Below, in pieces: positions 1 to 64,000 of a DNA stretch of 64,000 nucleotides. The translations under genes and the position numbers were made by a program. The notes under the pieces are model-generated. The model was not told the origin of the DNA, ran no database searches, and saw only the letters and a list, made by a program, of their open reading frames with translations. Positions within the stretch are counted from its first letter, which is position 1. Each line of letters opens with the position of its first letter. Source of the DNA: Thioploca sp. (GTDB taxonomy: Bacteria; Pseudomonadota; Gammaproteobacteria; Beggiatoales; Beggiatoaceae); the NCBI GenBank assembly GCA_012032555.1, contig JAAUSR010000015.1:1-64000 (forward strand), read 5' to 3'.

Positions 1-225
1 ATTTGCGCTCAGTTGTGAGTTCTGTCAATTGCATTTTCATACCCGGTTTCCTAAGTTTTCAAAACTTGTTCTTTCTTATATTCTCCTTTTAGCAAAATAG
101 CATTTTAAATTTCGTGATACAACTCTATTATATAAATGATATATCATACAAATGTTACTTTCCCTAAAATGACTAAAAAATCTTTGAGTTACCCAAGGTC
201 TACTTTTGCCACAACTTCAACCCGC

Positions 226-346
226 CAGACGGGGTTTGTAACCTCGTCTGAACGTTTTTTCAGAGCGACTGGTTCATGGGTTCGTGAATGTTAAAACGTG
301 TTCACAGTTTAAAAACGTTCGGGACGGGGTTACAAACCCCGTCCCG
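226..346. repeat. Pair of GACGGGG...CCCCGTC palindromes
   Basis: Two hairpins about 90 bp apart. The first (226-250) pairs CAGACG-GG with CC-CGTCTG around a TTTGTAA loop and is followed by a short T run. The second (320-346) pairs CGGGACGGGGTT with AACCCCGTCCCG. Both carry the core 'ggggttTgtaAcccc', and a related hairpin (CAACCAGGG/CCCTGGTTG around ttTgtagT) sits at 58683-58709. They lie in a gene-free stretch (1-425) downstream of the leftward gene that ends at 426. They are probably a dispersed REP-like family; the first could also act as a terminator for rightward transcripts. Nothing else is visible in 1-425. Confidence 0.6.
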
Positions 347-425
347 TTAGCCGCTAGACGTCCACCCACCCTACCTAGCTTAACGCAATATGTCTATTAT
401 TATTTCATGAGTTACTTTAATTTGA

Positions 426-1919
426 TCAGATTGTTCCTTCTGCAGTAGCTTCTTCATCCGATGGTTCTGTGGTCTCAACGGCTGCTTCTTCTGTTGAATC
501 TTCGTTATTGAACACTTTCTCTGGTGCAATGGTTACTTCTTCAACTTGATAGATATCTAACGTCTCTGTGAGTGCTTTCAAGATAACGTTAACCACTAAA
601 TCTCCTACTTTTAAGTTGGGTATGCGTAAAATGAAATTCCCAGTTTCATCTTGTTGTAAAGTAATTAAGTTGCTGGTATCAACTTCGGCTTCTGGAGCAA
701 TAGTTGGAGCAGTTATTTCAAGACCAGTAACAGTCGTTAAGATAACTGGTTCTTGTTCTTCATCAGCCGTAGTGGCTTCGGCTACACCAAACTCCACTTT
801 AACATTCAGTAATTCACCATTAATTACCGCGTTAGCACCTTCTTCTTCTGCCGGTGGAATGAGTACTTCACCAATAACCTTAGTTTCTTCAACCGGTATT
901 GAGGTTTCATTACCTTCTTCATCAACTACAACAATATCGTTAACAACTTCTAATTGTGCTTGAATAACTTGTTCTGCTTCTTCAGAAACAAGTGGAGAAA
1001 AAGTTGATTCGTTAACGTCAGTTGGTTCAATAGATTCATTCGTTACAACCTCACTTTCAGTTGGTACGGCTTCATCTTCGGTTGGTACAATTTCATCTTC
1101 AGTCAGTATAACTTCATCCGTTACAACCTCACCTTCGGTTGGTACCACTTCATCTTCAGTGGGTACAACTTCATCTGTTACAACCTCACCTTCGGTTGGT
1201 ACAACTTTATCTTCAGTCGGGATAACTTCATCCGTTACAACTTCACCTTCGGTTGGTACAACTTCATCTTCAGTCGGGATAACTTCATCCGTTACAACTT
1301 CACCTTCAGTTGGGACAACTTCGTCTTCAGTCGGGACAACTTCGTCTTCAGTTGGTACTATTTCACTCTCCTCGGTTATAGGTTGTTCTTCAATAATAGG
1401 AAGTTGCGGGGAATTCCAATCAATTGGTAGTTCATTTCGTTGTTCTTCAGTAAGGGTTTCTGGAGAAATTCCGTTAGTAACTAACCATTCAATAGTAGCC
1501 TCAACACTGACAAAAATACCAGCTTCGTTGGCTTGTGTGAATAACTCTTCTGTTGAGGGTGGAGCGGTATCTTCAAGTTCTATACTATTGCTATCAGTAA
1601 CGGTATTATCTTCACCAGTCGTATTATTAGTAGTGATATCTTCTTCACTACTACCAGTATCACTACTTTCTGAATTGTTAGTGTCTTCAGAAATCGTATT
1701 TTGGTCTTGGTTGGGCGTAGAATTATCTGTGGTATTTTGGTCTTGACTTGGAGCGGGTTGTTCTTGAGATTGGCACCAATCTTTCTTTTCAGCGTTGTTT
1801 TTGCAACTCGCCTCAATCGCGGTTGGATTCTTGGGATCAGCGTAAACGGGGTTTATTACCATACTGGCGCTGCCCATTAATGCTATGCTTATAGCTGTAA
1901 TAAGTAATTTTTTGTTCAT
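426..1919 (-). CDS. Exported acidic repeat protein
   Basis: Encodes 497 residues. The N-terminus is a clear Sec signal peptide (lysine pair, hydrophobic stretch, cleavage after VYA near residue 27). A low-complexity Ser/Thr/Asn/Asp/Gln-rich region follows to about residue 120. Then comes a short segment with 'EAGIFVSVEATIEWL', and from about residue 180 a tandem array of roughly 19-residue (57 bp) units of the type VVPTEGEVVTDEVIPTEDE, about four to five copies with small changes. The C-terminal third is a non-repetitive, probably beta-rich domain ending in another acidic tail. There is no membrane anchor, sorting signal or catalytic motif. The array suggests a stalk or spacer of a surface or matrix protein. 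I do not recognise a family. The gene stands alone, with 224 bp to the next gene, in which I see nothing. Confidence 0.75.
   Translation of the reverse strand: MNKKLLITAISIALMGSASMVINPVYADPKNPTAIEASCKNNAEKKDWCQSQEQPAPSQDQNTTDNSTPNQDQNTISEDTNNSESSDTGSSEEDITTNNTTGEDNTVTDSNSIELEDTAPPSTEELFTQANEAGIFVSVEATIEWLVTNGISPETLTEEQRNELPIDWNSPQLPIIEEQPITEESEIVPTEDEVVPTEDEVVPTEGEVVTDEVIPTEDEVVPTEGEVVTDEVIPTEDKVVPTEGEVVTDEVVPTEDEVVPTEGEVVTDEVILTEDEIVPTEDEAVPTESEVVTNESIEPTDVNESTFSPLVSEEAEQVIQAQLEVVNDIVVVDEEGNETSIPVEETKVIGEVLIPPAEEEGANAVINGELLNVKVEFGVAEATTADEEQEPVILTTVTGLEITAPTIAPEAEVDTSNLITLQQDETGNFILRIPNLKVGDLVVNVILKALTETLDIYQVEEVTIAPEKVFNNEDSTEEAAVETTEPSDEEATAEGTI
1032..1372 (-). repeat. 57-bp coding tandem repeat
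   Basis: In-frame direct repeat inside the acidic exported protein. The unit encodes 19 residues (two PTE[DG]E motifs plus VVTDEV). Copies differ by a few bases, for example gggataacttcatccgt against ggtacaacttcatctgt, and the edges are degenerate. Copy number may vary between strains by slippage. Confidence 0.7.
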
Positions 1920-2143
1920 CTCTATATTCTCTTATGATTGAAAGATTTCAACTATAAGTTAAACTTTAGAAGTTGAAACTTATAAAGAATATAGGTACAT
2001 AACTTATTGGGTATAAGTCTTTTTCTCAAGATATCAATTCACTACCGATACAATCTCATAGAACCTGCCGTTTTGGTAAAACCATTAGTTTAGGATACTC
2101 TAATTTCGCACAGCAACTACATAGAAATAAGTCACTTCTACAT

Positions 2144-3976
2144 TTATTCAGTTAATTCGGGAACAATATTTTTTAATAAAGTTTTTATTTCACTCTCAAC
2201 ATAATTATCACAAGCCAGAGCGAGTTGTGTTAAAGCGGTTACTAATTGTTGCCAATCATTACGTCGCTGATCGGCTAATAAGATTTTGCTATGTGTCGTT
2301 TTACCTAATTTTTCTTCTTGATGAAACAGCTCTTCATGTAGTTTTTCACCAGAACGTAAACCAGTATAAATCATTTTGATGTCCTTATCTGGCAGTTTTC
2401 CAGACAAACGGATCATTTGTTCAGCTAAGTAACGAATATTAATCGGTTTACCCATGTCGAGCACAAAAATCTCGCCGCCTTGTCCCATCGCAGCCGCTTG
2501 TAAAATAAGCTGGCAGGCTTCAGGAATTGTCATAAAATAACGGCTCACTTCGGGATGGGTTACGGTCACCGGGCCACCATTGGCAATTTGACTTTTAAAA
2601 AGTGGCACGACGCTGCCGGCAGAGCCTAATACATTACCAAAACGTACGGTGATAAAACGCGTGTTGGAATGTTCTTGCAAAGCTTGGCAAATCATTTCTG
2701 CTGCCCGTTTAGTTGCCCCCATGATATTGCTAGGATTGACTGCTTTATCTGTCGAAATTAAGACAAAAGTTTGGCAACCCGAAGTAGTCGCTGTTTCTGC
2801 TAAAATTCGAGTTCCTAAAATATTATTGCGAACGGCTTCACGCAATTGTGATTGCAGCAGCGGCACGTGTTTATAAGCGGCCGCATGAAAAATAACTTGT
2901 GGATAATAGCTCGTTAAAATGTGCTGTACGGCCTTTGAATCGACAATATCTCCTAAATGAGCGTGGAGAATTAACTGCGGAAACGCTTGACGTAACTGCA
3001 TTTCAACTTGATAAAGATTGTATTCACAACGTTCGAGGATTACTAAAGCCGCCGGGTTCAATCGCGCAATTTGCCAACAAAGTTCAGCCCCAATTGAACC
3101 ACCGCCCCCGCTAACTAAAACAATTTTGCCAGTTAAGCCCGCCTCAATAATTTGCCAATCCAATTGTACTTTGGCACGTCCCAATAAATCTTCAATCGCC
3201 ACATCCCGTAAAGCACTCAATTTGACTTGTCTACTCACCAAGCTATCAAACTTAGGTAATGTTCGCACCGGAACAGCACATTGTTCACATAGTCCAATGA
3301 TACGACGCATTTGTTCATCAGTTGCAGAAGGGATGGCAATGATGATGATATTAATTTGTAAAGAATCGACCGTTTCCAGTAACTTATCAATACTACCCAA
3401 TATAGGTATTCCTTGAACCTGGCCACCCTGTAAGCGCGGTTGATCATCTAAAAAACCAACGGGGAGATAACCACAATGATAGTTGCGTAACATATCACGT
3501 ACGAGCATGTCGCCGGAGGTACCCGCACCCAGAACTAATATGCGTTGTTGAGGGATGTCTGGGGTTAAAAGAAATTTAAAGGAGTGATCATGCCACAAGC
3601 GATAAAGCAATCGCGGTGTACCGAGTAAGAAAGTCAGTAAAAATGGGTAGAATAGTAAAGAAGAACGGGGAATAAGCTCAAGGCGATTAAAAAGAACCAG
3701 GACTAAAACGATAGCTAAAGTACCTAAAATAACGGCATGTAAAATCGTAATGACATCCGGTAGACTGGCAAATCGCCAAATACCTAAATAAACGCCACTG
3801 TACCATAAGACCACACTCTGGATACTCACGACCAGGGGTAACACTTGCCAAAAAATAGTTTCTACTTCCGGTGTTAAAGGCAAATCATAACGAATTACGA
3901 TAGCAAATGCCCAAGCCCAAGCAACCATAATAATATCATGGCAAATAACGGGAAAACGATGATAAACCAGAGACAT
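2144..3976 (-). CDS. Membrane nucleotide-sugar 4,6-dehydratase (PglF/WbpM/CapD type)
   Basis: Encodes 610 residues, the usual length for the large membrane-bound NDP-sugar 4,6-dehydratases. These convert UDP-GlcNAc to the 4-keto-6-deoxy sugar, the first step to bacillosamine-type amino sugars. Four N-terminal hydrophobic segments (about residues 10-120) are followed by a first Rossmann-like domain (VLGAGTSGDMLVRDML). The catalytic SDR domain carries GGGGSIGAE, the HAAAYKHVPL motif and STDKAVNPSNIMGATKR, where Met replaces the classic Tyr of the Y-x-x-x-K pair, as is typical of this subfamily. It is the last gene of a leftward operon, 47 bp after the phosphoglycosyl transferase. Family assignment is sure; the exact substrate is inferred from the neighbours. 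Confidence 0.93.
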   Translation of the reverse strand: MSLVYHRFPVICHDIIMVAWAWAFAIVIRYDLPLTPEVETIFWQVLPLVVSIQSVVLWYSGVYLGIWRFASLPDVITILHAVILGTLAIVLVLVLFNRLELIPRSSLLFYPFLLTFLLGTPRLLYRLWHDHSFKFLLTPDIPQQRILVLGAGTSGDMLVRDMLRNYHCGYLPVGFLDDQPRLQGGQVQGIPILGSIDKLLETVDSLQINIIIIAIPSATDEQMRRIIGLCEQCAVPVRTLPKFDSLVSRQVKLSALRDVAIEDLLGRAKVQLDWQIIEAGLTGKIVLVSGGGGSIGAELCWQIARLNPAALVILERCEYNLYQVEMQLRQAFPQLILHAHLGDIVDSKAVQHILTSYYPQVIFHAAAYKHVPLLQSQLREAVRNNILGTRILAETATTSGCQTFVLISTDKAVNPSNIMGATKRAAEMICQALQEHSNTRFITVRFGNVLGSAGSVVPLFKSQIANGGPVTVTHPEVSRYFMTIPEACQLILQAAAMGQGGEIFVLDMGKPINIRYLAEQMIRLSGKLPDKDIKMIYTGLRSGEKLHEELFHQEEKLGKTTHSKILLADQRRNDWQQLVTALTQLALACDNYVESEIKTLLKNIVPELTE

Positions 3977-4023
3977 GTTTTATGTTATTAATTTTTGATT
4001 AATGAAACCGTGACCAGCAAAAA

Positions 4024-4614
4024 TTAATAAAAGATCCTTTGAACGGTTTTTAAAATTAAGAGTGTATCTAAGTAAAGCGATTGTTCTTTAACATATTTTT
4101 GATGATAGGCTAATTTTAAAGGCAAAATTTTTTCAATATAATCTAATTCGGGTTGTTGTGAAGTGGCTAATAAGTCACTTTCATGACGAAATGCAATGGA
4201 AGCGTAGTCAGTGATTCCTACCGGTACGGACAAGACATATTCTCTAATATCATCCGGATAAAATTTAACATATTCAGGTACTTCTGGTCTTGGACCCACT
4301 AAACTCATTTCACCTTTGAGAACATTGATTAATTGGGGTAATTCATCGAGTTTATAACGACGTAAAAATCGACCACTGCGAGTGATACGATTGTCTTGAC
4401 CAACCGTTAATTTTAAACCGAATTCATTAGGAGACATTGTTCTAAATTTAATGATTTTAAAAGGATTTCCAAATTGACCAATCCGAGTCTGCAAAAAGAA
4501 TACCGGACCCCGACTGTCTAATTTTATCCATACCGCAATCAAGCAAAATAAGGGACTGCATAAAAAAAGGCTGGGTAACACGCAGCACAGATCAAAAAGG
4601 CGCTTGTTAGTCAT
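4024..4614 (-). CDS. Initiating phosphoglycosyl transferase (PglC/WcaJ C-terminal type)
   Basis: Encodes 196 residues of the small monotopic phosphoglycosyl transferase family, which moves a sugar-1-phosphate from a UDP-sugar to undecaprenyl phosphate at the inner face of the membrane. Visible are the N-terminal re-entrant hydrophobic segment (residues 8-30), the KFRTM motif, RRYKLDELPQLINVLKGEMS with the catalytic Asp-Glu pair, and VGPRPEVPEYV. The short form without the extra WbaP-type N-terminal helices resembles PglC. Its start overlaps the aminotransferase stop by one base (TAATG), so the two are translationally coupled. With the PglF- and PglE-like proteins it would start a glycan on a diamino-dideoxy sugar. 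Confidence 0.93.
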   Translation of the reverse strand: MTNKRLFDLCCVLPSLFLCSPLFCLIAVWIKLDSRGPVFFLQTRIGQFGNPFKIIKFRTMSPNEFGLKLTVGQDNRITRSGRFLRRYKLDELPQLINVLKGEMSLVGPRPEVPEYVKFYPDDIREYVLSVPVGITDYASIAFRHESDLLATSQQPELDYIEKILPLKLAYHQKYVKEQSLYLDTLLILKTVQRIFY

Positions 4615-5771
4615 TATCGATGTGCCTCAGTCAAAATTTGTTGCACCGTCATAATAACTCGCTCTACTTCGGTATCACTCATACAGGGATAAATCGGTAA
4701 ACTGACTGCGCGTTGGTAAACCTGGACAGCCACTGGAAAATCGTTTGGTTGAAAGTGATAACATTCTCGCCAGTATTTTTGGAGATGAAGGGGAATAAAA
4801 TGAACACTGGTACCAATTCCGGCAGCAGTCATCTTCTCAATGAAGGTATGGCGATCAATGGTTAAATCTTCTAATTTCAATTGAATAACATAGAGATGCC
4901 AAGCGTGGGTACTATCGGGATGGAGATAAGGTGTTTGCAAAGGTAATCCCGCGAAACCAGCTGTATAACGGGCTGCAATAGCTGATCGTCGTTGTAAAAA
5001 GGTATGCGCTTTGGGGAGCTGATGAATACCTAATGCCGCAGCGATATCTGTCAGGTTATATTTAAATCCTGGTGCCACGACATCATAAAACCAAGCCTCA
5101 TTCCGATCAAATACTTCTCGATTAATCCCATGTAACCGCATAACCCGAATTCGCTCAGCATAGTCTGGATTAGCCGTTACAATCATTCCGCCTTCGCCAG
5201 TCGCCAATGTTTTCGTCACATAAAAACTGTATACCGTAATATCACCTAAGTTACCGATTAGCTGTCCTTGATAATAAGTAGGCAAAGCGTGAGCGGCGTC
5301 TTCAACTACTTTGAGAGAATAACGTTTAGCCAACGCTAAAATAGCTGACATATCACAAGCTTGTCCACCAAAATGAACCGGTAATATGGCTTTAACCCCA
5401 CTCACCTGTTCCAACAGATAACTGATTTGTTGACTATCAATGTTGAAAGTATGGGGATCAATATCAACAAACAGTGGTTCTGCGCCTAAATAACGAATCA
5501 CTTCTGCTGTTGCTGTGAAGGTATAAGGCGTCGTAATGACTTGATCACCCGCTTGGATACCAACCGCTTCCAGTGCTAAATGTAGTCCCGCTGTGCAAGA
5601 ATTAACCGCTAAAGCGTAAGGTACCCCAATAAATTGGGCAAATTCCTCTTCAAAACGCTTAGTTTTTGGACCCGTAGTTAACCAACCAGAACGTAAAGTA
5701 TCAACCACTTCATTAATTTCTGCGTCGCCAAGACACGGTAAGGCAAAAGGAATAAATTTATTGTTATTCAA
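4614..5771 (-). CDS. DegT/DnrJ/EryC1 aminotransferase (PglE-like)
   Basis: Encodes 385 residues of the PLP-dependent sugar aminotransferase family. Seen: PFALPCLGDAEINEVVDTL at the N-terminus, AVNSCTAGLHLALEAVGI, VEDAAHALPT, and the PLP-lysine region FYVTKTLATGEGGM. It would aminate the 4-keto sugar made by the PglF-like enzyme, using glutamate. It overlaps the upstream SGNH gene by 4 bp (ATGA) and the downstream PglC-like gene by 1 bp. No PglD-type acetyltransferase lies in the cluster, so the final N-acetylation is either absent or encoded elsewhere. Confidence 0.93.
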   Translation of the reverse strand: MNNNKFIPFALPCLGDAEINEVVDTLRSGWLTTGPKTKRFEEEFAQFIGVPYALAVNSCTAGLHLALEAVGIQAGDQVITTPYTFTATAEVIRYLGAEPLFVDIDPHTFNIDSQQISYLLEQVSGVKAILPVHFGGQACDMSAILALAKRYSLKVVEDAAHALPTYYQGQLIGNLGDITVYSFYVTKTLATGEGGMIVTANPDYAERIRVMRLHGINREVFDRNEAWFYDVVAPGFKYNLTDIAAALGIHQLPKAHTFLQRRSAIAARYTAGFAGLPLQTPYLHPDSTHAWHLYVIQLKLEDLTIDRHTFIEKMTAAGIGTSVHFIPLHLQKYWRECYHFQPNDFPVAVQVYQRAVSLPIYPCMSDTEVERVIMTVQQILTEAHR

Positions 5772-6805
5772 TGTTTCAACTCTTTTATTCGGTTAAATAC
5801 CTTGAGTTTCATTAAATTTTCGGCAATTAAGGTTGCCAATATTAAATGACCGGCTTTGTTAGGATGTTGATCAACATAAGAATTCACATACTGACTGGGA
5901 TTTTGATTTGACCAACGTGGATCTTGCCAGGGTACCAGATTAATTAATGGAAAGCCTTCTCTATCACCGACTTGGTGTAACAAATTAAATATAAAATCAG
6001 TTGCTTGATAAGTAAATACCACGAAGGGAATTTGATAACGACGCAATAACGTATTCATAGCGATGAGTGATTGCTCTACCGCTTGCCAACGTTCATCACC
6101 GAGATGATAATGATACCAAGCTATTTCTCCAGCATAAGCAACTGGAAGTAGTTTGGTTAGGGACAAAATTTGGGATGCTAATCGCTGACTTAATTCTCGG
6201 TAAAGTATGAATAATAAAGAAAGTGCATAACTTCTTTGTGCTAAATTAGCATACCAAATCTGACGTTTATCAAAAACCCACATCTTGGGTTCGATATCAT
6301 TACTGACAAACAAAAGTATGACTAAATTGGGTTGCAAAGTCATTCCTAATGTTTGTAGTTGTATCCATTCTTGTTCCGTATTGTAAGAAGGAACGCCCAT
6401 ATTTAATGTCCTAATCGATCCTTTGAACTGGGTATTTAAAATCTTTTCCAATTGATAAGGAAAGGTTGCTTCATATTGTACACCGACTCCAAAAGGAACC
6501 GAATCGCCTAAGATTAGAATTCTAAATTCGTTAGCAACTGGGGCAATCACTTCTCGGTCGCGCAGTCCTAGAGAATTAATAACAACTGGTGTTCCAAAAA
6601 ACTTTCCTTGCAACTGAGGGCGGTTACGATAACCAATTGGTTCTTCAAGAATCAGGGTATCTAAATAGCTTGCCATTTCTGGGTAATAAGAAATACCCAA
6701 GGGATCAAATATCCATCCAATAACTTCTAATAAACTAAATATAATAACAGTTTGGAAAAAGAATACCTTACCGATTTTTACCCATTTATTCCAATAGTGA
6801 TTCAT
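5768..6805 (-). CDS. Membrane-anchored SGNH/GDSL hydrolase-like protein
   Basis: Encodes 345 residues. One N-terminal hydrophobic anchor (about residues 12-34) precedes a periplasmic SGNH-type domain: ILGDSVPFG (nucleophile Ser), NMGVPSYNTEQE (oxyanion Gly region), VSNDIEP (block III Asn) and a terminal D-x-x-H-like VDQHPNKAGH. Such proteins often remove or add O-acyl groups on exopolysaccharides. It lies between the GT4 gene (13 bp gap) and the aminotransferase (4 bp overlap). A glycan-modifying esterase or acyltransferase role is inferred; the substrate is unknown. Confidence 0.8.
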   Translation of the reverse strand: MNHYWNKWVKIGKVFFFQTVIIFSLLEVIGWIFDPLGISYYPEMASYLDTLILEEPIGYRNRPQLQGKFFGTPVVINSLGLRDREVIAPVANEFRILILGDSVPFGVGVQYEATFPYQLEKILNTQFKGSIRTLNMGVPSYNTEQEWIQLQTLGMTLQPNLVILLFVSNDIEPKMWVFDKRQIWYANLAQRSYALSLLFILYRELSQRLASQILSLTKLLPVAYAGEIAWYHYHLGDERWQAVEQSLIAMNTLLRRYQIPFVVFTYQATDFIFNLLHQVGDREGFPLINLVPWQDPRWSNQNPSQYVNSYVDQHPNKAGHLILATLIAENLMKLKVFNRIKELKH

Positions 6806-6818
6806 GGTTAAAATAAAA

Positions 6819-8062
6819 TCAATTCAATTGTTTTGATAGCGATAAAGTCGTTGAAGATTGCAACTGTCGTAGCCAATCCACTACCACGATAGACCATTGC
6901 AAGTGTTTTTCAGCGTAGTTTCTACCTTGACTGCCTAATTGCTCAGCATAAGTTGGGTTATTTAGCAACTGTTGTATCGCCCGTGCTAATCCCAGATGGT
7001 CCCCAGGTGAAATTACGATACCCGCATGAGCTGCGGTGATAAGTTGTGCTCCTTCACCAGCACCACATAATAATACCGGTTTACCACAAGCGAGTATGGG
7101 TAAAGTTTTCGCTGCCCGAGTACAGGCAAGCCAAGGTGAATCGCGAAAAGTTGAAATTCCAGCTATGCTCAAACTGTATAAGCGTGCTATCAATTCTGGT
7201 GATTGGGATGACCAAAAAATGACATTTTTTAATTGCATTTGTTCACTCAGCTGTTGAATGCGATTTTTATCTGAACCACCACCAACCAGTAAAAATAATA
7301 CCGGCGTTGCTTTTAACAATTGCGCCGCTTGTAAGATTACTTCCATTCCATGAGCATAACCATGCGTTCCAGCATATAAAAGCAAATGTCGGTCATGAGG
7401 TAATCCTAAACTGGCTTGCCAAACCCTATCCGCTGCTTGAGGTTTAAATAATTGTGTATCAACGCCATTGGGTAATAATAACACTTTATTTACTGGGACC
7501 TGTTTATCCTTAATCAGAATTTGGCGAACACTTTCTGTCACTACAGTAATATAATCGGCTTGTTGATATAACCAACTTTCTAACTTTTTTGCTTGTTGTA
7601 ATGCCCAACCGGCTTGCATGAGACCCAAACCATGTACGGTATCTGGCCATAAATCAGCGATATTGAAAATAAAAGGGATTCGCCAACGTTTAGCCACGAA
7701 ATAGCCGGTAATTCCTAAAATAAAGGTGGAGATTCTACAAATAGATAATCTGGACGTTGTGCTTTGCGCAATCCCCACCAAGCCGTTAGTGTAAATGAAC
7801 AATAATTCAGCAAGCGCTTGATGCCAGCACCAGTAGCTGCATATATCCAAACGCGATGTACCCTGACACCTTCCCATTCTTCTTGTTGATAAAAATAACC
7901 ACGATAGTTCGGAAAAATTTGACCTTCTGGATAATTAGGTAAAGCCGTAACGACTTCCACGGTATGTCCCAAATGCAATAGCTCACGAATCATAGCCGCT
8001 AAGCGTACTTGAGGCGCCCCCGTTTCTGGCGGAAAATATTGAGTTAATACTAAAAAGTGCAT
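6819..8062 (-). CDS. GT4 family glycosyltransferase (WbuB-like), frameshifted
   Basis: Two overlapping reading frames together make one GT-B glycosyltransferase of about 414 residues. The N-terminal frame (8062 to about 7715) has FPPETGAPQVRLAAMIREL and the ALPNYPEGQIF segment of the WbuB group. It stops in VESPPLF*, and the other frame continues as GITGYFVAKRW...NIADLWPD. Adding one base to the A run at 7717-7720 joins them cleanly as PPLFLGITG. The C-terminal domain has LLLPNGVD, LLLYAGTHGYAHG, VGGGSDK and a donor-binding GEGAQLI region. It probably extends the lipid-linked glycan started by the PglC-like protein. First gene of the leftward operon. Whether the break is real or an assembly error is open (see findings). 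Confidence 0.85.
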
Positions 8063-8613
8063 AAGCTAATACTACGATTTTATTTAATCTAGTGCGTCAA
8101 TACGATATAAATCGTATTATAACTCCCTCCTTTGAAAATAAATAAAGGTATTTGCACAATTCTTGCTGGCTGGTCAAGCGAAGCTCGGAACGACAAAACC
8201 GGCGCTGGAAACGCAGGCCATTTTAGTAAGACTGAGTGGACAAGTTTTGCAGAAAAGTCATCTACTCACTCCTTACGGTTTTATTTGAAAGATGGTGGTG
8301 GTTGACGGTGCGGGATATACTCGAACATTGTCACCCATTCTTGAGCATTAGATTTTTAGATAAACGCTTTGAGGCGATTACCGTATTGCATTGGGTGTTC
8401 AATACTGTTTATTGGTCATTTCAAAATGTCATGGCGGTTTATTTTGGTCTTTACCTGACTTTTTAGTTCTTTTAAGGTCAAATTTGATTTTTAGTGAGGA
8501 TACTCTATTTTTGATAGTCAGTTAGTATCACGCTGGTGTGTGGGAATGAGAAAAAAACTCTCATGTACAAACACTAACTACCAAGCCCAGTTGGTTAGTG
8601 AGTAAATCCGCAA
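8063..8613. other. Gene-poor spacer
   Basis: About 550 bp without a supportable gene. A 76-codon frame at 8236-8466 (+) starts with GTG, has no convincing ribosome site and resembles nothing I know; it may be a decayed membrane-protein fragment. The stretch ends in the remnant WD40 gene. Confidence 0.4.
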
Positions 8614-9396
8614 TCAACGTAACCCCTTAAGTACTTTTTCAGTAAATGGATTTTTACCCTGTTTCAGTGCCGCTACCCAACTTTGCCTAATCTTTTTAAG
8701 TTCTTCATCATTCGATTCCTCAATAACAAATTGGAAATCTTTAATCGCCGCTTGAATATCACCTGTCAACGCCTTGACTAAAGCTTGGCTATCTCGAATA
8801 CTCCAGTTATTGGGTGCAAGCACCACCGCTTGTTCACAAAATTTTAACACCTTAGCAGCTTGTCCATAAAGGCTACCTTGCCAACAGAGTTCATTCCATT
8901 GCCAAGCCGAAATTTTTAGATTGTCATCTATTTGCTGTGCTGATTGGTATTTGGCGATAGCGAGTTTTATTTTACCTTCTTTAGCTAACTTTTCGCTTTG
9001 CTCGACTAAACTCTGAGCAGCAAAATATTTTGTTTTAGCTTTGATATCAAAAGTGACTAAATGTGCATCTAATGCTTGTGCCGATTTAAACTTTATCATT
9101 GCCTCAGCCATTTTTCCCATTTCAGCTAATTTTTTACCTTGTTTAATTTGTTCCAATGCACCTAATGTATCTTTTGGTAAATCTGGACAAGTTTTTTTAT
9201 GAGGGCGGTCTCCAATATATTGACGCCATTCGGTTTGACTGAGATTACGGTTAGCAATAGCACAAAGCTGTTTTAACTAGGATTCTGGATTAATGTCCCA
9301 TAATATCACGGTACCATCAGAACTCCTCGAAGCGAGAGTCTGGCCATCAGGACTGAAGGCGACGCTCACCACCGTACCCAAATAACCAGTTAACGA
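8614..9396 (-). pseudogene. WD40 protein C-terminal remnant with nonsense codon
   Basis: Read leftward from about 9396, the frame gives one WD40 blade (TVVSVAFSPDGQTLAS, DGTVILWDINPES). A TAG stop follows at 9277-9279, then, in the same frame, LKQLCAIANRNLSQTEWRQY and CPDLP. Many bacterial WD40 proteins have Trp at the stop position before a 'CAIANRNL...W' tail, so TGG to TAG is likely. After that come 180 residues with two TPR-like repeats ('KLAEMGKMAEAMIKFKSAQ', 'KLAKEGKIKLAIAKYQSAQ'). The 5' part is missing; the blade is cut at a palindromic repeat (9403-9449). A TTG at 9156 could start only the TPR tail. This nonsense change, unlike the one-base losses elsewhere, looks like true decay. 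Confidence 0.75.
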
Positions 9397-9402
9397 TTGA
9401 TT

Positions 9403-9449
9403 GAGCTCGTAGGATGCGCTGAGGAACGAAGCGCATCCTACGCGAGCTC
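9403..9449. repeat. Palindromic element at broken gene edge
   Basis: Imperfect 47-bp palindrome. The left arm GAGCTCG-TAGGATGCGCT and right arm AGCGCATCCTACGCGAGCTC differ only by a CG dinucleotide; the loop is gaggaacga. It sits exactly where the WD40 remnant loses its 5' side. It is typical of REP/MITE-like hairpins; no transposase is present. Confidence 0.65.
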
Positions 9450-9501
9450 CATTGTTTTTACGAGTAAACTTTATTTAAATCAGCACGAGTAGCACGAGTA
9501 G

Positions 9502-9694
9502 GCTGGGTTTCGTTACTCAACCCAGCTTATTGAAAGTAAATCTCAATCATCTTTGGGTTATTGGTATCCTAATTGGATAAACACCATGCTCTACCCAACC
9601 AGGTATTGGTGACAGCTTCATGCCTACCTGAAGTGAGCTGGGTTTCGTTCCTCAACCCAGCCTACGTGCTACGTGCTACGTGTTCTACGTGCTC
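9502..9694. repeat. GCTGGGTT-AACCCAGC hairpins and CTACGTG tandem heptamers
   Basis: Two copies of a hairpin, GCTGGGTT-TCGTTaCTC-AACCCAGC, at 9502-9526 and 9637-9661. The second is followed directly by three head-to-tail CTACGTG heptamers, a tt, and a fourth. Relatives of the hairpin ('ggttgggt..agcgaagcgaaacccaac') occur at 26198-26232 and partly at 18823-18850 and 26268-26290. This dispersed intergenic palindrome family fills the space between the WD40 remnant and the TIR-WD40 gene. Confidence 0.65.
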
Positions 9695-12600
9695 AATCGC
9701 AGATATGTTGATATTCTTTCTCTACATAAGGGTTATTATTCAAATAATCTTTTACCCAATTACAACCGTGTATTCTTAGCTCTTCAAGTCCTTCAATCTG
9801 CCATATATAGACACCACTTTCGGTTATCGCAAAAAGTCGCTTGCTATCAGTGGTGAAGGTAATTCTACCTATACAATCTTCTCGTCCATTAAACTCAGCC
9901 AATTGGTTTCCCTCTAAATCCCATAGACGAACTTTGGCATCACATCCACCTGTAGCTAGTAATTTTCCATTGGGGCTAAGAATTGCACTCCGAATAGGTT
10001 TATAATGTCCTCTAAATATAGCCAGTTGATTACCTTCTAGATCCCATAACTTAGCAAAACCATCGCTTGCTGTGGTCAACACCTGCTTGCCATCATGAGT
10101 AAAAAGTATATTGCCGATTGTACCCGCATGCCCTTTGAACTTAGTCAATAGCTTGCCATCCTTATTCCACAAGCGGATTGTCCTGTCAAATCCACCAGTA
10201 GCTAATTGCAAACCATTAAAACTGAAAGCAATTGTTGTAATATCATAATTAAATTCAGCTAACTGATTACCCCTTAAATCCCATAAATAAGCAGCACCCC
10301 CCCATTCACTAACAACTAATCGCTTGCTATCCGGACTAAAAATGACACGGTTTACTCCACCTTTATACTTTTTTTTGAATTGGACTAATTGTTGTCCTTC
10401 CAAATTCCACAAGCGTACTGTACCGAGCCAATCATGGTACTTGTCATCTAAATTATCTTCAGCGGTAGCTAATATACGACTATCAGGACTAAAAATGACC
10501 CAGATTTCACCATTATGTCCTTTAAGATCAAAAAGTTGTTTCTTTTCTAAGTTCCATAAACGGACGTTACTATCTTCGCCGGCTATAGCTAGTTGCTTAC
10601 CATTGGACTAAAAATCATCCTGTCAAATTTACCCTGATTCTTTTCCAATTTAGTTAATAGATTACCCTTAAATCCCATAATTGGATGATGTTATCAATTT
10701 TACTTTGTTCTAATGTAGCCAAAGTTTGGCTATCTGGACTAAAACTGATACCTTTGACAGTGGATTTATCGCTTTTGAGGCTAAATAAATGTTGACCCAT
10801 TGAGTTCCATAAGTGTACTAGGCCGTTAGAATCAATGGTAGTTATATATTCATCGTTAGGGCTAATAGAGACCGTATTTCCTGCAAGAAATTTATCATTT
10901 TTGCGCTTCTTCAGTTTCCATAGGCGTACAGTATCATCGTCTCCCACCGTAGCTAGCGTGTTACCATCAGGGCTAACTTTTACTTTGATGATTTTACCTT
11001 CATGTTTCCCAAATTTATTAACTTGTCCTTCATTCAAATCAAATAAATAAGCAAAACCATCAGAACCGGCAACTATCACCTGCTCATCAGGCGTAAAGTC
11101 AACACCCCTAGCAACCCAATCACTTTCTGGATAGTGTTTTGGGTATTTAGCCAACTGTTTACCTTCCAAATCCCATAACATGACATAAGGACCGAATTCA
11201 TTAGTGACAATTCGGTCGCCAGTAGGACTAAAAATAGCTTGAACCCAACCTTGGGTTCCATGAAATTCAGTTAATTGTTGACCTTCTAAGTTCCACAAGC
11301 GAACTATACCATCTTCGCCAGAAGTAGCTAGTAGAGTACCATTAGAATTGAAGGTTACTGTATTCCCACCTCGATGCGGTTTTAATTCAAGCAATTGATT
11401 ACCAGATAAATTCCATAAACGGGTAATCCCATCTTTTCCGGCAGTGGCTATTTTTTGATCATCCGGACTAAAGACTACATTGTTAATTCCCCCTTGGTGT
11501 CCCTTCAACTCTAGCAATAGGTTACCTTGTAAATCCCATAAACGAGCAATCCCATCTACACCAGCAGTCGCTATTTTTTGACCATCAAAACTAAAAACAA
11601 CATCGTTAATTCCACCTTGATGTCCTTTCAATTCTAACAATTGCTCACCCTCCAAATTCCATAACCTAGCTGTGCCATCTTCTCCTGAAGTAGCCAATAA
11701 TTGACTATTCGGACTAAAAACAATCCCAGTAACATTGCCTTGATGTGCCTTGAATTCCCTGATCACTTGACCTTTCAAATTCCATAACCTGGCAATATTA
11801 TCTTCTCCAATAGTAGCAATTAAACTGCTATTAGGACTAAAAATTATCTGACTAACCCCATCATGATGTCCTTTTATCTCAAGACGGTTAAACTCCTTTA
11901 CTCGATCAACAAGTTTTTGTAATATATCTTCAATTGGAGCCGATAATCTTCTTGATGCAACTATTGGAATTTGCGAATTTTTTTCTGCGGCATAAAGAAC
12001 TTTTACCAAGCCATTTAACTCATTGTTTAAAAGTAAATCTGTTTTTGATAAAGCTGTAAGAGCTGTTACTTGACCAATTTCAGCATTAACTTGAGCTTGT
12101 CTGGCCTTTGTCATCTGCCACCCAGAAAAAATTAACAAAATAACGGCAATAACTAACCCTGCTGTCAGTGAAGCCAAAATAATATTACGTTGTTTTTGTT
12201 TTGTTTTTTCTGCTGATACGATTACGTCATGACTCACTTGAATAAACTCTCGCTGTAGTGGTGTTGGTGCAGGTTGCTTATTTTTTTCTAGCGCCTTATC
12301 TCGCCAAGTTTCCGCATTCTGACAAGCGGTAATATTCAACAAAAAATCCTTACTACGGTTATTGTCATTCCAATCACTCGCCCGCTGTTGCAACACGGTA
12401 TGCTGATGCGCATGCTCCCGATCCAGATCCAACGTTTGAATTAACTCCGGAAAAACTTGCTCAAAAGGCGTATTTTGAAAATCTAGCCAATTAATCGTTC
12501 TCAAGGCTGGGGGTAAAGTTGTTGGTGTGGTTGGACGCCACAAAATGGGAATAAACCGTTTACACTGAGTATTGGCGTAATTGACCTCTCGTTCGCAGTA

Positions 12601-14234
12601 GGGTGATTCCACGGCATCTGGTGAGATAATTAAGATAAAATTATCTGCTCCTTCAATGCCTTTAAAAATCTCCCGCTCAAAATCGACGCCGGAGCTGATG
12701 CTTTCTTGATCAAACCAAGTGGTTTTACCAGCAGCTTGTAAAGCCAGATTTAACTGTCTAGCAAAATCGCTATCTTTACGTGAATAAGAAATAAACACCT
12801 CGGTGCCTAATTGCCCTTTGGCAGCTTCACTGGTGGTAATCAGCGCCAGATGGTGTTCGGTGGGCGGATGTTCTAACCGGTCTTGATGAAGGCGTAACCA
12901 AATTCGGGCGTTGTTCAGATTATGTCCGCGTAATAAAAAAGCCGGTTGCTGGTGAGCTTGTTGCCACTGGAGGGCGCGCGCGAGGAGAATTTTATGTTGT
13001 TCGTAGTAGGTTTGGTCATGGTGTAGGATTTTGAGTAACGGATCGATCTGGATACCGTGAGTAAAATCCAAATGTTGTAAAGTCCGAATTGATTCTGGAA
13101 TATCCGCCGTTGGCGTTGAAGCAATCACAAGCGGAATAATGCGTTTGTGGTAGCGTAGCGCATGTTTCAGTTCCTGCTGACAATAACTCGACTGAATAGC
13201 TGCTGGCGACAGAAAATAAAGAAAATTATCTGCGGTTTCAATCCCAACTTCAATTGCCCGGGTAAAGTCAGTACCTTGGCGAATATCTTGATCATGCCGC
13301 CAAGTGGTAATCGCTTGCCGAGCTAACTGCCGCACCACCTCATTCCGAATCGCTTGATCAGCTACATCGTAGCAGATAAACGCGTGAGTCATCAGGTTAA
13401 AACTATTTTTGCGGGACTCGCAGATAAATTCACATTGCAAATCAGTTGGTTGACACGGTGATTGTTCACCTTCGAAAAACTCCGTTAACAACCAATCTTC
13501 GGCTTGGGAGCGTTCTTTGCCCACTAATAAATAGCGTGTTAATCGCTGGTGGCGTTGCCAGGTGAGTGTTGCCAACAAAATTTCGGTGTGTTTCTGTACA
13601 TAAGGTTTATACCGATCTAACACTAGTTGTAGCCGTTCCACCACACTAGCTAAAGAGGCGATACTTTCGCCAAATTCAGGAAATTGGAAGGTGGTTAAAT
13701 AGTCGATCTCTTCGTGCCTATGCCAATGATTTTCGTAACTTTGTGCCCAAGTTTCCAGTTTGGCACAATCGGCATCTGACATTTTTTCTTTGGCATTTAA
13801 CCAATCGGTTGGGCCAATCAAAGCCAGGGAACGATCTAGCACGGCTTGTGTCGTTTGGAGGTTCGGATCGGGAAGATAGTAAACGGCATAAAAATCGTGT
13901 AAATAGGCTTGGTCAGCAGCGGATAATTCCCGCGAATTGGTCTGAAAATCACCAGGTGATCGAGAGGAATCACCCGTTTACCCAACCAGCGGGCATATTC
14001 TAACTCGGTCAAACAATAAGGCGAAGTCAAACTCCGTGGGGCCATCACGTAGACAAAATTGTGAGCAGTTTCAATCCCATGACGGATTCGCTCGGCGTAG
14101 TCGTCACCATCCGGAATGTTGACTTTATCAAACCAAGCGTCGTAACTCGCTAGTTTGAGTTGTTGGTGTAAGCGTCCTACCAAACCCAAGCTTTCGCGAC
14201 GACCGTAGGAGATGAAGAAGTCTTTGGTGAGCAT
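9693..14234 (-). CDS. Giant triple-TIR, transmembrane, WD40-repeat protein (frameshifted)
   Basis: Three consecutive frames form one gene of about 1,514 residues once single bases are restored at 13945-13948 (A run on +), 10668-10669 (TT) and 10603-10604 (TT). Order: TIR1 (residues about 4-95, FFISYGRRES), TIR2 (about 280-370, HAFICYDVADQ), TIR3 (about 475-570, VFISYSRKDS). Each TIR is followed by a similar helical linker with a 'LL..AL.W' motif and a 'W' module. One membrane helix lies at about 685-705 (TAGLVIAVILLIFSGW). About 17 WD40 blades run from residue 780 to the end, finishing in GCNWVKDYL. Against the SARM1 catalytic Glu, TIR3 has Glu (VDFEREI), TIR2 has Thr (TDFTRAI) and TIR1 has Ala (DDYAERI). 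TIR domains commonly cleave NAD or make ADP-ribose signals; WD40 arrays act as sensors or scaffolds. A membrane-tethered sensor-effector in defence or regulated death is inferred. Confidence 0.85.
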
Positions 14235-14266
14235 CTTTTATTAAAGATTATTTGAATATTATATAA

Positions 14267-15403
14267 TTATGGACGCATATTCCGCTGAACGTAATCATAA
14301 GTCACGATCACTTTTTCTTTGGCTGGCACCGTAATATCGAAAATAATTTCCTGATTATGTTCACGTTTATAAGGATGAGAACTGGTTTTCATTTCCCATT
14401 CTTCTGGCATAGGTTCTTTTAGTCTCACCCAAGCGGGTTGGTCTTTAAAATTTTCCATGTCAACTTGCATGGCTGCTTCAAGATCATAAAGAATAACTTG
14501 GGTTCTTTGTTTGTCACGCCGTTCGTTGACTCGGTTCTCACTGATTTTTCTTTGAGTAATGACGACATCACGACTATCACCGATCATTAATTTCAAAGGT
14601 TGCCCTATTGGCGTAAACTGAGCATAGTCTTCTCCCAAAAAAAGGTGATTACCATGACCGTCTTCAGCATATAACCTCACTTTCCCATCCCATAAGACCT
14701 GTTTACCTAAACCATTTTCGGGCGTATTGTCGAGTTCGTAATGAACGGGGATACTGACATTATCACTGATCTGTTTCGGATCCCAAGGCAACTGAGCGGC
14801 ATCAAAAGTAAAATATTTCTTGATGGGTAATTGATTAGCGGTAAAGAAAGATATTCGCTTCGTTTCACCATTGGCTAGTTTACTGGCTAAAGTTTCACCA
14901 TAATCTAATTGAAAGCGAGTTAAAGGCAAATTTTCGCCAGAGAAATTTCTTAATACCACAAAAGCAGTTAAATCTAAAACGGTTTCTTCCTTATTAACAA
15001 TAGCTTTATAGGTGATTAATCGATCAATTTGTTTGAGTAAATAACTAATTCTGACTTTAACTTGTTGACCATTCTGGCTAACGATTTGCCAAATTAAAGC
15101 TTGTTCGTTAGGGGGATAGCTAACATTGAGCACAGTGACTGAATCGATGGGTTCTAGAACGGTTAGACGAACCGAATCGGGTATAATTTCCACGCCTTTC
15201 CAGGAAAAATCCACTTGATTGATACCTTTTTGTAAAGTTAAGTGGCGTTCTTCTTCCAATAAGATAGCCATCGGGTTATCTAAGCGAACGACGGTAGCTT
15301 CACGTTCCGGGAGAGCGACTAATTTAACGCGTGCCCAACTGCTCTGCGCAAATAAAAATAGTAGACTAAAAATTATATAACTTATTGATATAACTAATTT
15401 CAT
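14267..15403 (-). CDS. Exported DUF4139-like protein (second of pair)
   Basis: Encodes 378 residues. A signal peptide (about residues 1-24, ending SSWA) is followed by a beta-rich protein: VKLVALPEREATVVRLDNP, then 'RHLTLQKGINQVDFSW' and a C-terminal half like the DUF4139 fold, ending in VTVPAKEKVIVTYDY-type strands. It is homologous in plan to the gene upstream, whose stop it overlaps by 4 bp (ATGA), so the pair comes from one duplication and is co-translated. It lies 33 bp before the TIR-WD40 start on the same strand and could be co-transcribed with it. Function unknown; probably periplasmic or outer-surface. Confidence 0.7.
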   Translation of the reverse strand: MKLVISISYIIFSLLFLFAQSSWARVKLVALPEREATVVRLDNPMAILLEEERHLTLQKGINQVDFSWKGVEIIPDSVRLTVLEPIDSVTVLNVSYPPNEQALIWQIVSQNGQQVKVRISYLLKQIDRLITYKAIVNKEETVLDLTAFVVLRNFSGENLPLTRFQLDYGETLASKLANGETKRISFFTANQLPIKKYFTFDAAQLPWDPKQISDNVSIPVHYELDNTPENGLGKQVLWDGKVRLYAEDGHGNHLFLGEDYAQFTPIGQPLKLMIGDSRDVVITQRKISENRVNERRDKQRTQVILYDLEAAMQVDMENFKDQPAWVRLKEPMPEEWEMKTSSHPYKREHNQEIIFDITVPAKEKVIVTYDYVQRNMRP

Positions 15404-16776
15404 TGTGCCATACCTTTAATAAGTGTTTTCTTTGATTGACGTTCCCCTTCAAATAAGGTCAAGGTATAGGGAAGCAGATATTCTTTAGTATGTGGTGGTA
15501 AAGTTAAACGGTATTTAATGGTATCGAGGTCTATTTTTTCATAGTGAACCGCTAAATCTGGTGCATAAGTCACGTTCCAGTAAGGATGCTCAATTTGGCG
15601 AAAAATTTCTATCTCTACGGGAATATCACGATTATTGGTGAGTTTAAGTTGCCATTCTTGAATACGATCAAATCCGGAAATCTGACCTTGGTAATCAAAA
15701 AGATAGTTTTCAGTTTTATAATCCATTAAGATCGGTTCGACTTTAACGGGCTTGGCTGTTCCTAAATTGAATTCGACTTCTTGCCCCACCGGAATGTATT
15801 GCGTTTGTAATTGACCCACATAGCTTAAATGTTGATTTTCTGCTAGTTGCCGATAAACGATAACTTGTCCATCCGGTAAAGGCGTTTCACCCAAATGATG
15901 TTCTTGATCATTTTTGAAAAATAATAACTGTTGGGTTTCAGTTCCGTAACGTTGTTCATCGTAACGATATAAAACCTGAACCGGAATATCAATTTTATCT
16001 AAAGCCGGTAATCGTTTTCCCCAACCATTAGGAATGGATTCTGTTCCTTCAATAGTATAAATAAAATATTCAGATAGACCTTCTTTGATAATTTGTTTAG
16101 GAGCAACTCCTACTGAATCAGTGAATATAGAGCGAACTGATTTTTCCTTTATTTCTTCTTCTAAACGAGGTGTTAAGGTTCCGTTTCCATCTGTAAAAGG
16201 AAAAGGTTCTATGGGCATACCGTAAGGTGGATTTTGCTTAGCCAATTGGGCAATTTCATCGAGTAAATGGATTTTGCCTACAATAACTCGCGTTTTAGCA
16301 TTGAGATAATCTTCACCACTTTGATTGTTGATACGCACTTCGTTTTGTAAATGCAGGCTTTGTTCATCTGTTGACAAAGTTGCCATGTAAAAAGCATTCC
16401 AAGTTATTCCCGAAGTAAAAAAGCTAATTTCTACTAGAACTTCACCAGATACTTGCGATTCAATCACCCAAATAGCACTTTCTTTAACATGAGGCAAATA
16501 ACTGACTTCTAGCAAATTGACTTGTCCTTTATGCTGGGGTGCCTCCAAATACACCGAAGTGGGATCAATTAAGGTTTCTGCCCAACTTAATTCCAGGCGA
16601 TTGATTCCGGGTTTTAGAGTCAGTGTTCTTTGTTCACGCACTAAAGTTAAATCAGCCGGATTGTAAATTGTCAATTGTACTTGGTCTCGTATGGGTAAAG
16701 TGACTAAATCAATTTTGGCATAAGCTCCAACAGACCCTAAACTAAAAAATATAAAGATCATTATTGATTTAAACAT
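15400..16776 (-). CDS. Exported DUF4139-like protein (first of pair)
   Basis: Encodes 458 residues with a signal peptide (ending GAYA, about residue 20). The N-terminal pattern IDLVTLPIRDQVQLTIYNPA, 'RTLTLKPGINRLELSW' and 'VLVEISFFTSGITWNAFY' matches the DUF4139/DUF4140 organisation, in which an N-terminal strand pair is followed by a 'W.a.Y' segment. The C-terminal domain ends with LPPHTKEYLLPYTLTLFEG. No catalytic motif is visible. A ribosome site (aggaga) precedes the start. It forms an overlapping pair with the next gene. Role unknown. Confidence 0.7.
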   Translation of the reverse strand: MFKSIMIFIFFSLGSVGAYAKIDLVTLPIRDQVQLTIYNPADLTLVREQRTLTLKPGINRLELSWAETLIDPTSVYLEAPQHKGQVNLLEVSYLPHVKESAIWVIESQVSGEVLVEISFFTSGITWNAFYMATLSTDEQSLHLQNEVRINNQSGEDYLNAKTRVIVGKIHLLDEIAQLAKQNPPYGMPIEPFPFTDGNGTLTPRLEEEIKEKSVRSIFTDSVGVAPKQIIKEGLSEYFIYTIEGTESIPNGWGKRLPALDKIDIPVQVLYRYDEQRYGTETQQLLFFKNDQEHHLGETPLPDGQVIVYRQLAENQHLSYVGQLQTQYIPVGQEVEFNLGTAKPVKVEPILMDYKTENYLFDYQGQISGFDRIQEWQLKLTNNRDIPVEIEIFRQIEHPYWNVTYAPDLAVHYEKIDLDTIKYRLTLPPHTKEYLLPYTLTLFEGERQSKKTLIKGMAQ

Positions 16777-16784
16777 ATTTTCTC

Positions 16785-16899
16785 CTAATCAGTTATCAGT
16801 TATGCCGGATAGTTTAACCCGATGATTAATAATTGATAAATCCTAATTGATAATCCGTTCGGTTAAGTTGATAATTGATAGCGGTCCACTGATAACGGC
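16785..16899. repeat. TGATAA/TTATCA-rich spacer
   Basis: The spacer is built largely from variants of the words GTTATCA and TTGATAA (for example cagttatcagttatg, aattgataatccg, cactgataacggctcactga). The same style fills 32308-32571 and occurs briefly at 19711-19735. Each word contains stop codons in more than one frame. It resembles short tandemly repeated heptamer sequences known from filamentous cyanobacteria, but here it is degenerate. Confidence 0.5.
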
Positions 16900-18726
16900 T
16901 CACTGACGTAGTTTTTTCAATTTCTCTAAATTGTTCCTGACATAAGTATTACTAGGGTCAATAGCTAAAACGCCTTGATAAAGCGTTATAGCTTCATCAT
17001 AGCGACCGGTTGCTGCTAAGATAGTTCCTAGATTAATGCGTGCATTTAAGTTTTGTGGATAAATCTGTAAAGCTTGACGGTAAGCATTTTCGGCTGCTTG
17101 ACTATGGTCTAATTCAAATAAAATATTACCTTGATTAATCAAGAACTTTGCTTGATCAAATGGACGTAGTTGCTCTGGATGAGATAAAGCACCATTAATT
17201 AATTGTAGTGCTTCATCATATCGGTGTAATCTTTTATAAGCTACCACGAAATTTAAAGCGGCTTCAGTACTCATGGTAGAAGATTCGGTACCATCAGGAT
17301 TCACTTTTTTAGTCTTAGCTTGTTCAAGTGCCTCAATAGCCTCTTCTGAACGCCCTGCTTGGATTAAATGTTTACCGAGAATAACCCAACCTCTCGTTTT
17401 ATTAGGAGATTGTTCAACATTATGTTGCCATAAAGCAATCGGATCACGCCACATTTGATTTCGTAACCAAGTTACTGTTCCCAAAGTAGATAGTAACATT
17501 ATTATAATAATCAAACTATTATGACTAAACCCGCGTGGTAAATAAACGACTAATAACCAACTACTAGCGACTATGAGTCCCAAATTAGGTAAATAAGTGC
17601 GATGTTCAAAAATAACATCTCGAATCGGAATAAAGCTGGACTCGATCATATGGGCTAAATAATAGAAGAAAATTCCAAAAGCGACCAATGGCCAGCGACG
17701 TAAGCTATATCCGGCGAATCCCAGTACGATGAGATGTCCTATGAAAGCCCATAAGGCTGAACTATCGAGTAATCTGGCAATTAGGTGATAATTCTGATTA
17801 GTAGAGAGAAAAGCCTCAGTAAGCGGATAGTCATAGTCAATATGAGAACTCGATGACCAAAAGAATAACTTGATATAAGTCCATAATACACTCATTTGCG
17901 TTGCAAAGTAGGTTGTTCTCGTAATTTCTTCAGTTTCTCGTGTTAAAGCTTGCATCGCTTCCAGAGAGAACGGATTATGATGAAATACTACCGCTAAAAT
18001 AAACCATATGAGAGCTAATCCCGCACCGGACATAACCGTCACTACCATTAAGCGACGTCGGTGACCAGGAAAGAATATTAATTCCAATAATAACAATGCC
18101 AGCGGTAAAGTAGCCGTATTTTGCTTAGTAAAGAAAGCGAGTAATGCGAGTAGAATACAAGCCAGTATCCAAAGAAAACGAGACACAGTTTGGTTGGTTA
18201 ATCGTGCTTGAATAAAACTAGCCATGCTAGCGATATAAAACAGTGCCGATAAAGAAGCCAGCCGCTGGACAATATAAGTCACCGCCTGAATTTGCAGTGG
18301 ATGAAGAACAAAAATTAACGCCGTCAAAATAGGTAACCACTGTTTAGTCGACTCTGATAAACCAGAATTAACAGCTGGTGTCCGAACTAAACCACGTAGT
18401 AAACCCAATACCGCAATACCGACTAAGAAGTGGATAATAATATTAACAAGGTGGTAACCGGCGACTTGAAATTGGTGAACTTGATAATTCAATGCAAAGC
18501 TGAGATAACCAATTATTCGTAATGGTGCAAATTGCCACAGTGCTAATAAACCAGATGAATTATAAATCACTGGATTTTCTTCAATAGAAGAAAAATCATC
18601 TAGATAAAAGGGTACGTCTAAAGTGTGACCGTAAGTTAAAGCAACTACACTAGCCAGTAGTAAAGTTTGTATATACCATTTTTTTAGCAAAAAAATAATA
18701 AAATTAGGTTCTGAATTCAAGGACAT
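16900..18726 (-). CDS. Multi-pass membrane protein with C-terminal TPR (TMTC/GT-C-like)
   Basis: Encodes 608 residues. About ten to twelve hydrophobic segments fill residues 15-420. An early luminal loop has the acidic pair in FYLDDFSSIEENPVI, the pattern of TMTC/GT-C type glycosyltransferases, which use polyprenyl-phosphate sugars. From about residue 430 to the end are TPR repeats (WVILGKHLIQAGRSEEAIEAL, NARINLGTILAATGRYDEAI). Known relatives O-mannosylate proteins or are uncharacterised. A protein or glycan glycosyltransferase role is inferred from this architecture and the closeness to the ABC export permease and glycan genes. It stands on the same strand as its neighbours but with its own 170-bp upstream gap. 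Confidence 0.7.
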   Translation of the reverse strand: MSLNSEPNFIIFLLKKWYIQTLLLASVVALTYGHTLDVPFYLDDFSSIEENPVIYNSSGLLALWQFAPLRIIGYLSFALNYQVHQFQVAGYHLVNIIIHFLVGIAVLGLLRGLVRTPAVNSGLSESTKQWLPILTALIFVLHPLQIQAVTYIVQRLASLSALFYIASMASFIQARLTNQTVSRFLWILACILLALLAFFTKQNTATLPLALLLLELIFFPGHRRRLMVVTVMSGAGLALIWFILAVVFHHNPFSLEAMQALTRETEEITRTTYFATQMSVLWTYIKLFFWSSSSHIDYDYPLTEAFLSTNQNYHLIARLLDSSALWAFIGHLIVLGFAGYSLRRWPLVAFGIFFYYLAHMIESSFIPIRDVIFEHRTYLPNLGLIVASSWLLVVYLPRGFSHNSLIIIIMLLSTLGTVTWLRNQMWRDPIALWQHNVEQSPNKTRGWVILGKHLIQAGRSEEAIEALEQAKTKKVNPDGTESSTMSTEAALNFVVAYKRLHRYDEALQLINGALSHPEQLRPFDQAKFLINQGNILFELDHSQAAENAYRQALQIYPQNLNARINLGTILAATGRYDEAITLYQGVLAIDPSNTYVRNNLEKLKKLRQ

Positions 18727-18822
18727 GGGATTTTATATCATCTCATTTTAGTTTGATAAATAAACTCGCAACAATTAGCTTATACTTAAATGCCAATTAA
18801 GTGCTCGTATTTTTAACTTAAT

Positions 18823-18850
18823 TAGTTGGGTTTCGCTTTGCTCCACTCAA
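18823..18850. repeat. Partial GTTGGGTT hairpin element
   Basis: The words 'agttgggtttcgctttgctccactcaa' are a degenerate member of the window's GGTTGGGTT-AACCCAACC palindrome family. It lies between the ABC permease stop and the TPR membrane gene. Confidence 0.4.
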
Positions 18851-18895
18851 TTTGTATTTAAATTACCTTATTGAATATTAGGTGACACATAAGAT

Positions 18896-19714
18896 TCAAA
18901 GCATCTCACGAATATGGGGTTCAGCACGATGAAATAAGACCCAGGCTGGCCCTAATAATAATAACCAAATTCCTAGGGGTCGACCAATATTAGCCCAACT
19001 CCAAGATAAGTTTTGGATACTCGCATGAATCAATGCCATTAAATCGGCAATGGGATTAATAGCTAATACCCAATGCATAGGTTTGGGCATTAAATCCGGC
19101 ATATATAAAATCGGTGTTAAATACAAAGTGATTGTAATGAGAAAAGGAAAAAATTGGCTGATGTCTTTGAGAAATAAGCCAATAACTGACAATAAGTAAC
19201 AGAATGGTATTAACCAAATCGTTAGTAACAATATGATTGCAAAACCAATCGGCATGGCAGCAACCCCTTGTAATAAACCGGCAATAACCGCCATAATTAA
19301 AGCGTATAACATAGAAGAGAGCAATAAGGGAAATAAAGGTAACACCACAATAGGAAAAATAGCGCGTCGGTACAGTCCACCAAATTCAGACAACACGCTT
19401 AAACTACGCGATAAAGCTTCAGCAATAAATGCCCAAGGTAATACACCCAAGAGAAAGTAATCGATAAAAGGAACGCCGCTCGGAAACTTGACTTTCAATA
19501 CCACGTCTAATAAAAACCAAAACCCAAGCAGTTGCAGCGCGGGTTGAAACAGTAACCAAGCATCACCGAGTAAAGTACCCGCAGTACGACTAATCATATC
19601 ACGCTTAACGAGTAAAAATAGAAGGTAGCGATGCGTATAAGCCACTTGAAGTGGTCCCCATAATCCAGCATAAGTTGCTTGGTAATATCGTTTAATAAAA
19701 TTAAATATCGGCAT
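18896..19714 (-). CDS. ABC-2 type polysaccharide/polyol export permease (Wzm/TagG-like)
   Basis: Encodes 272 residues with six hydrophobic segments and the family pattern: a short cytoplasmic start, 'YRYLLFLLVKRDMISR', then FLLGVLPWAFIAEALSRS and a C-terminal 'LTPILYMPDLMP...INPIADLM' region. It should form the membrane channel that exports lipid-linked polysaccharide with a Wzt/TagH ATPase. Unusually, no partner ATPase gene is adjacent; the nearest ABC ATPases in the window (26.3 and 28.6 kb) belong to other subfamilies. Upstream 19715-20136 (422 bp) is a divergent promoter region with no gene seen. Confidence 0.85.
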   Translation of the reverse strand: MPIFNFIKRYYQATYAGLWGPLQVAYTHRYLLFLLVKRDMISRTAGTLLGDAWLLFQPALQLLGFWFLLDVVLKVKFPSGVPFIDYFLLGVLPWAFIAEALSRSLSVLSEFGGLYRRAIFPIVVLPLFPLLLSSMLYALIMAVIAGLLQGVAAMPIGFAIILLLTIWLIPFCYLLSVIGLFLKDISQFFPFLITITLYLTPILYMPDLMPKPMHWVLAINPIADLMALIHASIQNLSWSWANIGRPLGIWLLLLGPAWVLFHRAEPHIREML

Positions 19715-20136
19715 ATCGTTCTGTTATCAGTTATTGGAGTTGATTGATCATACTAAATTGTTTTTAAGAGTAAAAATTTTTAATTGACATGACAAAAGAT
19801 TATGTTAAAAGGTACAATATATTTGTTTATTTAATATCAGTAACACTCAAGGTAACATTTCTAGTCTATTGGTTTTAACTAAATGAAGTTGGCAAAGCAT
19901 AGCCGTTACAATTTTTTTATATTTTATAATCAATAGGTTGATAAAATAAATTGGTATCGTGTTATAACCAGTTACTCATAACGGATAATTGAAATAACCG
20001 GTATCGGGATTAATTTTCTCTTGATATAATCAATACCCATTGATTGAGCGAGATTTGAATAATACTGAATTATCAACTTAGGCTAACTTAACAAAGTGGT
20101 ATTAATGACTCAGGGAAGTGCAATTACGATAAGGAT

Positions 20137-21705
20137 ATGATGAAATCGACAAGTTATGTTTCACTCGTTATTTTAACTCTATTAAGTGGGTTCCCTACGA
20201 GCGGCATGGCTACACGTTTTCTCATTCATCTGACTGAATCAACCGGACTCTCTGTGGGTGAAAGTGAGCAAATTTATGTTGTTAGGCGTTTAGACCCCTT
20301 ACCTTGGCTGGTTGTTGAAACGGCTAGTCTTGACGATACCCAAATTTCATCATCATTAGAACAGATTCGGCATAAAGACCAAGTTTATCCTGATATAGCG
20401 GGCTATTTTGCCACTGAGGAGGGTATTACTGTTCCGAATGATCCACGTTATAGCGAACAATGGCATTTAACAACAACCAATGTGCTAGAAATGTGGCAAA
20501 GCACCCAAGGAAAAGGGATTGTTGTTGCACTTTTAGATAGCGGTGTCGATCCAAATCATCCTGATTTATTAGGTAATATTTTATTTGATCAAGGATATGA
20601 TTTCGGTGATCAAGATTCTTTAGCCTATGATGAAAATGGTCATGGAACCGCGATGGCTGGTTTGATAGTTGCGCATTGTTATAATCAAGAAGGCGTATGT
20701 GGTATTGCTCCTAACGCTAAAATCATTCCTTATAAGATTAATCAACAAGGAAGTGGACGCTTTTTTGCTTCTGATCTCGCGTCTGCGATTTTGGCTGCCG
20801 CTGAGAGTTCGGCAACAATTTTATCATTAAGTCTAGTGCTTGACGAAGCCTCACCGGTTGTGCAAGATGCCTTACTGTATGCAAAGAAGCAAGGCAAGCT
20901 AGTGGTAGCAGCAGTTGGTAATCGAGGTCGTCAGCAAGTTGATTACCCAGCTAATTTACCCTTTGTTATTGGGGTTGGTGCGGTCGATCAAGCGGGTAAA
21001 CGACTCCCTTCGAGTAATTATGGTGAGGGATTACTGATTAGTGCACCCGGTAAAAATCTATTAAGCACCTTAATCGGGGGCGGATATGCTGATTGGTTTG
21101 ATGGCAGTTCAGCGGCTGCCGCATTAGTCAGTGGGGTGCTAGCCTTAATAGTTGCACAACAACCGACTGCTACTGTAGCAGAATGGATAGTGACTTTATT
21201 AGCAGCTAGCCAAGACGTTGATATCCCCGGTTTTGATTCGCAATATGGGTTTGGATTACTTCGAGTTCCGTTGCGTTCTATCCCTCTCAATCAAGATCAA
21301 AAACCCAATATACAGTTTATACCGATGGCTGCTGGGGAGGTGTTTCATCATGGAAACCAGGTAACATTAAACTTAAGCTTAAATCAAGTCGCTGGTCGGA
21401 AAGGTGACCTATACTTACGTATTAACCTTCCCAGTAATGCAGAAAAGCGTTACACTTTATTTAAAGTATGGAATGGTGACGACAATATTGAACCCATTCC
21501 GTATAATCAAACGTTGAGTAGCCCCTACTGGTTTGAGAGTAATCTTAACTTGGCACTTTATGGCACATCAACTGCTTTATTGGGAACAGGGCTTATAACC
21601 GATTCTTTAGCAGAAGGTGCTTATGAATTGTTAGCCATATTAAAAATGAGTGATAATTCATCAACGGTACCAGCGCGGAAAATTATTTGGATAACAACTC
21701 AATAG
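20137..21705 (+). CDS. Secreted subtilisin-like serine protease (S8)
   Basis: Encodes 522 residues. The signal peptide ends near SGMA (residue 24). A short propeptide-like region follows to about 105. The catalytic triad is complete: Asp134 in ALLDSGVDPNHPDL, His169 in ENGHGTAMAG and Ser325 in DGSSAAAALVSG; the oxyanion Asn is in AAVGNRG. The Ser block is GSSAAAA instead of the usual GTSMAAP. A C-terminal beta domain of about 130 residues follows the peptidase and may mediate surface binding. A gggaag-less start is supported by 'aaggat' just upstream. The next gene in the same direction encodes a very large exported protein, a possible substrate or partner. Confidence 0.92.
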   Translation: MMKSTSYVSLVILTLLSGFPTSGMATRFLIHLTESTGLSVGESEQIYVVRRLDPLPWLVVETASLDDTQISSSLEQIRHKDQVYPDIAGYFATEEGITVPNDPRYSEQWHLTTTNVLEMWQSTQGKGIVVALLDSGVDPNHPDLLGNILFDQGYDFGDQDSLAYDENGHGTAMAGLIVAHCYNQEGVCGIAPNAKIIPYKINQQGSGRFFASDLASAILAAAESSATILSLSLVLDEASPVVQDALLYAKKQGKLVVAAVGNRGRQQVDYPANLPFVIGVGAVDQAGKRLPSSNYGEGLLISAPGKNLLSTLIGGGYADWFDGSSAAAALVSGVLALIVAQQPTATVAEWIVTLLAASQDVDIPGFDSQYGFGLLRVPLRSIPLNQDQKPNIQFIPMAAGEVFHHGNQVTLNLSLNQVAGRKGDLYLRINLPSNAEKRYTLFKVWNGDDNIEPIPYNQTLSSPYWFESNLNLALYGTSTALLGTGLITDSLAEGAYELLAILKMSDNSSTVPARKIIWITTQ

Positions 21706-21937
21706 AAAAAAAAGTGAAATTTTTCTTGAAATAAAAGCATATTATGTGCTATAGATTCAGGATAGTTTGTGTTAAGGAAAGCAATAGCCATAATGAAGAA
21801 ACTCAATTGATCTCATTTTTAGCATCCCTAACACTTTTCCATATGAAAAGTCAAAAATTTTGTATCGAAATCTAGGATAACGATATTCTTCATTAACTAT
21901 ATTGGTTTCCAAGGTTTAACAACGGAGATTACTGAGC

Positions 21938-24900
21938 ATGAATATGAAAAAACAACACTTGCTTCCGCGATAGCATTAGCATTGGTTTCAGCAAGCGGCA
22001 CTAGTGTATGGGCAGTTACCACTACGGTGGGGGGAACTGTTATTTGCGATAAAGATGAAATCGAAGCGGGTGGAATTGTTAACTTAGCTTTGTTAGGTCT
22101 CGATGCCAAAGGGGCGGTAGACAAACAAGGCGGGCAAAGTGGTTCCATGATTATGGCCACGGTTAAAAGTAACCAATGTGACATCATTGGAGGCAGCAGT
22201 AGCCCAACCGGTGAAACCACCACTACACCAGATAGCAATCGCTTAGGAGAAGGCCAATTTGCTTCCGCTACGCGATATGTTACTTTGGACCAAGGCAATG
22301 GTAAAGTGTTCCTCCAATGTCCGCCAAGTGCCCGTGGTACCGAAACGATAGCAGTCTCTTTTCAAGAAAAAATTCCGGTGGGGAGTGGTTTTGAATTCAA
22401 AAATATTACCAGCCCAATGACAAAAGAGATCACGATCAAACCACCGATAACCGATCCAGGTGGTTTAATTATCAAATCCTTTAAGCCCATGCCATCTGAT
22501 CCGCGTGGCAAAATAGATTGTACTCCCAGTGGTATTACGGGAGATACTTGTACTAACCCGGATGACGGTATTTGGGGCGAAATGACTGCTGGTATTGCTG
22601 GTGGGCAAATTGAAGTCTGGGCACAAAATCAGCAATCTGCTGGTAACATCACGGTAATGCTAACCCATACAACCGAGATGCCCGAACTTAAACACACCTA
22701 TACGGCTGAAATGATTCAAGGTCGTGCTATGGTAACCCTAGATAGTACGATAACCAAAGCGGGTGAATACTATGTCGAAGCAACTATGGAAGGATTTGAT
22801 GGCAATAGTGTTCGGCTAATTTATGCAGATAAATTAAAAGTTTGGTCAACCGGTGTGCCGGCTGGATTAAAACTCTGGTCAGCTAAAAATCGCATCGCTA
22901 AAGCCGATTTTACGAGTTTCCCGTTCCCGGACAATCAGATTTCTCAAGGTGCTACCGTACAGGCTCAGTTATTAGATATGTATGGTAATCCCACCACCCC
23001 ATGTATCCCAACTAAATCTGATGATTCAGTAACAGGTGGTACTTTAACCATATGTACAATGGCTCCAATGGATATCAATCTCTCCATTCAAGATTCTAAA
23101 GGGGTCGCCAGTAATAGTGCTTTGAATCTGTACATCCCCGCAGGCTCTCCTGATGGCAAGGCGATAGCCAGAACTAATGATTTGATCTTAGGAAACCAAA
23201 AAGATGAACTGGTAACACCCACTGCTACGACCACAACGGGTACTCCAGTTACGACAACCACAGCGGCTACAACCTCGCTCGTTGCCACGGCAAGTGACGC
23301 GAATAACATGCCAATTGGTTCGATTGCGGCATCTAATCCTTTAGAAATCATGGTTGTTCCTACTTCGTTAGGTGTCACCATACAACCCGCGTTTATGGAA
23401 GATCATCTGGCGGGTGAAGAATTTGAAGCGATTACAGTCAGAGTTCTTAATAATAAAGGACAGTTGCACGTTGATGCGAATAATAATCCGATTCGTCCAC
23501 AAGGTTATATTGTAATTAAGAATTTATATACCATGGAAGAATCTTCTGCTTATCCTGATTCTAACAATGTGGTCAGGGCACTCTTTAAGAAAGCCACAGA
23601 TGGTCATGGTGAATACCTTGTTTATGATCAAGCGGGTAATTACGGTCAAATTTGGATCCAAGCCGGTGCCATTACGCCAGCGGCAGCGACCCAAGCTGAG
23701 CTTCACAATGCACATGGGCAAGTTTTAACCGATGTGCCACCAACTCAAATTACTCCGGAAAGAACTTACTATACCTTGATACCAGAAATTGCCCTTATAT
23801 TAGAAGATGAGTATGGTAACATGCAGACACCTATTGGTCCACCGACAACGGGTTTTGTCTTTGCGGAATCGAGCAATGGTCAAGTTCTCTACAATACCCG
23901 AGAAGGTACACATGGTGTCCCAGGACGCTTGGAATTCTTTGATGACAGTGGTATTCCTTCACTCATTGCAATTCGCTATGATGCAATGGGAGCCAATCAA
24001 TTTGCCGGTCAAGATGCGATTTCGCTCAACTTTACTAAACCCGGTAAGAAAAATTTGACTTTAACCACGACTATTCCGGCGTATCAAGGTTTGGTTAAGA
24101 TTGAATCTTATGTGTGCGAAGATACGATTCCAGTCAATAGTGAAGTGCCTTTAACGGTAGAAACTTTAGATGATAAGGGCAATCTCTTTGTTGAACCTAA
24201 TCCGGCTGAACCAACTAATGTTAAGTTAACGATCAATGGTCAAACCGGGGACAACGTTACCCCCATGTTGAATGAAGTTAAATGGATAGAGAAACAACTG
24301 ACTGACATGGAATGTCAAACAGTTGGTGGTACTTTCACTAACGGCATGTGCACCACCATGCAAGCTTTGACTGATCAACAATGTCAAATGATAAGCGGTA
24401 CGTTAATGAATGGTCGCTGCATGCAAATGACCACGATGCCGGTCACTTCTGGACAAATCTTAGACTTTAGTGAGACCGGTGGTCGGAAAGTGTTTATTGC
24501 CAGTGCCGGTGCCAACGAAGGTCAATTTAGTCTCACCTTTGATGCTATGGGTACACCTACCACTCCAATGCCAGCCGGTGGCATGGTGACGACCACCCGG
24601 ACTATTAAAGTGGGACAAACCATTCCTGATTGTGTAACTGATCCAACGACTTGTCAGAATGAGCAGGCATGTGAAAATACCCAATCAATCTGGTCAGAAA
24701 ATCAATGTCATCTTGGAAATGAAATAGTTTCAGCGGATACAACTAATCCCAATTATCCCGATCCCCAAGATGAGAGGGATGCGAGTTTTAAAGGTGGTAT
24801 ACGTAATTTAACGAAAAATGGAGAAATTTTCGATCCTAAACCTACTCAATCAGTTGTTTTAGGTGATAAGGTTAGTGTTGCTTGTAACATCAAAGTAGAT

Positions 24901-25296
24901 GAGGAACATCAAGGTAAGCCAGCAGATATTCTAGTCGCGGCGGTACATTTACCAGTTATGGGTAAAGATCCTGTCTATATGAAAGGATATGAATGGTATA
25001 TGGTGAGACATTGTCGTGAGGTTCAAGGTGAAAATTCTCCTTGTCCGTCAATTGGTTGGATACCAGACATTTTACCTTCTGATGCTCAGGGCAATCCTTA
25101 CTTACCCGCTCTGGAACCACTAGAAAGCATTGCTAATTTACCAAAATATTATACAGTTAGAGCTTATGTCGGTAATATTCCTTATGTTGGTGAATACCAA
25201 GCCTATTGTGGTTACATGATGACTGAAGGTAAAGATAAGGGTAAAATTATTTACAATGGTGATCCCATTGAATTCAATGTGGAAGAAAACCAGTAA
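21938..25296 (+). CDS. Very large exported beta-rich protein, Ig-like, start frameshifted
   Basis: The main frame begins inside a signal peptide. Adding one A to the run at 21947-21952 gives MNMKKTTLASAIALALVSAS...VWA, a textbook Sec signal, so I place the start at ATG 21938 (about 1,119 residues). The protein is a chain of beta-rich, Ig/invasin-like modules (for example PITDPGGLIIKSFKPMPSDP, 'LNNKGQLHVDANNNPIRPQG', VPLTVETLDDKGNLFVEP). Three small disulphide-like motifs of the form C-x4-GGT-x-NG-x-C lie near residues 785-830 and 915. The C-terminal domain is richer in charge and Cys. There is no anchor. Probably a sheath, S-layer or adhesion protein; no family recognised. A strong terminator follows. 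Direction and spacing link it to the upstream subtilase. Confidence 0.75.
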
Positions 25297-25358
25297 CATA
25301 AAGCGTGGACTAAAAAAACCAAGTATTCATAACTTGGAAAGTAAAAAATAGTAGTGAT

Positions 25359-25394
25359 AACGGCACATTGTTTGGCAGTGTGCCGTTTTTTTTT
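25359..25394 (+). terminator. Strong intrinsic terminator
   Basis: A 9-bp perfect stem AACGGCACA/TGTGCCGTT, 11-nt loop, then a run of nine T. It ends transcription of the large exported protein gene before the next start at 25409. Confidence 0.92.
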
Positions 25395-25408
25395 GCTAGA
25401 CTAGTTCT

Positions 25409-26170
25409 ATGCGTATTAACTGGCTATACAAAATGATGAATAGGTCTATTCAATTCTGGGCTATAATCCTAGCGGGATTTTTTTCTACTCACGTGTCGGG
25501 TTTTGATTTATTCAATCCGGACCGTAGTAAGCCAGCAACACCTCAAATTGTGCCACCACCGACTTTACCAACTTTAGCACAGGGACAATTGCCTAATCCC
25601 TTTCCACGTGCTCGTCGGCCTTTGCCTTCGATTCCTAAACCACCTAAACCGTTATTACCACAAAAAGATTTTGTGTTACGCGGCACCAGTCTGATTGGTA
25701 AACAACGCAGCGTGGTCTTAAAAGGACCAGATAGCAAAGAGTTTATCCAGAAATTGGAAAATGATCAACGGACCCCCATTACCGGTTATCCTGACTATTA
25801 CTTGTTAAATGTGACTGCTCGCGAAATTCAGCTAGAATATCCCACTGATGCTCCTTGTCGCACGGATAATCCACAACAAGGTCTTAAGTGTAACAAAGAA
25901 GATAATGGCAAAACCGTGGTTTTAAGCTTAAAACAACAGCAAGCCTTACCACCGCCAGTACAATCCCCGGTTGCAGCCGGTTCAGTACCTTCACCGACTA
26001 CACTTGATGAAATCAGAGCTAGGCGTGAGGAAGCTCGCAAAAAACGCGAAGAACTTTATAAAAACTTTCAAAGACGAGTCATTAAGGATGAAGAAGTACC
26101 GCCAGGTATGCGCGTGGTGCGAACCCCATTTGGTGATCGGTTAGTTCCTATCCAACAGAACCGGGAATAA
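25409..26170 (+). CDS. Proline-rich periplasmic protein, GspC/PilP-like
   Basis: Encodes 253 residues. An N-terminal hydrophobic segment (residues 14-31) acts as a signal or anchor. It is followed by a Pro-rich linker (residues 40-85, many PP and KP) and a compact domain: DFVLRGTSLIGKQRSVVLKG ... PITGYPDYYLLNVTAREIQLEYP. That strand order resembles the HR/PilP domains of GspC and PilP, which link inner- and outer-membrane parts of secretion and pilus machines. A basic coiled segment (ARREEARKKREELYKNFQRR) and a short tail follow. Other secretion genes are not nearby, so the role is open. An ATG near 25433 in the same frame could also start it. Confidence 0.6.
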   Translation: MRINWLYKMMNRSIQFWAIILAGFFSTHVSGFDLFNPDRSKPATPQIVPPPTLPTLAQGQLPNPFPRARRPLPSIPKPPKPLLPQKDFVLRGTSLIGKQRSVVLKGPDSKEFIQKLENDQRTPITGYPDYYLLNVTAREIQLEYPTDAPCRTDNPQQGLKCNKEDNGKTVVLSLKQQQALPPPVQSPVAAGSVPSPTTLDEIRARREEARKKREELYKNFQRRVIKDEEVPPGMRVVRTPFGDRLVPIQQNRE

Positions 26171-26197
26171 TTTGTTATACTTCAGTATTGTAGTATC

Positions 26198-26290
26198 GTA
26201 GGTTGGGTAGAGCGAAGCGAAACCCAACATGCTAGAGATTAAGGTACTCTCCTGACTACTCTCTCTGGCGGTTGGGTTTTGCTTCGCTTA
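26198..26290. repeat. GGTTGGGT palindrome pair
   Basis: 'gtaggttgggtagagcgaag' continuing to aacccaacatgc (26198-26232), and an inverted partial copy ggcggttgggttttgcttcg (26268-26287), lie between two converging genes. They belong to the dispersed palindrome family of this window. The second copy overlaps the 3' end of the ABC exporter gene. Confidence 0.55.
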
Positions 26291-28165
26291 ATGTACCTGC
26301 CCACCATACAATTTAGCGTATAATCCGTTTTCATGAATCAGATGGTCATGATACCCTTCTTCAATAATTTGTCCTTCATCAAAAACTAATACGCGTTGAG
26401 CTTGTTTAACGGCACTTAGTCGATGCGCAATAATAATCGTGGTTTTGTCTCGCAAAAATTGGCTAAGTGCCGTATGTAGTTTAGCTTCGGTATCGGTATC
26501 CAGGGCAGAAGTTGCTTCATCTAAAATGACGATTTTAGGATTAGCGAGGATCATCCGCGCAATTGCTACGCGTTGGCGCTGTCCACCAGACAAACGAATT
26601 CCCCGTTGTCCTAATAAGGTATCTAAACCGGCTTCTAGGCTATTAACTGTTTCACCCAATTGTGCAATTTCTAATGCTTGCCAAATCTGTTCATCCGCTA
26701 AAGGACGTCCTAAAGTTAAATTCATGCGCAACGTATCATTAAATAAAACGGGATGTTGTAATACCGTAACGACATGTTCTCGTACCACATCCATTCCAAT
26801 TTGAGTGATAGGTATATTATTAAAGTAGATATTTCCTGACTGCGGAACGTACAAACCAAGTAGTATATGTACTAAAGTGGTTTTACCACCACCACTGGCT
26901 CCAACTAAAGCTACTTTTTCTCCCGCTTGAATATGAAGTGATACCCGATTTAGTACCCAATCTTGTTGATTATAGGAAAAACAAACGTCTTGTAACCGAA
27001 TTGAAGTAGTAAGTTGCTCTTTAAATGGATTTACTAAATGAGGATAATGTGGCTCCCATGAGAGAGTGAAAAGCCGGTTGACTCGTTGTAAAGCCGCATT
27101 AGCACTATGATAACTATATTGAATATCAATTAATTCCTGCATTGGTCCAAACATAAACCACAGGTAATTGAGTACAGCAACCATTTGCCCAATGGTTAAG
27201 TCGGAGAACAATACCATAAACATACTGATAGTACGAAATATCTCGAATCCAAATAGAAATACATTAAAAGAGAAACGTCCAGCAGCATCGCTTTTCCAAG
27301 CGTAAGCAATCGCATGGTCCTTAATTTGCCGAGCGGTATCAATAACACGTCCTAAATAATAGGGTTCGCGGTTACAAGCACGAATTTGTTGAATCGCTTC
27401 TAAGGTTTCAGTTAAACTTTGTTGAAAAATACTATTGGCTTCATTTTCTTTGCGTTTTAATTCTTTTACTTTACGACCTAAAAAAGTGGTTAAATAAACC
27501 ACAAGTGGATTAATGATTACAATCAACAGAGCTAGTTGCCAATGTATCCAGAATAAAATGATAGCGGCTCCAATAATGAGCAAAATTGCCGTTATTACTC
27601 GACTAATACTGATTCCAATAAATTTATCTAAGGTGTCTAAATCCGTCACTAAATGAGAAATAACTTGTCCACTCCCCAAAGTCTCATATTCAACCATCGA
27701 TACGCTTTGTAAGCGGTTAATTAACTCTTGGCGAATACAATAAATCACTTCTTTAGCAATCATAGTAAATTGGCGCATTTGCCAAATGCCGGTACCTAAC
27801 GCCGTCAAGCGCAATAACACGGTGACCAAGGTAATAACTACCACTGTAAAAAAAGGCCCTTGCCATGACGATGGAAAAATTCCATTAATGGTATTGACCA
27901 AAGTTGCTGGTTTATCGAGTAACACTTCGTCTACCAGTAGCGGCATGAGGAGTTGAGTGGGTATACTTGATAAAGTGGTTAACACGGCAATCAGATGAGC
28001 TAGGATAATTTCTCGCTTGTATTGCATAGCAATATTAATAATTTGCTGCCAACTGTAACCTTGATAATGAGGTGAATGAGTTACGGTTGGGACAGTTGAG
28101 GTAAATAGTTTAATGGTTTCACTATTTTTAAATATATTCATAAGATTAACTAAATAGTCATCCAC
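26288..28165 (-). CDS. ABC exporter, fused membrane and ATPase domains (MsbA/LapB-type)
   Basis: Encodes 625 residues. An N-terminal type-I exporter membrane domain with about six helices (residues 50-340) is followed by an ATPase domain: Walker A GASGGGKTT, Q loop VVTVLQHPVLF, signature LSGGQRQRVAIARM, Walker B IVILDEATSALD, and H loop IIAHRLS. It would work as a homodimer exporting a lipid, peptide or drug. The 60 residues before the first helix have no C39 peptidase motif. It is monocistronic. The upstream gap 28166-28638 (473 bp) has no firm gene; a fragment is described separately. Confidence 0.92.
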   Translation of the reverse strand: MDDYLVNLMNIFKNSETIKLFTSTVPTVTHSPHYQGYSWQQIINIAMQYKREIILAHLIAVLTTLSSIPTQLLMPLLVDEVLLDKPATLVNTINGIFPSSWQGPFFTVVVITLVTVLLRLTALGTGIWQMRQFTMIAKEVIYCIRQELINRLQSVSMVEYETLGSGQVISHLVTDLDTLDKFIGISISRVITAILLIIGAAIILFWIHWQLALLIVIINPLVVYLTTFLGRKVKELKRKENEANSIFQQSLTETLEAIQQIRACNREPYYLGRVIDTARQIKDHAIAYAWKSDAAGRFSFNVFLFGFEIFRTISMFMVLFSDLTIGQMVAVLNYLWFMFGPMQELIDIQYSYHSANAALQRVNRLFTLSWEPHYPHLVNPFKEQLTTSIRLQDVCFSYNQQDWVLNRVSLHIQAGEKVALVGASGGGKTTLVHILLGLYVPQSGNIYFNNIPITQIGMDVVREHVVTVLQHPVLFNDTLRMNLTLGRPLADEQIWQALEIAQLGETVNSLEAGLDTLLGQRGIRLSGGQRQRVAIARMILANPKIVILDEATSALDTDTEAKLHTALSQFLRDKTTIIIAHRLSAVKQAQRVLVFDEGQIIEEGYHDHLIHENGLYAKLYGGQVH

Positions 28166-28349
28166 TTTGAGAAGAATATCGTTTCATGAGTATAACTAAC
28201 CCTGCTTGAAATTTGTTCTCTTACCCCCATTATTTTCCACAATCTTTGTGGTTGAGACTCAATAAGTTAAAATCATACGGCTTAACGCTTAAGTAAATGG
28301 AAATTGGTAAATAGATAATTTTAAGAGAGAATGTAACCTATCAACTATA

Positions 28350-28533
28350 GCGCTTTCTTAAAAAAAGCCAATATCAATTTAAATTTAAGCCACTGATTAT
28401 ACCGCCGGGTCATCAACGACTTATAAAAGAGAGCCGTTGGTCGATGACAGGTAATGATGCCATTATCAGAACCGGTGGTCATTTCACGCTATCTTGAACA
28501 ACGCCAACAAATCGATCGAAATAAAACAATGAA
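28350..28533 (+). pseudogene. Possible short coding remnant
   Basis: A frame open from a TAG at about 28347 reads LIIPPGHQRLIKESRWS, then TGNDAIIRTGGHFTLS and a stop. If one base is added just before the stop it continues as LNNANKSIEIKQ. The text looks like coding composition, but there is no start codon with a ribosome site and no recognised family. It could be the tail of a lost gene. An overlapping frame, 28454-28576 (40 codons, ATGATG start), is equally possible. Confidence 0.25.
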
Positions 28534-28638
28534 AGCATTTAAAGATGGGGTAAAAACACCGTTAATAGTTAACTGAAAAAGTACTTATTATTTGTAATAA
28601 CTTTAGGGGTATAACCAAAATATCATGGAAAGTAAATT

Positions 28639-29598
28639 ATGGTTGAAATAAAGCAATTGCGTAAACATTTTGGCCCATTGGTTGCCGTCGATAATATTTC
28701 TTTTCAAGTGGGTCAAGGAGAAGTATTAGGTTTTCTTGGACCGAATGGTGCCGGTAAATCAACGACCATGAAAATGATTACCGGTTTTCTAACACCAACT
28801 ACCGGTACGGTTTTAGTAGATGGACATGATATTGTCCAACAACCCATTGAAGTGAAGCGACGAATTGGTTATCTACCAGAAGGTGCGCCAGCTTATCCGG
28901 ATATGACCCCGGCGCATTTTTTAGAATTTATAGCGCAAGTACGTGGCTTAAAAGGCGCAACCAAGCGTAAGCGAATTGATGAAATCATTGAAAAGGTTAA
29001 TTTGCAAACCGTATTACATCAATCGATTGATACGCTTTCCAAAGGGTTTAAGCGTCGGGTTGGCTTAGCGCAAGCGATTTTACATGACCCGGAAGTGTTA
29101 GTCTTAGATGAACCGACTGACGGATTGGATCCAAACCAAAAGCATGAGGTTCGTACTCTCATTAAAGCGATGGCTCAGGAAAAAGTCATTATCTTGTCGA
29201 CTCATATTTTGGAAGAAGTTCATGCAGTTTGTAGCCGAGCTATCATTATTGCTCAGGGCAAAATCTTGGCAGATGGTACTCCAAACGAGCTAGAAGCAAA
29301 ATCTCGCTATCATAATGCCGTGACAATTACTTTAAAAGCGAATATGGGACAAGCTGCTCAAATTCGTCAATCATTATCACAGCTCTCGGGTGTCTATAAA
29401 GTAGATATTTTATCCGAAATCGATTCTAACCTCAGTTATCAAGTCTTTCCTGAAAAACAATGTTCTATTATTGGTGAAATTAGTCAATATGCCCGTAACC
29501 AGCAATGGGAAGTAGAAGAACTTCACGTGGATAAAGGGCATTTAGATGAGGTATTTCGGTCTATTACGGAAGATTTATCCGAAAGTAAGCACCGCTAA
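28639..29598 (+). CDS. ABC transporter ATPase, GldA-type
   Basis: Encodes 319 residues: Walker A GPNGAGKST (residues 36-44), signature LSKGFKRRVGLAQ (Lys-Gly-Phe in place of Gly-Gly-Gln, usual for this subfamily), Walker B VLVLDEPTDGLDP and H loop ILSTHIL. A C-terminal extension after residue 220 matches the GldA/NatA-like group. It forms an operon with the next two genes (39 and 18 bp gaps) and probably the DUF4340 gene. In Bacteroidetes GldAFG supports gliding; in gammaproteobacteria the same set is common and its role is not settled. Confidence 0.9.
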   Translation: MVEIKQLRKHFGPLVAVDNISFQVGQGEVLGFLGPNGAGKSTTMKMITGFLTPTTGTVLVDGHDIVQQPIEVKRRIGYLPEGAPAYPDMTPAHFLEFIAQVRGLKGATKRKRIDEIIEKVNLQTVLHQSIDTLSKGFKRRVGLAQAILHDPEVLVLDEPTDGLDPNQKHEVRTLIKAMAQEKVIILSTHILEEVHAVCSRAIIIAQGKILADGTPNELEAKSRYHNAVTITLKANMGQAAQIRQSLSQLSGVYKVDILSEIDSNLSYQVFPEKQCSIIGEISQYARNQQWEVEELHVDKGHLDEVFRSITEDLSESKHR

Positions 29599-29637
29599 TA
29601 TTTCACTCATTCCGGTTTTTGTTAAGGAGTCACTTTC

Positions 29638-30378
29638 ATGCGTGGACAGCAGATTATGGTATTGTTTTGGCGAGAATTAGCCAGTTATTTCGCGACACCA
29701 ATTGCCTATGTATTTATTATTATTTTTTTATTCTTAAGTGGAATTTTTACCTTTTATTTGGGTAATTTTTTTGCGCGTGGTCAAGCAGATTTAATTCCCT
29801 TTTTCACTTTTCATCCTTGGTTGTATCTTTTCTTGATCCCGGCTTTAGCAATGCGGCTGTGGGCGGAAGAACGCAAAACCGGTACGATTGAGTTACTATT
29901 AACTTTACCGGTGACGATTACCGAAGCCGTACTCGGGAAATTTTTAGCCGCTTGGGCATTTACGGCTATTGCCTTAGTCATGACTTTTCCCATCTGGGTA
30001 AGTGTTAATTATTTAGGTAATCCAGATAATTCAGTTATTTTAGCGGGTTACATTGGCAGTTTATTAATGGCTGGGGCTTTCTTAGCGATTGGTAGTTGTA
30101 TGTCAGCGTTGACTAAAAATCAAGTGATTGCCTTTGTCATCACGGTAGTAGTTTGTTTAGCTTTTATTCTGAGTGGATTCCCCTTAGTCTTAGACTTTTT
30201 TAGTGGTTGGGCACCACAATTAATTGTTAAAACCATTAGTTCATTTAGTTTCCTAACCCATTTTAATGCCATCGGTAAAGGTGTCATTGATCTACGGGAT
30301 ATTATTTATTTCTTCTCGTTGATTGCTTTTTGGCTCTTTGCCACCGCGATTCTGATTGAAATGAAGAAAGCAGACTAA
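29638..30378 (+). CDS. ABC-2 permease, GldF-type
   Basis: Encodes 246 residues with six hydrophobic segments and the family signature 'ERKTGTIELLLTLPVT' in the first cytoplasmic loop. A good ribosome site (aaggag, 29623-29628) precedes the ATG. It pairs with the GldA-type ATPase 39 bp upstream. The substrate is unknown. Confidence 0.9.
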   Translation: MRGQQIMVLFWRELASYFATPIAYVFIIIFLFLSGIFTFYLGNFFARGQADLIPFFTFHPWLYLFLIPALAMRLWAEERKTGTIELLLTLPVTITEAVLGKFLAAWAFTAIALVMTFPIWVSVNYLGNPDNSVILAGYIGSLLMAGAFLAIGSCMSALTKNQVIAFVITVVVCLAFILSGFPLVLDFFSGWAPQLIVKTISSFSFLTHFNAIGKGVIDLRDIIYFFSLIAFWLFATAILIEMKKAD

Positions 30379-30396
30379 TTCAGGAGTTAGTAACCA

Positions 30397-32307
30397 ATGA
30401 ACCAAAAAATACTCACCACCACCGGCTTACTGATAGCCATCGCCTTACTACTGGCTGTTAATATTACCAGTGATAGCTTTTTTAGATCAGCACGTCTCGA
30501 CTTAACCGCTAATCAGTTGTATACCTTGTCCGAAGGTTCTAAGAATATTCTCGCTAAATTAGAAGAACCGATTACCTTACGCTTGTATTTGTCAGAAAAA
30601 CTCGCTACCACTTTGCCTGGTATCAATAGTTATACGGTGCAAGTAAAAGAATTATTAGAAGAGTATCAACGAATTGCAGGCGACAAACTCAAATTGTTAG
30701 TTATAGACCCAGAACCCTTTTCTGAAGAAGAAGATCGGGCTGAAGGTTATGGGTTACAAGGGATTCCTACCGATAATACCAATGACACCTTTTATTTTGG
30801 GCTAGCGGGTACCAATTCCACCGATGATCAAGAAGTCATTGCGTTTTTCTCTCCCAATCGCGCTGAATTTCTAGAAAATGATGTCACCAAACTGATTTAC
30901 CAATTAACCAAGCCTAAGAGAAAAGTCGTTGGCATTATGAGCAGCTTACCCCTACAGGGAGATATGACACCTTTCACGCAAGGCGGTAATGAACCGTGGA
31001 TGATACTCGATCATATCCGCCAACTATTTGAAGTACGCAATCTCGAAACTAACCTCACTGAAATACCCAAAGAGGTGGATGTCTTAATGTTAGTTCACCC
31101 CAAAAGTCTAAGTGATGGGACCTTATATGCCATTGATCAGTTTGTTCTCAACGGCGGCAAAGCCATTGTGTTTGTTGATCCGTATTCAGAAGCGGATCAG
31201 CCGCCCATGGATAAAAATAATCCGATGGCTGCTTTGCAAGCACCGCGTAATTCAGAATTAACCAAATTATTTGATGCCTGGGGTATCGAACTGGTACCCA
31301 ATAAAGTAGTTGGCGATCTCAAAACAGCGCAAAAAGTTCAAGTTAGAAAAGGCGCTAGTGCGATGGTGGTCACCTATCCAGTCTGGATGGATTTAAATGA
31401 AAACCAATATTTTAATAAAGAAGATATTATTACCGCCAAATTAGGCAATATCATTATGGCAACCCCCGGCGCTTTAGTGAAAAAAGGCGAAGTACCTACG
31501 GAAATGGTTCCCTTAATCGAATCCGGTAACCAAGCCATGCAAATTGAAACCACCAAACTGGGATTCTTTGCTGAACCCGATAGCCTAGCGAGAGATTTTA
31601 AACCCGAAGGTAAATTTACCCTCGCCGCTCGCATTACCGGCAAAGTTAAAACCGCTTTTCCAGACGGCAAACCCAAAGAAGAGAAAAAAGAAACCGACGA
31701 GCAACAACCCCCGGAAACCGATAAACCGCATTTAACCGAATCGACAGAACCCATTAATGTAATTGTCGTCGCTGATACGGATTTGTTAGAAGATAAATTC
31801 TGGGTACGGGTGCAAAATTTCGTTGGCCAACGGATTGCCATACCTCATGCCAATAATGCCACTTTGGTTTCCAATGCCTTAGATAACCTTAGTGGCAGCA
31901 ACGATCTAATCAGTGTGCGTAATCGCGGTAGTTTTGCTCGCCCATTTACTCGAGTAGAAGCGATTCAACAAGAAGCCGAACAACGTTTCCGGGAAAAGGA
32001 AAAGGAATTACTAGCTAAATTGCAAGAAACTGATCAAAAAATTCGCGAATTACAAAGCCGGAAACAAGAAGATAACCAACTGACGCTCAGCATTGAGCAA
32101 CAACAAGAAGTTGAACGTTTTCGGGATGAAAAAATTAAAACGCGTAAAGAGTTACGCAACGTACAACATGAGTTGCATAAAAATATTGCTCGCCTAGAGA
32201 CTAAGATGAAGTTTATTAATATTGGACTGATTCCACTATTAATTGGTATTGGCGGTATTACCATCAGTTTCTTGAATCGAAGACGTAAATTGTCAGTTAA
32301 TAGTTAA
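30397..32307 (+). CDS. GldG-family ABC auxiliary protein
   Basis: Encodes 636 residues. One N-terminal membrane helix (residues 7-24) is followed by the GldG/intraflagellar-transport-like periplasmic domain: DLTANQLYTLSEGSKNIL, LRLYLSEKL, 'VIDPEPFSEEEDRAEGYGLQ', FVDPYSEAD and VVADTDLLEDKFW. Near the C-terminus is a charged coiled coil (about residues 525-595, rich in E, K and Q), then a final helix (IGLIPLLIGIGGITISFL) and a basic tail. Ribosome site aggagt 12 bp before the ATG. It works with the GldA and GldF types upstream. Confidence 0.9.
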   Translation: MNQKILTTTGLLIAIALLLAVNITSDSFFRSARLDLTANQLYTLSEGSKNILAKLEEPITLRLYLSEKLATTLPGINSYTVQVKELLEEYQRIAGDKLKLLVIDPEPFSEEEDRAEGYGLQGIPTDNTNDTFYFGLAGTNSTDDQEVIAFFSPNRAEFLENDVTKLIYQLTKPKRKVVGIMSSLPLQGDMTPFTQGGNEPWMILDHIRQLFEVRNLETNLTEIPKEVDVLMLVHPKSLSDGTLYAIDQFVLNGGKAIVFVDPYSEADQPPMDKNNPMAALQAPRNSELTKLFDAWGIELVPNKVVGDLKTAQKVQVRKGASAMVVTYPVWMDLNENQYFNKEDIITAKLGNIIMATPGALVKKGEVPTEMVPLIESGNQAMQIETTKLGFFAEPDSLARDFKPEGKFTLAARITGKVKTAFPDGKPKEEKKETDEQQPPETDKPHLTESTEPINVIVVADTDLLEDKFWVRVQNFVGQRIAIPHANNATLVSNALDNLSGSNDLISVRNRGSFARPFTRVEAIQQEAEQRFREKEKELLAKLQETDQKIRELQSRKQEDNQLTLSIEQQQEVERFRDEKIKTRKELRNVQHELHKNIARLETKMKFINIGLIPLLIGIGGITISFLNRRRKLSVNS

Positions 32308-32571
32308 CAATCTTGCCTTATTCGTTTATCAATCATTCATTATCAATGATAACGTCTGCCCATTTGTTAATAACGGCTAGACGTTAATTGATAATGTAAT
32401 TAGGTTAGTTGATAGTCAACTTAAGTTAGTTGATAACGCATTAAGGTTTATTGATATCGGATAACTCATTCTTAATAACTCAATCATGATAGTTGATCAT
32501 TGATAAACGATCATTGATAACTGACACATAACAATTAATAACGGATAACTGATAATTTAGGAGTCCATTGA
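32308..32571. repeat. TGATAA/TTATCA heptamer-like spacer
   Basis: 264 bp made mostly of overlapping variants of ttgataac, ttatcaatg, gataactga and ttaataac. No gene fits. It separates gldG-type and DUF4340 genes that are normally close together, so the words probably expanded inside an operon. Similar text occurs at 16785-16899. Confidence 0.6.
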
Positions 32572-33834
32572 ATGAATATAAAAAATCTTATTATTTTAAC
32601 AATGATTACTTTAGTAGTAATTATTACTGCGGCGGTATTAAACCAGCCTCAAACGACTATCACGAGTGAGAATAAAAAACTTTTTCCTCACTTGCTAAAA
32701 GCACTGGATAGAATAGCGGAAATCACCGTGAGTACTAAAAATGAAGTCGCTACGTTAACGCGTACTGCGGAAGGACAGTGGCAATTAAAAGAAAAACATA
32801 ACTATCCAGTGGCGCTAGATAAGGTTCATAAATTACTGATTGGTGTAGCTGAATTAGTTACTCTGGAAGCAAAAACTAACAATCCTAAACTGTATAACAA
32901 ATTAGGATTAGAAGATATTACAGCCGAAGCTTCACAATCAAAGCTGCTTACTTTTAAAAATGCAGAAGGTAAAACGCTTGCCAGTTTAATTGTTGGTAAT
33001 GACAAAATAGCTAAAACTGATTCTACTTTGCGAGAAATTTATGTTCGTCGAGCAGAAGATAAACAAGCTTGGCTTGCCATGGGACAATTAGTGGTGGAAA
33101 AAGATGCTGCTAACTGGTTAAATACCAAAATTGTTGATGTCGATAGTACTCGCGTCCGTCAGATCAATATTACGCATCCCGATGGTGAAAAAATAACGAT
33201 TTTTAAAACTACACCACCGGATGAAGAGTTTCAACTGGCTGATATACCTGAAAAAGCTAAAGTTAAATTCCCTTACCTACTCAAAAATATAGCGACTACT
33301 TTAAGCAATCTTGAATTGGATGATATAACGACCGCGAATGAAATAACGTTTGCTGATGATGCTAGTACACGTGCTGTATTTACTACCTTCGATGGCTTAG
33401 AAATCACGATGGTAACGATAAATAAAGAAAACAAACACTATGCTAAATTCTCGGCTGCATTTAATCCAAAAGCGATTTGGGTTGAACCACCATCAACAGA
33501 AAATTCGGATAAAACTCTATCCACAACAGCAAAAGATAAATCGGCAACGGACCAAACAAAGGATAAATCGCCAACGGATCAAACTAATCAAGCCAATTCT
33601 GCAGAGGAACCCAAGAAGACACCCTGGCAACCTAAACCCGCCGCTGAAATTAAAAAACAGATTGAAACGCTAAATGCTCATTTCAAAGATTGGGTTTATA
33701 TGCTTTCTGATTATAAAGTAGATGATTTGGCTAAAAAGCAGAAAGATCTCTTGGAAAATGAATCTAACACGAAAGATGAAGTTGGAACACCAACAACCGC
33801 TGTAAAAGAAATAGCGGTTCCGGTTGAAAATTAA
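32572..33834 (+). CDS. DUF4340-type periplasmic protein
   Basis: Encodes 420 residues. An N-terminal membrane helix (residues 5-22) precedes the DUF4340 pattern: LFPHLLKALDRIAEITVS, TRTAEGQWQLKEKHNYPV, 'LYNKLGLEDI', LIVGNDK and YVRRAEDKQAWLA. From about residue 305 a low-complexity insert repeats 'KDKS.TDQT', then a helix with HFKDWVYMLSDYK. Genes of this family follow gldG-type genes in many Proteobacteria, and it does so here after a 264-bp spacer. Ribosome site 'aggagt' at 32561. Confidence 0.85.
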   Translation: MNIKNLIILTMITLVVIITAAVLNQPQTTITSENKKLFPHLLKALDRIAEITVSTKNEVATLTRTAEGQWQLKEKHNYPVALDKVHKLLIGVAELVTLEAKTNNPKLYNKLGLEDITAEASQSKLLTFKNAEGKTLASLIVGNDKIAKTDSTLREIYVRRAEDKQAWLAMGQLVVEKDAANWLNTKIVDVDSTRVRQINITHPDGEKITIFKTTPPDEEFQLADIPEKAKVKFPYLLKNIATTLSNLELDDITTANEITFADDASTRAVFTTFDGLEITMVTINKENKHYAKFSAAFNPKAIWVEPPSTENSDKTLSTTAKDKSATDQTKDKSPTDQTNQANSAEEPKKTPWQPKPAAEIKKQIETLNAHFKDWVYMLSDYKVDDLAKKQKDLLENESNTKDEVGTPTTAVKEIAVPVEN

Positions 33835-33872
33835 CGAATAGTCTCACTGTTAGTTACCATCATCCTTAATTA

Positions 33873-33896
33873 AGGGCGAACCCGTGAGTTCGCCCT
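33873..33896. terminator. Bidirectional hairpin between convergent genes
   Basis: A 9-bp perfect stem AGGGCGAAC/GTTCGCCCT with a 6-nt loop lies between the DUF4340 gene and the leftward DUF4412-like gene. T runs are weak, so termination efficiency is uncertain. Confidence 0.6.
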
Positions 33897-33943
33897 AATA
33901 CCAAATTACTTTACTGTTGAAGGCATTACTCCTTTTGTTATCA

Positions 33944-34833
33944 TCATCTTTCCTCACGAGAAGGTGGCATATAGCGCTCATCTTGCCGACGCGGGCTATA
34001 ATAACGCTCATCATAGCGCTCATCTTGCCGACGCGATCTATATCGGTCATCATAGCGCCCATTTTCTTCCTCACGCAGTGATGGCACCCGTTCGCCTTGC
34101 TGTTCCTCTTCTTGCCGATTCATCATCGCTTGTTGTTCTTCCAACAGTTGTGCTTCAGTTTTCAGTTGGTATTTTTTAGGCAAAGTAAAAGTATTCTCCG
34201 GTATGTTAACATCGGTTTGAATCCGGATAATTTCATATTTTACCTTATCACCTTTTTCACGACTGCCTTTGATGATACTTTTCATGGGCACACCTAATTT
34301 CATTGATCGTGCTTCTAACTCGTCATGCGCTTGTTGACAAGGATGAACTAGCAAACCTTTGGGTTTTCTAGAGCTAGACATTTGATACATCGCATCAAGA
34401 AAAGCTTTAACATAAGGAACTTTCATGGCTTCTAGAGAAAAATAATTTTCTGAACAGACTTTACCCTCTGCTACAACTTGATAATTGATGGTGGTATAAC
34501 CCGCCACTTTAGGTCCTTCGCCGTTTTCAATTAATTCAGCTTTAATTTTAGGCAAGGATGGTTCATCCCGGGATAATTTAAGAGGAGTTCCAACAATATT
34601 CATAGCCATAAGTTGTTTTTCCTCCGTATTTACCATATAGGCTTTACCCTTCTCTAAATCAATTAAGGTATAAAAATTGGGATTTGAGGTTTCTATCCGC
34701 GCCTGTCGCTCTTCCATAATGATTTTTGCTTGTCTCCACGCGTATCACGGCGTTCAACAATGGTTGCTGCCCAAGTGGGCGTGACGCTGATAATTACCAT
34801 ACCAACAATTAGCCAATGGTACCAATAATTCAT
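33944..34833 (-). CDS. DUF4412-like exported protein with RRQDERY tail (frameshifted)
   Basis: The long frame lacks a start with a ribosome site. Adding one base to the T run at 34723-34727 joins it to an upstream signal peptide: MNYWYHWLIVGMVIISVTP ending TWA, with aggag before ATG 34833. The repaired protein has about 296 residues. The middle (YTLIDLEKGKAYMVNTEEKQ, KVAGYTTINYQVVAEGKVCS, VPMKSIIKGS) fits the DUF4412 fold. The last 60 residues are Gln/Glu rich, then carry repeats of RRQDERYDERYY type. Function unknown; probably periplasmic. It faces the DUF4340 gene across a hairpin. Confidence 0.7.
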
Positions 34834-34997
34834 TCAAATTCTCCTAAATTAAGTGACTTAAAACCAAATGGTTTATTTTAATGGACTATTTCTGGGTTGG
34901 GGCATTTCTACTAAAGCGAGATGGCACTATGACATCATAATACAGAAAAATGTTTTAAAATAATTAAAAATATTATGGTCATTACTGCGGGGCAAAT

Positions 34998-36638
34998 TTA
35001 TTCGGACTGCGACCAATCTAAGTTTAACCCCATATCAGCTAATTCTAATGTTAAATAAGGGCTGTAGTAAGGATCACCTTGTTGTAACCAAGTTGTCCAC
35101 TGCTTGAGAAAACGTTGTTGATCAAGGGCTGACCAGGTTTCCGGGAGTAGCCAATCATGCGCAATAAAGCCAGCAAAAGGCGTGTAGACAATTCGGTTAC
35201 CGCTACGAAGCGTGCGGAGAGCAAAATCTAATAAAGCGTAGGGACTTTCGTAGTGAGTATCTAACCCCCCTAAATCTTGCCATAGGCTTCGTTTTATGGC
35301 TACACAAGCCGGATGAGGTGTACTGAGATTACGCACAATAGTGGTTACTGCCATGTAACCAGGGGTATCGTCTGGGAATCCAGCATAAACCGCGAGTGGT
35401 ATTCCATTAGGACGTTGCACTAAGCCAGCATGCAATAAATTACCTTGTTCATCCAAAATTTTACCGGTAACCATTCCCACTTCGGGAATTTGCAACCAGG
35501 AAACTAATTCTGGTAATGCTTCCAAATCTTGGGCTTCAAGAGTTGGCCCGAATACCACTAAAAAATCAAGTTGATTGTCTAACGCCAAAGCTTGATTGAC
35601 TTGTTGTGCATAATTTAGTTCAGTGGTTAATTTTAAAGTGCGATAGTTTCTAAACGGCGGAAGACCTAACTGTACTCGATAATGACCGCGCCATAATACT
35701 TTATTTTCACTAACTTGTGCCGGTAAACAACGTCGCTCTAAAGCATCTTGCAATGCTTGAATGCCGGTATCGTAAATATATTCTTTGGCATTTTGAGTCA
35801 GGGCGACTGATTGTCCATGCTGTCGCCAATGATAAAGTACTTTACGAAGATGTTGTACTTGGGGTTGTAATTCGGCTGCCCGTAAAATCAAATCATAATC
35901 CTGGGAACCTTCTAAGCCAATACGTACCCCTCCTAATTGTTTAAGTAAGGTGCGTCGATAGACCATCAGATGAAATAAGTAATTACCCGATAGTAAAGTT
36001 TCTGGTGACCAATCGGGTTTAAATAAATGTAAAAAACGATAACCATTTGGCGATAAAGTATCTCGATCTGAATAAATGATATCGGTTTGAGGTAAATCGA
36101 TAATAGTTTTAGCCACCCAGTACAATGCCTCGGATGCGAGACGATCATCATGGTCTAAAAAAACCACGTAATCACCTTGAGCAATAGCAATAGCTTGATT
36201 AGTCGCATGACAAATTCCTTGATTGTGAGGTAAACGTAAAATCCGTAACCGCGAATCAGCTTCACCTAATTGTTGTAAACAAGCTAAAGTTTCCGGATTG
36301 TCGCTACCATCATCAACTAAACACATTTCCCAATAGGGATAAGCTTGCGTTTGAACGGAATAAACACATTCGCGCAAATAAGTGGGATGGGTATTAAAAA
36401 CGGGCGTAATAACACTTAACAAGGGATGATTTAACCAATTTTGGGTATCACGACGTAATTGTTGCCAATCTTGTAAAGTTAAAAAACTATAATGAAATAA
36501 CCAAGCTTGATATTCTACCCATTCACTATAAGCCCACCGTTTGAGATCCCTTTCTGTAGGTGTATCGATAAGGATATTATTTTTCTTGGACTGCTTACCC
36601 AACAATCTCTGCCAAAAAGTAAGAAAATGCATTAACAT
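34998..36638 (-). CDS. GT2 family glycosyltransferase
   Basis: Encodes 546 residues. The GT-A domain runs from about residue 80 to 290: SVITPVFNTHPTYLRECV, LVDDGSDNPET, GDYVVFLDHDDRLASEAL (metal-binding D-x-D) and 'GSQDYDLILRAAE'. A second half of about 230 residues repeats GT2-like features at lower similarity (GLDTHYESPYALLDFALR), as in rhamnan and O-antigen assembly enzymes that are tandem or extended GT2 proteins. It has no membrane segment. It is not next to the glycan operon at 2-8 kb. Alternative starts exist at the first two Met codons (36638 and 36632). Confidence 0.85.
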   Translation of the reverse strand: MLMHFLTFWQRLLGKQSKKNNILIDTPTERDLKRWAYSEWVEYQAWLFHYSFLTLQDWQQLRRDTQNWLNHPLLSVITPVFNTHPTYLRECVYSVQTQAYPYWEMCLVDDGSDNPETLACLQQLGEADSRLRILRLPHNQGICHATNQAIAIAQGDYVVFLDHDDRLASEALYWVAKTIIDLPQTDIIYSDRDTLSPNGYRFLHLFKPDWSPETLLSGNYLFHLMVYRRTLLKQLGGVRIGLEGSQDYDLILRAAELQPQVQHLRKVLYHWRQHGQSVALTQNAKEYIYDTGIQALQDALERRCLPAQVSENKVLWRGHYRVQLGLPPFRNYRTLKLTTELNYAQQVNQALALDNQLDFLVVFGPTLEAQDLEALPELVSWLQIPEVGMVTGKILDEQGNLLHAGLVQRPNGIPLAVYAGFPDDTPGYMAVTTIVRNLSTPHPACVAIKRSLWQDLGGLDTHYESPYALLDFALRTLRSGNRIVYTPFAGFIAHDWLLPETWSALDQQRFLKQWTTWLQQGDPYYSPYLTLELADMGLNLDWSQSE

Positions 36639-36764
36639 CCATTTTTCCCCAAATTAAACCAGGAAAGAATTATACTCACTTAAACTGAGAAAAGTTTGGA
36701 TACTTCTTCTCATCTAATTAATCGATGTTATAATAAACAATGTCTCAATACTGGGAGAGAATTT

Positions 36765-37547
36765 ATGCTAAATGCGGCTTTGAGTGAACCTGAATGGATT
36801 CCCCAACTCTCACTTCCTACCCAAGACGAGTTACCTTGTGATGACGGCATGCCCATGGAAACTGAACGTCATAAAAAACAAATGGACTTACTTATTTATC
36901 CCTTAGAAGCTTGGCTGAATCAACGCGGTTATGTGGGGGGGAATATGTTTGTCTACTACAGTTTGAAACAAGTTCGTTATCAAGATTTTAAAGGCCCGGA
37001 TGTCTTTGTGGTTTTAGATGTCCCGCATATAGAGCGCAAAAGTTGGGTAGTGTGGGAGGAAGGTAAAAGTCCGGATGTTGTCATTGAATTATTATCAGAA
37101 AGTACCGCAGCCTATGATAAAGGTGAAAAGCAACAGATTTATCAGGATCGGCTAAAGGTTTCAGAATATTACTGGTTTGATCCCTTTGAACCGGAAGATT
37201 GGGCTGGTTTTGAACTGAATCGGGGAATTTACGAACCCATCTTACCCAATGAAAGTAGTTATTTGATCAGTCAACGATTAAATCTAGCTTTAGTACGTTG
37301 GTCAGGTGTTTATGCCGGGGTTGAGACAATTTGGTTACGCTGGGCCACTTTGAATGGTGAAGTGTTACCGACCGCTCAAGAAATGAGTGATCTGGAGAAC
37401 CGCCGAGCGATTTTAGCAGAACAACGAGCCGATGCAGAAACACAACGAGCGATCTTAGCCGAACAACGAATAGCGGCTGAAGTCGAAGCCCGTCAAGCCG
37501 CTGAGGCCGAGCTTGCCAGATTACAAGCATTATTGGCTAACAAGTAA
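36765..37547 (+). CDS. Uma2 family putative restriction-type endonuclease, copy 1
   Basis: I choose ATG 36765 (gggaga 6 bp upstream) over a TTG at 36696; this gives 260 residues. The core shows the Uma2/DUF820 pattern with a PD-(D/E)xK-like fold: PTQDELPCDDGMPMETERH, DFKGPDVFVVLDVP, SPDVVIELLSES and KVSEYYWFDP. A C-terminal coiled coil repeats 'ILAEQR.DAE' and ends in RLQALLANK. These proteins are numerous in cyanobacteria and filamentous sulfur bacteria. Nuclease activity is inferred from fold, and the biological role is unknown. It is a close paralogue of the gene at 44.3-45.2 kb. Confidence 0.85.
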   Translation: MLNAALSEPEWIPQLSLPTQDELPCDDGMPMETERHKKQMDLLIYPLEAWLNQRGYVGGNMFVYYSLKQVRYQDFKGPDVFVVLDVPHIERKSWVVWEEGKSPDVVIELLSESTAAYDKGEKQQIYQDRLKVSEYYWFDPFEPEDWAGFELNRGIYEPILPNESSYLISQRLNLALVRWSGVYAGVETIWLRWATLNGEVLPTAQEMSDLENRRAILAEQRADAETQRAILAEQRIAAEVEARQAAEAELARLQALLANK

Positions 37548-37943
37548 CCACTAACCATCAACAAGGTATGTTTTTTAGAACGTCGTCTCACTACCATTAA
37601 CTTAAGGTTGAATTTGTTATATCCGTGGTGGCATTGGAATATAGCCTGGATGAAACGCAGTGGAATCCAGTACCACTCCTTAATAAGCGTGTTCGTTACA
37701 CGCCGGCAGCGAGTTGTTAACTATAACACCAGTTTATTATGTAATAAATAACTGATAATATTCAAATAAAAAAATTTAGTATTTTTACTTCTGGTGATGG
37801 ATCTATTCTTGTGTTATAATAAAAAACTTATGTCAAATTTATAAATGATACACTCAAAAGGTAAGTTATACAAGAAAGTTTATTTAACCCGTTAATAAGC
37901 TAAAAAATAGCTTAACTTTTTGACTAATTTAAAACTAAACTAG
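37548..37943. other. Gene-free spacer with shared repeat word
   Basis: 396 bp, AT-rich. At 37650-37668 it contains 'tgaaacgcagtggaatcc', which recurs as tgaaacgcagtggaacct at 39151-39168, so this is another dispersed repeat. No gene seen. Confidence 0.45.
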
Positions 37944-37952
37944 GTGGAGAAT

Positions 37953-39002
37953 ATGATGAATACGATAGCTAAAATAGGTACGCCGAATATGAGAGTAAGA
38001 TTAGTTGCTAGTTTGACGATGTTATCATTGAGTAGTGTATTGCCAATTAATATTCAGGCTGCCCCGATCCAAGCCTGGGAAAAAATTGATAAGCCAACTG
38101 AAGAAATGAAAAATTGGCCGGCAGATTCTCAAATTCAAGATGGCGCTAGTGCGGTTGCGCTAGTAAATGGCGGTTTTGAAACCGGTGATTATACTGGGTG
38201 GACCTTATTTGAAAGCTCCGGTACTCCTGATTTTGGTACCTGGGGAATTGCCAGTGATGGGCAAACTGTTAACTACGGGGATTTCGTATTTGATTTTTTT
38301 GGTCAGATTGATGTTTCCCAATATTCTCCTGGGTTGCCACATACCTACACAGCAACAGAAGGAAACTATTTGGCTTTACAGTTGCAAAATGGGCCTGAAA
38401 CACATCGGTTATCTCAAGATATGACGGTGAAGACGTGTAATACTCGCACGATTCTCAGTTGGGATATGGAATATTATAATTGGATGGGGGAATTTGTTCC
38501 TAGTTATCAGGCTTTATCAGTATACATTCGAGATGTTAACACGGATGCCATCTTGAAAACCCTGTTCCAAACAACAGCAGGAATTGATCCTCAAAGTATT
38601 CCTATGACCCCTTTTAGTGCAGATATTTCTGAATTTGCGGGAATGACCGTGCGTCTTGATGTTGAAATGCAAGTGTATGGATTCTATTTTGATGCTGCTT
38701 TCGACAACTTTAAAATGGGGTGTGCTAATCTAGCCGGCGGCGTAGCATTAACTGCTACCAAAAATGGGAATCAAATTGGCTTAGAATTGACCACCACGAG
38801 TGAAATGGATACAGCGAAGTTTCAAATCCTCCGAGGTATCAAACTTGATAATGGTGGAACCAAAATAACCCCAGTATGTCACTTTAATAGCGGCCATTCA
38901 CCGTATATTTGTACTGACAACGTAGTGGGAAACACCTATCGCGTATTAGAAATAGAAAATGATGGTGATCTCATTGTTTATGATGAAGTAACCCCAGAAT
39001 AA
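37953..39002 (+). CDS. Exported beta-sandwich protein
   Basis: Start at the ATG-ATG pair at 37953, with aggtgg just upstream; an upstream GTG lies inside that ribosome site. The product has about 349 residues. A long signal peptide (cleavage after IQAA, about residue 32) is followed by ALVNGGFETGDYTGWTLFES, the opening of many carbohydrate-binding-like jelly-roll domains in exported proteins ('NGGFETGDLSGW' type). The domain closes with YFDAAFDNFKMGC at about residue 250, and a second small domain follows ('GNQIGLELTTTSEMDTAKFQ') with two Cys. No anchor. Probably a matrix or surface protein. Confidence 0.7.
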   Translation: MMNTIAKIGTPNMRVRLVASLTMLSLSSVLPINIQAAPIQAWEKIDKPTEEMKNWPADSQIQDGASAVALVNGGFETGDYTGWTLFESSGTPDFGTWGIASDGQTVNYGDFVFDFFGQIDVSQYSPGLPHTYTATEGNYLALQLQNGPETHRLSQDMTVKTCNTRTILSWDMEYYNWMGEFVPSYQALSVYIRDVNTDAILKTLFQTTAGIDPQSIPMTPFSADISEFAGMTVRLDVEMQVYGFYFDAAFDNFKMGCANLAGGVALTATKNGNQIGLELTTTSEMDTAKFQILRGIKLDNGGTKITPVCHFNSGHSPYICTDNVVGNTYRVLEIENDGDLIVYDEVTPE

Positions 39003-39059
39003 CAGCGGCTAGCTGAAAACATTTCATCTTAACAGGAAATAACTGTTAAGAGTAAAATA

Positions 39060-39106
39060 AACCCTGAAGATTAATTAGCCCGGTGCTGACTTCTTCGGGG
39101 TTTTTT
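39060..39106 (+). terminator. Intrinsic terminator
   Basis: Stem AACCCTGAAG/CTTCGGGGTT (10 bp, one G-T pair), then six T, located 58 bp after the beta-sandwich gene. Confidence 0.85.
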
Positions 39107-39609
39107 ATATTAATTTTGCTTCACCTCGATTTAGCTGTGCTTCATTCAATGAAACGCAGTGGAACCTGAAATTATGATTCTTCATCTCCCCAATTCCCAT
39201 ACTTCTCTTCATTGAATGCAAGCTACCGGCTACTATCTTGCTAAGTCATTGTCAGATTAGTGCCTAACGCTGAGGCAATCGCCTTCTACTCGTATATTGG
39301 CGCAAAAAAAAAGCAGTATCTAATATACTCTAAAGATACGCAGTCATTTTTTTTTGATAAAGTTGGTAAAATTAATTATTCTAACATTAAGAAATTTATG
39401 CGCGTAGCGCGTTCCCACTTCCGGGATAAAGATCCCCTACTAGGTAAAAATACGAGTATGATAAACTATATAGCAAAGTGGGTGCGAATAGGAAAGGTTG
39501 TTTTATATTGGTAGCGAAATCAAAGTTTAGTGTGTGCAACTTGCCCTATTTATTAGAAGAAACTGGCAAGCTTGTTAAACGCATTGTAATTTAAGGAGAA
39601 GTAATTTTT
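39107..39609. other. Gene-poor spacer
   Basis: About 500 bp. Holds a copy of the tgaaacgcagtggaa repeat (39151) and an 84-codon GTG-started frame (39260-39514, +) with Lys-rich text and no ribosome site, which I do not accept as a gene with confidence. Confidence 0.35.
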
Positions 39610-40005
39610 ATGAAATCCCTTGCTTTACCTAGGAAAGTGGTGTTTCTATTGTTCGGTGGATTAGTAATAAGCTATGTTGGAATCTCACCGGTTCTAGCTG
39701 GTGACTGTGAGCCCAAAGATGCTGCAGCGTTGGATGGCTGCAAAGATAAAGCGGTAAAAGCGACCGGTCCGCGAGTGCCGATGGATAAGGTACCTGAATA
39801 TTATGCCCTGGCTGATCCGAGTTTCACTGGGGGTGAAGGAACACAAGACTACATGCAAATTGGTGATGCTCAAGTTATTCTTCATCTCAAGGATGAAGTG
39901 CAATGTCCAGATAAAATTGAAGTATCAGGCACCTTGAAACAGCAGGAACTTGAAAAAAATAAAGCCTGGCTGATTGAGGTAAAAGAATTTAAATGTGTCA
40001 AATGA
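39610..40005 (+). CDS. Small exported protein
   Basis: Encodes 131 residues. Ribosome site aaggag lies 12 bp before the ATG. Signal peptide with cleavage after SPVLA (about residue 30). The mature part has four Cys (near 33, 44, 98 and 129), allowing two disulphides. It ends in a domain like DAQVILHLKDEVQCPD ... IEVSGTLKQQELEKNKAWLI, similar in style to small OB-fold or periplasmic binding proteins. No family recognised. Monocistronic, ending in a long hairpin region. Confidence 0.7.
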   Translation: MKSLALPRKVVFLLFGGLVISYVGISPVLAGDCEPKDAAALDGCKDKAVKATGPRVPMDKVPEYYALADPSFTGGEGTQDYMQIGDAQVILHLKDEVQCPDKIEVSGTLKQQELEKNKAWLIEVKEFKCVK

Positions 40006-40043
40006 TAAATTTTAATCTATTTAGGTTGAAGGCAACTGATTCA

Positions 40044-40110
40044 TCACTACCATCAGGAGTCAATACTTTAGCTGTTAATAGTCGTACTCATGGTTTGACT
40101 CCGGTAGTGA
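40044..40110. terminator. Long interrupted hairpin between convergent genes
   Basis: Arms TCACTACC...GGAGTCAA and TTGACTCC-GGTAGTGA pair over 16 bases, with 4 unpaired bases in the left arm and a loop of about 30 nt. It sits between the small exported protein and acnB, which converge. It is likely to end both transcripts. Confidence 0.6.
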
Positions 40111-40120
40111 CTGAAAAATT

Positions 40121-42717
40121 TTAAGCTGCTACGATGGGAATCACTTTACCCCCCACGGTTTGGGCAGCTTGCTGGTAAGCTTTAATCTCATGAAAGTTAA
40201 GATAACGGTAAATGTTGTCGGCGAAGGAGACAATTTTTTCTGCTTGTTGTTGGTATTCTGCTAGAGTGGGTAGATAACCCAGTTTAGCACTGATAGCGGC
40301 AAGTTCAGCCGATGCTAAGTAAACACGCGCATTTTTTCCCAGTCGATTAGGAAAGTTTCGAGTCGAAGTTGAAACCACAGTAGCACCTTCTTTTACTCGC
40401 GCTTGGTTACCCATACATAAGGAGCAACCCGGTACTTCAGTGCGGGCACCGATTTTACCAAAAATGGAATAAATACCTTCTTGCACTAATTGATGCTGAT
40501 CCATTCGAGTAGGTGGTGCTATCCATAAGCAAGTGGGAAGATTGTCTACGGTTTCCAAAATTTTACCGGCCGCGCGGTAATGGCCAATATTAGTCATACA
40601 AGAACCAATGAAAACTTCATCAATTTTATCACCCCTGACTTGAGATAATGGTTTGATATCATCGGGATCATTGGGACATGCTAATAGCGGTTCGGTAATC
40701 TCATTAAGATTAATTTCAATGATTTGGGTATATTGGGCATCGGCATCCGGTTCCAATAATACCGGTTGGTTTAACCATTCCTCCATGGCGGCAATGCGGC
40801 GTTGTAAAGTCCGAACGTCGCCGTAACCTTCGCTAATCATCCATCTGAGTAAGGTTACGTTAGAATTGAGGTATTCAATAATCGGCTCTTTATCTAGACG
40901 AATCGTACAACCATTGGCGGAGCGTTCAGCAGAAGCATCAGCGAATTCAAAAGCTTGTTCAACTTTTAACTGAGGTAATCCTTCAATTTCTAATACGCGT
41001 CCAGAGAAAACATTTTTCTTGTTCGCTTTAGCTATAGTTAATAGACCTTGTTGAATAGCCACATAGGGAATTGCATTGACTAAATCACGTAAAGTAATGC
41101 CGGGCTGAATTGCTCCTTTAAAGCGCACCAGTACGGATTCTGGCATATCCAATGGCATTACCCCCAAGGCAGCAGCAAAAGCAACTAATCCCGAACCAGC
41201 TGGAAAACTAATCCCAAGGGGAAAGCGAGTATGAGAATCCGCACCGGTACCAACGGTATCTGGCAAAATCATGCGGTTAAGCCATGAATGGATAATACCA
41301 TCACCCGGCCTTAGGGAAATTCCCGCACGTGTGCGAATAAAGTCAGGTAATTCATGCTGTAATTTAATATCAACCGGTTTGGGATAAGCAGCAGTGTGAC
41401 AAAAACTTTGCATAACCAAATCAGCAGAAAAACCTAAACAAGCCAATTCTTGTAGTTCATCACGAGTCATTGCACCGGTGGTATCTTGAGAACCAACAGT
41501 AGTCATCTTAGGTTCACAGTAAGTGCCCGGACGAATACCGTTGATACCACAGGCTTTGCCTACCATTTTTTGTGCTAAAGTAAAACCTTTGCCGGTGTCA
41601 GTCGGTGATTGTGGACGGATAAACAGACTAGAGGGTGCTAAATTTAGGGTTTGACAGGTTTTATCCGTTAAACTGCGCCCAATAATCAAGGGAATACGCC
41701 CACCAGCGCGGATTTCATCCGGTAGGGTTGTTGGACGCAGCTCAAATTGACTAACCTCTTGATTATTACCATTAACGATGCGGCCTTGATAAGGGTAAAT
41801 GGTGATGATATCACCACTATTTAAAGTAGTCACATCACATTCGATGGGAAGTGCTCCAGAATCTTCTGCGGTATTGAAAAAAATCGGCGCAATTTTACCG
41901 CCTAAAATAATTCCACCTTGACGTTTATTGGGAACATAAGGAATATCTTTACCCAGATGCCATAATACCGAATTAATAGCGGACTTGCGAGAGGAACCGG
42001 TACCCACCACATCACCCACATAGGCGAGTGGATGACCTTGTTGTTTAAGCGCCGCTAGGGTTTCTAAAGCACCCGGTAATCGGTTTATCAGCATGGCTTG
42101 AGCATGTAGAGGAATATCTGGACGACTCCACGCTTCTGATGCCGGTGATAAGTCATCGGTATTGGTTTCCCCAGAGACTTTGAATACAGTTACCGTCATG
42201 GCTTCTGGCAAAGCGGGTTTAGTCGTGAACCATTTACCTTCTGCCCAAGCGGTAAGAACTTGTTGTGCCCATAGATTGTGTTTGGCTTTAACTACAACAT
42301 CATGGTAAGCATCAAACATTAAGAGTGTTTGTGATAAAGCTTTGGCAGCAATCGGAGCCAGGGGTTCATTATCAAGTAGCTCAATTAATGGTTGGATGTT
42401 GTAACCACCTAACATGGTGCCTAATAATTCAGTCGCTTGAACTGGGGTTATTACTGGACAAGTCACCTGTGCTTTAGCGACGGCGGCTAAAAACTCGCCT
42501 TGACATAAGCAGCTGGATCAACACCTGGTGGAACGCGGTGCGTTAGTAAGTCAACTAATTGCTTTTCTTCACCCGGGGGTGGATTTTTAAGTAACACTAC
42601 CAAGGTAGCTACCTGCTCGGCATTGAGGGGTAAAGGGGGAATTCCTTGGTTAGTACGTTCCTCAACCTGTTGTCTATAAGTATCTAACATTGTTTTCTTC
42701 TCCATATTACCTATCAA
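40121..42717 (-). CDS. acnB: Aconitate hydratase B (AcnB), frameshifted
   Basis: Two frames make one AcnB of about 865 residues, the family length. The N-terminal frame (42717 to 42487) has the HEAT-like start [20 protein letters not shown] and ends KASF*. The other continues [12 protein letters not shown]. One base missing from the A run at 42489-42493 explains the break. Active-site and cluster motifs are intact: [26 protein letters not shown], '[13 protein letters not shown]', [17 protein letters not shown] and PGCSLCMGN with the [4Fe-4S] cysteines. It isomerises citrate and isocitrate in the TCA cycle and also acts on 2-methylaconitate. Because it is central to metabolism, a sequence error is more likely than real loss. 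A TTGC-N3-GCAA site lies 74 bp upstream. Confidence 0.95.
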
Positions 42718-42790
42718 AATAGGTCAGTACTAACAACTTAATCATCAAATGAGAAAGTAGTTTAACGTAAATTTGATAGCGTTAAATACG

Positions 42791-42801
42791 TTGCATTGCA
42801 A
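42791..42801. promoter_or_regulatory. TTGC-N3-GCAA inverted repeat upstream of acnB
   Basis: TTGC-ATT-GCAA, a perfect 4-bp dyad with a 3-bp spacer, 74 bp upstream of the acnB start. It matches the core of two sites upstream of sdhC (TATTGC-AAC-GCAATA at 59091 and 59178). A shared TCA-cycle operator is inferred only. Confidence 0.3.
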
Positions 42802-42856
42802 AAAAAAGTATCATGGATGAACTTCGAGTATAGTTAATCCTTAATACACCACTCAC

Positions 42857-43612
42857 TCAAGCAGTGAATACTCTCCCAACTTGTAAATAAAGATCCCAAG
42901 TAATTGGTTTTGAAATAGAATGCTTATCCCACATGCGTTGAAGAATTGGTTCGATCAACGTCACTGGATTGCTATTATTAGCGGTAATAAATTTTTGAAC
43001 ACTTGACCAAGTATTCAAATAACCGATTAACTCGGGTAAAGACCATAATAATTGCATTTTAAAACGAGGCGTTGGAATGATTTGAAAAGGAAAAGGAATA
43101 TTTTGATAAGCATCATCTAAATGTTTTCTGGCTGGGTCCCAATACTGACCTAAAGTATTAGTATATAATTCACGAATTATTTCGTCTATTACTGGTGAAA
43201 CGGTAAGCAACCCATAACCCCAAATGGCAACAATAGCCTCGTCGCGGGCTACCCGATAAACTTCTCGATAAAATGCTTCGATATTAAACCAATGAATGGC
43301 TTGCGCAACCGTAATTAAATCAACTGAATGAGAAGGTAATCCTGAATTCTCAGCCGTGGCTAGACGATATTCCAAGTTAGGAAGTGATTGAGCAACCGCT
43401 AGTTGAGGGGTACTCGCATCGGTAGCGATTACTTTATCAAAGAAAATAGCCAATTGAGTCGCAACTTGACCATTTCCGGTACCACAATCCCAAGCTAACC
43501 GGTGGTGTTTAATTATTCTCTGCAATAGTTGGTATAGTGTTTGAGGATATTGGGGACGATATTGAGCATAAGCCGCTGCTTGTTGAGAAAAATTATCTTT
43601 CCAATTAATCAT
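42857..43612 (-). CDS. Class I SAM-dependent methyltransferase
   Basis: Encodes 251 residues of the Methyltransf_11 type: motif I LAWDCGTGNGQVATQLA, acidic loop VIATDAS, 'LATAENSGLPSHSVDLITVA' and AIHWF after it. The fungal and bacterial 'trans-aconitate methyltransferase-like' group has the same QAIHWF. The position next to acnB makes trans-aconitate a tempting substrate, but that is only inference. No partner in the same operon. Confidence 0.8.
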   Translation of the reverse strand: MINWKDNFSQQAAAYAQYRPQYPQTLYQLLQRIIKHHRLAWDCGTGNGQVATQLAIFFDKVIATDASTPQLAVAQSLPNLEYRLATAENSGLPSHSVDLITVAQAIHWFNIEAFYREVYRVARDEAIVAIWGYGLLTVSPVIDEIIRELYTNTLGQYWDPARKHLDDAYQNIPFPFQIIPTPRFKMQLLWSLPELIGYLNTWSSVQKFITANNSNPVTLIEPILQRMWDKHSISKPITWDLYLQVGRVFTA

Positions 43613-43652
43613 GGGTGGATGACGTTATTGTTAAGCTACTTTAGGTAGGCTT

Positions 43653-44294
43653 CTATTCCTCTCCGGTTAAATAAATAATTTTTCTGCCTTCAGTTTTAAA
43701 ATAAGCTTGTTGTTCTAAAAAATCAAAAACGGCTTGCTCATGATTGGGCAATTTATTTCTGCAAAAAGCTCTAATATCATTTAATAAAGCGGCTTTCTTA
43801 GCCGGACGACTCTTGAGCGCACCCTTCTTAGAGAAATATTCTTTAGCAATCAGGGCTATCTTTTGTGGTATATCATCTATTGTGGTTAAATCTAAAATAA
43901 TGGGCTCATTGGTCGGCTTATTACCAATACGTTGAGCTTTACAGCCTTGCTGAATGAGCAAATTTACCGCGTGATCTAAATCAGTATCGTTGGAAACAAT
44001 AAGATATTCAGTCTGTTCAACCGACATTTGTGCAGATAATCTCCCCGCATAAAAACACAATCCAAAATCGGCGGCATTTTTCCCATTTTTCTGCATTCCT
44101 ATAAATTCTAAGCGTTTATGATAAATGGGGTTAGCTAACAACAGTGCTAAATTAAGTGAAATTTTTGGCGGTTGGCTACCATAGCAAACAATAATTCTAG
44201 CATATCTTTCTAAATTTTGAGCGAGTTGTTCAATTTGGTTCGGACAATTATCCAAATCTATCAGCAATACACTTTCATTTTCGACATTACACAT
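43653..44294 (-). CDS. PIN-like/NYN-type nuclease domain protein
   Basis: Encodes 213 residues. The N-terminal 140 residues show the PIN-like acidic pattern: LLIDLDNCPNQ (first Asp pair), 'NGKNAADFGLCFYAG' (second Asp) and LIVSNDTDLDHAVNLL (Asp pair). It matches the NYN/PIN-like ribonuclease fold. The C-terminal part is a small basic helical domain (SRPAKKAALLNDIRAFCRNK), probably winged-helix-like. It would cut RNA; the target is unknown. Same strand as the Uma2 gene 41 bp upstream. Confidence 0.75.
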   Translation of the reverse strand: MCNVENESVLLIDLDNCPNQIEQLAQNLERYARIIVCYGSQPPKISLNLALLLANPIYHKRLEFIGMQKNGKNAADFGLCFYAGRLSAQMSVEQTEYLIVSNDTDLDHAVNLLIQQGCKAQRIGNKPTNEPIILDLTTIDDIPQKIALIAKEYFSKKGALKSRPAKKAALLNDIRAFCRNKLPNHEQAVFDFLEQQAYFKTEGRKIIYLTGEE

Positions 44295-44335
44295 TTCTTT
44301 TCCATCGTTCTTTTTTTAATTCCCAAATGGGTACT

Positions 44336-45175
44336 TTACTTATTTTTTTCCGCTAGCAATGCTTTTAAACGAGCCATTTCTGCTTCAGCAGCTTCAGCGC
44401 GTTGGCGTTCCAAATCGGCTCGATGAGTTGCCGTTTGAGCCAATTGTTCTGCTACCTCAGCCCGTTGTTCTGCTACCTCAGCTCGTTGTTCTGCTACCTT
44501 AGCACGTTGTGCTTCTAAGCCAGCCCGTCGAGTTTGGGCTTCTTCTGGCAGTAATAATAATTCGCCAGCTAAGGTTGTCCAACGCAACCAAACTGTTTCA
44601 ATTCCGTGATAAGTCCCTGACCAACGGACTAAGGCTAATTCCAATCGCTGGCTTACCAAGCGTTCATTTTCAACCGGTAAGGATTCATAGTAGCCACCAC
44701 TTAGTTTGAAACCCGCCCAATCATTTGGATTAAACGGATCAAACCAGAAATATTCAGCAACTTTTAAGCGATCTTGGTAAAGCATTTTCTTGTCAGTTTT
44801 ATCGAATTTAGCCGTACTTTCCGATAATAATTCAATAACGACATCCGGCGTTTTACCTTCTTCCCAAACGACCCAACTTTTGCGCTCCTTAGTTGGTACA
44901 TCTAACACGACAAAGACATCCGGGCCCTTAAAATCTTGGTAACGTTTCTGTTGTGAACTGTAATAAATAAACATGTTTCCGTTCACATAACCACTTCCTT
45001 GTTGTCGCAACCGAGACTCTAAGGTATAAATCAATAAATCCATTTGTTTTTTATGTCGTTCGGTTTCCATCGGAACACCATCATCACTAGGCAATTCGTC
45101 TTGGGTCGGTAAGGAAAAGTTTGGTAATAAGGTTAATTCAGTTAAAGGGTAAGTTGACATAATCAATTCACTCAT
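44336..45175 (-). CDS. Uma2 family putative endonuclease, copy 2
   Basis: Encodes 279 residues, a close paralogue of the gene at 36.8 kb (shared PTQDELPxDDGxPMETERHK, DFKGPDVFVVLDVP, PDVVIELLSESTA). Active-site acidic residues of the PD-(D/E)xK fold are kept. The C-terminal coiled coil is longer here, with heptad-like copies of 'RAEVAEQ' (about residues 225-275), which differ in number from copy 1. Two starts are possible (MSEL or the later MSTYP). No methylase or partner gene adjoins it. Confidence 0.85.
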   Translation of the reverse strand: MSELIMSTYPLTELTLLPNFSLPTQDELPSDDGVPMETERHKKQMDLLIYTLESRLRQQGSGYVNGNMFIYYSSQQKRYQDFKGPDVFVVLDVPTKERKSWVVWEEGKTPDVVIELLSESTAKFDKTDKKMLYQDRLKVAEYFWFDPFNPNDWAGFKLSGGYYESLPVENERLVSQRLELALVRWSGTYHGIETVWLRWTTLAGELLLLPEEAQTRRAGLEAQRAKVAEQRAEVAEQRAEVAEQLAQTATHRADLERQRAEAAEAEMARLKALLAEKNK

Positions 45176-45431
45176 GATCTAAACTTGGGGTTATTGTAAG
45201 CTAAATTCGACGATAGGGACAGATTATGCTTTGCCATAAAGAATAAAGCCAAGTTGGTTTCTTACCTTGCACACACCCGATCTAGCTACTCGACTGTTTT
45301 GCAATGAAGGTGGATTCGATGAGCACAGATGCCAAAAATGAGTTTTCCTAGTCTGGTGCTTGACGGCTAAAATTGATAACTTAACAGAAAACATCTATGA
45401 TTAGAATATTTCTAAAGAAAGGTATCTTGGC

Positions 45432-45533
45432 ATGTCAGACGCAGCCGATTACCAACGTGCTGAACAATTCGCTGCAAAACTTTGGGTGCTAGGAGTGGAT
45501 CCCGATCAGATTGAGAAACAACCAGGAAAATGA
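45432..45533 (+). CDS. 33-residue ORF coupled to zwf
   Basis: ATG 45432 opens a 33-codon frame ([18 protein letters not shown], then [15 protein letters not shown]) whose TGA overlaps the zwf ATG (ATGATGATG). A ribosome-like 'aaagg' lies 10 bp upstream. The sequence is a soluble helical peptide, not a signal or a run of one amino acid. It could be a leader or a small protein translated with zwf, or the edge of a fused or lost domain. No family is recognised. Confidence 0.5.
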
Positions 45534-47029
45534 TGATGAATAAACCCTGTACTTATATTATTTTCGGTGCGACCGGCAATCTAGCTCGGGTTAAGTTGAT
45601 GCCCGCTCTTTATCAGTTAGAAGTGGCTGGGTTATTACCAGAGGGAACGCTAATTTTAGCCAATGGACGTCGCCCTTGGGATCGAGAAAAATGGACTGCC
45701 GAAGTAAAAGAAATGTTAGTGGCTAAGGCACGTAAGGGCTTAGATGAAACCCTATTTGAACGTTTTCAACAACGCTTACATTATTTTCAGGGTGATCTGA
45801 CTGATCCCAATATGTATACCCGCTTAAAAACATTGATTATTGATGATCCTATTTTTCCGACTAATATTGCTTTTTATATGTCCATTCGACCCGCCGAATT
45901 TGGAATGGTGGTTCAAAATCTGAGTGAAGTTGGATTATTAGATGAAGAATTGGGTTGGCGTCGAGTGGTGATTGAAAAGCCATTTGGTTATGATTTAGAT
46001 AGTGCTCGTGCCTTGCACCAGCGATTGTCTCGTCATTTGCATGAAAATCAAATTTATCGAATTGATCATTATCTGGGTAAAAGTACGGTACAAAATGTGT
46101 TGGTATTCCGTTTCGCTAATGTGATGTTAGAACCGCTTTGGAATCGTAATTACATTGATCATATTCAAATTACTCATTCTGAGACATTAAGTGTCGCCGG
46201 TCGAGCTGATTATTACGATGGTGCTGGTGCTATGCGCGATATGATTCAAAGTCATTTGTTGCAATTGCTGACTTTAGTCGCTATGGAACCTCCAGTATCG
46301 ATGGAAGCAGAAGCTATGCGTGATGAAAAAGTGAAAGTGCTTAAATCGATTCGTCCGATTCCACTTAATGCCGTCCATGGACAAACTTATCGAGCACAAT
46401 ATTCGACCGGTATCGTTAAGGGACAAAAAGTAATCGGTTATCTAGACGAAGACAAGGTTCCCAAGAGTAGTACGACTGAAACCTACGCAGCCGTCAAATT
46501 ATTTATTGATAACTGGCGTTGGGCGGGGGTTCCATTTTATTTGCGAACTGGGAAACGGATGGCTGCTGATCAATCAATGATTTCTATTGGTTTCAAATAC
46601 CCGCCACAACAATTTTTTCGAGCCAGTCAAATTCAACGTATGCGTCCTAATTGGGTATTATTAGGGATTCAACCCACCGCGTGTTTGAAAGCTGAAATGA
46701 CGGTGAAAGAACCCGGTTTGGAAATGAATACTCGTCAAATTAGTCTGGATGCAAGCTTACGCTCAAGTGATGATGTCGCTAAAGATGCTTATGAAGAACT
46801 GTTATTAGACGTGATTAAGGGCGATCGTGCTCTGTTTTTACGTTATGATGAAGTGGAATATGCGTGGCGAGTCGTTGATCCGATTATACGCGTTTGGGCA
46901 ATGGAACGGGATTATATTTCCACCTATCCAGCGGGTAGTTGGGGACCTGAGGAAAGTCGCCGCTTATTTGATCGGCAAGACCAAAATTGGCGACACTCTT
47001 TAGAACTTGATGATGAAATGACAAATTAG
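45530..47029 (+). CDS. zwf: Glucose-6-phosphate 1-dehydrogenase
   Basis: Encodes 499 residues, the family length. It oxidises glucose-6-phosphate to 6-phosphogluconolactone with NAD(P). Seen: nucleotide-binding [19 protein letters not shown] (G-A-T-G-N-L-A replaces the usual G-A-S-G-D-L), '[11 protein letters not shown]' and the catalytic [13 protein letters not shown] (His-Tyr-Leu-Gly-Lys). Three in-frame ATGs compete for the start; 45530 has aggaaa just upstream. It is followed in the same direction by a mutarotase and pgl, completing the first oxidative steps. Confidence 0.96.
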
Positions 47030-47438
47030 ACGCAGTTTATATGTTAACGACTGACTCCGTTTTGAACCAGACTAAACGGATGAATCAATTATCAAAATAA
47101 CCTGGAGGAAAGCAATTGGGTTTGGTATGCCAACACTGCGGTAAAGAGCGGTTCAAGCTAAGCAAGATTGAATAAATCCTAATCAGCTGTTAATCCTTTT
47201 AAGCTGGTTCAAACGTGAAAATTGAACTTATTCACGGCGTTAGGTGAGCACCTCAATCGAATCACTTCAGTTAATTTGTAGTTGTTCTAAATGGGTAGTG
47301 ATTTTAGCAATGTCGCAACCAGGAATGGCAATCCCTTGTTGAAACCCCTGGTTTATAATTATCGATGACCTAAAACCACTCTCTTTGTTTTAGCATTACC
47401 CCATTTTTAATTATTATTTTTTGTAGGAATAAAAATCA
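47030..47438. other. Gene-free spacer after zwf
   Basis: 409 bp. A 19-codon frame near 47116 (TTG start, ggagg upstream, 'CQHCGKERFKLS') hints at a zinc-ribbon fragment but is too short to call. On the other strand near 47267-47345 a short coding-like tail (IAIPGCDIAKITTHLEQLQ) ends in a stop. Both may be gene debris. Confidence 0.35.
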
Positions 47439-48350
47439 ATGAGCATAGCCGATTTACAAGTACTTAATACTCGTTTTGCTATTAGTAATCACGTTGAATT
47501 TAAAACCAATCCGGGTGGTCTGACTATCGCCGAAATTACAAATGATCATGCCGTTGCTACGGTGGCTTTACAGGGTGGACACGTCATGACTTTTCGCCCA
47601 CGCGAACAAGATCCGGTGATTTGGTTAAGTCAGTCTGCTCATTTTGAGTTAGGAAAATCTATCCGGGGTGGAGTTCCTATTTGTTGGCCTTGGTTTGGTC
47701 CACATACGACTGACCAGAATAAACCAACTCATGGATTTGCTCGAACCGTATTATGGAAAGTACTGGAAATTAAGACCCTTGATGATGGAGAAACTCAAAT
47801 AGCTTTGGAATTAATTAACACCCCGGCTACCCAAACACAATGGCCTTATCCTTCTCAATTACAAGTCATTATCACCGTTGGGATGGAACTGAGAATAGAA
47901 TTAATCACCCGTAATACCGGTGAAGAAGTTTTTAGTATCGGTGAAGCATTACATACTTATTTTCATGTTAGCGATGTTAGTCAAATTCAGCTTCAAGGCT
48001 TAGAAGCTTGTCACTATATAGATAAAGTTGATAATTTTCAAACTAAACAACAACAAGGACCGGTGACGATCCACAGTGAGGTGGATCGCGTTTATTTAAA
48101 TACCAGAGCCGATTGTTTAATCGAAGATCCCGGTTTAAATCGGCGGATTCGTATTGCTAAACAAGGTAGTCAATCAACCGTTATTTGGAATCCTTGGGTA
48201 GAAAAAGCGACTCAAATGGGAGATTTTGGTGATCAAGGTTATTTGAAAATGGTTTGTGTAGAAACAGCTAATGCGCTGGATAACGTAGTCACCGTAAAAC
48301 CCGGTGGAACACACCGATTAGAAGCCGTTATCAGCGTAGAATTGTTATAA
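47439..48350 (+). CDS. D-hexose-6-phosphate mutarotase (YeaD-like)
   Basis: Encodes 303 residues of the aldose-1-epimerase fold. It speeds alpha/beta exchange of glucose-6-phosphate. Visible: RGGVPICWPWFGPH, 'HGFARTVLWKV' (His), EALHTYFHVSD (catalytic His region) and VCVETANALDN (catalytic Glu). The position between zwf and pgl fits supply of the beta-anomer to Zwf. No strong Shine-Dalgarno beyond 'aggaat'. Confidence 0.93.
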   Translation: MSIADLQVLNTRFAISNHVEFKTNPGGLTIAEITNDHAVATVALQGGHVMTFRPREQDPVIWLSQSAHFELGKSIRGGVPICWPWFGPHTTDQNKPTHGFARTVLWKVLEIKTLDDGETQIALELINTPATQTQWPYPSQLQVIITVGMELRIELITRNTGEEVFSIGEALHTYFHVSDVSQIQLQGLEACHYIDKVDNFQTKQQQGPVTIHSEVDRVYLNTRADCLIEDPGLNRRIRIAKQGSQSTVIWNPWVEKATQMGDFGDQGYLKMVCVETANALDNVVTVKPGGTHRLEAVISVELL

Positions 48351-48358
48351 ACGAAATG

Positions 48359-48384
48359 TTCGGGAATACCAGGGTATTCCCGAA
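48359..48384. promoter_or_regulatory. 12-bp perfect inverted repeat before pgl
   Basis: TTCGGGAATACC-AG-GGTATTCCCGAA spans the 34-bp gap between the mutarotase stop and the upstream pgl ATG. A two-base loop is too small for an RNA hairpin without fraying, and no T run follows, so a protein-binding site or an RNA stability element is possible. Confidence 0.5.
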
Positions 48385-49095
48385 ATGAGAACCAATATGG
48401 AAATCAACGCCTATTTAACTTGGCAACCATTAGTTAATGCAGATCAGGTAGCCGAAGAAGCTTGCCAACAGATTTTAATAGCGGCTAATCAAGCCATCCA
48501 AACTCGTGGTCATTTTCGGATTGTCTTAGCAGGTGGACACACGCCAAAACTAACTTATTCTTTATTAGCAAAGGTTAACACGAATTGGTCAAAGTGGCAT
48601 ATTTATTATGGAGATGAGCGTTGTTTACCAGAAACAGATGAAGAACGTAATAGTCGAATGGCGGCACAAGTTTGGTTAAATGCGGTTACCATTCCACCAC
48701 CACAAATTCATCCGATACCCGCTCAACTCGGTGCAATAGCAGCAGCGCAGCATTATACGGAAATAATCCAGCCCATTTTGCCATTTGACCTCGTGTTGTT
48801 AGGATTAGGTGAAGATGGACATACTGCTAGTTTGTTTCCCAATCAGGTTCATTCCCCTCATGAGTTAGTTCATCCGATTTTCAATGCCCCTAAACCACCA
48901 GCAGAACGGGTAACTCTCAGTATAGCGGCATTAAGTCAGACTTGGGAACTAATATTTTTGATAACCGGTCGCAATAAACGCGAGGCAGTAACTGCATGGC
49001 AACGCGGTGATAATTTACCCGTAGCTCAAATTCGGGCTTACGGTAATACTACTGTGTTACTTGAACAAGCTGCTATGATATCACCAATAATGTAG
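48385..49095 (+). CDS. pgl: 6-phosphogluconolactonase
   Basis: Encodes 236 residues (or 232 if the second ATG at 48397 is used, which leaves the inverted repeat fully untranslated). It hydrolyses the lactone made by Zwf. Seen: VLAGGHTPKLTYSLL, IYYGDERCLPETDEERNSRM, and LLGLGEDGHTASLFP, the DevB/Pgl signature. It closes a three-gene oxidative pentose phosphate block; the genes for 6-phosphogluconate dehydrogenase are not in the window. Confidence 0.94.
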   Translation: MRTNMEINAYLTWQPLVNADQVAEEACQQILIAANQAIQTRGHFRIVLAGGHTPKLTYSLLAKVNTNWSKWHIYYGDERCLPETDEERNSRMAAQVWLNAVTIPPPQIHPIPAQLGAIAAAQHYTEIIQPILPFDLVLLGLGEDGHTASLFPNQVHSPHELVHPIFNAPKPPAERVTLSIAALSQTWELIFLITGRNKREAVTAWQRGDNLPVAQIRAYGNTTVLLEQAAMISPIM

Positions 49096-49275
49096 TATTT
49101 AGAATACTCAATAAAAACTTTGGTTTACCATAGTTCTGACATTTTTTAATAAAATAATTATTCGGTGACGTTATAAGGGTAGCGACTTAAAATCAAGCAC
49201 TTAGAAAAAGTGTCCGAACTATTGAAATAAAGGATTCTGAAGGTGAAATTGGCAATGTAGTTAGGCAATTTTTTT

Positions 49276-49302
49276 CTATCAGTCTAATCTGATAGGCTTT
49301 TT
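49276..49302 (+). terminator. Intrinsic terminator downstream of pgl
   Basis: CTATCAG/CTGATAG (7 bp, 6-nt loop) followed by GCTTTTT. It lies 180 bp after pgl and before the leftward SLOG-SLATT gene. Confidence 0.7.
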
Positions 49303-49386
49303 AAACTTCATTGGCCGATTTAAAGCCGGTGAATACCATAATAAAAATTCATTAAGCTTAGCTAATTAACTGATTCGCAACACAAG

Positions 49387-51264
49387 TTAGGATTTATTAG
49401 TTTTATCAATCGCTTGTTCGGTTTCTGCTGGTGGAGATTGTTCTTCACCTTGTTGTTTTTTCAAGTCAGCTAAAGTTTCCTGCATTTCTTTCATCCAGCC
49501 TCTAAATTCACTTTGTAAGATCCGTTCAGTTTGTCCAACTAACTGATCAATATTATATTGTTTAGCTTGCTCTGTTTCCGATAAGGCTATCCACCAAGTA
49601 CGCACACTGAAGAGGTCAGTCGCCGATTGGTTATACTTAATTAAAGTGCTTTCTATTTGTTGATATTCCATGTAAGTCGTGAGTGCAGTTACGAATGCTG
49701 TCGTTAAAGCAATCCATAATTCCAATCCGGCAGCCGCTAGAAAAGTACCAAGACCACCAATAATATAAATTGACCATTGTAAAGCTTTTAACCGTTTTTC
49801 TAATTTCTTAACTTTGTTAGTGTAATAATTTAATTGATCTTCAAGACGATTATTAATATAGCTTTCTGGCGATAATGCGCTTAAGCCATCATCATCTGGT
49901 GCTACACTATTCCGTGGTGGAATAATATCCTGATTGGGTTGATGTAGTGAGGATACATTGACTTCCGTTTGTACTAGATCTTTAGCAATCGTTCGTAACT
50001 TTTCAGAAAATTTAATTTCTGGCGCAGTTGCGTTAGCCGGACTGTAAATTTCTGCTTGGGCACGATAACGAAAAATTTCCAGTTTTATTTCCTCAGCGGC
50101 GGTGCGTAAGAGTATCCATTTCGTGCCAGCATTAAAACGATTAGCAGCGGCTAGAAGGATAGTGGTAGTAATAGGAACAAGTACAATTAAGTAATGTAAA
50201 AAAAATGGAATAGAAAAGTCCCATTTGGGTAACTCTGAAGGAAAGTCCAATTGCTTTTGTATCAGCGCTAAGATAGTACCAAATATGCCAAGACATAAGA
50301 TAGCTAATTGCAGATAATGAAATTGATATTGTTGACGAGTGGCGTTGTAGTCATACAAGTTAAACCGTCGCCAAGCAACTTGGAGAACCGTATCACCCTG
50401 TGATTGCCGATAGGCTCGATGAATAAGCCGCTTTAACTCAGTAGCTTCACCCTCAATCGAAAACAGGTTAATTTTACCTTCAGTAATAATCTCGGCTAAA
50501 GCCGGATTTTCAATAAAGGTCGGGGAATCAGAATCTTTGGCATCTTGATAGGTTCGATATAAGGTGGCAATTTCATCGGCTAATCGTCCACTGCCTTCTA
50601 TGACAATAATGGGAATCCCTAAACGGACACTTTGTAATATTTCCAGGCGAGAAATTTCACCGCCATTCACTAACACAGTAAAAACCGGTAAATTTTCCGT
50701 TTGTTGGCGGCAAGCTGAAACCAAGCTATACATCGTTCCGGTTTCTCCACCCCATTGAGCGGTTTCCACCAGGACAAAATGCGTGTGATGAGGCTCTAGT
50801 GGTACTCGATCTTCGGCTGATAAGGTACCTTCCTCGGAGATAGCTTTAGTTGGATAGGTTATTAAAGCCGCCGGGGCAATTCCTATCAACGGAGATTGAC
50901 AATTATATTCAGCTATACTTTTGCCTAACAAAGCAATCACACCACTGTCTGTTCCGCCACTGATAAATCCAGCACCAATTTCTGTGGCAGCACGAACGAT
51001 CCCACGACCAAATAGTTGTTGCAATCGTAATTGCAAACCACGTTCTAACTGCTCAAAATTGGCAGCCCCACCGGATAATAGGATTAGTGCATTAAATGAA
51101 AGCGGCTGAAGCGATGTTAAAATTGATTGTGGGTTAGTTTTAGGAGCAACGGTAATTAAACTAGCTGAATGGCCACTGGGAAAAGTAATGGTCTTACTGG
51201 ATTCCAAGTTGGATTCTGCTTTAGTCTCTTTAGTTTTAAGGGTGAACGCTGAAGAATTCATCAT
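49387..51264 (-). CDS. SLOG (TRPM-like LSDAT) - SLATT membrane sensor/effector
   Basis: Encodes 625 residues. Residues about 57-235 are a Rossmann-like SLOG domain of the prokaryotic TRPM/LSDAT group: ALILLSGGAANFEQLERGL, AATEIGAGFISGGTDSGVIALLG, 'HTHFVLVETAQWGGETG' and IPIIVIEGSGRLADEIATL. Then come two membrane-hairpin units: about 315-375 (LAILCLGIFGTILAL and LIVLVPITTTILLAAANRF) and about 490-535 (IYIIGGLGTFLAAAG, LWIALTTAFVTALTTYM), each followed by helices typical of SLATT/DUF4231. In computational studies of conflict systems, SLOG binds nucleotide-derived ligands and SLATT is proposed to breach the membrane. No synthase gene adjoins it. Standalone gene. Confidence 0.85.
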   Translation of the reverse strand: MMNSSAFTLKTKETKAESNLESSKTITFPSGHSASLITVAPKTNPQSILTSLQPLSFNALILLSGGAANFEQLERGLQLRLQQLFGRGIVRAATEIGAGFISGGTDSGVIALLGKSIAEYNCQSPLIGIAPAALITYPTKAISEEGTLSAEDRVPLEPHHTHFVLVETAQWGGETGTMYSLVSACRQQTENLPVFTVLVNGGEISRLEILQSVRLGIPIIVIEGSGRLADEIATLYRTYQDAKDSDSPTFIENPALAEIITEGKINLFSIEGEATELKRLIHRAYRQSQGDTVLQVAWRRFNLYDYNATRQQYQFHYLQLAILCLGIFGTILALIQKQLDFPSELPKWDFSIPFFLHYLIVLVPITTTILLAAANRFNAGTKWILLRTAAEEIKLEIFRYRAQAEIYSPANATAPEIKFSEKLRTIAKDLVQTEVNVSSLHQPNQDIIPPRNSVAPDDDGLSALSPESYINNRLEDQLNYYTNKVKKLEKRLKALQWSIYIIGGLGTFLAAAGLELWIALTTAFVTALTTYMEYQQIESTLIKYNQSATDLFSVRTWWIALSETEQAKQYNIDQLVGQTERILQSEFRGWMKEMQETLADLKKQQGEEQSPPAETEQAIDKTNKS

Positions 51265-51980
51265 GATACTTATTCTTCTATTGAGTCAAAAAAATTGTAA
51301 TAATTGGTTCAAAATTAAATTAGCATAACAAAAAACTTAATTTCTTTAAATGATTTTATCATTATTTTGCAATAATATATTACTTTCACCACTAAACCAG
51401 ACTTGTGGGCTAATTAACCCTGCCAAGTGTGATAACCGGGCTAATAATAAAATTAATAGAAATCACTTTAGGGATTTTCTAAAATCATTTTAAGGTTTCA
51501 CGCATGTATTTCTCTCTTCCGTTCGCGCAACTTTAAGGTGGGGTAGATAATGTTCTACCCTATCCTATTTTAACGAATTTAAAGTTGGGTTGAGGTATTG
51601 CAATGGCCTGAAAAGTCGTTTACGGTGAGGGTACTTAAAGCCTTTAATGGATTGTAAATTTAAATCACTATATCACTCGTTTTTTTACTTTTACTTGCAA
51701 ATGCGCTGCTCTGACGCTTGTATTAGAATTTATACTATAAAATGATAACATGATATAATAAAAAGTGTAGTACATATATGCCGATTAATTAGCAATAAAC
51801 CTAATACGGTTCTTATATAAGACATCTATTTGATTTCTAGGTTACTTTCCGTTATGACTGATAATGTTTTAATGATAGATAAAATGATTAAAATCCTACA
51901 TATTAGGAATATTTATCTGTATTGATAATAGATAGTTATATAGCAGCAATATTCCCATCATTTTAAATAGGCATTTTTTT
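51265..51980. other. 716-bp AT-rich spacer
   Basis: No gene seen. A small dyad, GGGTAGA/TCTACCC with a 6-nt loop, lies around 51541-51562. Promoters for the leftward SLOG gene and the rightward exported protein should lie here, but none is clear enough to place. Confidence 0.4.
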
Positions 51981-53294
51981 ATGATTAAATTCATCCAACT
52001 TATTTTACTTATTATTTTAGGGGCTACTTCTACAATGGGACAAACGGCCCTTATTCTTTATAGTGGTGACGGTTCCCTTGAAGAACAAGGTTGGTTTACC
52101 TATGGACAAATTCCTTTTGCTGATTCTCGGTTGCCACCTTTGCCAACTGCCATTTCTGCCTTATTAGCTAAAAAAATTGCACCACTGGCTGAAGGTGTCG
52201 GAACCGCTACCCTCAATACGAATCTAGGCAAAAAAATAGCGGATATGCCGGTTATGCGAATTATCAGTATTCCATTTCTACTGAATCCATTTCGTTAACC
52301 ACTAAGCCAGCTCAAATACTCTCTTCTGGATCATTTAACTTAGTTAGCCCAGATTTCCCTAGCCTAGATCAAACAACAGGATTTGAAGTGGCCTTTAATG
52401 TAGCTATTCTTTCAGAAAGTAGCCAAGCTAATCGAGCTGGTTTTAGTGTTATTGTCATTGGTCAAGATGGTAAGGGAATTGAACTTGGATTCAAACGTGA
52501 AAAAAATCCGATCGGATATTTGCTCAAGCTGAAAAATTTACTGAAGCGGAAGATACCAGTGAAATGATTCTCGATCTTTCTAAACCAACTGATTATGTGT
52601 TAAAAGTACAAGAAGGGAAATATGTTCTGTTGATGAATGATACTGAAGTCTTAAGTGGTAAATTACGAGTTTATCAATTTAATCCAGCCAAAAGTTCGCC
52701 GGCCTTACCATTTAACCCTTATAAAACACCTAATTTCTTATTTTTTGGTGACGATACGGATAAAGGACAAGCACAGTTTACCCTCGGAACGATTGCTATT
52801 GCGGGTACTTTTACTCAAGTTCCTCAATTAGGATTGGCACATGCTGTGAGTGCACAGGGAGAACCGGTTGATGTTTCTACCACTTTGCAGGTGGTACTTT
52901 GCTCAGTGGTGAGTTAGTACCACAAGTTCGTTCCACACTGAATCGTGCTGATAAAGCAACTATAGTCGGTGAAATAACAGTTGCTCCAGAACATGTTGGT
53001 CAGTTAGCACAAATCATCCTTTATGCAACTCACAACCCATCTTGTGAAGTAAATGAAGATAAAGTATTCTACATGTTAGATACCGTAGGCAATATTATCG
53101 AATGGAATCAGAATTTGGAAGAGTTAGTTGCTTTTCGAGATAATGTGGTATTACAACCAACCCAATTTGTAAAATTGTATGAAGATCAATTACCAGCCAG
53201 TGGTTGTATTGATGTTTATTTTGGTTATCTTTTAGCAAATGGCGTTATTGTTGTTAATGAAAACCAAATTAACATGACGGTGAAAGAATCCTAA
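51981..53294 (+). CDS. Exported choice-of-anchor-type protein (three frameshifts)
   Basis: Four frame segments read as one protein of about 438 residues after restoring one base each in the A run near 52231-52237, the A run near 52500-52506 and the T run at about 52884-52887. A signal peptide (ending TMGQ) leads to ALILYSGDGSLEEQGWFTYG, then TNLG..NSGYAGYANYQYS, FEVAFNVAILSES, NRAGFSVIVIGQDGKGIELGF, RIFAQAE and PNFLFFGDDTDKG. This order resembles the 'choice-of-anchor Y' family of exported proteins, known in cyanobacteria with PEP-CTERM tails; no such tail is seen here. A second C-terminal domain (about 130 residues) has two Cys. Family call moderate. Confidence 0.65.
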
Positions 53295-53504
53295 TTAATC
53301 TTAATAAGTTTAACGCAGTGTGCAACTTTTTATAACAATTTGATCTAAAATAATTGAATTTAACTCGCTTTTAAAATATTACAATAATCAATTATTTATA
53401 TAATACAGTTGTACATCGACTCATGTTTACTTTATTAATTATCTCAATGTTGCTCGGTGAGGGTATTCTTACTTACCAGAGAAACTTTTGTAAGGAGCGA
53501 GACA

Positions 53505-53951
53505 ATGCCAACAGCAACTTTTGCAGCCGGCTGTTTTTGGGGAATGGAAGGGATATTTTGTCAACTAGTCGGTGTTATTTCTATTCGAGTTTACGCGGAT
53601 GAAACTTTAGAAAATCCAAGTGACCAAACAGTTTATACTGATACCACCGATCATGCTGAAGTTGTCCAAATAGAATATGACACTGATCAAGTTTCTGATG
53701 AGACGCTTTTAACGGTATTCTGGACTAATCAGAATCCCACCTTTATCAGTACACCATACCGCTCAGTTATCTTTTTTCACACCCGAGAACCAGAAACGAT
53801 AGCTCAATTATCAACAGATAAATTTGCAAAATTCGATCAATATCACACATCGATTATGACTAAAATGACCCCAGCTACTTGGTTTCATCCTGCAAGAGAA
53901 TGCCGTCAGCCCTATTTAGAAAAAAACGGACTTCCCCATTGTTCAATTTAA
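53505..53951 (+). CDS. MsrA-like peptide methionine sulfoxide reductase, divergent
   Basis: I choose ATG 53505 (aaggagcgag upstream, 148 residues) over an upstream start at 53457. The MsrA hallmark TFAAGCFWGMEG with the catalytic Cys is intact. The family's TGHAE is TDHAE here, and 'HDPT' is NQNPT. PYRSVIFFHT and a C-terminal CRQPYLEKNGLPHC with possible recycling cysteines follow. It lacks parts of the usual substrate loop (GYTGG is replaced by VYADE). It would reduce methionine-S-sulfoxide. The next gene starts 47 bp later. Confidence 0.8.
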   Translation: MPTATFAAGCFWGMEGIFCQLVGVISIRVYADETLENPSDQTVYTDTTDHAEVVQIEYDTDQVSDETLLTVFWTNQNPTFISTPYRSVIFFHTREPETIAQLSTDKFAKFDQYHTSIMTKMTPATWFHPARECRQPYLEKNGLPHCSI

Positions 53952-53997
53952 CTCACTATGAAAAAATAACGTTTTCATAAAAAACTTGGGAGAAGTT

Positions 53998-54906
53998 ATG
54001 ATAAATATTTTTAGGTTGGTAATACTTATTAGCGCTTTACTTGTTATCACCATTACTCACGCGACACCGAGTGCAGCAACTTGGCAGCGTGAGAGTTTAA
54101 TTGGCTGTAATGAAAAATATTTTTATACGTTTATTCTTGAAAGAAATAATCCAGCTTCTTACTTTGAATACACTGAAACTTTTTCATTGGCTCAATATGA
54201 AATCGCTAGTAGGAAGTTAGCTAATAAAACAGTTATTAGAAAAACCCGACACATTGATAAACAAGCGGATGGTCATTGGATTAAAGAAGAGCAACAGACA
54301 AATGTTTTTGATTTAAATCAATTTCTAAGCAAAGATAACTTGGTCTATATTTTTCCGGCAGATATGAGTGAAACTCAATGGTTCGTTCAAGCGGATGGTA
54401 TTTATTTACAAGGTGATAAAGGCCGAGTTATTTTAGTATCAAAATCGGACCTCACCACCGCAGTACCCTGGTTTAATGCCTATTCTAAAATAGCCGGTCT
54501 CTATGAAATCAATAACAACTATTATGTGTTACTAGAACAAGGTGATGAATTCGGTGGTCGCTCACTGGATAATGACTTTCAACAAACGATTATTGTGGTA
54601 ACCGGTGATAACTATCAGAAAAGTTGGCAATTACTTAATCAGGGAACCACTCAAAAACCTTCTAGCGATCAGAATCCTTGGCAAGTTCAAGTCGGTTGTT
54701 TTAAAACTATCTCCAGTGCCGATCAATTGGTAAAACAATTGGCAAAGGCTGAATTTAAGGCACAGATTAGTTTTAGTAAATCAACTAATTGTCATCGTGT
54801 TATCTTGATTCCACGCCAAGTTACTCAAGAATCAGCTAAACAACAAGCTCAGCAATTGCAAGATAAACTCAACATCAAAGGCTACATTGGGAAGGTGGAA
54901 GAATAA
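53998..54906 (+). CDS. Exported SPOR-domain protein
   Basis: ATG 53998 (gggagaag upstream) gives 302 residues. Signal peptide with cleavage after THA (about residue 22). The body is a beta-rich domain with no known match. The last 75 residues are a SPOR domain (WQVQVGCFKTISSADQLVKQ, FKAQISFSKS, CHRVILIPR), which binds denuded septal peptidoglycan. So it is probably a periplasmic protein recruited to division sites. Confidence 0.8.
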   Translation: MINIFRLVILISALLVITITHATPSAATWQRESLIGCNEKYFYTFILERNNPASYFEYTETFSLAQYEIASRKLANKTVIRKTRHIDKQADGHWIKEEQQTNVFDLNQFLSKDNLVYIFPADMSETQWFVQADGIYLQGDKGRVILVSKSDLTTAVPWFNAYSKIAGLYEINNNYYVLLEQGDEFGGRSLDNDFQQTIIVVTGDNYQKSWQLLNQGTTQKPSSDQNPWQVQVGCFKTISSADQLVKQLAKAEFKAQISFSKSTNCHRVILIPRQVTQESAKQQAQQLQDKLNIKGYIGKVEE

Positions 54907-55163
54907 CAATGTGGTTAATTTTATATCATGGCACTTTGATATCGACTTATTAATAATAGATATTTATAAAAAATGTCCGAAACATTGATTACGGTAATAC
55001 ATCACGACTTGATGTATTAAGGACTTGAGTTTGTAACCCTATTCTAAGTGAATAGTATTTCTGGCAAGGGAAATAGTATTTTATTTTTTGCCCAGTTTGT
55101 TGTCTTGCATTCCGTAGAGTATAACCAATCAATTTCTCGATGTCCTCCTGCTTGGGACTGATT

Positions 55164-56060
55164 ATGAAAATAAATGGTATAAGAATAGATAATACCTTTG
55201 CCGAAGGTTTCTCCATGCAAGCGACTCGGATCCTGATTACTGCTCATGATCGGCGTTGGGCAGCAATTGCTGCCGAAGCCATGACTGGTTTTGCAACCTC
55301 TAGCTTAGTTTGTGGCTGTGAGGCGGGTATTGAACGTGAGTTGTCCCCTGACGAAACACCCGATGCACGTCCTGGTTTTGCTATTTTATTATTTGCGATG
55401 AATAGTGAAAAACTGGCTAAACAATTACAAAGTCGAGTTAGTCAATGTATTTTGATGGCCGCTACGAGTGCTTGCTTTGCTGGTATTCAGAGCAATCAAC
55501 CAGTTCCATTAGGAAGTCTCCTCCGTTATTTTGGCGATGGTTGGCAAGTTTCCAAAGTCATTAATGGCAAACGTTATTGGCGTATTCCAGTTATGGAAGG
55601 AGAATTTGTCTGTGAAGAAAGCACCGGGATGGTTTCAGCTATTGGTGGGAGTAACTTTTTTATTTTGGCAACCACTCCTTCAAGTGCACTAGCCGCTGCT
55701 GAGATTGCTATTGAAGCGATACGTCATTTACCTAATATTATTATGCCTTTTCCGGGAGGAATTGTTCGTGCTGGTTTTAAGTTTAGTTCCAGATACAAAA
55801 ATCTCATGTTTTCCACGAATCATTTATTTTGCCCTACCTTAAAAGGACAAGTGAATTCCGCATTAGACCGAGAAACCGATGCTGCACTTGAAATCGTGAT
55901 TAATGGACTAAGCGAGCTGGATATTCGGCAAGCCATGCGAGTTGGTATTCAATCAGTTTGTGCTTTAGGACGAGAACATGGTATAACTCGTATTAGTGCT
56001 GGTAATTATGGTGGTGAAATGGGGTCTTTTCATTTTCCCCTACAAGAGATTTTAGCATGA
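55164..56060 (+). CDS. ftr: Formylmethanofuran:H4MPT formyltransferase
   Basis: Start chosen at ATG 55164 (MKINGIRIDNTFAEGFSMQA), the conserved N-terminus of the family; this gives 298 residues, the family length. It transfers formyl between methanofuran and tetrahydromethanopterin in the C1 oxidation pathway used by methylotrophic bacteria. Motifs: AAEAMTGFATSSLVCGCEAG, ETPDARPGFAILLFAM, KRYWRIPVMEGEFV, 'NIIMPFPGGIVRAGFK' and ISAGNYGGEMGSFHFPL. It overlaps fhcC by 4 bp (ATGA). Also called fhcD when part of the Fhc complex. Confidence 0.95.
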   Translation: MKINGIRIDNTFAEGFSMQATRILITAHDRRWAAIAAEAMTGFATSSLVCGCEAGIERELSPDETPDARPGFAILLFAMNSEKLAKQLQSRVSQCILMAATSACFAGIQSNQPVPLGSLLRYFGDGWQVSKVINGKRYWRIPVMEGEFVCEESTGMVSAIGGSNFFILATTPSSALAAAEIAIEAIRHLPNIIMPFPGGIVRAGFKFSSRYKNLMFSTNHLFCPTLKGQVNSALDRETDAALEIVINGLSELDIRQAMRVGIQSVCALGREHGITRISAGNYGGEMGSFHFPLQEILA

Positions 56061-56881
56061 CACCATTGACCTTTACTCTTAAAATGGTACCACCACAGCG
56101 AGTCGATTTATCTAATTTAGTCCCTCATTTACTGGCACATTTATCACTTACTGATATCGCTGGTTTGCCCTTACCTTGTGGCAACCGAACTTTACGAGTA
56201 GATAACTTGTTTGAAATCACTGGCAAAAATCCGGAAAAGTTGTTGTTTTATAATACCTGTAACACCTTAGATAGCATTGGCAACAATATGCAAGGTGGTA
56301 TTATCAGGGTACATGGTGAAGTTGGCGCTTATTTAGGACAGAACATGAAAAGTGGTGAAATTAGCGTTTTTGGTAATTCCGGTATGTATGTAGCTGCTGG
56401 TATGTCAGGGGGAGAATTATATATACAAGGTAACGCTGGCAGTTTCTTGGCGGCTGCCCGACCAGGAGAACCCATGGGATTAAGAGGGGGACGAGTGATT
56501 GTCACCGGTCAAGCTGGAGATCGAGTGGGTGATAAGATGCGTCGTGGTCTAGTATTGATTGAAGGTGATGTTGGTGATTATTGTGGCACCAGAATGATCG
56601 CCGGTACTATCGCCGTGTTTGGTCAAGCCGGTCGCTACACCGGTTTTGGTATGCACCGTGGCACTTTACTTTTATCACAACCTCCACTTCATTTACCAGT
56701 GACATTCAACGAATGTGGCCAATATGATTTATTATTTTTAAGATTATTAGCTCAGGTGCTTCATTATGCTAATAGTCCTAAGCGGACTAGCCTTTCTAAA
56801 CCGGTTCATCGCTTCGTAGGTGATATGGCTTGCCAAGGTAAAGGTGAATTGTTGATTCTCAATGCCGCTAAACCTTCATGA
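56057..56881 (+). CDS. fhcC: Formyltransferase/hydrolase complex subunit C (FmdC/FhcC)
   Basis: Encodes 274 residues. The glutamate-synthase alpha-like beta-helix is visible as repeated GGxIxVxG strands: MQGGIIRVHGEVGAYLG, MKSGEISVFGNSGMY, MSGGELYIQGNAG, RGGRVIVTGQAGDRVGDKM and IAGTIAVFGQAG. It scaffolds the FhcABCD complex with Ftr. Subunits A and B, which carry the hydrolase active site, are not in the window. The downstream gap 56882-57190 has only a palindrome. FmdC-type domains also occur in other enzymes, but the ftr neighbour fixes the role. Confidence 0.9.
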   Translation: MTPLTFTLKMVPPQRVDLSNLVPHLLAHLSLTDIAGLPLPCGNRTLRVDNLFEITGKNPEKLLFYNTCNTLDSIGNNMQGGIIRVHGEVGAYLGQNMKSGEISVFGNSGMYVAAGMSGGELYIQGNAGSFLAAARPGEPMGLRGGRVIVTGQAGDRVGDKMRRGLVLIEGDVGDYCGTRMIAGTIAVFGQAGRYTGFGMHRGTLLLSQPPLHLPVTFNECGQYDLLFLRLLAQVLHYANSPKRTSLSKPVHRFVGDMACQGKGELLILNAAKPS

Positions 56882-57110
56882 AGGTGAATTAACACTCATT
56901 CATTCTGTTATGGGTATCTTGATGCACCATGATTAGCTTAGCAATGCTCACCTACCCTGTTTATCCCGTGAGATTTTCTGGGTGCTAACCAAGAATTGGC
57001 ATTTGAACTGTTCACTAAAACGATCAATCCAACAGTTAAAGCATAATTTGGTGTCTTAAAACCAATAACTCATTCTGATCCAAAGTAATCGTTTGAATAA
57101 TAGCCTAGTT

Positions 57111-57165
57111 CGAGTATAGTTCCGGGTTTTTTGGATTTTACTGCGGTTCATCCGGGCTATACTCG
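57111..57165. repeat. CGAGTATAG palindrome
   Basis: CGAGTATAG...CCGG pairs with CCGG...CTATACTCG (one bulge, about 26-nt loop). It lies between fhcC and the toxin gene. The left arm word ttcgagtatagtt also occurs at 42825-42837. A terminator without a T run or a dispersed repeat. Confidence 0.5.
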
Positions 57166-57190
57166 CCTAATTTAATGGCATTCGCTCAGT

Positions 57191-57595
57191 TTATTTTCTT
57201 ACCCAATTTTCTAATTGTAATTCATCAATTCGATTAAAATGACTATCGTCAGTGACTAAAATTAAGTGATGTGACTGTGCAGTCGCTGCAATCAAAATAT
57301 CTGCATCGGGTAATAGTTCGCCTTGACGCTTTAAGTGAGCATAAATAGTGGCCGCTTTATCTAAAACTTTTTCACTATCAATACCAATGATTTCACAATC
57401 AATTAATAGCTGATTGAATAAATTTAGTTTCTGACTAGCTTGGCTTACCAGTAACCCCCGTTTAATTTCATAGTAAGTCATCGAACTAAGGAAGATTTTT
57501 TTACCTAAACGTTGTGCCAATCGAACTTTAATTAACACTTGATGATTTTGTTTTAAAATAGCAGAGATAATATTGGTGTCTAATAAGTAGTTCAT
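57191..57595 (-). CDS. VapC-type PIN-domain toxin
   Basis: Encodes 134 residues of the VapC ribonuclease toxin group: MNYLLDTNIISAILK (first Asp), central 'YYEIKRGLL' (Glu) and LLPDADILIAATAQ with LILVTDDSHFNRI (Asp pair). These bind Mg and cut tRNA or rRNA. It follows the partner gene by 7 bp. Confidence 0.88.
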   Translation of the reverse strand: MNYLLDTNIISAILKQNHQVLIKVRLAQRLGKKIFLSSMTYYEIKRGLLVSQASQKLNLFNQLLIDCEIIGIDSEKVLDKAATIYAHLKRQGELLPDADILIAATAQSHHLILVTDDSHFNRIDELQLENWVRK

Positions 57596-57602
57596 AATTA
57601 AG

Positions 57603-57938
57603 TTATTGCCTTCTTAGGCATTCATCGAAAGCTTTAAGTTGCTCAATGGTTAGATCGGTTAAAATACCAGCGACCAGCTCAAGTGACATCAATCCTCCCA
57701 CTCTTTTTGTTAAATCATCATCGGAAATAATTAAAAACTGATTGAGTGGTAATTGCTCCATTTCTTGAATGATGTATTTAATCCATTTTTCTTTAGAATA
57801 CTTTTGAAGATAAGGATTGTTTCCATTTTCCCCAGAATCGGCTATCCGTCTTTCTATAAATGGTGTTAAACGATAGCGGTATACCTCTTGTTTAGGAAAC
57901 ATAATAGGATTTGTTGGTTCAATTTGATCTGTATTCAT
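57603..57938 (-). CDS. Likely antitoxin partner of the VapC-like toxin
   Basis: Encodes 111 residues. It does not look like AbrB, RHH or Phd antitoxins. It is mainly helical, with a central EKWIKYIIQEMEQLPLNQFL and a C-terminal LELVAGILTDLTIEQLKAF that could wrap the toxin. Gene order (partner, then toxin, 7 bp apart) is the usual type II layout. Antitoxin role inferred from position only. Confidence 0.55.
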   Translation of the reverse strand: MNTDQIEPTNPIMFPKQEVYRYRLTPFIERRIADSGENGNNPYLQKYSKEKWIKYIIQEMEQLPLNQFLIISDDDLTKRVGGLMSLELVAGILTDLTIEQLKAFDECLRRQ

Positions 57939-58529
57939 TAATTTTTCTCCTGGTTGTTCAAAACAATAAATCTAAATTTAATAATAGCGTACCGTTGAAG
58001 ATTGACAATAGCTGCTATGCTAACTGCTCAACCTTACAAAATCTTATTTCTTCGTTGCTGGGTATGGTGACGTCAAACTTGAATTGCTAAAAATTGCTAA
58101 AAAGTGATACCAATCTAAGTGACTTGGCCTTCAAATCCAAAAGGGATTGGCATACTATTCAAGCTACTTATGCCAAACTGTTGGAGATCAATTCTATCTA
58201 CTTGGCTGTGTCAGGTAAGTTATTAAAAATAATTTTTTAAAATTAAATGACTTGATCTTTTTATTATCGTGCTTACATAATGGAACATAACTGCTTACAC
58301 TTTACCTTAGTTTAAGCAGAAGTAAATAAAAATTACCCGCTTTGGTAGCTAATCATACAATAAACCCCCTTTTTGTCATTGAGATGACAAATTTCTTCTG
58401 TAATTAATTTTAAGAAAATTGGTTAATAATCAGTTATTAGTTTGCTTTTCAAGCAAAATGGGTGTGTTTTTTGCACCACGAGGGTGATTAGTTAAAAACT
58501 TTTTTCACAACTTGTTGAGAAATAAAATT

Positions 58530-58643
58530 ATGTCAGATATGTTAGTATTTCCTGTTATTGTTATTTTTGCTAATGTCGTTATATTATCAGGTATGTTAAG
58601 TTATTTTTTTTATTGTAAAATGACAAAATGTGATAGCAAGTAA
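58530..58643 (+). CDS. 37-residue single-pass membrane protein
   Basis: ATG 58530 encodes 37 residues: MSDML, then a hydrophobic helix (VFPVIVIFANVVILSGMLSY), then a Cys- and Lys-containing tail (FFYCKMTKCDSK). A hairpin (AATCCCTTT/AAAGGGATT, 58642-58668) starts at the stop codon, as at the end of a real transcript. The ribosome site is weak (gaga, about 10 bp upstream). It resembles small inner-membrane subunits such as CydX or KdpF in size only. Confidence 0.4.
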   Translation: MSDMLVFPVIVIFANVVILSGMLSYFFYCKMTKCDSK

Positions 58644-58671
58644 TCCCTTTTCTTAATTAAAGGGATTTCGG
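58642..58671 (+). terminator. Hairpin at end of small ORF
   Basis: AATCCCTTT/AAAGGGATT, 8-nt loop, followed by ttt only. Probable weak terminator. Confidence 0.55.
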
Positions 58672-58682
58672 ATAGTCATGCT

Positions 58683-58709
58683 GCAACCAGGGTTTGTAGT
58701 CCCTGGTTG
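58683..58709. repeat. CAACCAGGG/CCCTGGTTG hairpin
   Basis: 9-bp perfect arms around a tttgtagt loop. The loop resembles the ttTgtaa loop of the hairpins at 226-346, so it is probably a member of the same dispersed family. Confidence 0.5.
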
Positions 58710-58765
58710 TCCTTTAACATTATCTGATCTCATCTTATTTTATTCATAAGTGCTTTTTTTATTAT

Positions 58766-59045
58766 TTATGGCGTGATGAGAGGATATATAGTAAAGACAA
58801 GATAAAATAACCATTTAAGAAGTACTATAAAATGATTATGAGACATCCTGTTTAAACCGTTCTTCTCCTCAACTGAACCGTTTTTCTGTTTCCGAATCGC
58901 TTTAACTTGCACCCATTGTTGTTCAATGGGATTGAAGTTCAGTGAATAAGTCGGCAAATATTCGAGTACCTATCCTACGTGTTCAAAGAGTTGTTGAATA
59001 TTGACCCGTTGATTCTTTTATCGTAAATAACTATTCAGCATAATC
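58766..59045 (-). pseudogene. IS630-type transposase C-terminal remnant
   Basis: Reading leftward: 'NQRVNIQQLFEHVG', a TAG stop, then VLEYLPTYSLNFNPIEQQWV, the C-terminal DDE block of IS630-family transposases (family consensus LPPYSPDLNPIE). The frame then runs into a tail with no further match. The 5' two thirds and inverted repeats are missing. A dead fragment marking past insertion upstream of sdhC. Confidence 0.8.
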
Positions 59046-59090
59046 TTACCACCTATCAATTTTGAAATAGAATTCGCATTTCAAATAGCA

Positions 59091-59192
59091 TATTGCAACG
59101 CAATATATTATGGGTTATAAATTACTCTATTGTAATAATTGCTCAGCGCTTGCATCCTGATTTCAAATACCGTATCTTATTGCAACGCAATA
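59091..59192. promoter_or_regulatory. Duplicated TATTGC-AAC-GCAATA dyads before sdhC
   Basis: The same 15-bp perfect dyad occurs at 59091-59105 and 59178-59192, 87 bp apart. Flanks are shared too: TTTCAAATA lies before each, GGTTATA follows, and both run into AAATTA. So a block of about 45 bp is duplicated upstream of the sdh operon. The core TTGC-N3-GCAA also occurs upstream of acnB. Operators or a duplicated repeat element. Confidence 0.45.
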
Positions 59193-59240
59193 GGTTATAG
59201 TTAATCTAAATTATTTTTTATAAGCTAGGGTATATTGATA

Positions 59241-59627
59241 ATGATAAAACCGATACGCCCCTTATCACCTCATTTACAGATATATAAACCGCAATTGACT
59301 TCATCGATGTCAATTTTTCATCGTCTTAGTGGTGTATTCTTATCGTTGAGTACTTTAGTATTAGTCTGTTGGCTCATGGCAGTAGTAGCCGGTGAACCCG
59401 CTTATCAACAAGTACAAAATTTATTCAATTCCTGGCTAGGATTAGTATTTTTATTCAGTTGGTCTCTCGCTTTATTTTACCATCTGTGTAATGGTATCCG
59501 ACATTTATCTTGGGATGTGAGTTTAGGAATGAATATTAAAACAGTTTACATGACTGGTGGGTTAGTTTGGGTAGCTACTTTGTTGTTGACGGGTTTAACA
59601 TGGCTACTGGCTATGATGATGAAATGA
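59241..59627 (+). CDS. sdhC: Succinate dehydrogenase cytochrome b556 subunit
   Basis: 128 residues from ATG 59241 (a TTG six bases upstream is less likely). Membrane anchor and quinone site of complex II. SdhC signature: RPLSPHLQIYKPQLTSSMSIFHRLSG, with Ser and His, and the heme-ligand block HLCNGIRHLSWD. Three membrane helices (about 25-48, 68-88 and 105-125). First gene of sdhCDAB. Confidence 0.95.
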   Translation: MIKPIRPLSPHLQIYKPQLTSSMSIFHRLSGVFLSLSTLVLVCWLMAVVAGEPAYQQVQNLFNSWLGLVFLFSWSLALFYHLCNGIRHLSWDVSLGMNIKTVYMTGGLVWVATLLLTGLTWLLAMMMK

Positions 59628-59635
59628 GGGTTATC

Positions 59636-60018
59636 ATGAACTTGCGTACACCTTTATCGCGGGTACGAGGATTGGGGTCAGCACGAGATGGGACTCACCA
59701 TTTTACCCTGCAACGCCTTTCCGCTATGGCTTTAATACCACTCACCTTATGGTTCGTCGCTTCGCTCATCTTTTTTATGCTCAGAGCGAGTCATGCGAGT
59801 TTGGTTGGTTGGATAAAAGCACCTTGCATGCCGAATTACTGATCTTATTTTTCCTGTTTTTATTTTATCACGCTTATATTGGCTTACATGAAGTGGTCGT
59901 CGATTATGTGCATAATCCCATTCTTAAAATGACCACAGTGGTGTTAATGCAACTCGTCATCATGACGATGACGACAATTTCAGTATTAGCTATATTACGG
60001 ATTACGTTGGGAGGCTAG
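59636..60018 (+). CDS. sdhD: Succinate dehydrogenase membrane anchor subunit, frameshifted
   Basis: ATG 59636 (gaggg upstream) opens [39 protein letters not shown] and a helix. The frame breaks at the A run 59815-59818; one more A restores [14 protein letters not shown], then the heme/quinone block [18 protein letters not shown] and the last helix. The repaired length is about 128 residues, normal for SdhD. Nine bp after sdhC. Complex II is essential for respiration, so an assembly error is likely. Confidence 0.92.
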
Positions 60019-60019
60019 A

Positions 60020-61810
60020 TTGTCTACCGCCTATCAAATTATTGATCACCATTATGATGTCGTGGTTGTTGGTGCTGGGGGAGCCGGGTTACGTGCTACT
60101 TTGGGCATGGCTGAAAAAGGTTTAACGACCGCCTGTATTACCAAAGTGTTTCCTACCCGGAGTCACACTGTAGCTGCACAGGGCGGAATCAGTGCCTCGT
60201 TAGGCAACATGGGAGCAGATAATTGGCGCTGGCATATGTATGATACGGTAAAAGGTTCAGATTGGTTAGGTGATCAAGACGCGATTGAATACATGTGCCG
60301 GGAAGCTGTGCCGGCGATTATTGAACTTGAACATTATGGTGTGCCTTTTTCGCGGACTGAAGAAGGTAAAATTTATCAACGTGCTTTTGGTGGAATGACT
60401 ACTAATTATGGTCAAGGTATTGCCCAACGAACCTGTGCTGCCGCTGATCGAACCGGACATGCGATTTTACATACCCTCTACCAACAATCGCTCAAATACC
60501 AAGCTGAATTTTTCATTGAATACTTTGCCTTAGATTTAATTATGGATGATGATGGCGTTTGTCGAGGCGTCATGGCACTAAATTTAGCAGAAGGAACTAT
60601 CCACCGTTTTGCTGCTCATATGGTGGTGCTAGCTACCGGCGGTTGTGGACGGGTCTATTTTTCCTCAACCTCGGCGCATAGTTGTACCGGTGATGGTGGT
60701 GGTATGGCATTGCGAGCTGGATTACCCATGCAAGATATGGAATTTATCCAATTCCATCCGACCGGTATTTATGGTTCCGGCTGCTTAATTACCGAAGGTG
60801 CTCGTGGTGAAGGAGGTTTCCTGACTAACTCGGCGGGTGAACGGTTTATGGAACGTTATGCTTCCACCGCCAAAGATTTGGCTTCACGTGATGTAGTAAG
60901 CCGGGCGATAACCATCGAGATTCGAGAAGGACGTGGTGTTGGTGAACATAAAGACCATATTCATTTACATCTGGAACATCTTGGTGCTGATGTTATCAAT
61001 GAACGCTTACCGGGGATTAGCGAATCAACTCGAATTTTTGCCGGCATCGATATCACTAAAGAACCGATTCCGGTATTACCTACCGTACATTACATTATGG
61101 GTGGTATCCCAACGAATCATTACGGAGAAGTGGTCACGCTAAAAGAAGGCAATCCCGATAAAGTGGTACGGGGACTCATGGCGATTGGGGAAAATGCTTG
61201 TGTATCGGTACATGGTGCCAATCGGTTAGGTTCCAATTCGTTATTAGATATTATTGTATTTGGTAGAGCTGCTGCTATTCGTTGTTCACAAATTCTAACT
61301 CGGAACGCACCGCATAAACCATTACCACACCAAGCTGGCGAAGAAACTTTGGCTCGTTTAGATAAATTACGTTACGCTAACGGTCACTTAACGACGGCAA
61401 CTATCCGTTTAGACATGCAAAGTACCATGCAAAACCATGCTGCCGTGTTTCGGAGCGGTGCAACCTTACAAGCCGGGGTAGAAAAAATTCAAACTATCTT
61501 CAATACGTTTGCCGATGTTAAACTAACTGACCGCTCTTTAATTTGGAATTCCGATCTGATAGAAACGTTAGAACTCGATAATATGCTTAGGCAAGCGATA
61601 GTTATTATGAACTCTGCCTACAATCGTACCGAGAGTCGTGGTAGCCATGCACGGGAAGATTATCCCCAGCGTGATGATAACAATTGGCTTAGACATACTT
61701 TAGCTAGTTTAGATGCTCAAGGTCAGATTACGCTCGATTATCGACCGGTACATTTATATACTTTAACCGATGAAGTGGAAATTATTCCGCCTAAAGCACG
61801 TATTTATTAA
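60020..61810 (+). CDS. sdhA: Succinate dehydrogenase flavoprotein subunit
   Basis: Encodes 596 residues. It starts at TTG 60020, supported by gggagg 6 bp upstream, directly after the sdhD stop; no ATG fits the family N-terminus ([20 protein letters not shown]). FAD site [12 protein letters not shown], covalent-FAD His in [17 protein letters not shown], substrate block [17 protein letters not shown], and the active-site Arg region [12 protein letters not shown]. Oxidises succinate to fumarate at the inner membrane. Confidence 0.97.
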
Positions 61811-61822
61811 GAGACGAATAAA

Positions 61823-62601
61823 ATGGTTCAATTTACGCTGCCATCTCATTCCGTTGTCAAAAAAGGCAAAGTGGTTAATCCGGGTATCAATGCTAACAAC
61901 CTAAAAAAATCATAATTTATCGTTGGGATCCAGAGATACCAGCTAATCCTCGAACCGATATTTATGAAATTGATTTAGACCATTGTGGACCAATGGTATT
62001 AGATGCACTCATAAAAATTAAAAATGAAATTGATTCTACCTTAACCTTTCGCCGCTCTTGTCGCGAGGGTATTTGTGGCTCTTGCGCCATGAATATTGAC
62101 GGAACAAATACTTTAGCCTGTACCAAGCCGATTAAAGAAATTAAAGGGGCAGTAAAAATTTATCCTTTGCCGCATCTAGAGGTGATTAAAGATCTGGTAC
62201 CCGATTTAACTCACTTTTATGCGCAATACGCCGCTATTAGACCTTGGTTAGAAAGACAAACTCCCATTCCACCTGATCAAGAAATCTTGCAATCAAAAGC
62301 CGATCGGGCCAAATTAGATGGATTATATGAATGTATTTTATGTGCTTGTTGCTCAACCAGTTGTCCAAGTTATTGGTGGAATGGTGATCGTTACTTCGGA
62401 CCGGCTATTTTATTACAAGCCTACCGTTGGCTAGTCGATAGTCGTGATGAAATGACCGGTGAACGCTTGGATAACTTAGAAGATCCATTTCGCTTATATC
62501 GCTGCCATACCATTATGAATTGTACTAATACCTGTCCAAAAGGGTTAAATCCAGCAAAAGCCATTATTGAAATTAAACAGCTGTTGGTGCAGCGACGTTA
62601 A
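61823..62601 (+). CDS. sdhB: Succinate dehydrogenase iron-sulfur subunit, frameshifted
   Basis: ATG 61823 opens [20 protein letters not shown] and meets a stop in LKKS*. One more A in the run at 61903-61909 gives [12 protein letters not shown] and joins the main frame. About 259 residues after repair. Clusters: [2Fe-2S] [21 protein letters not shown]; [4Fe-4S]/[3Fe-4S] [16 protein letters not shown] and [17 protein letters not shown]. Last gene of sdhCDAB, 12 bp after sdhA. No sdhE follows. Confidence 0.95.
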
Positions 62602-63093
62602 GCCAGTGCTACCCTAAACCATGTTGGTTGCAATAACAAGGCGAAGGCATCTACACATCTTTGATAATATTTTATAAATATGAAAATCTGTCTCGCCAAC
62701 GGGTTGTCTGTCCGATTCTGGGTATTCGATTTCTGGGAGAGCTAGTTCAACTAAACTCGCCTAGCCCAACATACAATTTACCACAACTTACTTATTAATC
62801 AATGTTACGGATTAGAATGGCTTTGGGTGACGGGGAATAGTACGATTTGTATCGTGGTACCAGGGATTGAGAAGTGGTGGAAGGTGGAATTGTCACAAAT
62901 TTTTTCTACTTGTTAGTTAAGTCAAGTAAACATTACCTACCCTGATGAGCGTTAATGATGATAATGAAGGGTGTGCGATGCACACCCTACACTTCACTTC
63001 AAATTGTCAAAAAAGTGCAATAATTATTTCATAATATGCTTATATAATCGTATTTCTCCTTCATCTTTTGAATAATCAACTTCAAGCGGTTGG
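62602..63093. other. 492-bp spacer with AGGGTGTGC hairpin
   Basis: No gene seen. A perfect 9-bp dyad, AGGGTGTGC-GAT-GCACACCCT, at 62968-62988 is a REP-like element of a kind widespread in bacteria. It may end transcripts from both sides. Confidence 0.5.
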
Positions 63094-63797
63094 TTATTCA
63101 TTTTTTAAATAGAATTGTCGGGTTTCATTAGACCATTTTTCAATCGCATAACGCAGCATGGTTCGGGGCATTTGTTGATAATGTTGCTGGATAAAAGTTT
63201 TTTCCACTGCTAAATTACGTTTTCCGATTTCTCGCAACATCCACCCCACCGCTTTATGAATTAAATCATGTTGATCTTGGAGTAAAATGGTCGCTAACTG
63301 TAGTGTATCAGTAAAATCATGATGTTTTATCAAGTGGGAAGTGGCCAAAATAGCGATTCTTCTTTCCCACCACTGCGCTGAACTAGCTAATTGATATAAA
63401 ACTTCCCTGGAACGAGTCAATAAATAGTCACCAAGCAACTGCGGCGCAGATATATCAACCAAATCCCAATTATTAATATACCGAGTATGGTTTAAATAAA
63501 AATGAACGATTTTTTGCTGTTGATGAAAATTAGTTTGAGTATATTGATAAATTAAAATAACTAAAGCAATGAATCGATATTCATGAATGGGATTTTGTAA
63601 TAGAATTTGAATATCAGTTAGGGACAATCCTTATAGTGCTTAGCTATTTTTCTGAGAATAGGCACTTTAATTCCTAAAAAAATATCGCCTTCACCATATT
63701 CTCCGGGAGCAGTCTTAAAAAAACGTTGCAAAATAGCCTGTTGTTTAGGATTAGCTAATTGTTGGAGTTGTTGCTGTAATTTATCTATTGCTAACAT
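63094..63797 (-). CDS. AlkD-like DNA alkylation repair glycosylase, frameshifted
   Basis: The long frame (177 residues, ALK/HEAT repeats: 'NNWDLVDISAPQLLGDYL', WWERRIAILATSHLIKH, HKAVGWMLREIGKR) lacks the N-terminus. Upstream, ATG 63797 starts MLAIDKLQQQLQQLANPKQQ, then GEYGEGDIFLGIKVPILRK, the AlkD opening, and stops at KDCP*. One T missing near 63625-63627 joins them (KDLSLTD). Repaired length about 234 residues. AlkD removes bulky and cationic alkylated bases without flipping; the Trp and Asp of the WDLVD block are kept. Confidence 0.88.
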
Positions 63798-64000
63798 TTT
63801 TCAAAGATAATAATCTAAATGGAATCTACAATGAAAATGGGGATAATGATGAGCATGGCTGCTATGTTATAGCAGCAGCATGATAAAATCATCATAACTG
63901 AACCCCCTTCCTTAAAAGAGTTTAATTTGATAACCGATTCAATCAAATTAAGTTTGTATCCGATTGTGTTCTCGTAAAACCCATGGTCTTGAAATAAAAT

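Follow-up and report, generated by a model that had tools for sequence, protein, structure and literature searches.

Formyltransferase/hydrolase genes kept under purifying selection in a Thioploca lineage without detected genes for the tetrahydromethanopterin pathway

Genes of the formyltransferase/hydrolase complex (Fhc), namely ftr and the fhc genes, are often taken as signs of methylotrophy or C1 oxidation. A 64-kb stretch of DNA from Thioploca sp., a large sulfur bacterium, analyzed here at its full length and called the window below, carries two of them side by side, and it raises the question of where the rest of the complex is encoded and what the complex could be doing in this lineage. 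Both genes are on the plus strand: ftr (fhcD), for formylmethanofuran--tetrahydromethanopterin formyltransferase, occupies an open reading frame of 306 aa at 55140..56060, and fhcC, for subunit C of the complex, one of 274 aa at 56057..56881. Ftr scores 401 bits against TIGR03119 (one_C_fhcD; cut-off 292.6) and 426 bits against NF002554, and it also matches Pfam FTR and FTR_C; FhcC scores 249.8 bits against TIGR03122 (one_C_dehyd_C; cut-off 130.65). With scores well above the family cut-offs, the pair is not a product of chance. The preliminary description of this DNA had reported an ftr-fhcC pair with a 4-bp overlap, which the family models and the ATGA at 56057-56060 bear out. It had also begun ftr at 55164, inside the open frame, and an alignment of starts favors this choice: the internal Met at 55164 is the exact start in two of four aligned relatives (G010 and G020), and in the other two the open frame is longer and has a Met at the same position. 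The ATG at 55164 is probably the start of ftr.

The pair is flanked upstream by a SPOR-domain gene and downstream, on the other strand, by a vapC-like gene and its partner. A scan of the 2.4 kb from 54800 to 57200 says little: it yielded 13 promoter-like matches, where shuffled sequence averages 6.5; these lie on either strand, some of them within genes, and the plus strand has no terminator-like site. Elsewhere in the window, a minus-strand gene at 49387-51264 combines LSDAT_prok (SLOG in TRPM), DUF4231/SLATT_3-like, and SLATT_1 domains in a TRPM-like prokaryotic architecture, which we take to be linked with defense or signaling. An MsrA copy at 53457-53951 looks degenerate, with 119 bits for PMSR versus 222 bits in the genome of the same genus.

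The earlier statement that no fhcA or fhcB lies around the pair holds, as tblastn with the proteins of G010 found neither gene in the 64 kb of the window or in the 12 kb that follow it on the contig. The window's genome (G000; 5.55 Mb in 198 contigs, 99.69% complete) does encode both, each as a single gene on the minus strand of another contig. The fhcA gene, at C166:93408-95008, was recognized by its family model and is split into two frames by a one-base shift; fhcB, at C29:24447-25637, scores 247 bits, below the cut-off of 327.8 bits, and FhcB of G010 is likewise below it at 275 bits, though all tested pathway genes are present in that genome. The pair thus provides two subunits of an Fhc complex, Ftr and FhcC, and single genes at other sites provide the remaining two. 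It had been proposed that A and B are either elsewhere or that the pair has another use: the first is correct, fhcA standing alone on C166 and fhcB alone on C29 with no linked fhcAB, and the second may be true too.

The Fhc genes of G000 are spread over three loci, and this dispersal is common to G001, G010, and G011. G001 belongs to the same genus, is 100% complete in a single closed contig of 4.81 Mb, and is presumably Thioploca ingrica; G010 and G011 represent other genera of the window's family, the former being, we assume, a Beggiatoa and the latter very probably Thiomargarita sp. isolate SulCav_FS08_3_3_44_224. All four genes (ftr, fhcA, fhcB, and fhcC) are present in G000, G001, and G011, and hence in two genera, and FhcA exceeds its cut-off in 4 of the 19 family genomes searched (G000, G001, G010, and G011). 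In G000, the neighbors of fhcB are ABC transporter genes that look yej-like by eye. In G001 as in G000, fhcA lies directly before nifL-nifA (L011:8585-13056; L010:5170-10015), with a gap to nifL of 57 bp in L011 and with NifL and NifA assigned by NCBIfam for G001; the three genes are perhaps co-transcribed. We considered the neighborhood as a clue to function and rejected it, since G010 and G011 have other neighbors with no common theme.

The preliminary description had regarded the D-C order as reversed. We compared 83 ftr loci, which are the best 80 of 557 confirmed matches plus L002-L004 and are mostly labeled Methylococcales or unnamed proteobacteria. The order fhcB-fhcA-ftr-fhcC occurs in 50 of these 83, some of the others being cut by contig ends, so that D-C is the normal order in this class. 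Within the same selection of loci, 61 of the 74 with both ftr and fhcC have the same 4-bp overlap, and ftr-fhcC stands alone in 21 of the 83. Eleven of these 21 have at least 5.9 kb of sequence upstream and 5.0 kb downstream, the others lying nearer a contig end, and two of the eleven, L091 and L098, come from the window's own family. G001 and G010 share the arrangement of the window, and in G011 ftr and fhcC abut. The D-C order was rejected as a novelty because both it and detached pairs occur in other genomes, and the combination of dispersal and D-C order was rejected too, as G010, with its tested pathway genes, is also dispersed. The ftr-fhcC pair itself is ordinary.

The pair had further been read as a sign of formaldehyde or methanol oxidation, with a search of the whole genome suggested as a check. 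We searched whole genomes with family HMMs for Mch, Fae, beta-RFAP synthase, Mpt_N (MtdA/MtdB), the 4HFC-P synthase MfnB, and PQQ alcohol dehydrogenase. In G000, G001, and G011 these models found neither Mch nor Fae, both of which are present in G010 and G020; neither beta-RFAP synthase (H4MPT synthesis) nor Mpt_N, both present in G010, G020, G026, and G029; and no mfnB (PF04476; methylofuran synthesis), which was found in G010, G020, G026, G029, and G030. PQQ alcohol dehydrogenases over the cut-off number three in G010, two in G030, and one in G029, and there are none in G000, G001, or G011, where the matches are weak (<30 bits, in open frames of 395-465 aa), nor in G020 or G026. As the PQQ marker is absent over the cut-off from G020 (with mch and fae) and G026 too, it proves little alone. 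The whole-genome check of G000 thus turned up fhcA and fhcB and, by these models, no Fae, MtdA/MtdB, or Mch, no beta-RFAP synthase, and no PQQ methanol dehydrogenase as a source of formaldehyde. With these genes and that for 4HFC-P synthase undetected in all three genomes, methanol or formaldehyde oxidation is unlikely in the window's lineage, judging from gene content. In G006, a family member without ftr, these genes are also absent (no fae, beta-RFAP synthase, Mpt_N, or mfnB by HMM) save for a partial Mch-like match at G006:C32:4741-5427 (L030; 113 bits, below the cut-off).

To have ftr without mch is rare. Of 369 genomes sampled from the class, 50 have ftr and 47 of these have mch; the exceptions are G000, G303 of the same family, and G026, which is 75% complete and carries beta-RFAP synthase and mfnB. 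When G001, G010, G011, and G030 are added, the tally is 48 of 54. G030, to which L091 (Thiotrichaceae bacterium STC_44) belongs, and G303 are very probably one and the same genome. If only sampled genomes with a completeness of at least 90% are counted, every case of ftr without mch belongs to the window's family. L091/G030 has ftr-fhcC, mfnB, and two PQQ alcohol dehydrogenases over the cut-off, and no detectable mch; G030/G303 could be an intermediate stage of pathway loss, or could use another route from formaldehyde. As a separate observation, an additional, clearly more divergent Ftr of ~279-318 bits occurs in ten of the class-sample genomes (G058, G063, G104, G140, G199, G204, G228, G306, G331, and G352).

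Are the remaining genes decaying? Between G000 and G001, the one species pair for which dN/dS was determined, the values are 0.085 for ftr, 0.068 for fhcC, 0.165 for fhcB, and 0.079 for fhcA, with bootstrap upper limits of at most 0.24, similar to the 0.057-0.271 of ten neighboring genes. Neutral simulation at the observed dS produced on average 9.0 internal stops in ftr, 9.2 in fhcC, 12.4 in fhcB, and 21.1 in fhcA, with minima of 2, 1, 3, and 8 in 1000 runs; the four genes of this pair contain none, the fhcA frame shift apart. The Fhc genes of the two species are not decaying neutrally and are under purifying selection. Since both species are without the pathway, it is simplest to suppose that selection went on after its loss, a reading that two independent recent losses would weaken.

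Ftr has 137 columns with a conservation of at least 98% among 83 references; of these, 17 are altered in G000, 14 in G001, and 10 in G011, against 2 in G010. For FhcA (234 near-invariant columns, 58 references) the corresponding numbers are 38, one of which is the X at the frame shift, 29, and 63, against 12. FhcB (68 columns, 54 references) gives 14, 14, and 20, with 15 in G010, and FhcC (49 columns, 73 references) 2, 2, and 3, with 3 in G010. L091 and L098 (the latter from G011), both from genomes without mch, are among the references for Ftr and FhcC, so that columns may be broken by these and the test is milder. Relative-rate tests against G010 with G020 as the outgroup gave 44:16 (p 0.0004) for ftr of G001 and 43:15 (p 0.0003) for that of G011, and 68:40 (p 0.009) and 124:40 (p 3e-11), respectively, for fhcA. 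For fhcC the results were 36:19 (p 0.03) and 49:21 (p 0.001), the excess of G001 not being significant with two other outgroups, so that it is clear only in G011. For fhcB neither 34:48 (G001) nor 48:39 (G011) is significant; G011 reached 58:35 (p 0.02) with outgroup L078, one of three outgroups and the only one to give significance. L091 is faster as well (ftr 43:16, fhcC 58:16), and a TatC control, short at only 163 sites, gave 10:14. Ftr and FhcA have evolved faster than in G010. In an Ftr tree of 20 rows, five family sequences fall on one side of a branch with weak support (60/41). The ftr of L110, labeled as a Klebsiella pneumoniae MAG, groups with that of a Baikal Gammaproteobacteria MAG, and L110 is probably mislabeled.

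FhcA of the window's genome calls for separate consideration. Its frame shift, of one base in a T run, was considered as proof of a pseudogene and rejected, as nifA and queT (L010:5170-6701 and 11961-12653; queT named by eye) have each lost one base in this assembly relative to the genome of the same genus, both in short single-base runs. Together with apparent frame shifts in sdhD and the start of sdhB (59567-60018 and 61993-62601 of the window), this points to indel errors in the assembly, and the fhcA shift is probably one of them. The substitutions K180Q, H231Q, and H233Q (G001 numbering) are another matter. They alter positions that are conserved in 58 of 58 references and in five solved A subunits aligned, and the window's genome is without the complete motifs of the binuclear metal site, which are intact in G001 and G011. 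According to the accessible text of PMC11656701, the A subunits of FMD hold two metals by four His, one Asp, and one carboxylysine. Read from the motif, K180 would be the carboxylysine and one of H231 and H233 a metal-binding histidine, so that the three positions would include two of the six ligands. G000 and G001 differ at 61 of the 553 positions of FhcA, and on that basis a naive hypergeometric calculation for the metal-site changes yields values from 0.03 (three of seven) to 0.13 (two of six), which are not strong alone. In addition, the lysine at position 67 of G010 FhcA, which aligns to the 'gatekeeper' Lys64 of the archaeal enzyme in the available portion of PMC11656701, is replaced by Pro in G000 and by Gln in both G001 and G011; as Asn occupies this position in 6s6y, the top solved A subunit, the change alone means little. 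As encoded in the window's genome, FhcA probably does not function as a hydrolase.

The explanation that we favor begins with a family ancestor that probably had the whole H4MPT- and methylofuran-linked pathway of formaldehyde oxidation, as G010 still has. The lineage of G000, G001, and G011 would have lost methanol dehydrogenase, Fae, MtdB, and Mch, and with them one marker gene for the synthesis of each coenzyme, all absent by HMM. The four Fhc genes were nonetheless kept, under purifying selection in the same-genus pair, while Ftr and FhcA changed at otherwise near-invariant positions. The remnant would most likely still move or remove formyl groups, taken from another carrier, for which 10-formyl-tetrahydrofolate is the simplest candidate, though a guess; in the window's species it may be reduced to Ftr, FhcB, FhcC, and a pseudo-hydrolase. 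We regard the redirection of the retained complex to another formyl-transfer or deformylation role, as suggested by these sequences, as the most likely reading, though about evenly poised between right and wrong. A more specific version, in which the whole complex is freed from both coenzymes and in one species FhcA, its metal site broken, is a pseudo-hydrolase, is more tentative and somewhat doubtful. In Fhc, the formyl group is shuttled on methylofuran between two active sites, and with mfnB missing this would speak against a redirected role, as would the probable failure of FhcA in the window's genome as a hydrolase. FhcB, moreover, shows no clear rate change and FhcC no change at near-invariant sites. 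Operon structure gives no clue to a redirected role, the neighborhoods of the Fhc genes being unrelated from genus to genus.

Alternatively, the Fhc genes have no function and are what is left of a lost pathway, in slow decay and awaiting removal. Such a relic, which we consider unlikely though well worth weighing, would suit the disappearance of the rest of the tested pathway, the lost metal-site residues in G000 FhcA, and the drift of Ftr and FhcA at near-invariant sites. Loss is also common in the family, FhcA being below the cut-off in 15 of the 18 other family genomes searched, and PMC5020050, in its accessible text, describes recent loss of parts of the same pathway in Nitrosococcus. Decay is, however, hard to square with dN/dS values of 0.07-0.17 and no internal stops where 9-21 are expected neutrally in the same-genus pair, or with the retention of all four subunits, and only these among the genes tested, in three genomes of two genera.

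It is improbable that Fhc works in its usual way with H4MPT, methylofuran, or analogues obtained from neighbors or made by unrelated enzymes. The intact FhcA metal-site motifs of G001 and G011 would fit such a complex, and the accessible part of PMC5020050 mentions non-homologous replacement of coenzyme-synthesis genes, at other steps. Yet beta-RFAP synthase and 4HFC-P synthase are both absent, and with mch, fae, and mtdA/B missing nothing known would form methenyl- or formyl-H4MPT. Methylofuran, for which PMC8141765 describes, in the text available, the formyl-carrier role with Fhc, the synthesis genes, and a long polyglutamate chain, would be unlikely to be taken up on account of that chain. 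Ordinary H4MPT-linked formaldehyde oxidation, with its other genes missed or lying in gaps among the 198 contigs of an assembly that has frame-shift errors, is very improbable: the closed genome of the same genus is without the same genes, every pathway model finds its target in G010 (E 1e-38 to below 1e-230), and the Fhc genes were all found in G001, where identity to G010 is 57-66% for ftr, fhcC, and fhcA and 44% for fhcB, and even at 34-68% identity in G011.

The Fhc genes occur in a lineage seemingly unable to run the pathway or to make its coenzymes, and yet they are kept by selection. An Fhc that works without H4MPT and methylofuran would have a wider substrate range than is known. If it does not so work, the lineage may show the order in which the pathway is dismantled, from G010, complete for the genes tested, through G303/G030, which retains mfnB and methanol dehydrogenases and has no mch, to G000, G001, and G011 with Fhc alone. 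Among the listed results of searches in mostly open-access literature, no report of Fhc retained without its coenzymes was apparent, and a search joining Thioploca and tetrahydromethanopterin returned nothing.

Compared with Fhc (FhcABCD) of methylotrophic Proteobacteria, the complex of the window's genome is the same in that four subunits are encoded and match the family models, and in that the ftr-fhcC order and the 4-bp overlap are the common gammaproteobacterial ones. It differs in the dispersal of its genes over three loci (as in G010), in an FhcB below the family cut-off (again as in G010), in an FhcA without metal-site residues, and in belonging to a lineage without detected fae, mtdA/B, mch, beta-RFAP synthase, or mfnB. 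Methylotrophy of Beggiatoa has reportedly been treated by Jewell (2008) and Orlova (2018). G010 resembles such organisms in holding the tested gene set and three PQQ dehydrogenases, its genes being dispersed, whereas the window's lineage is without everything tested but Fhc. As far as its accessible text goes, PMC11172852 places demonstrated methylotrophic growth near Beggiatoa and describes two other genera of the family as having no methylotrophy genes. The available portion of PMC5020050 offers a further parallel: Nitrosococcus oceani and N. watsonii have partial H4MPT gene sets from which key genes are missing, a close relative has the full pathway with methanol dehydrogenase, the gaps are read there as recent loss of function, and partial H4MPT sets and recent losses are also described in Methylophilaceae. 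Going by that portion, the two cases are alike in that a close relative is complete, here G010, and others have gaps. They differ in that Nitrosococcus has clusters minus key genes, whereas here, among the genes tested, only four dispersed Fhc genes remain, in three genomes of two genera and with purifying selection measured for one pair.
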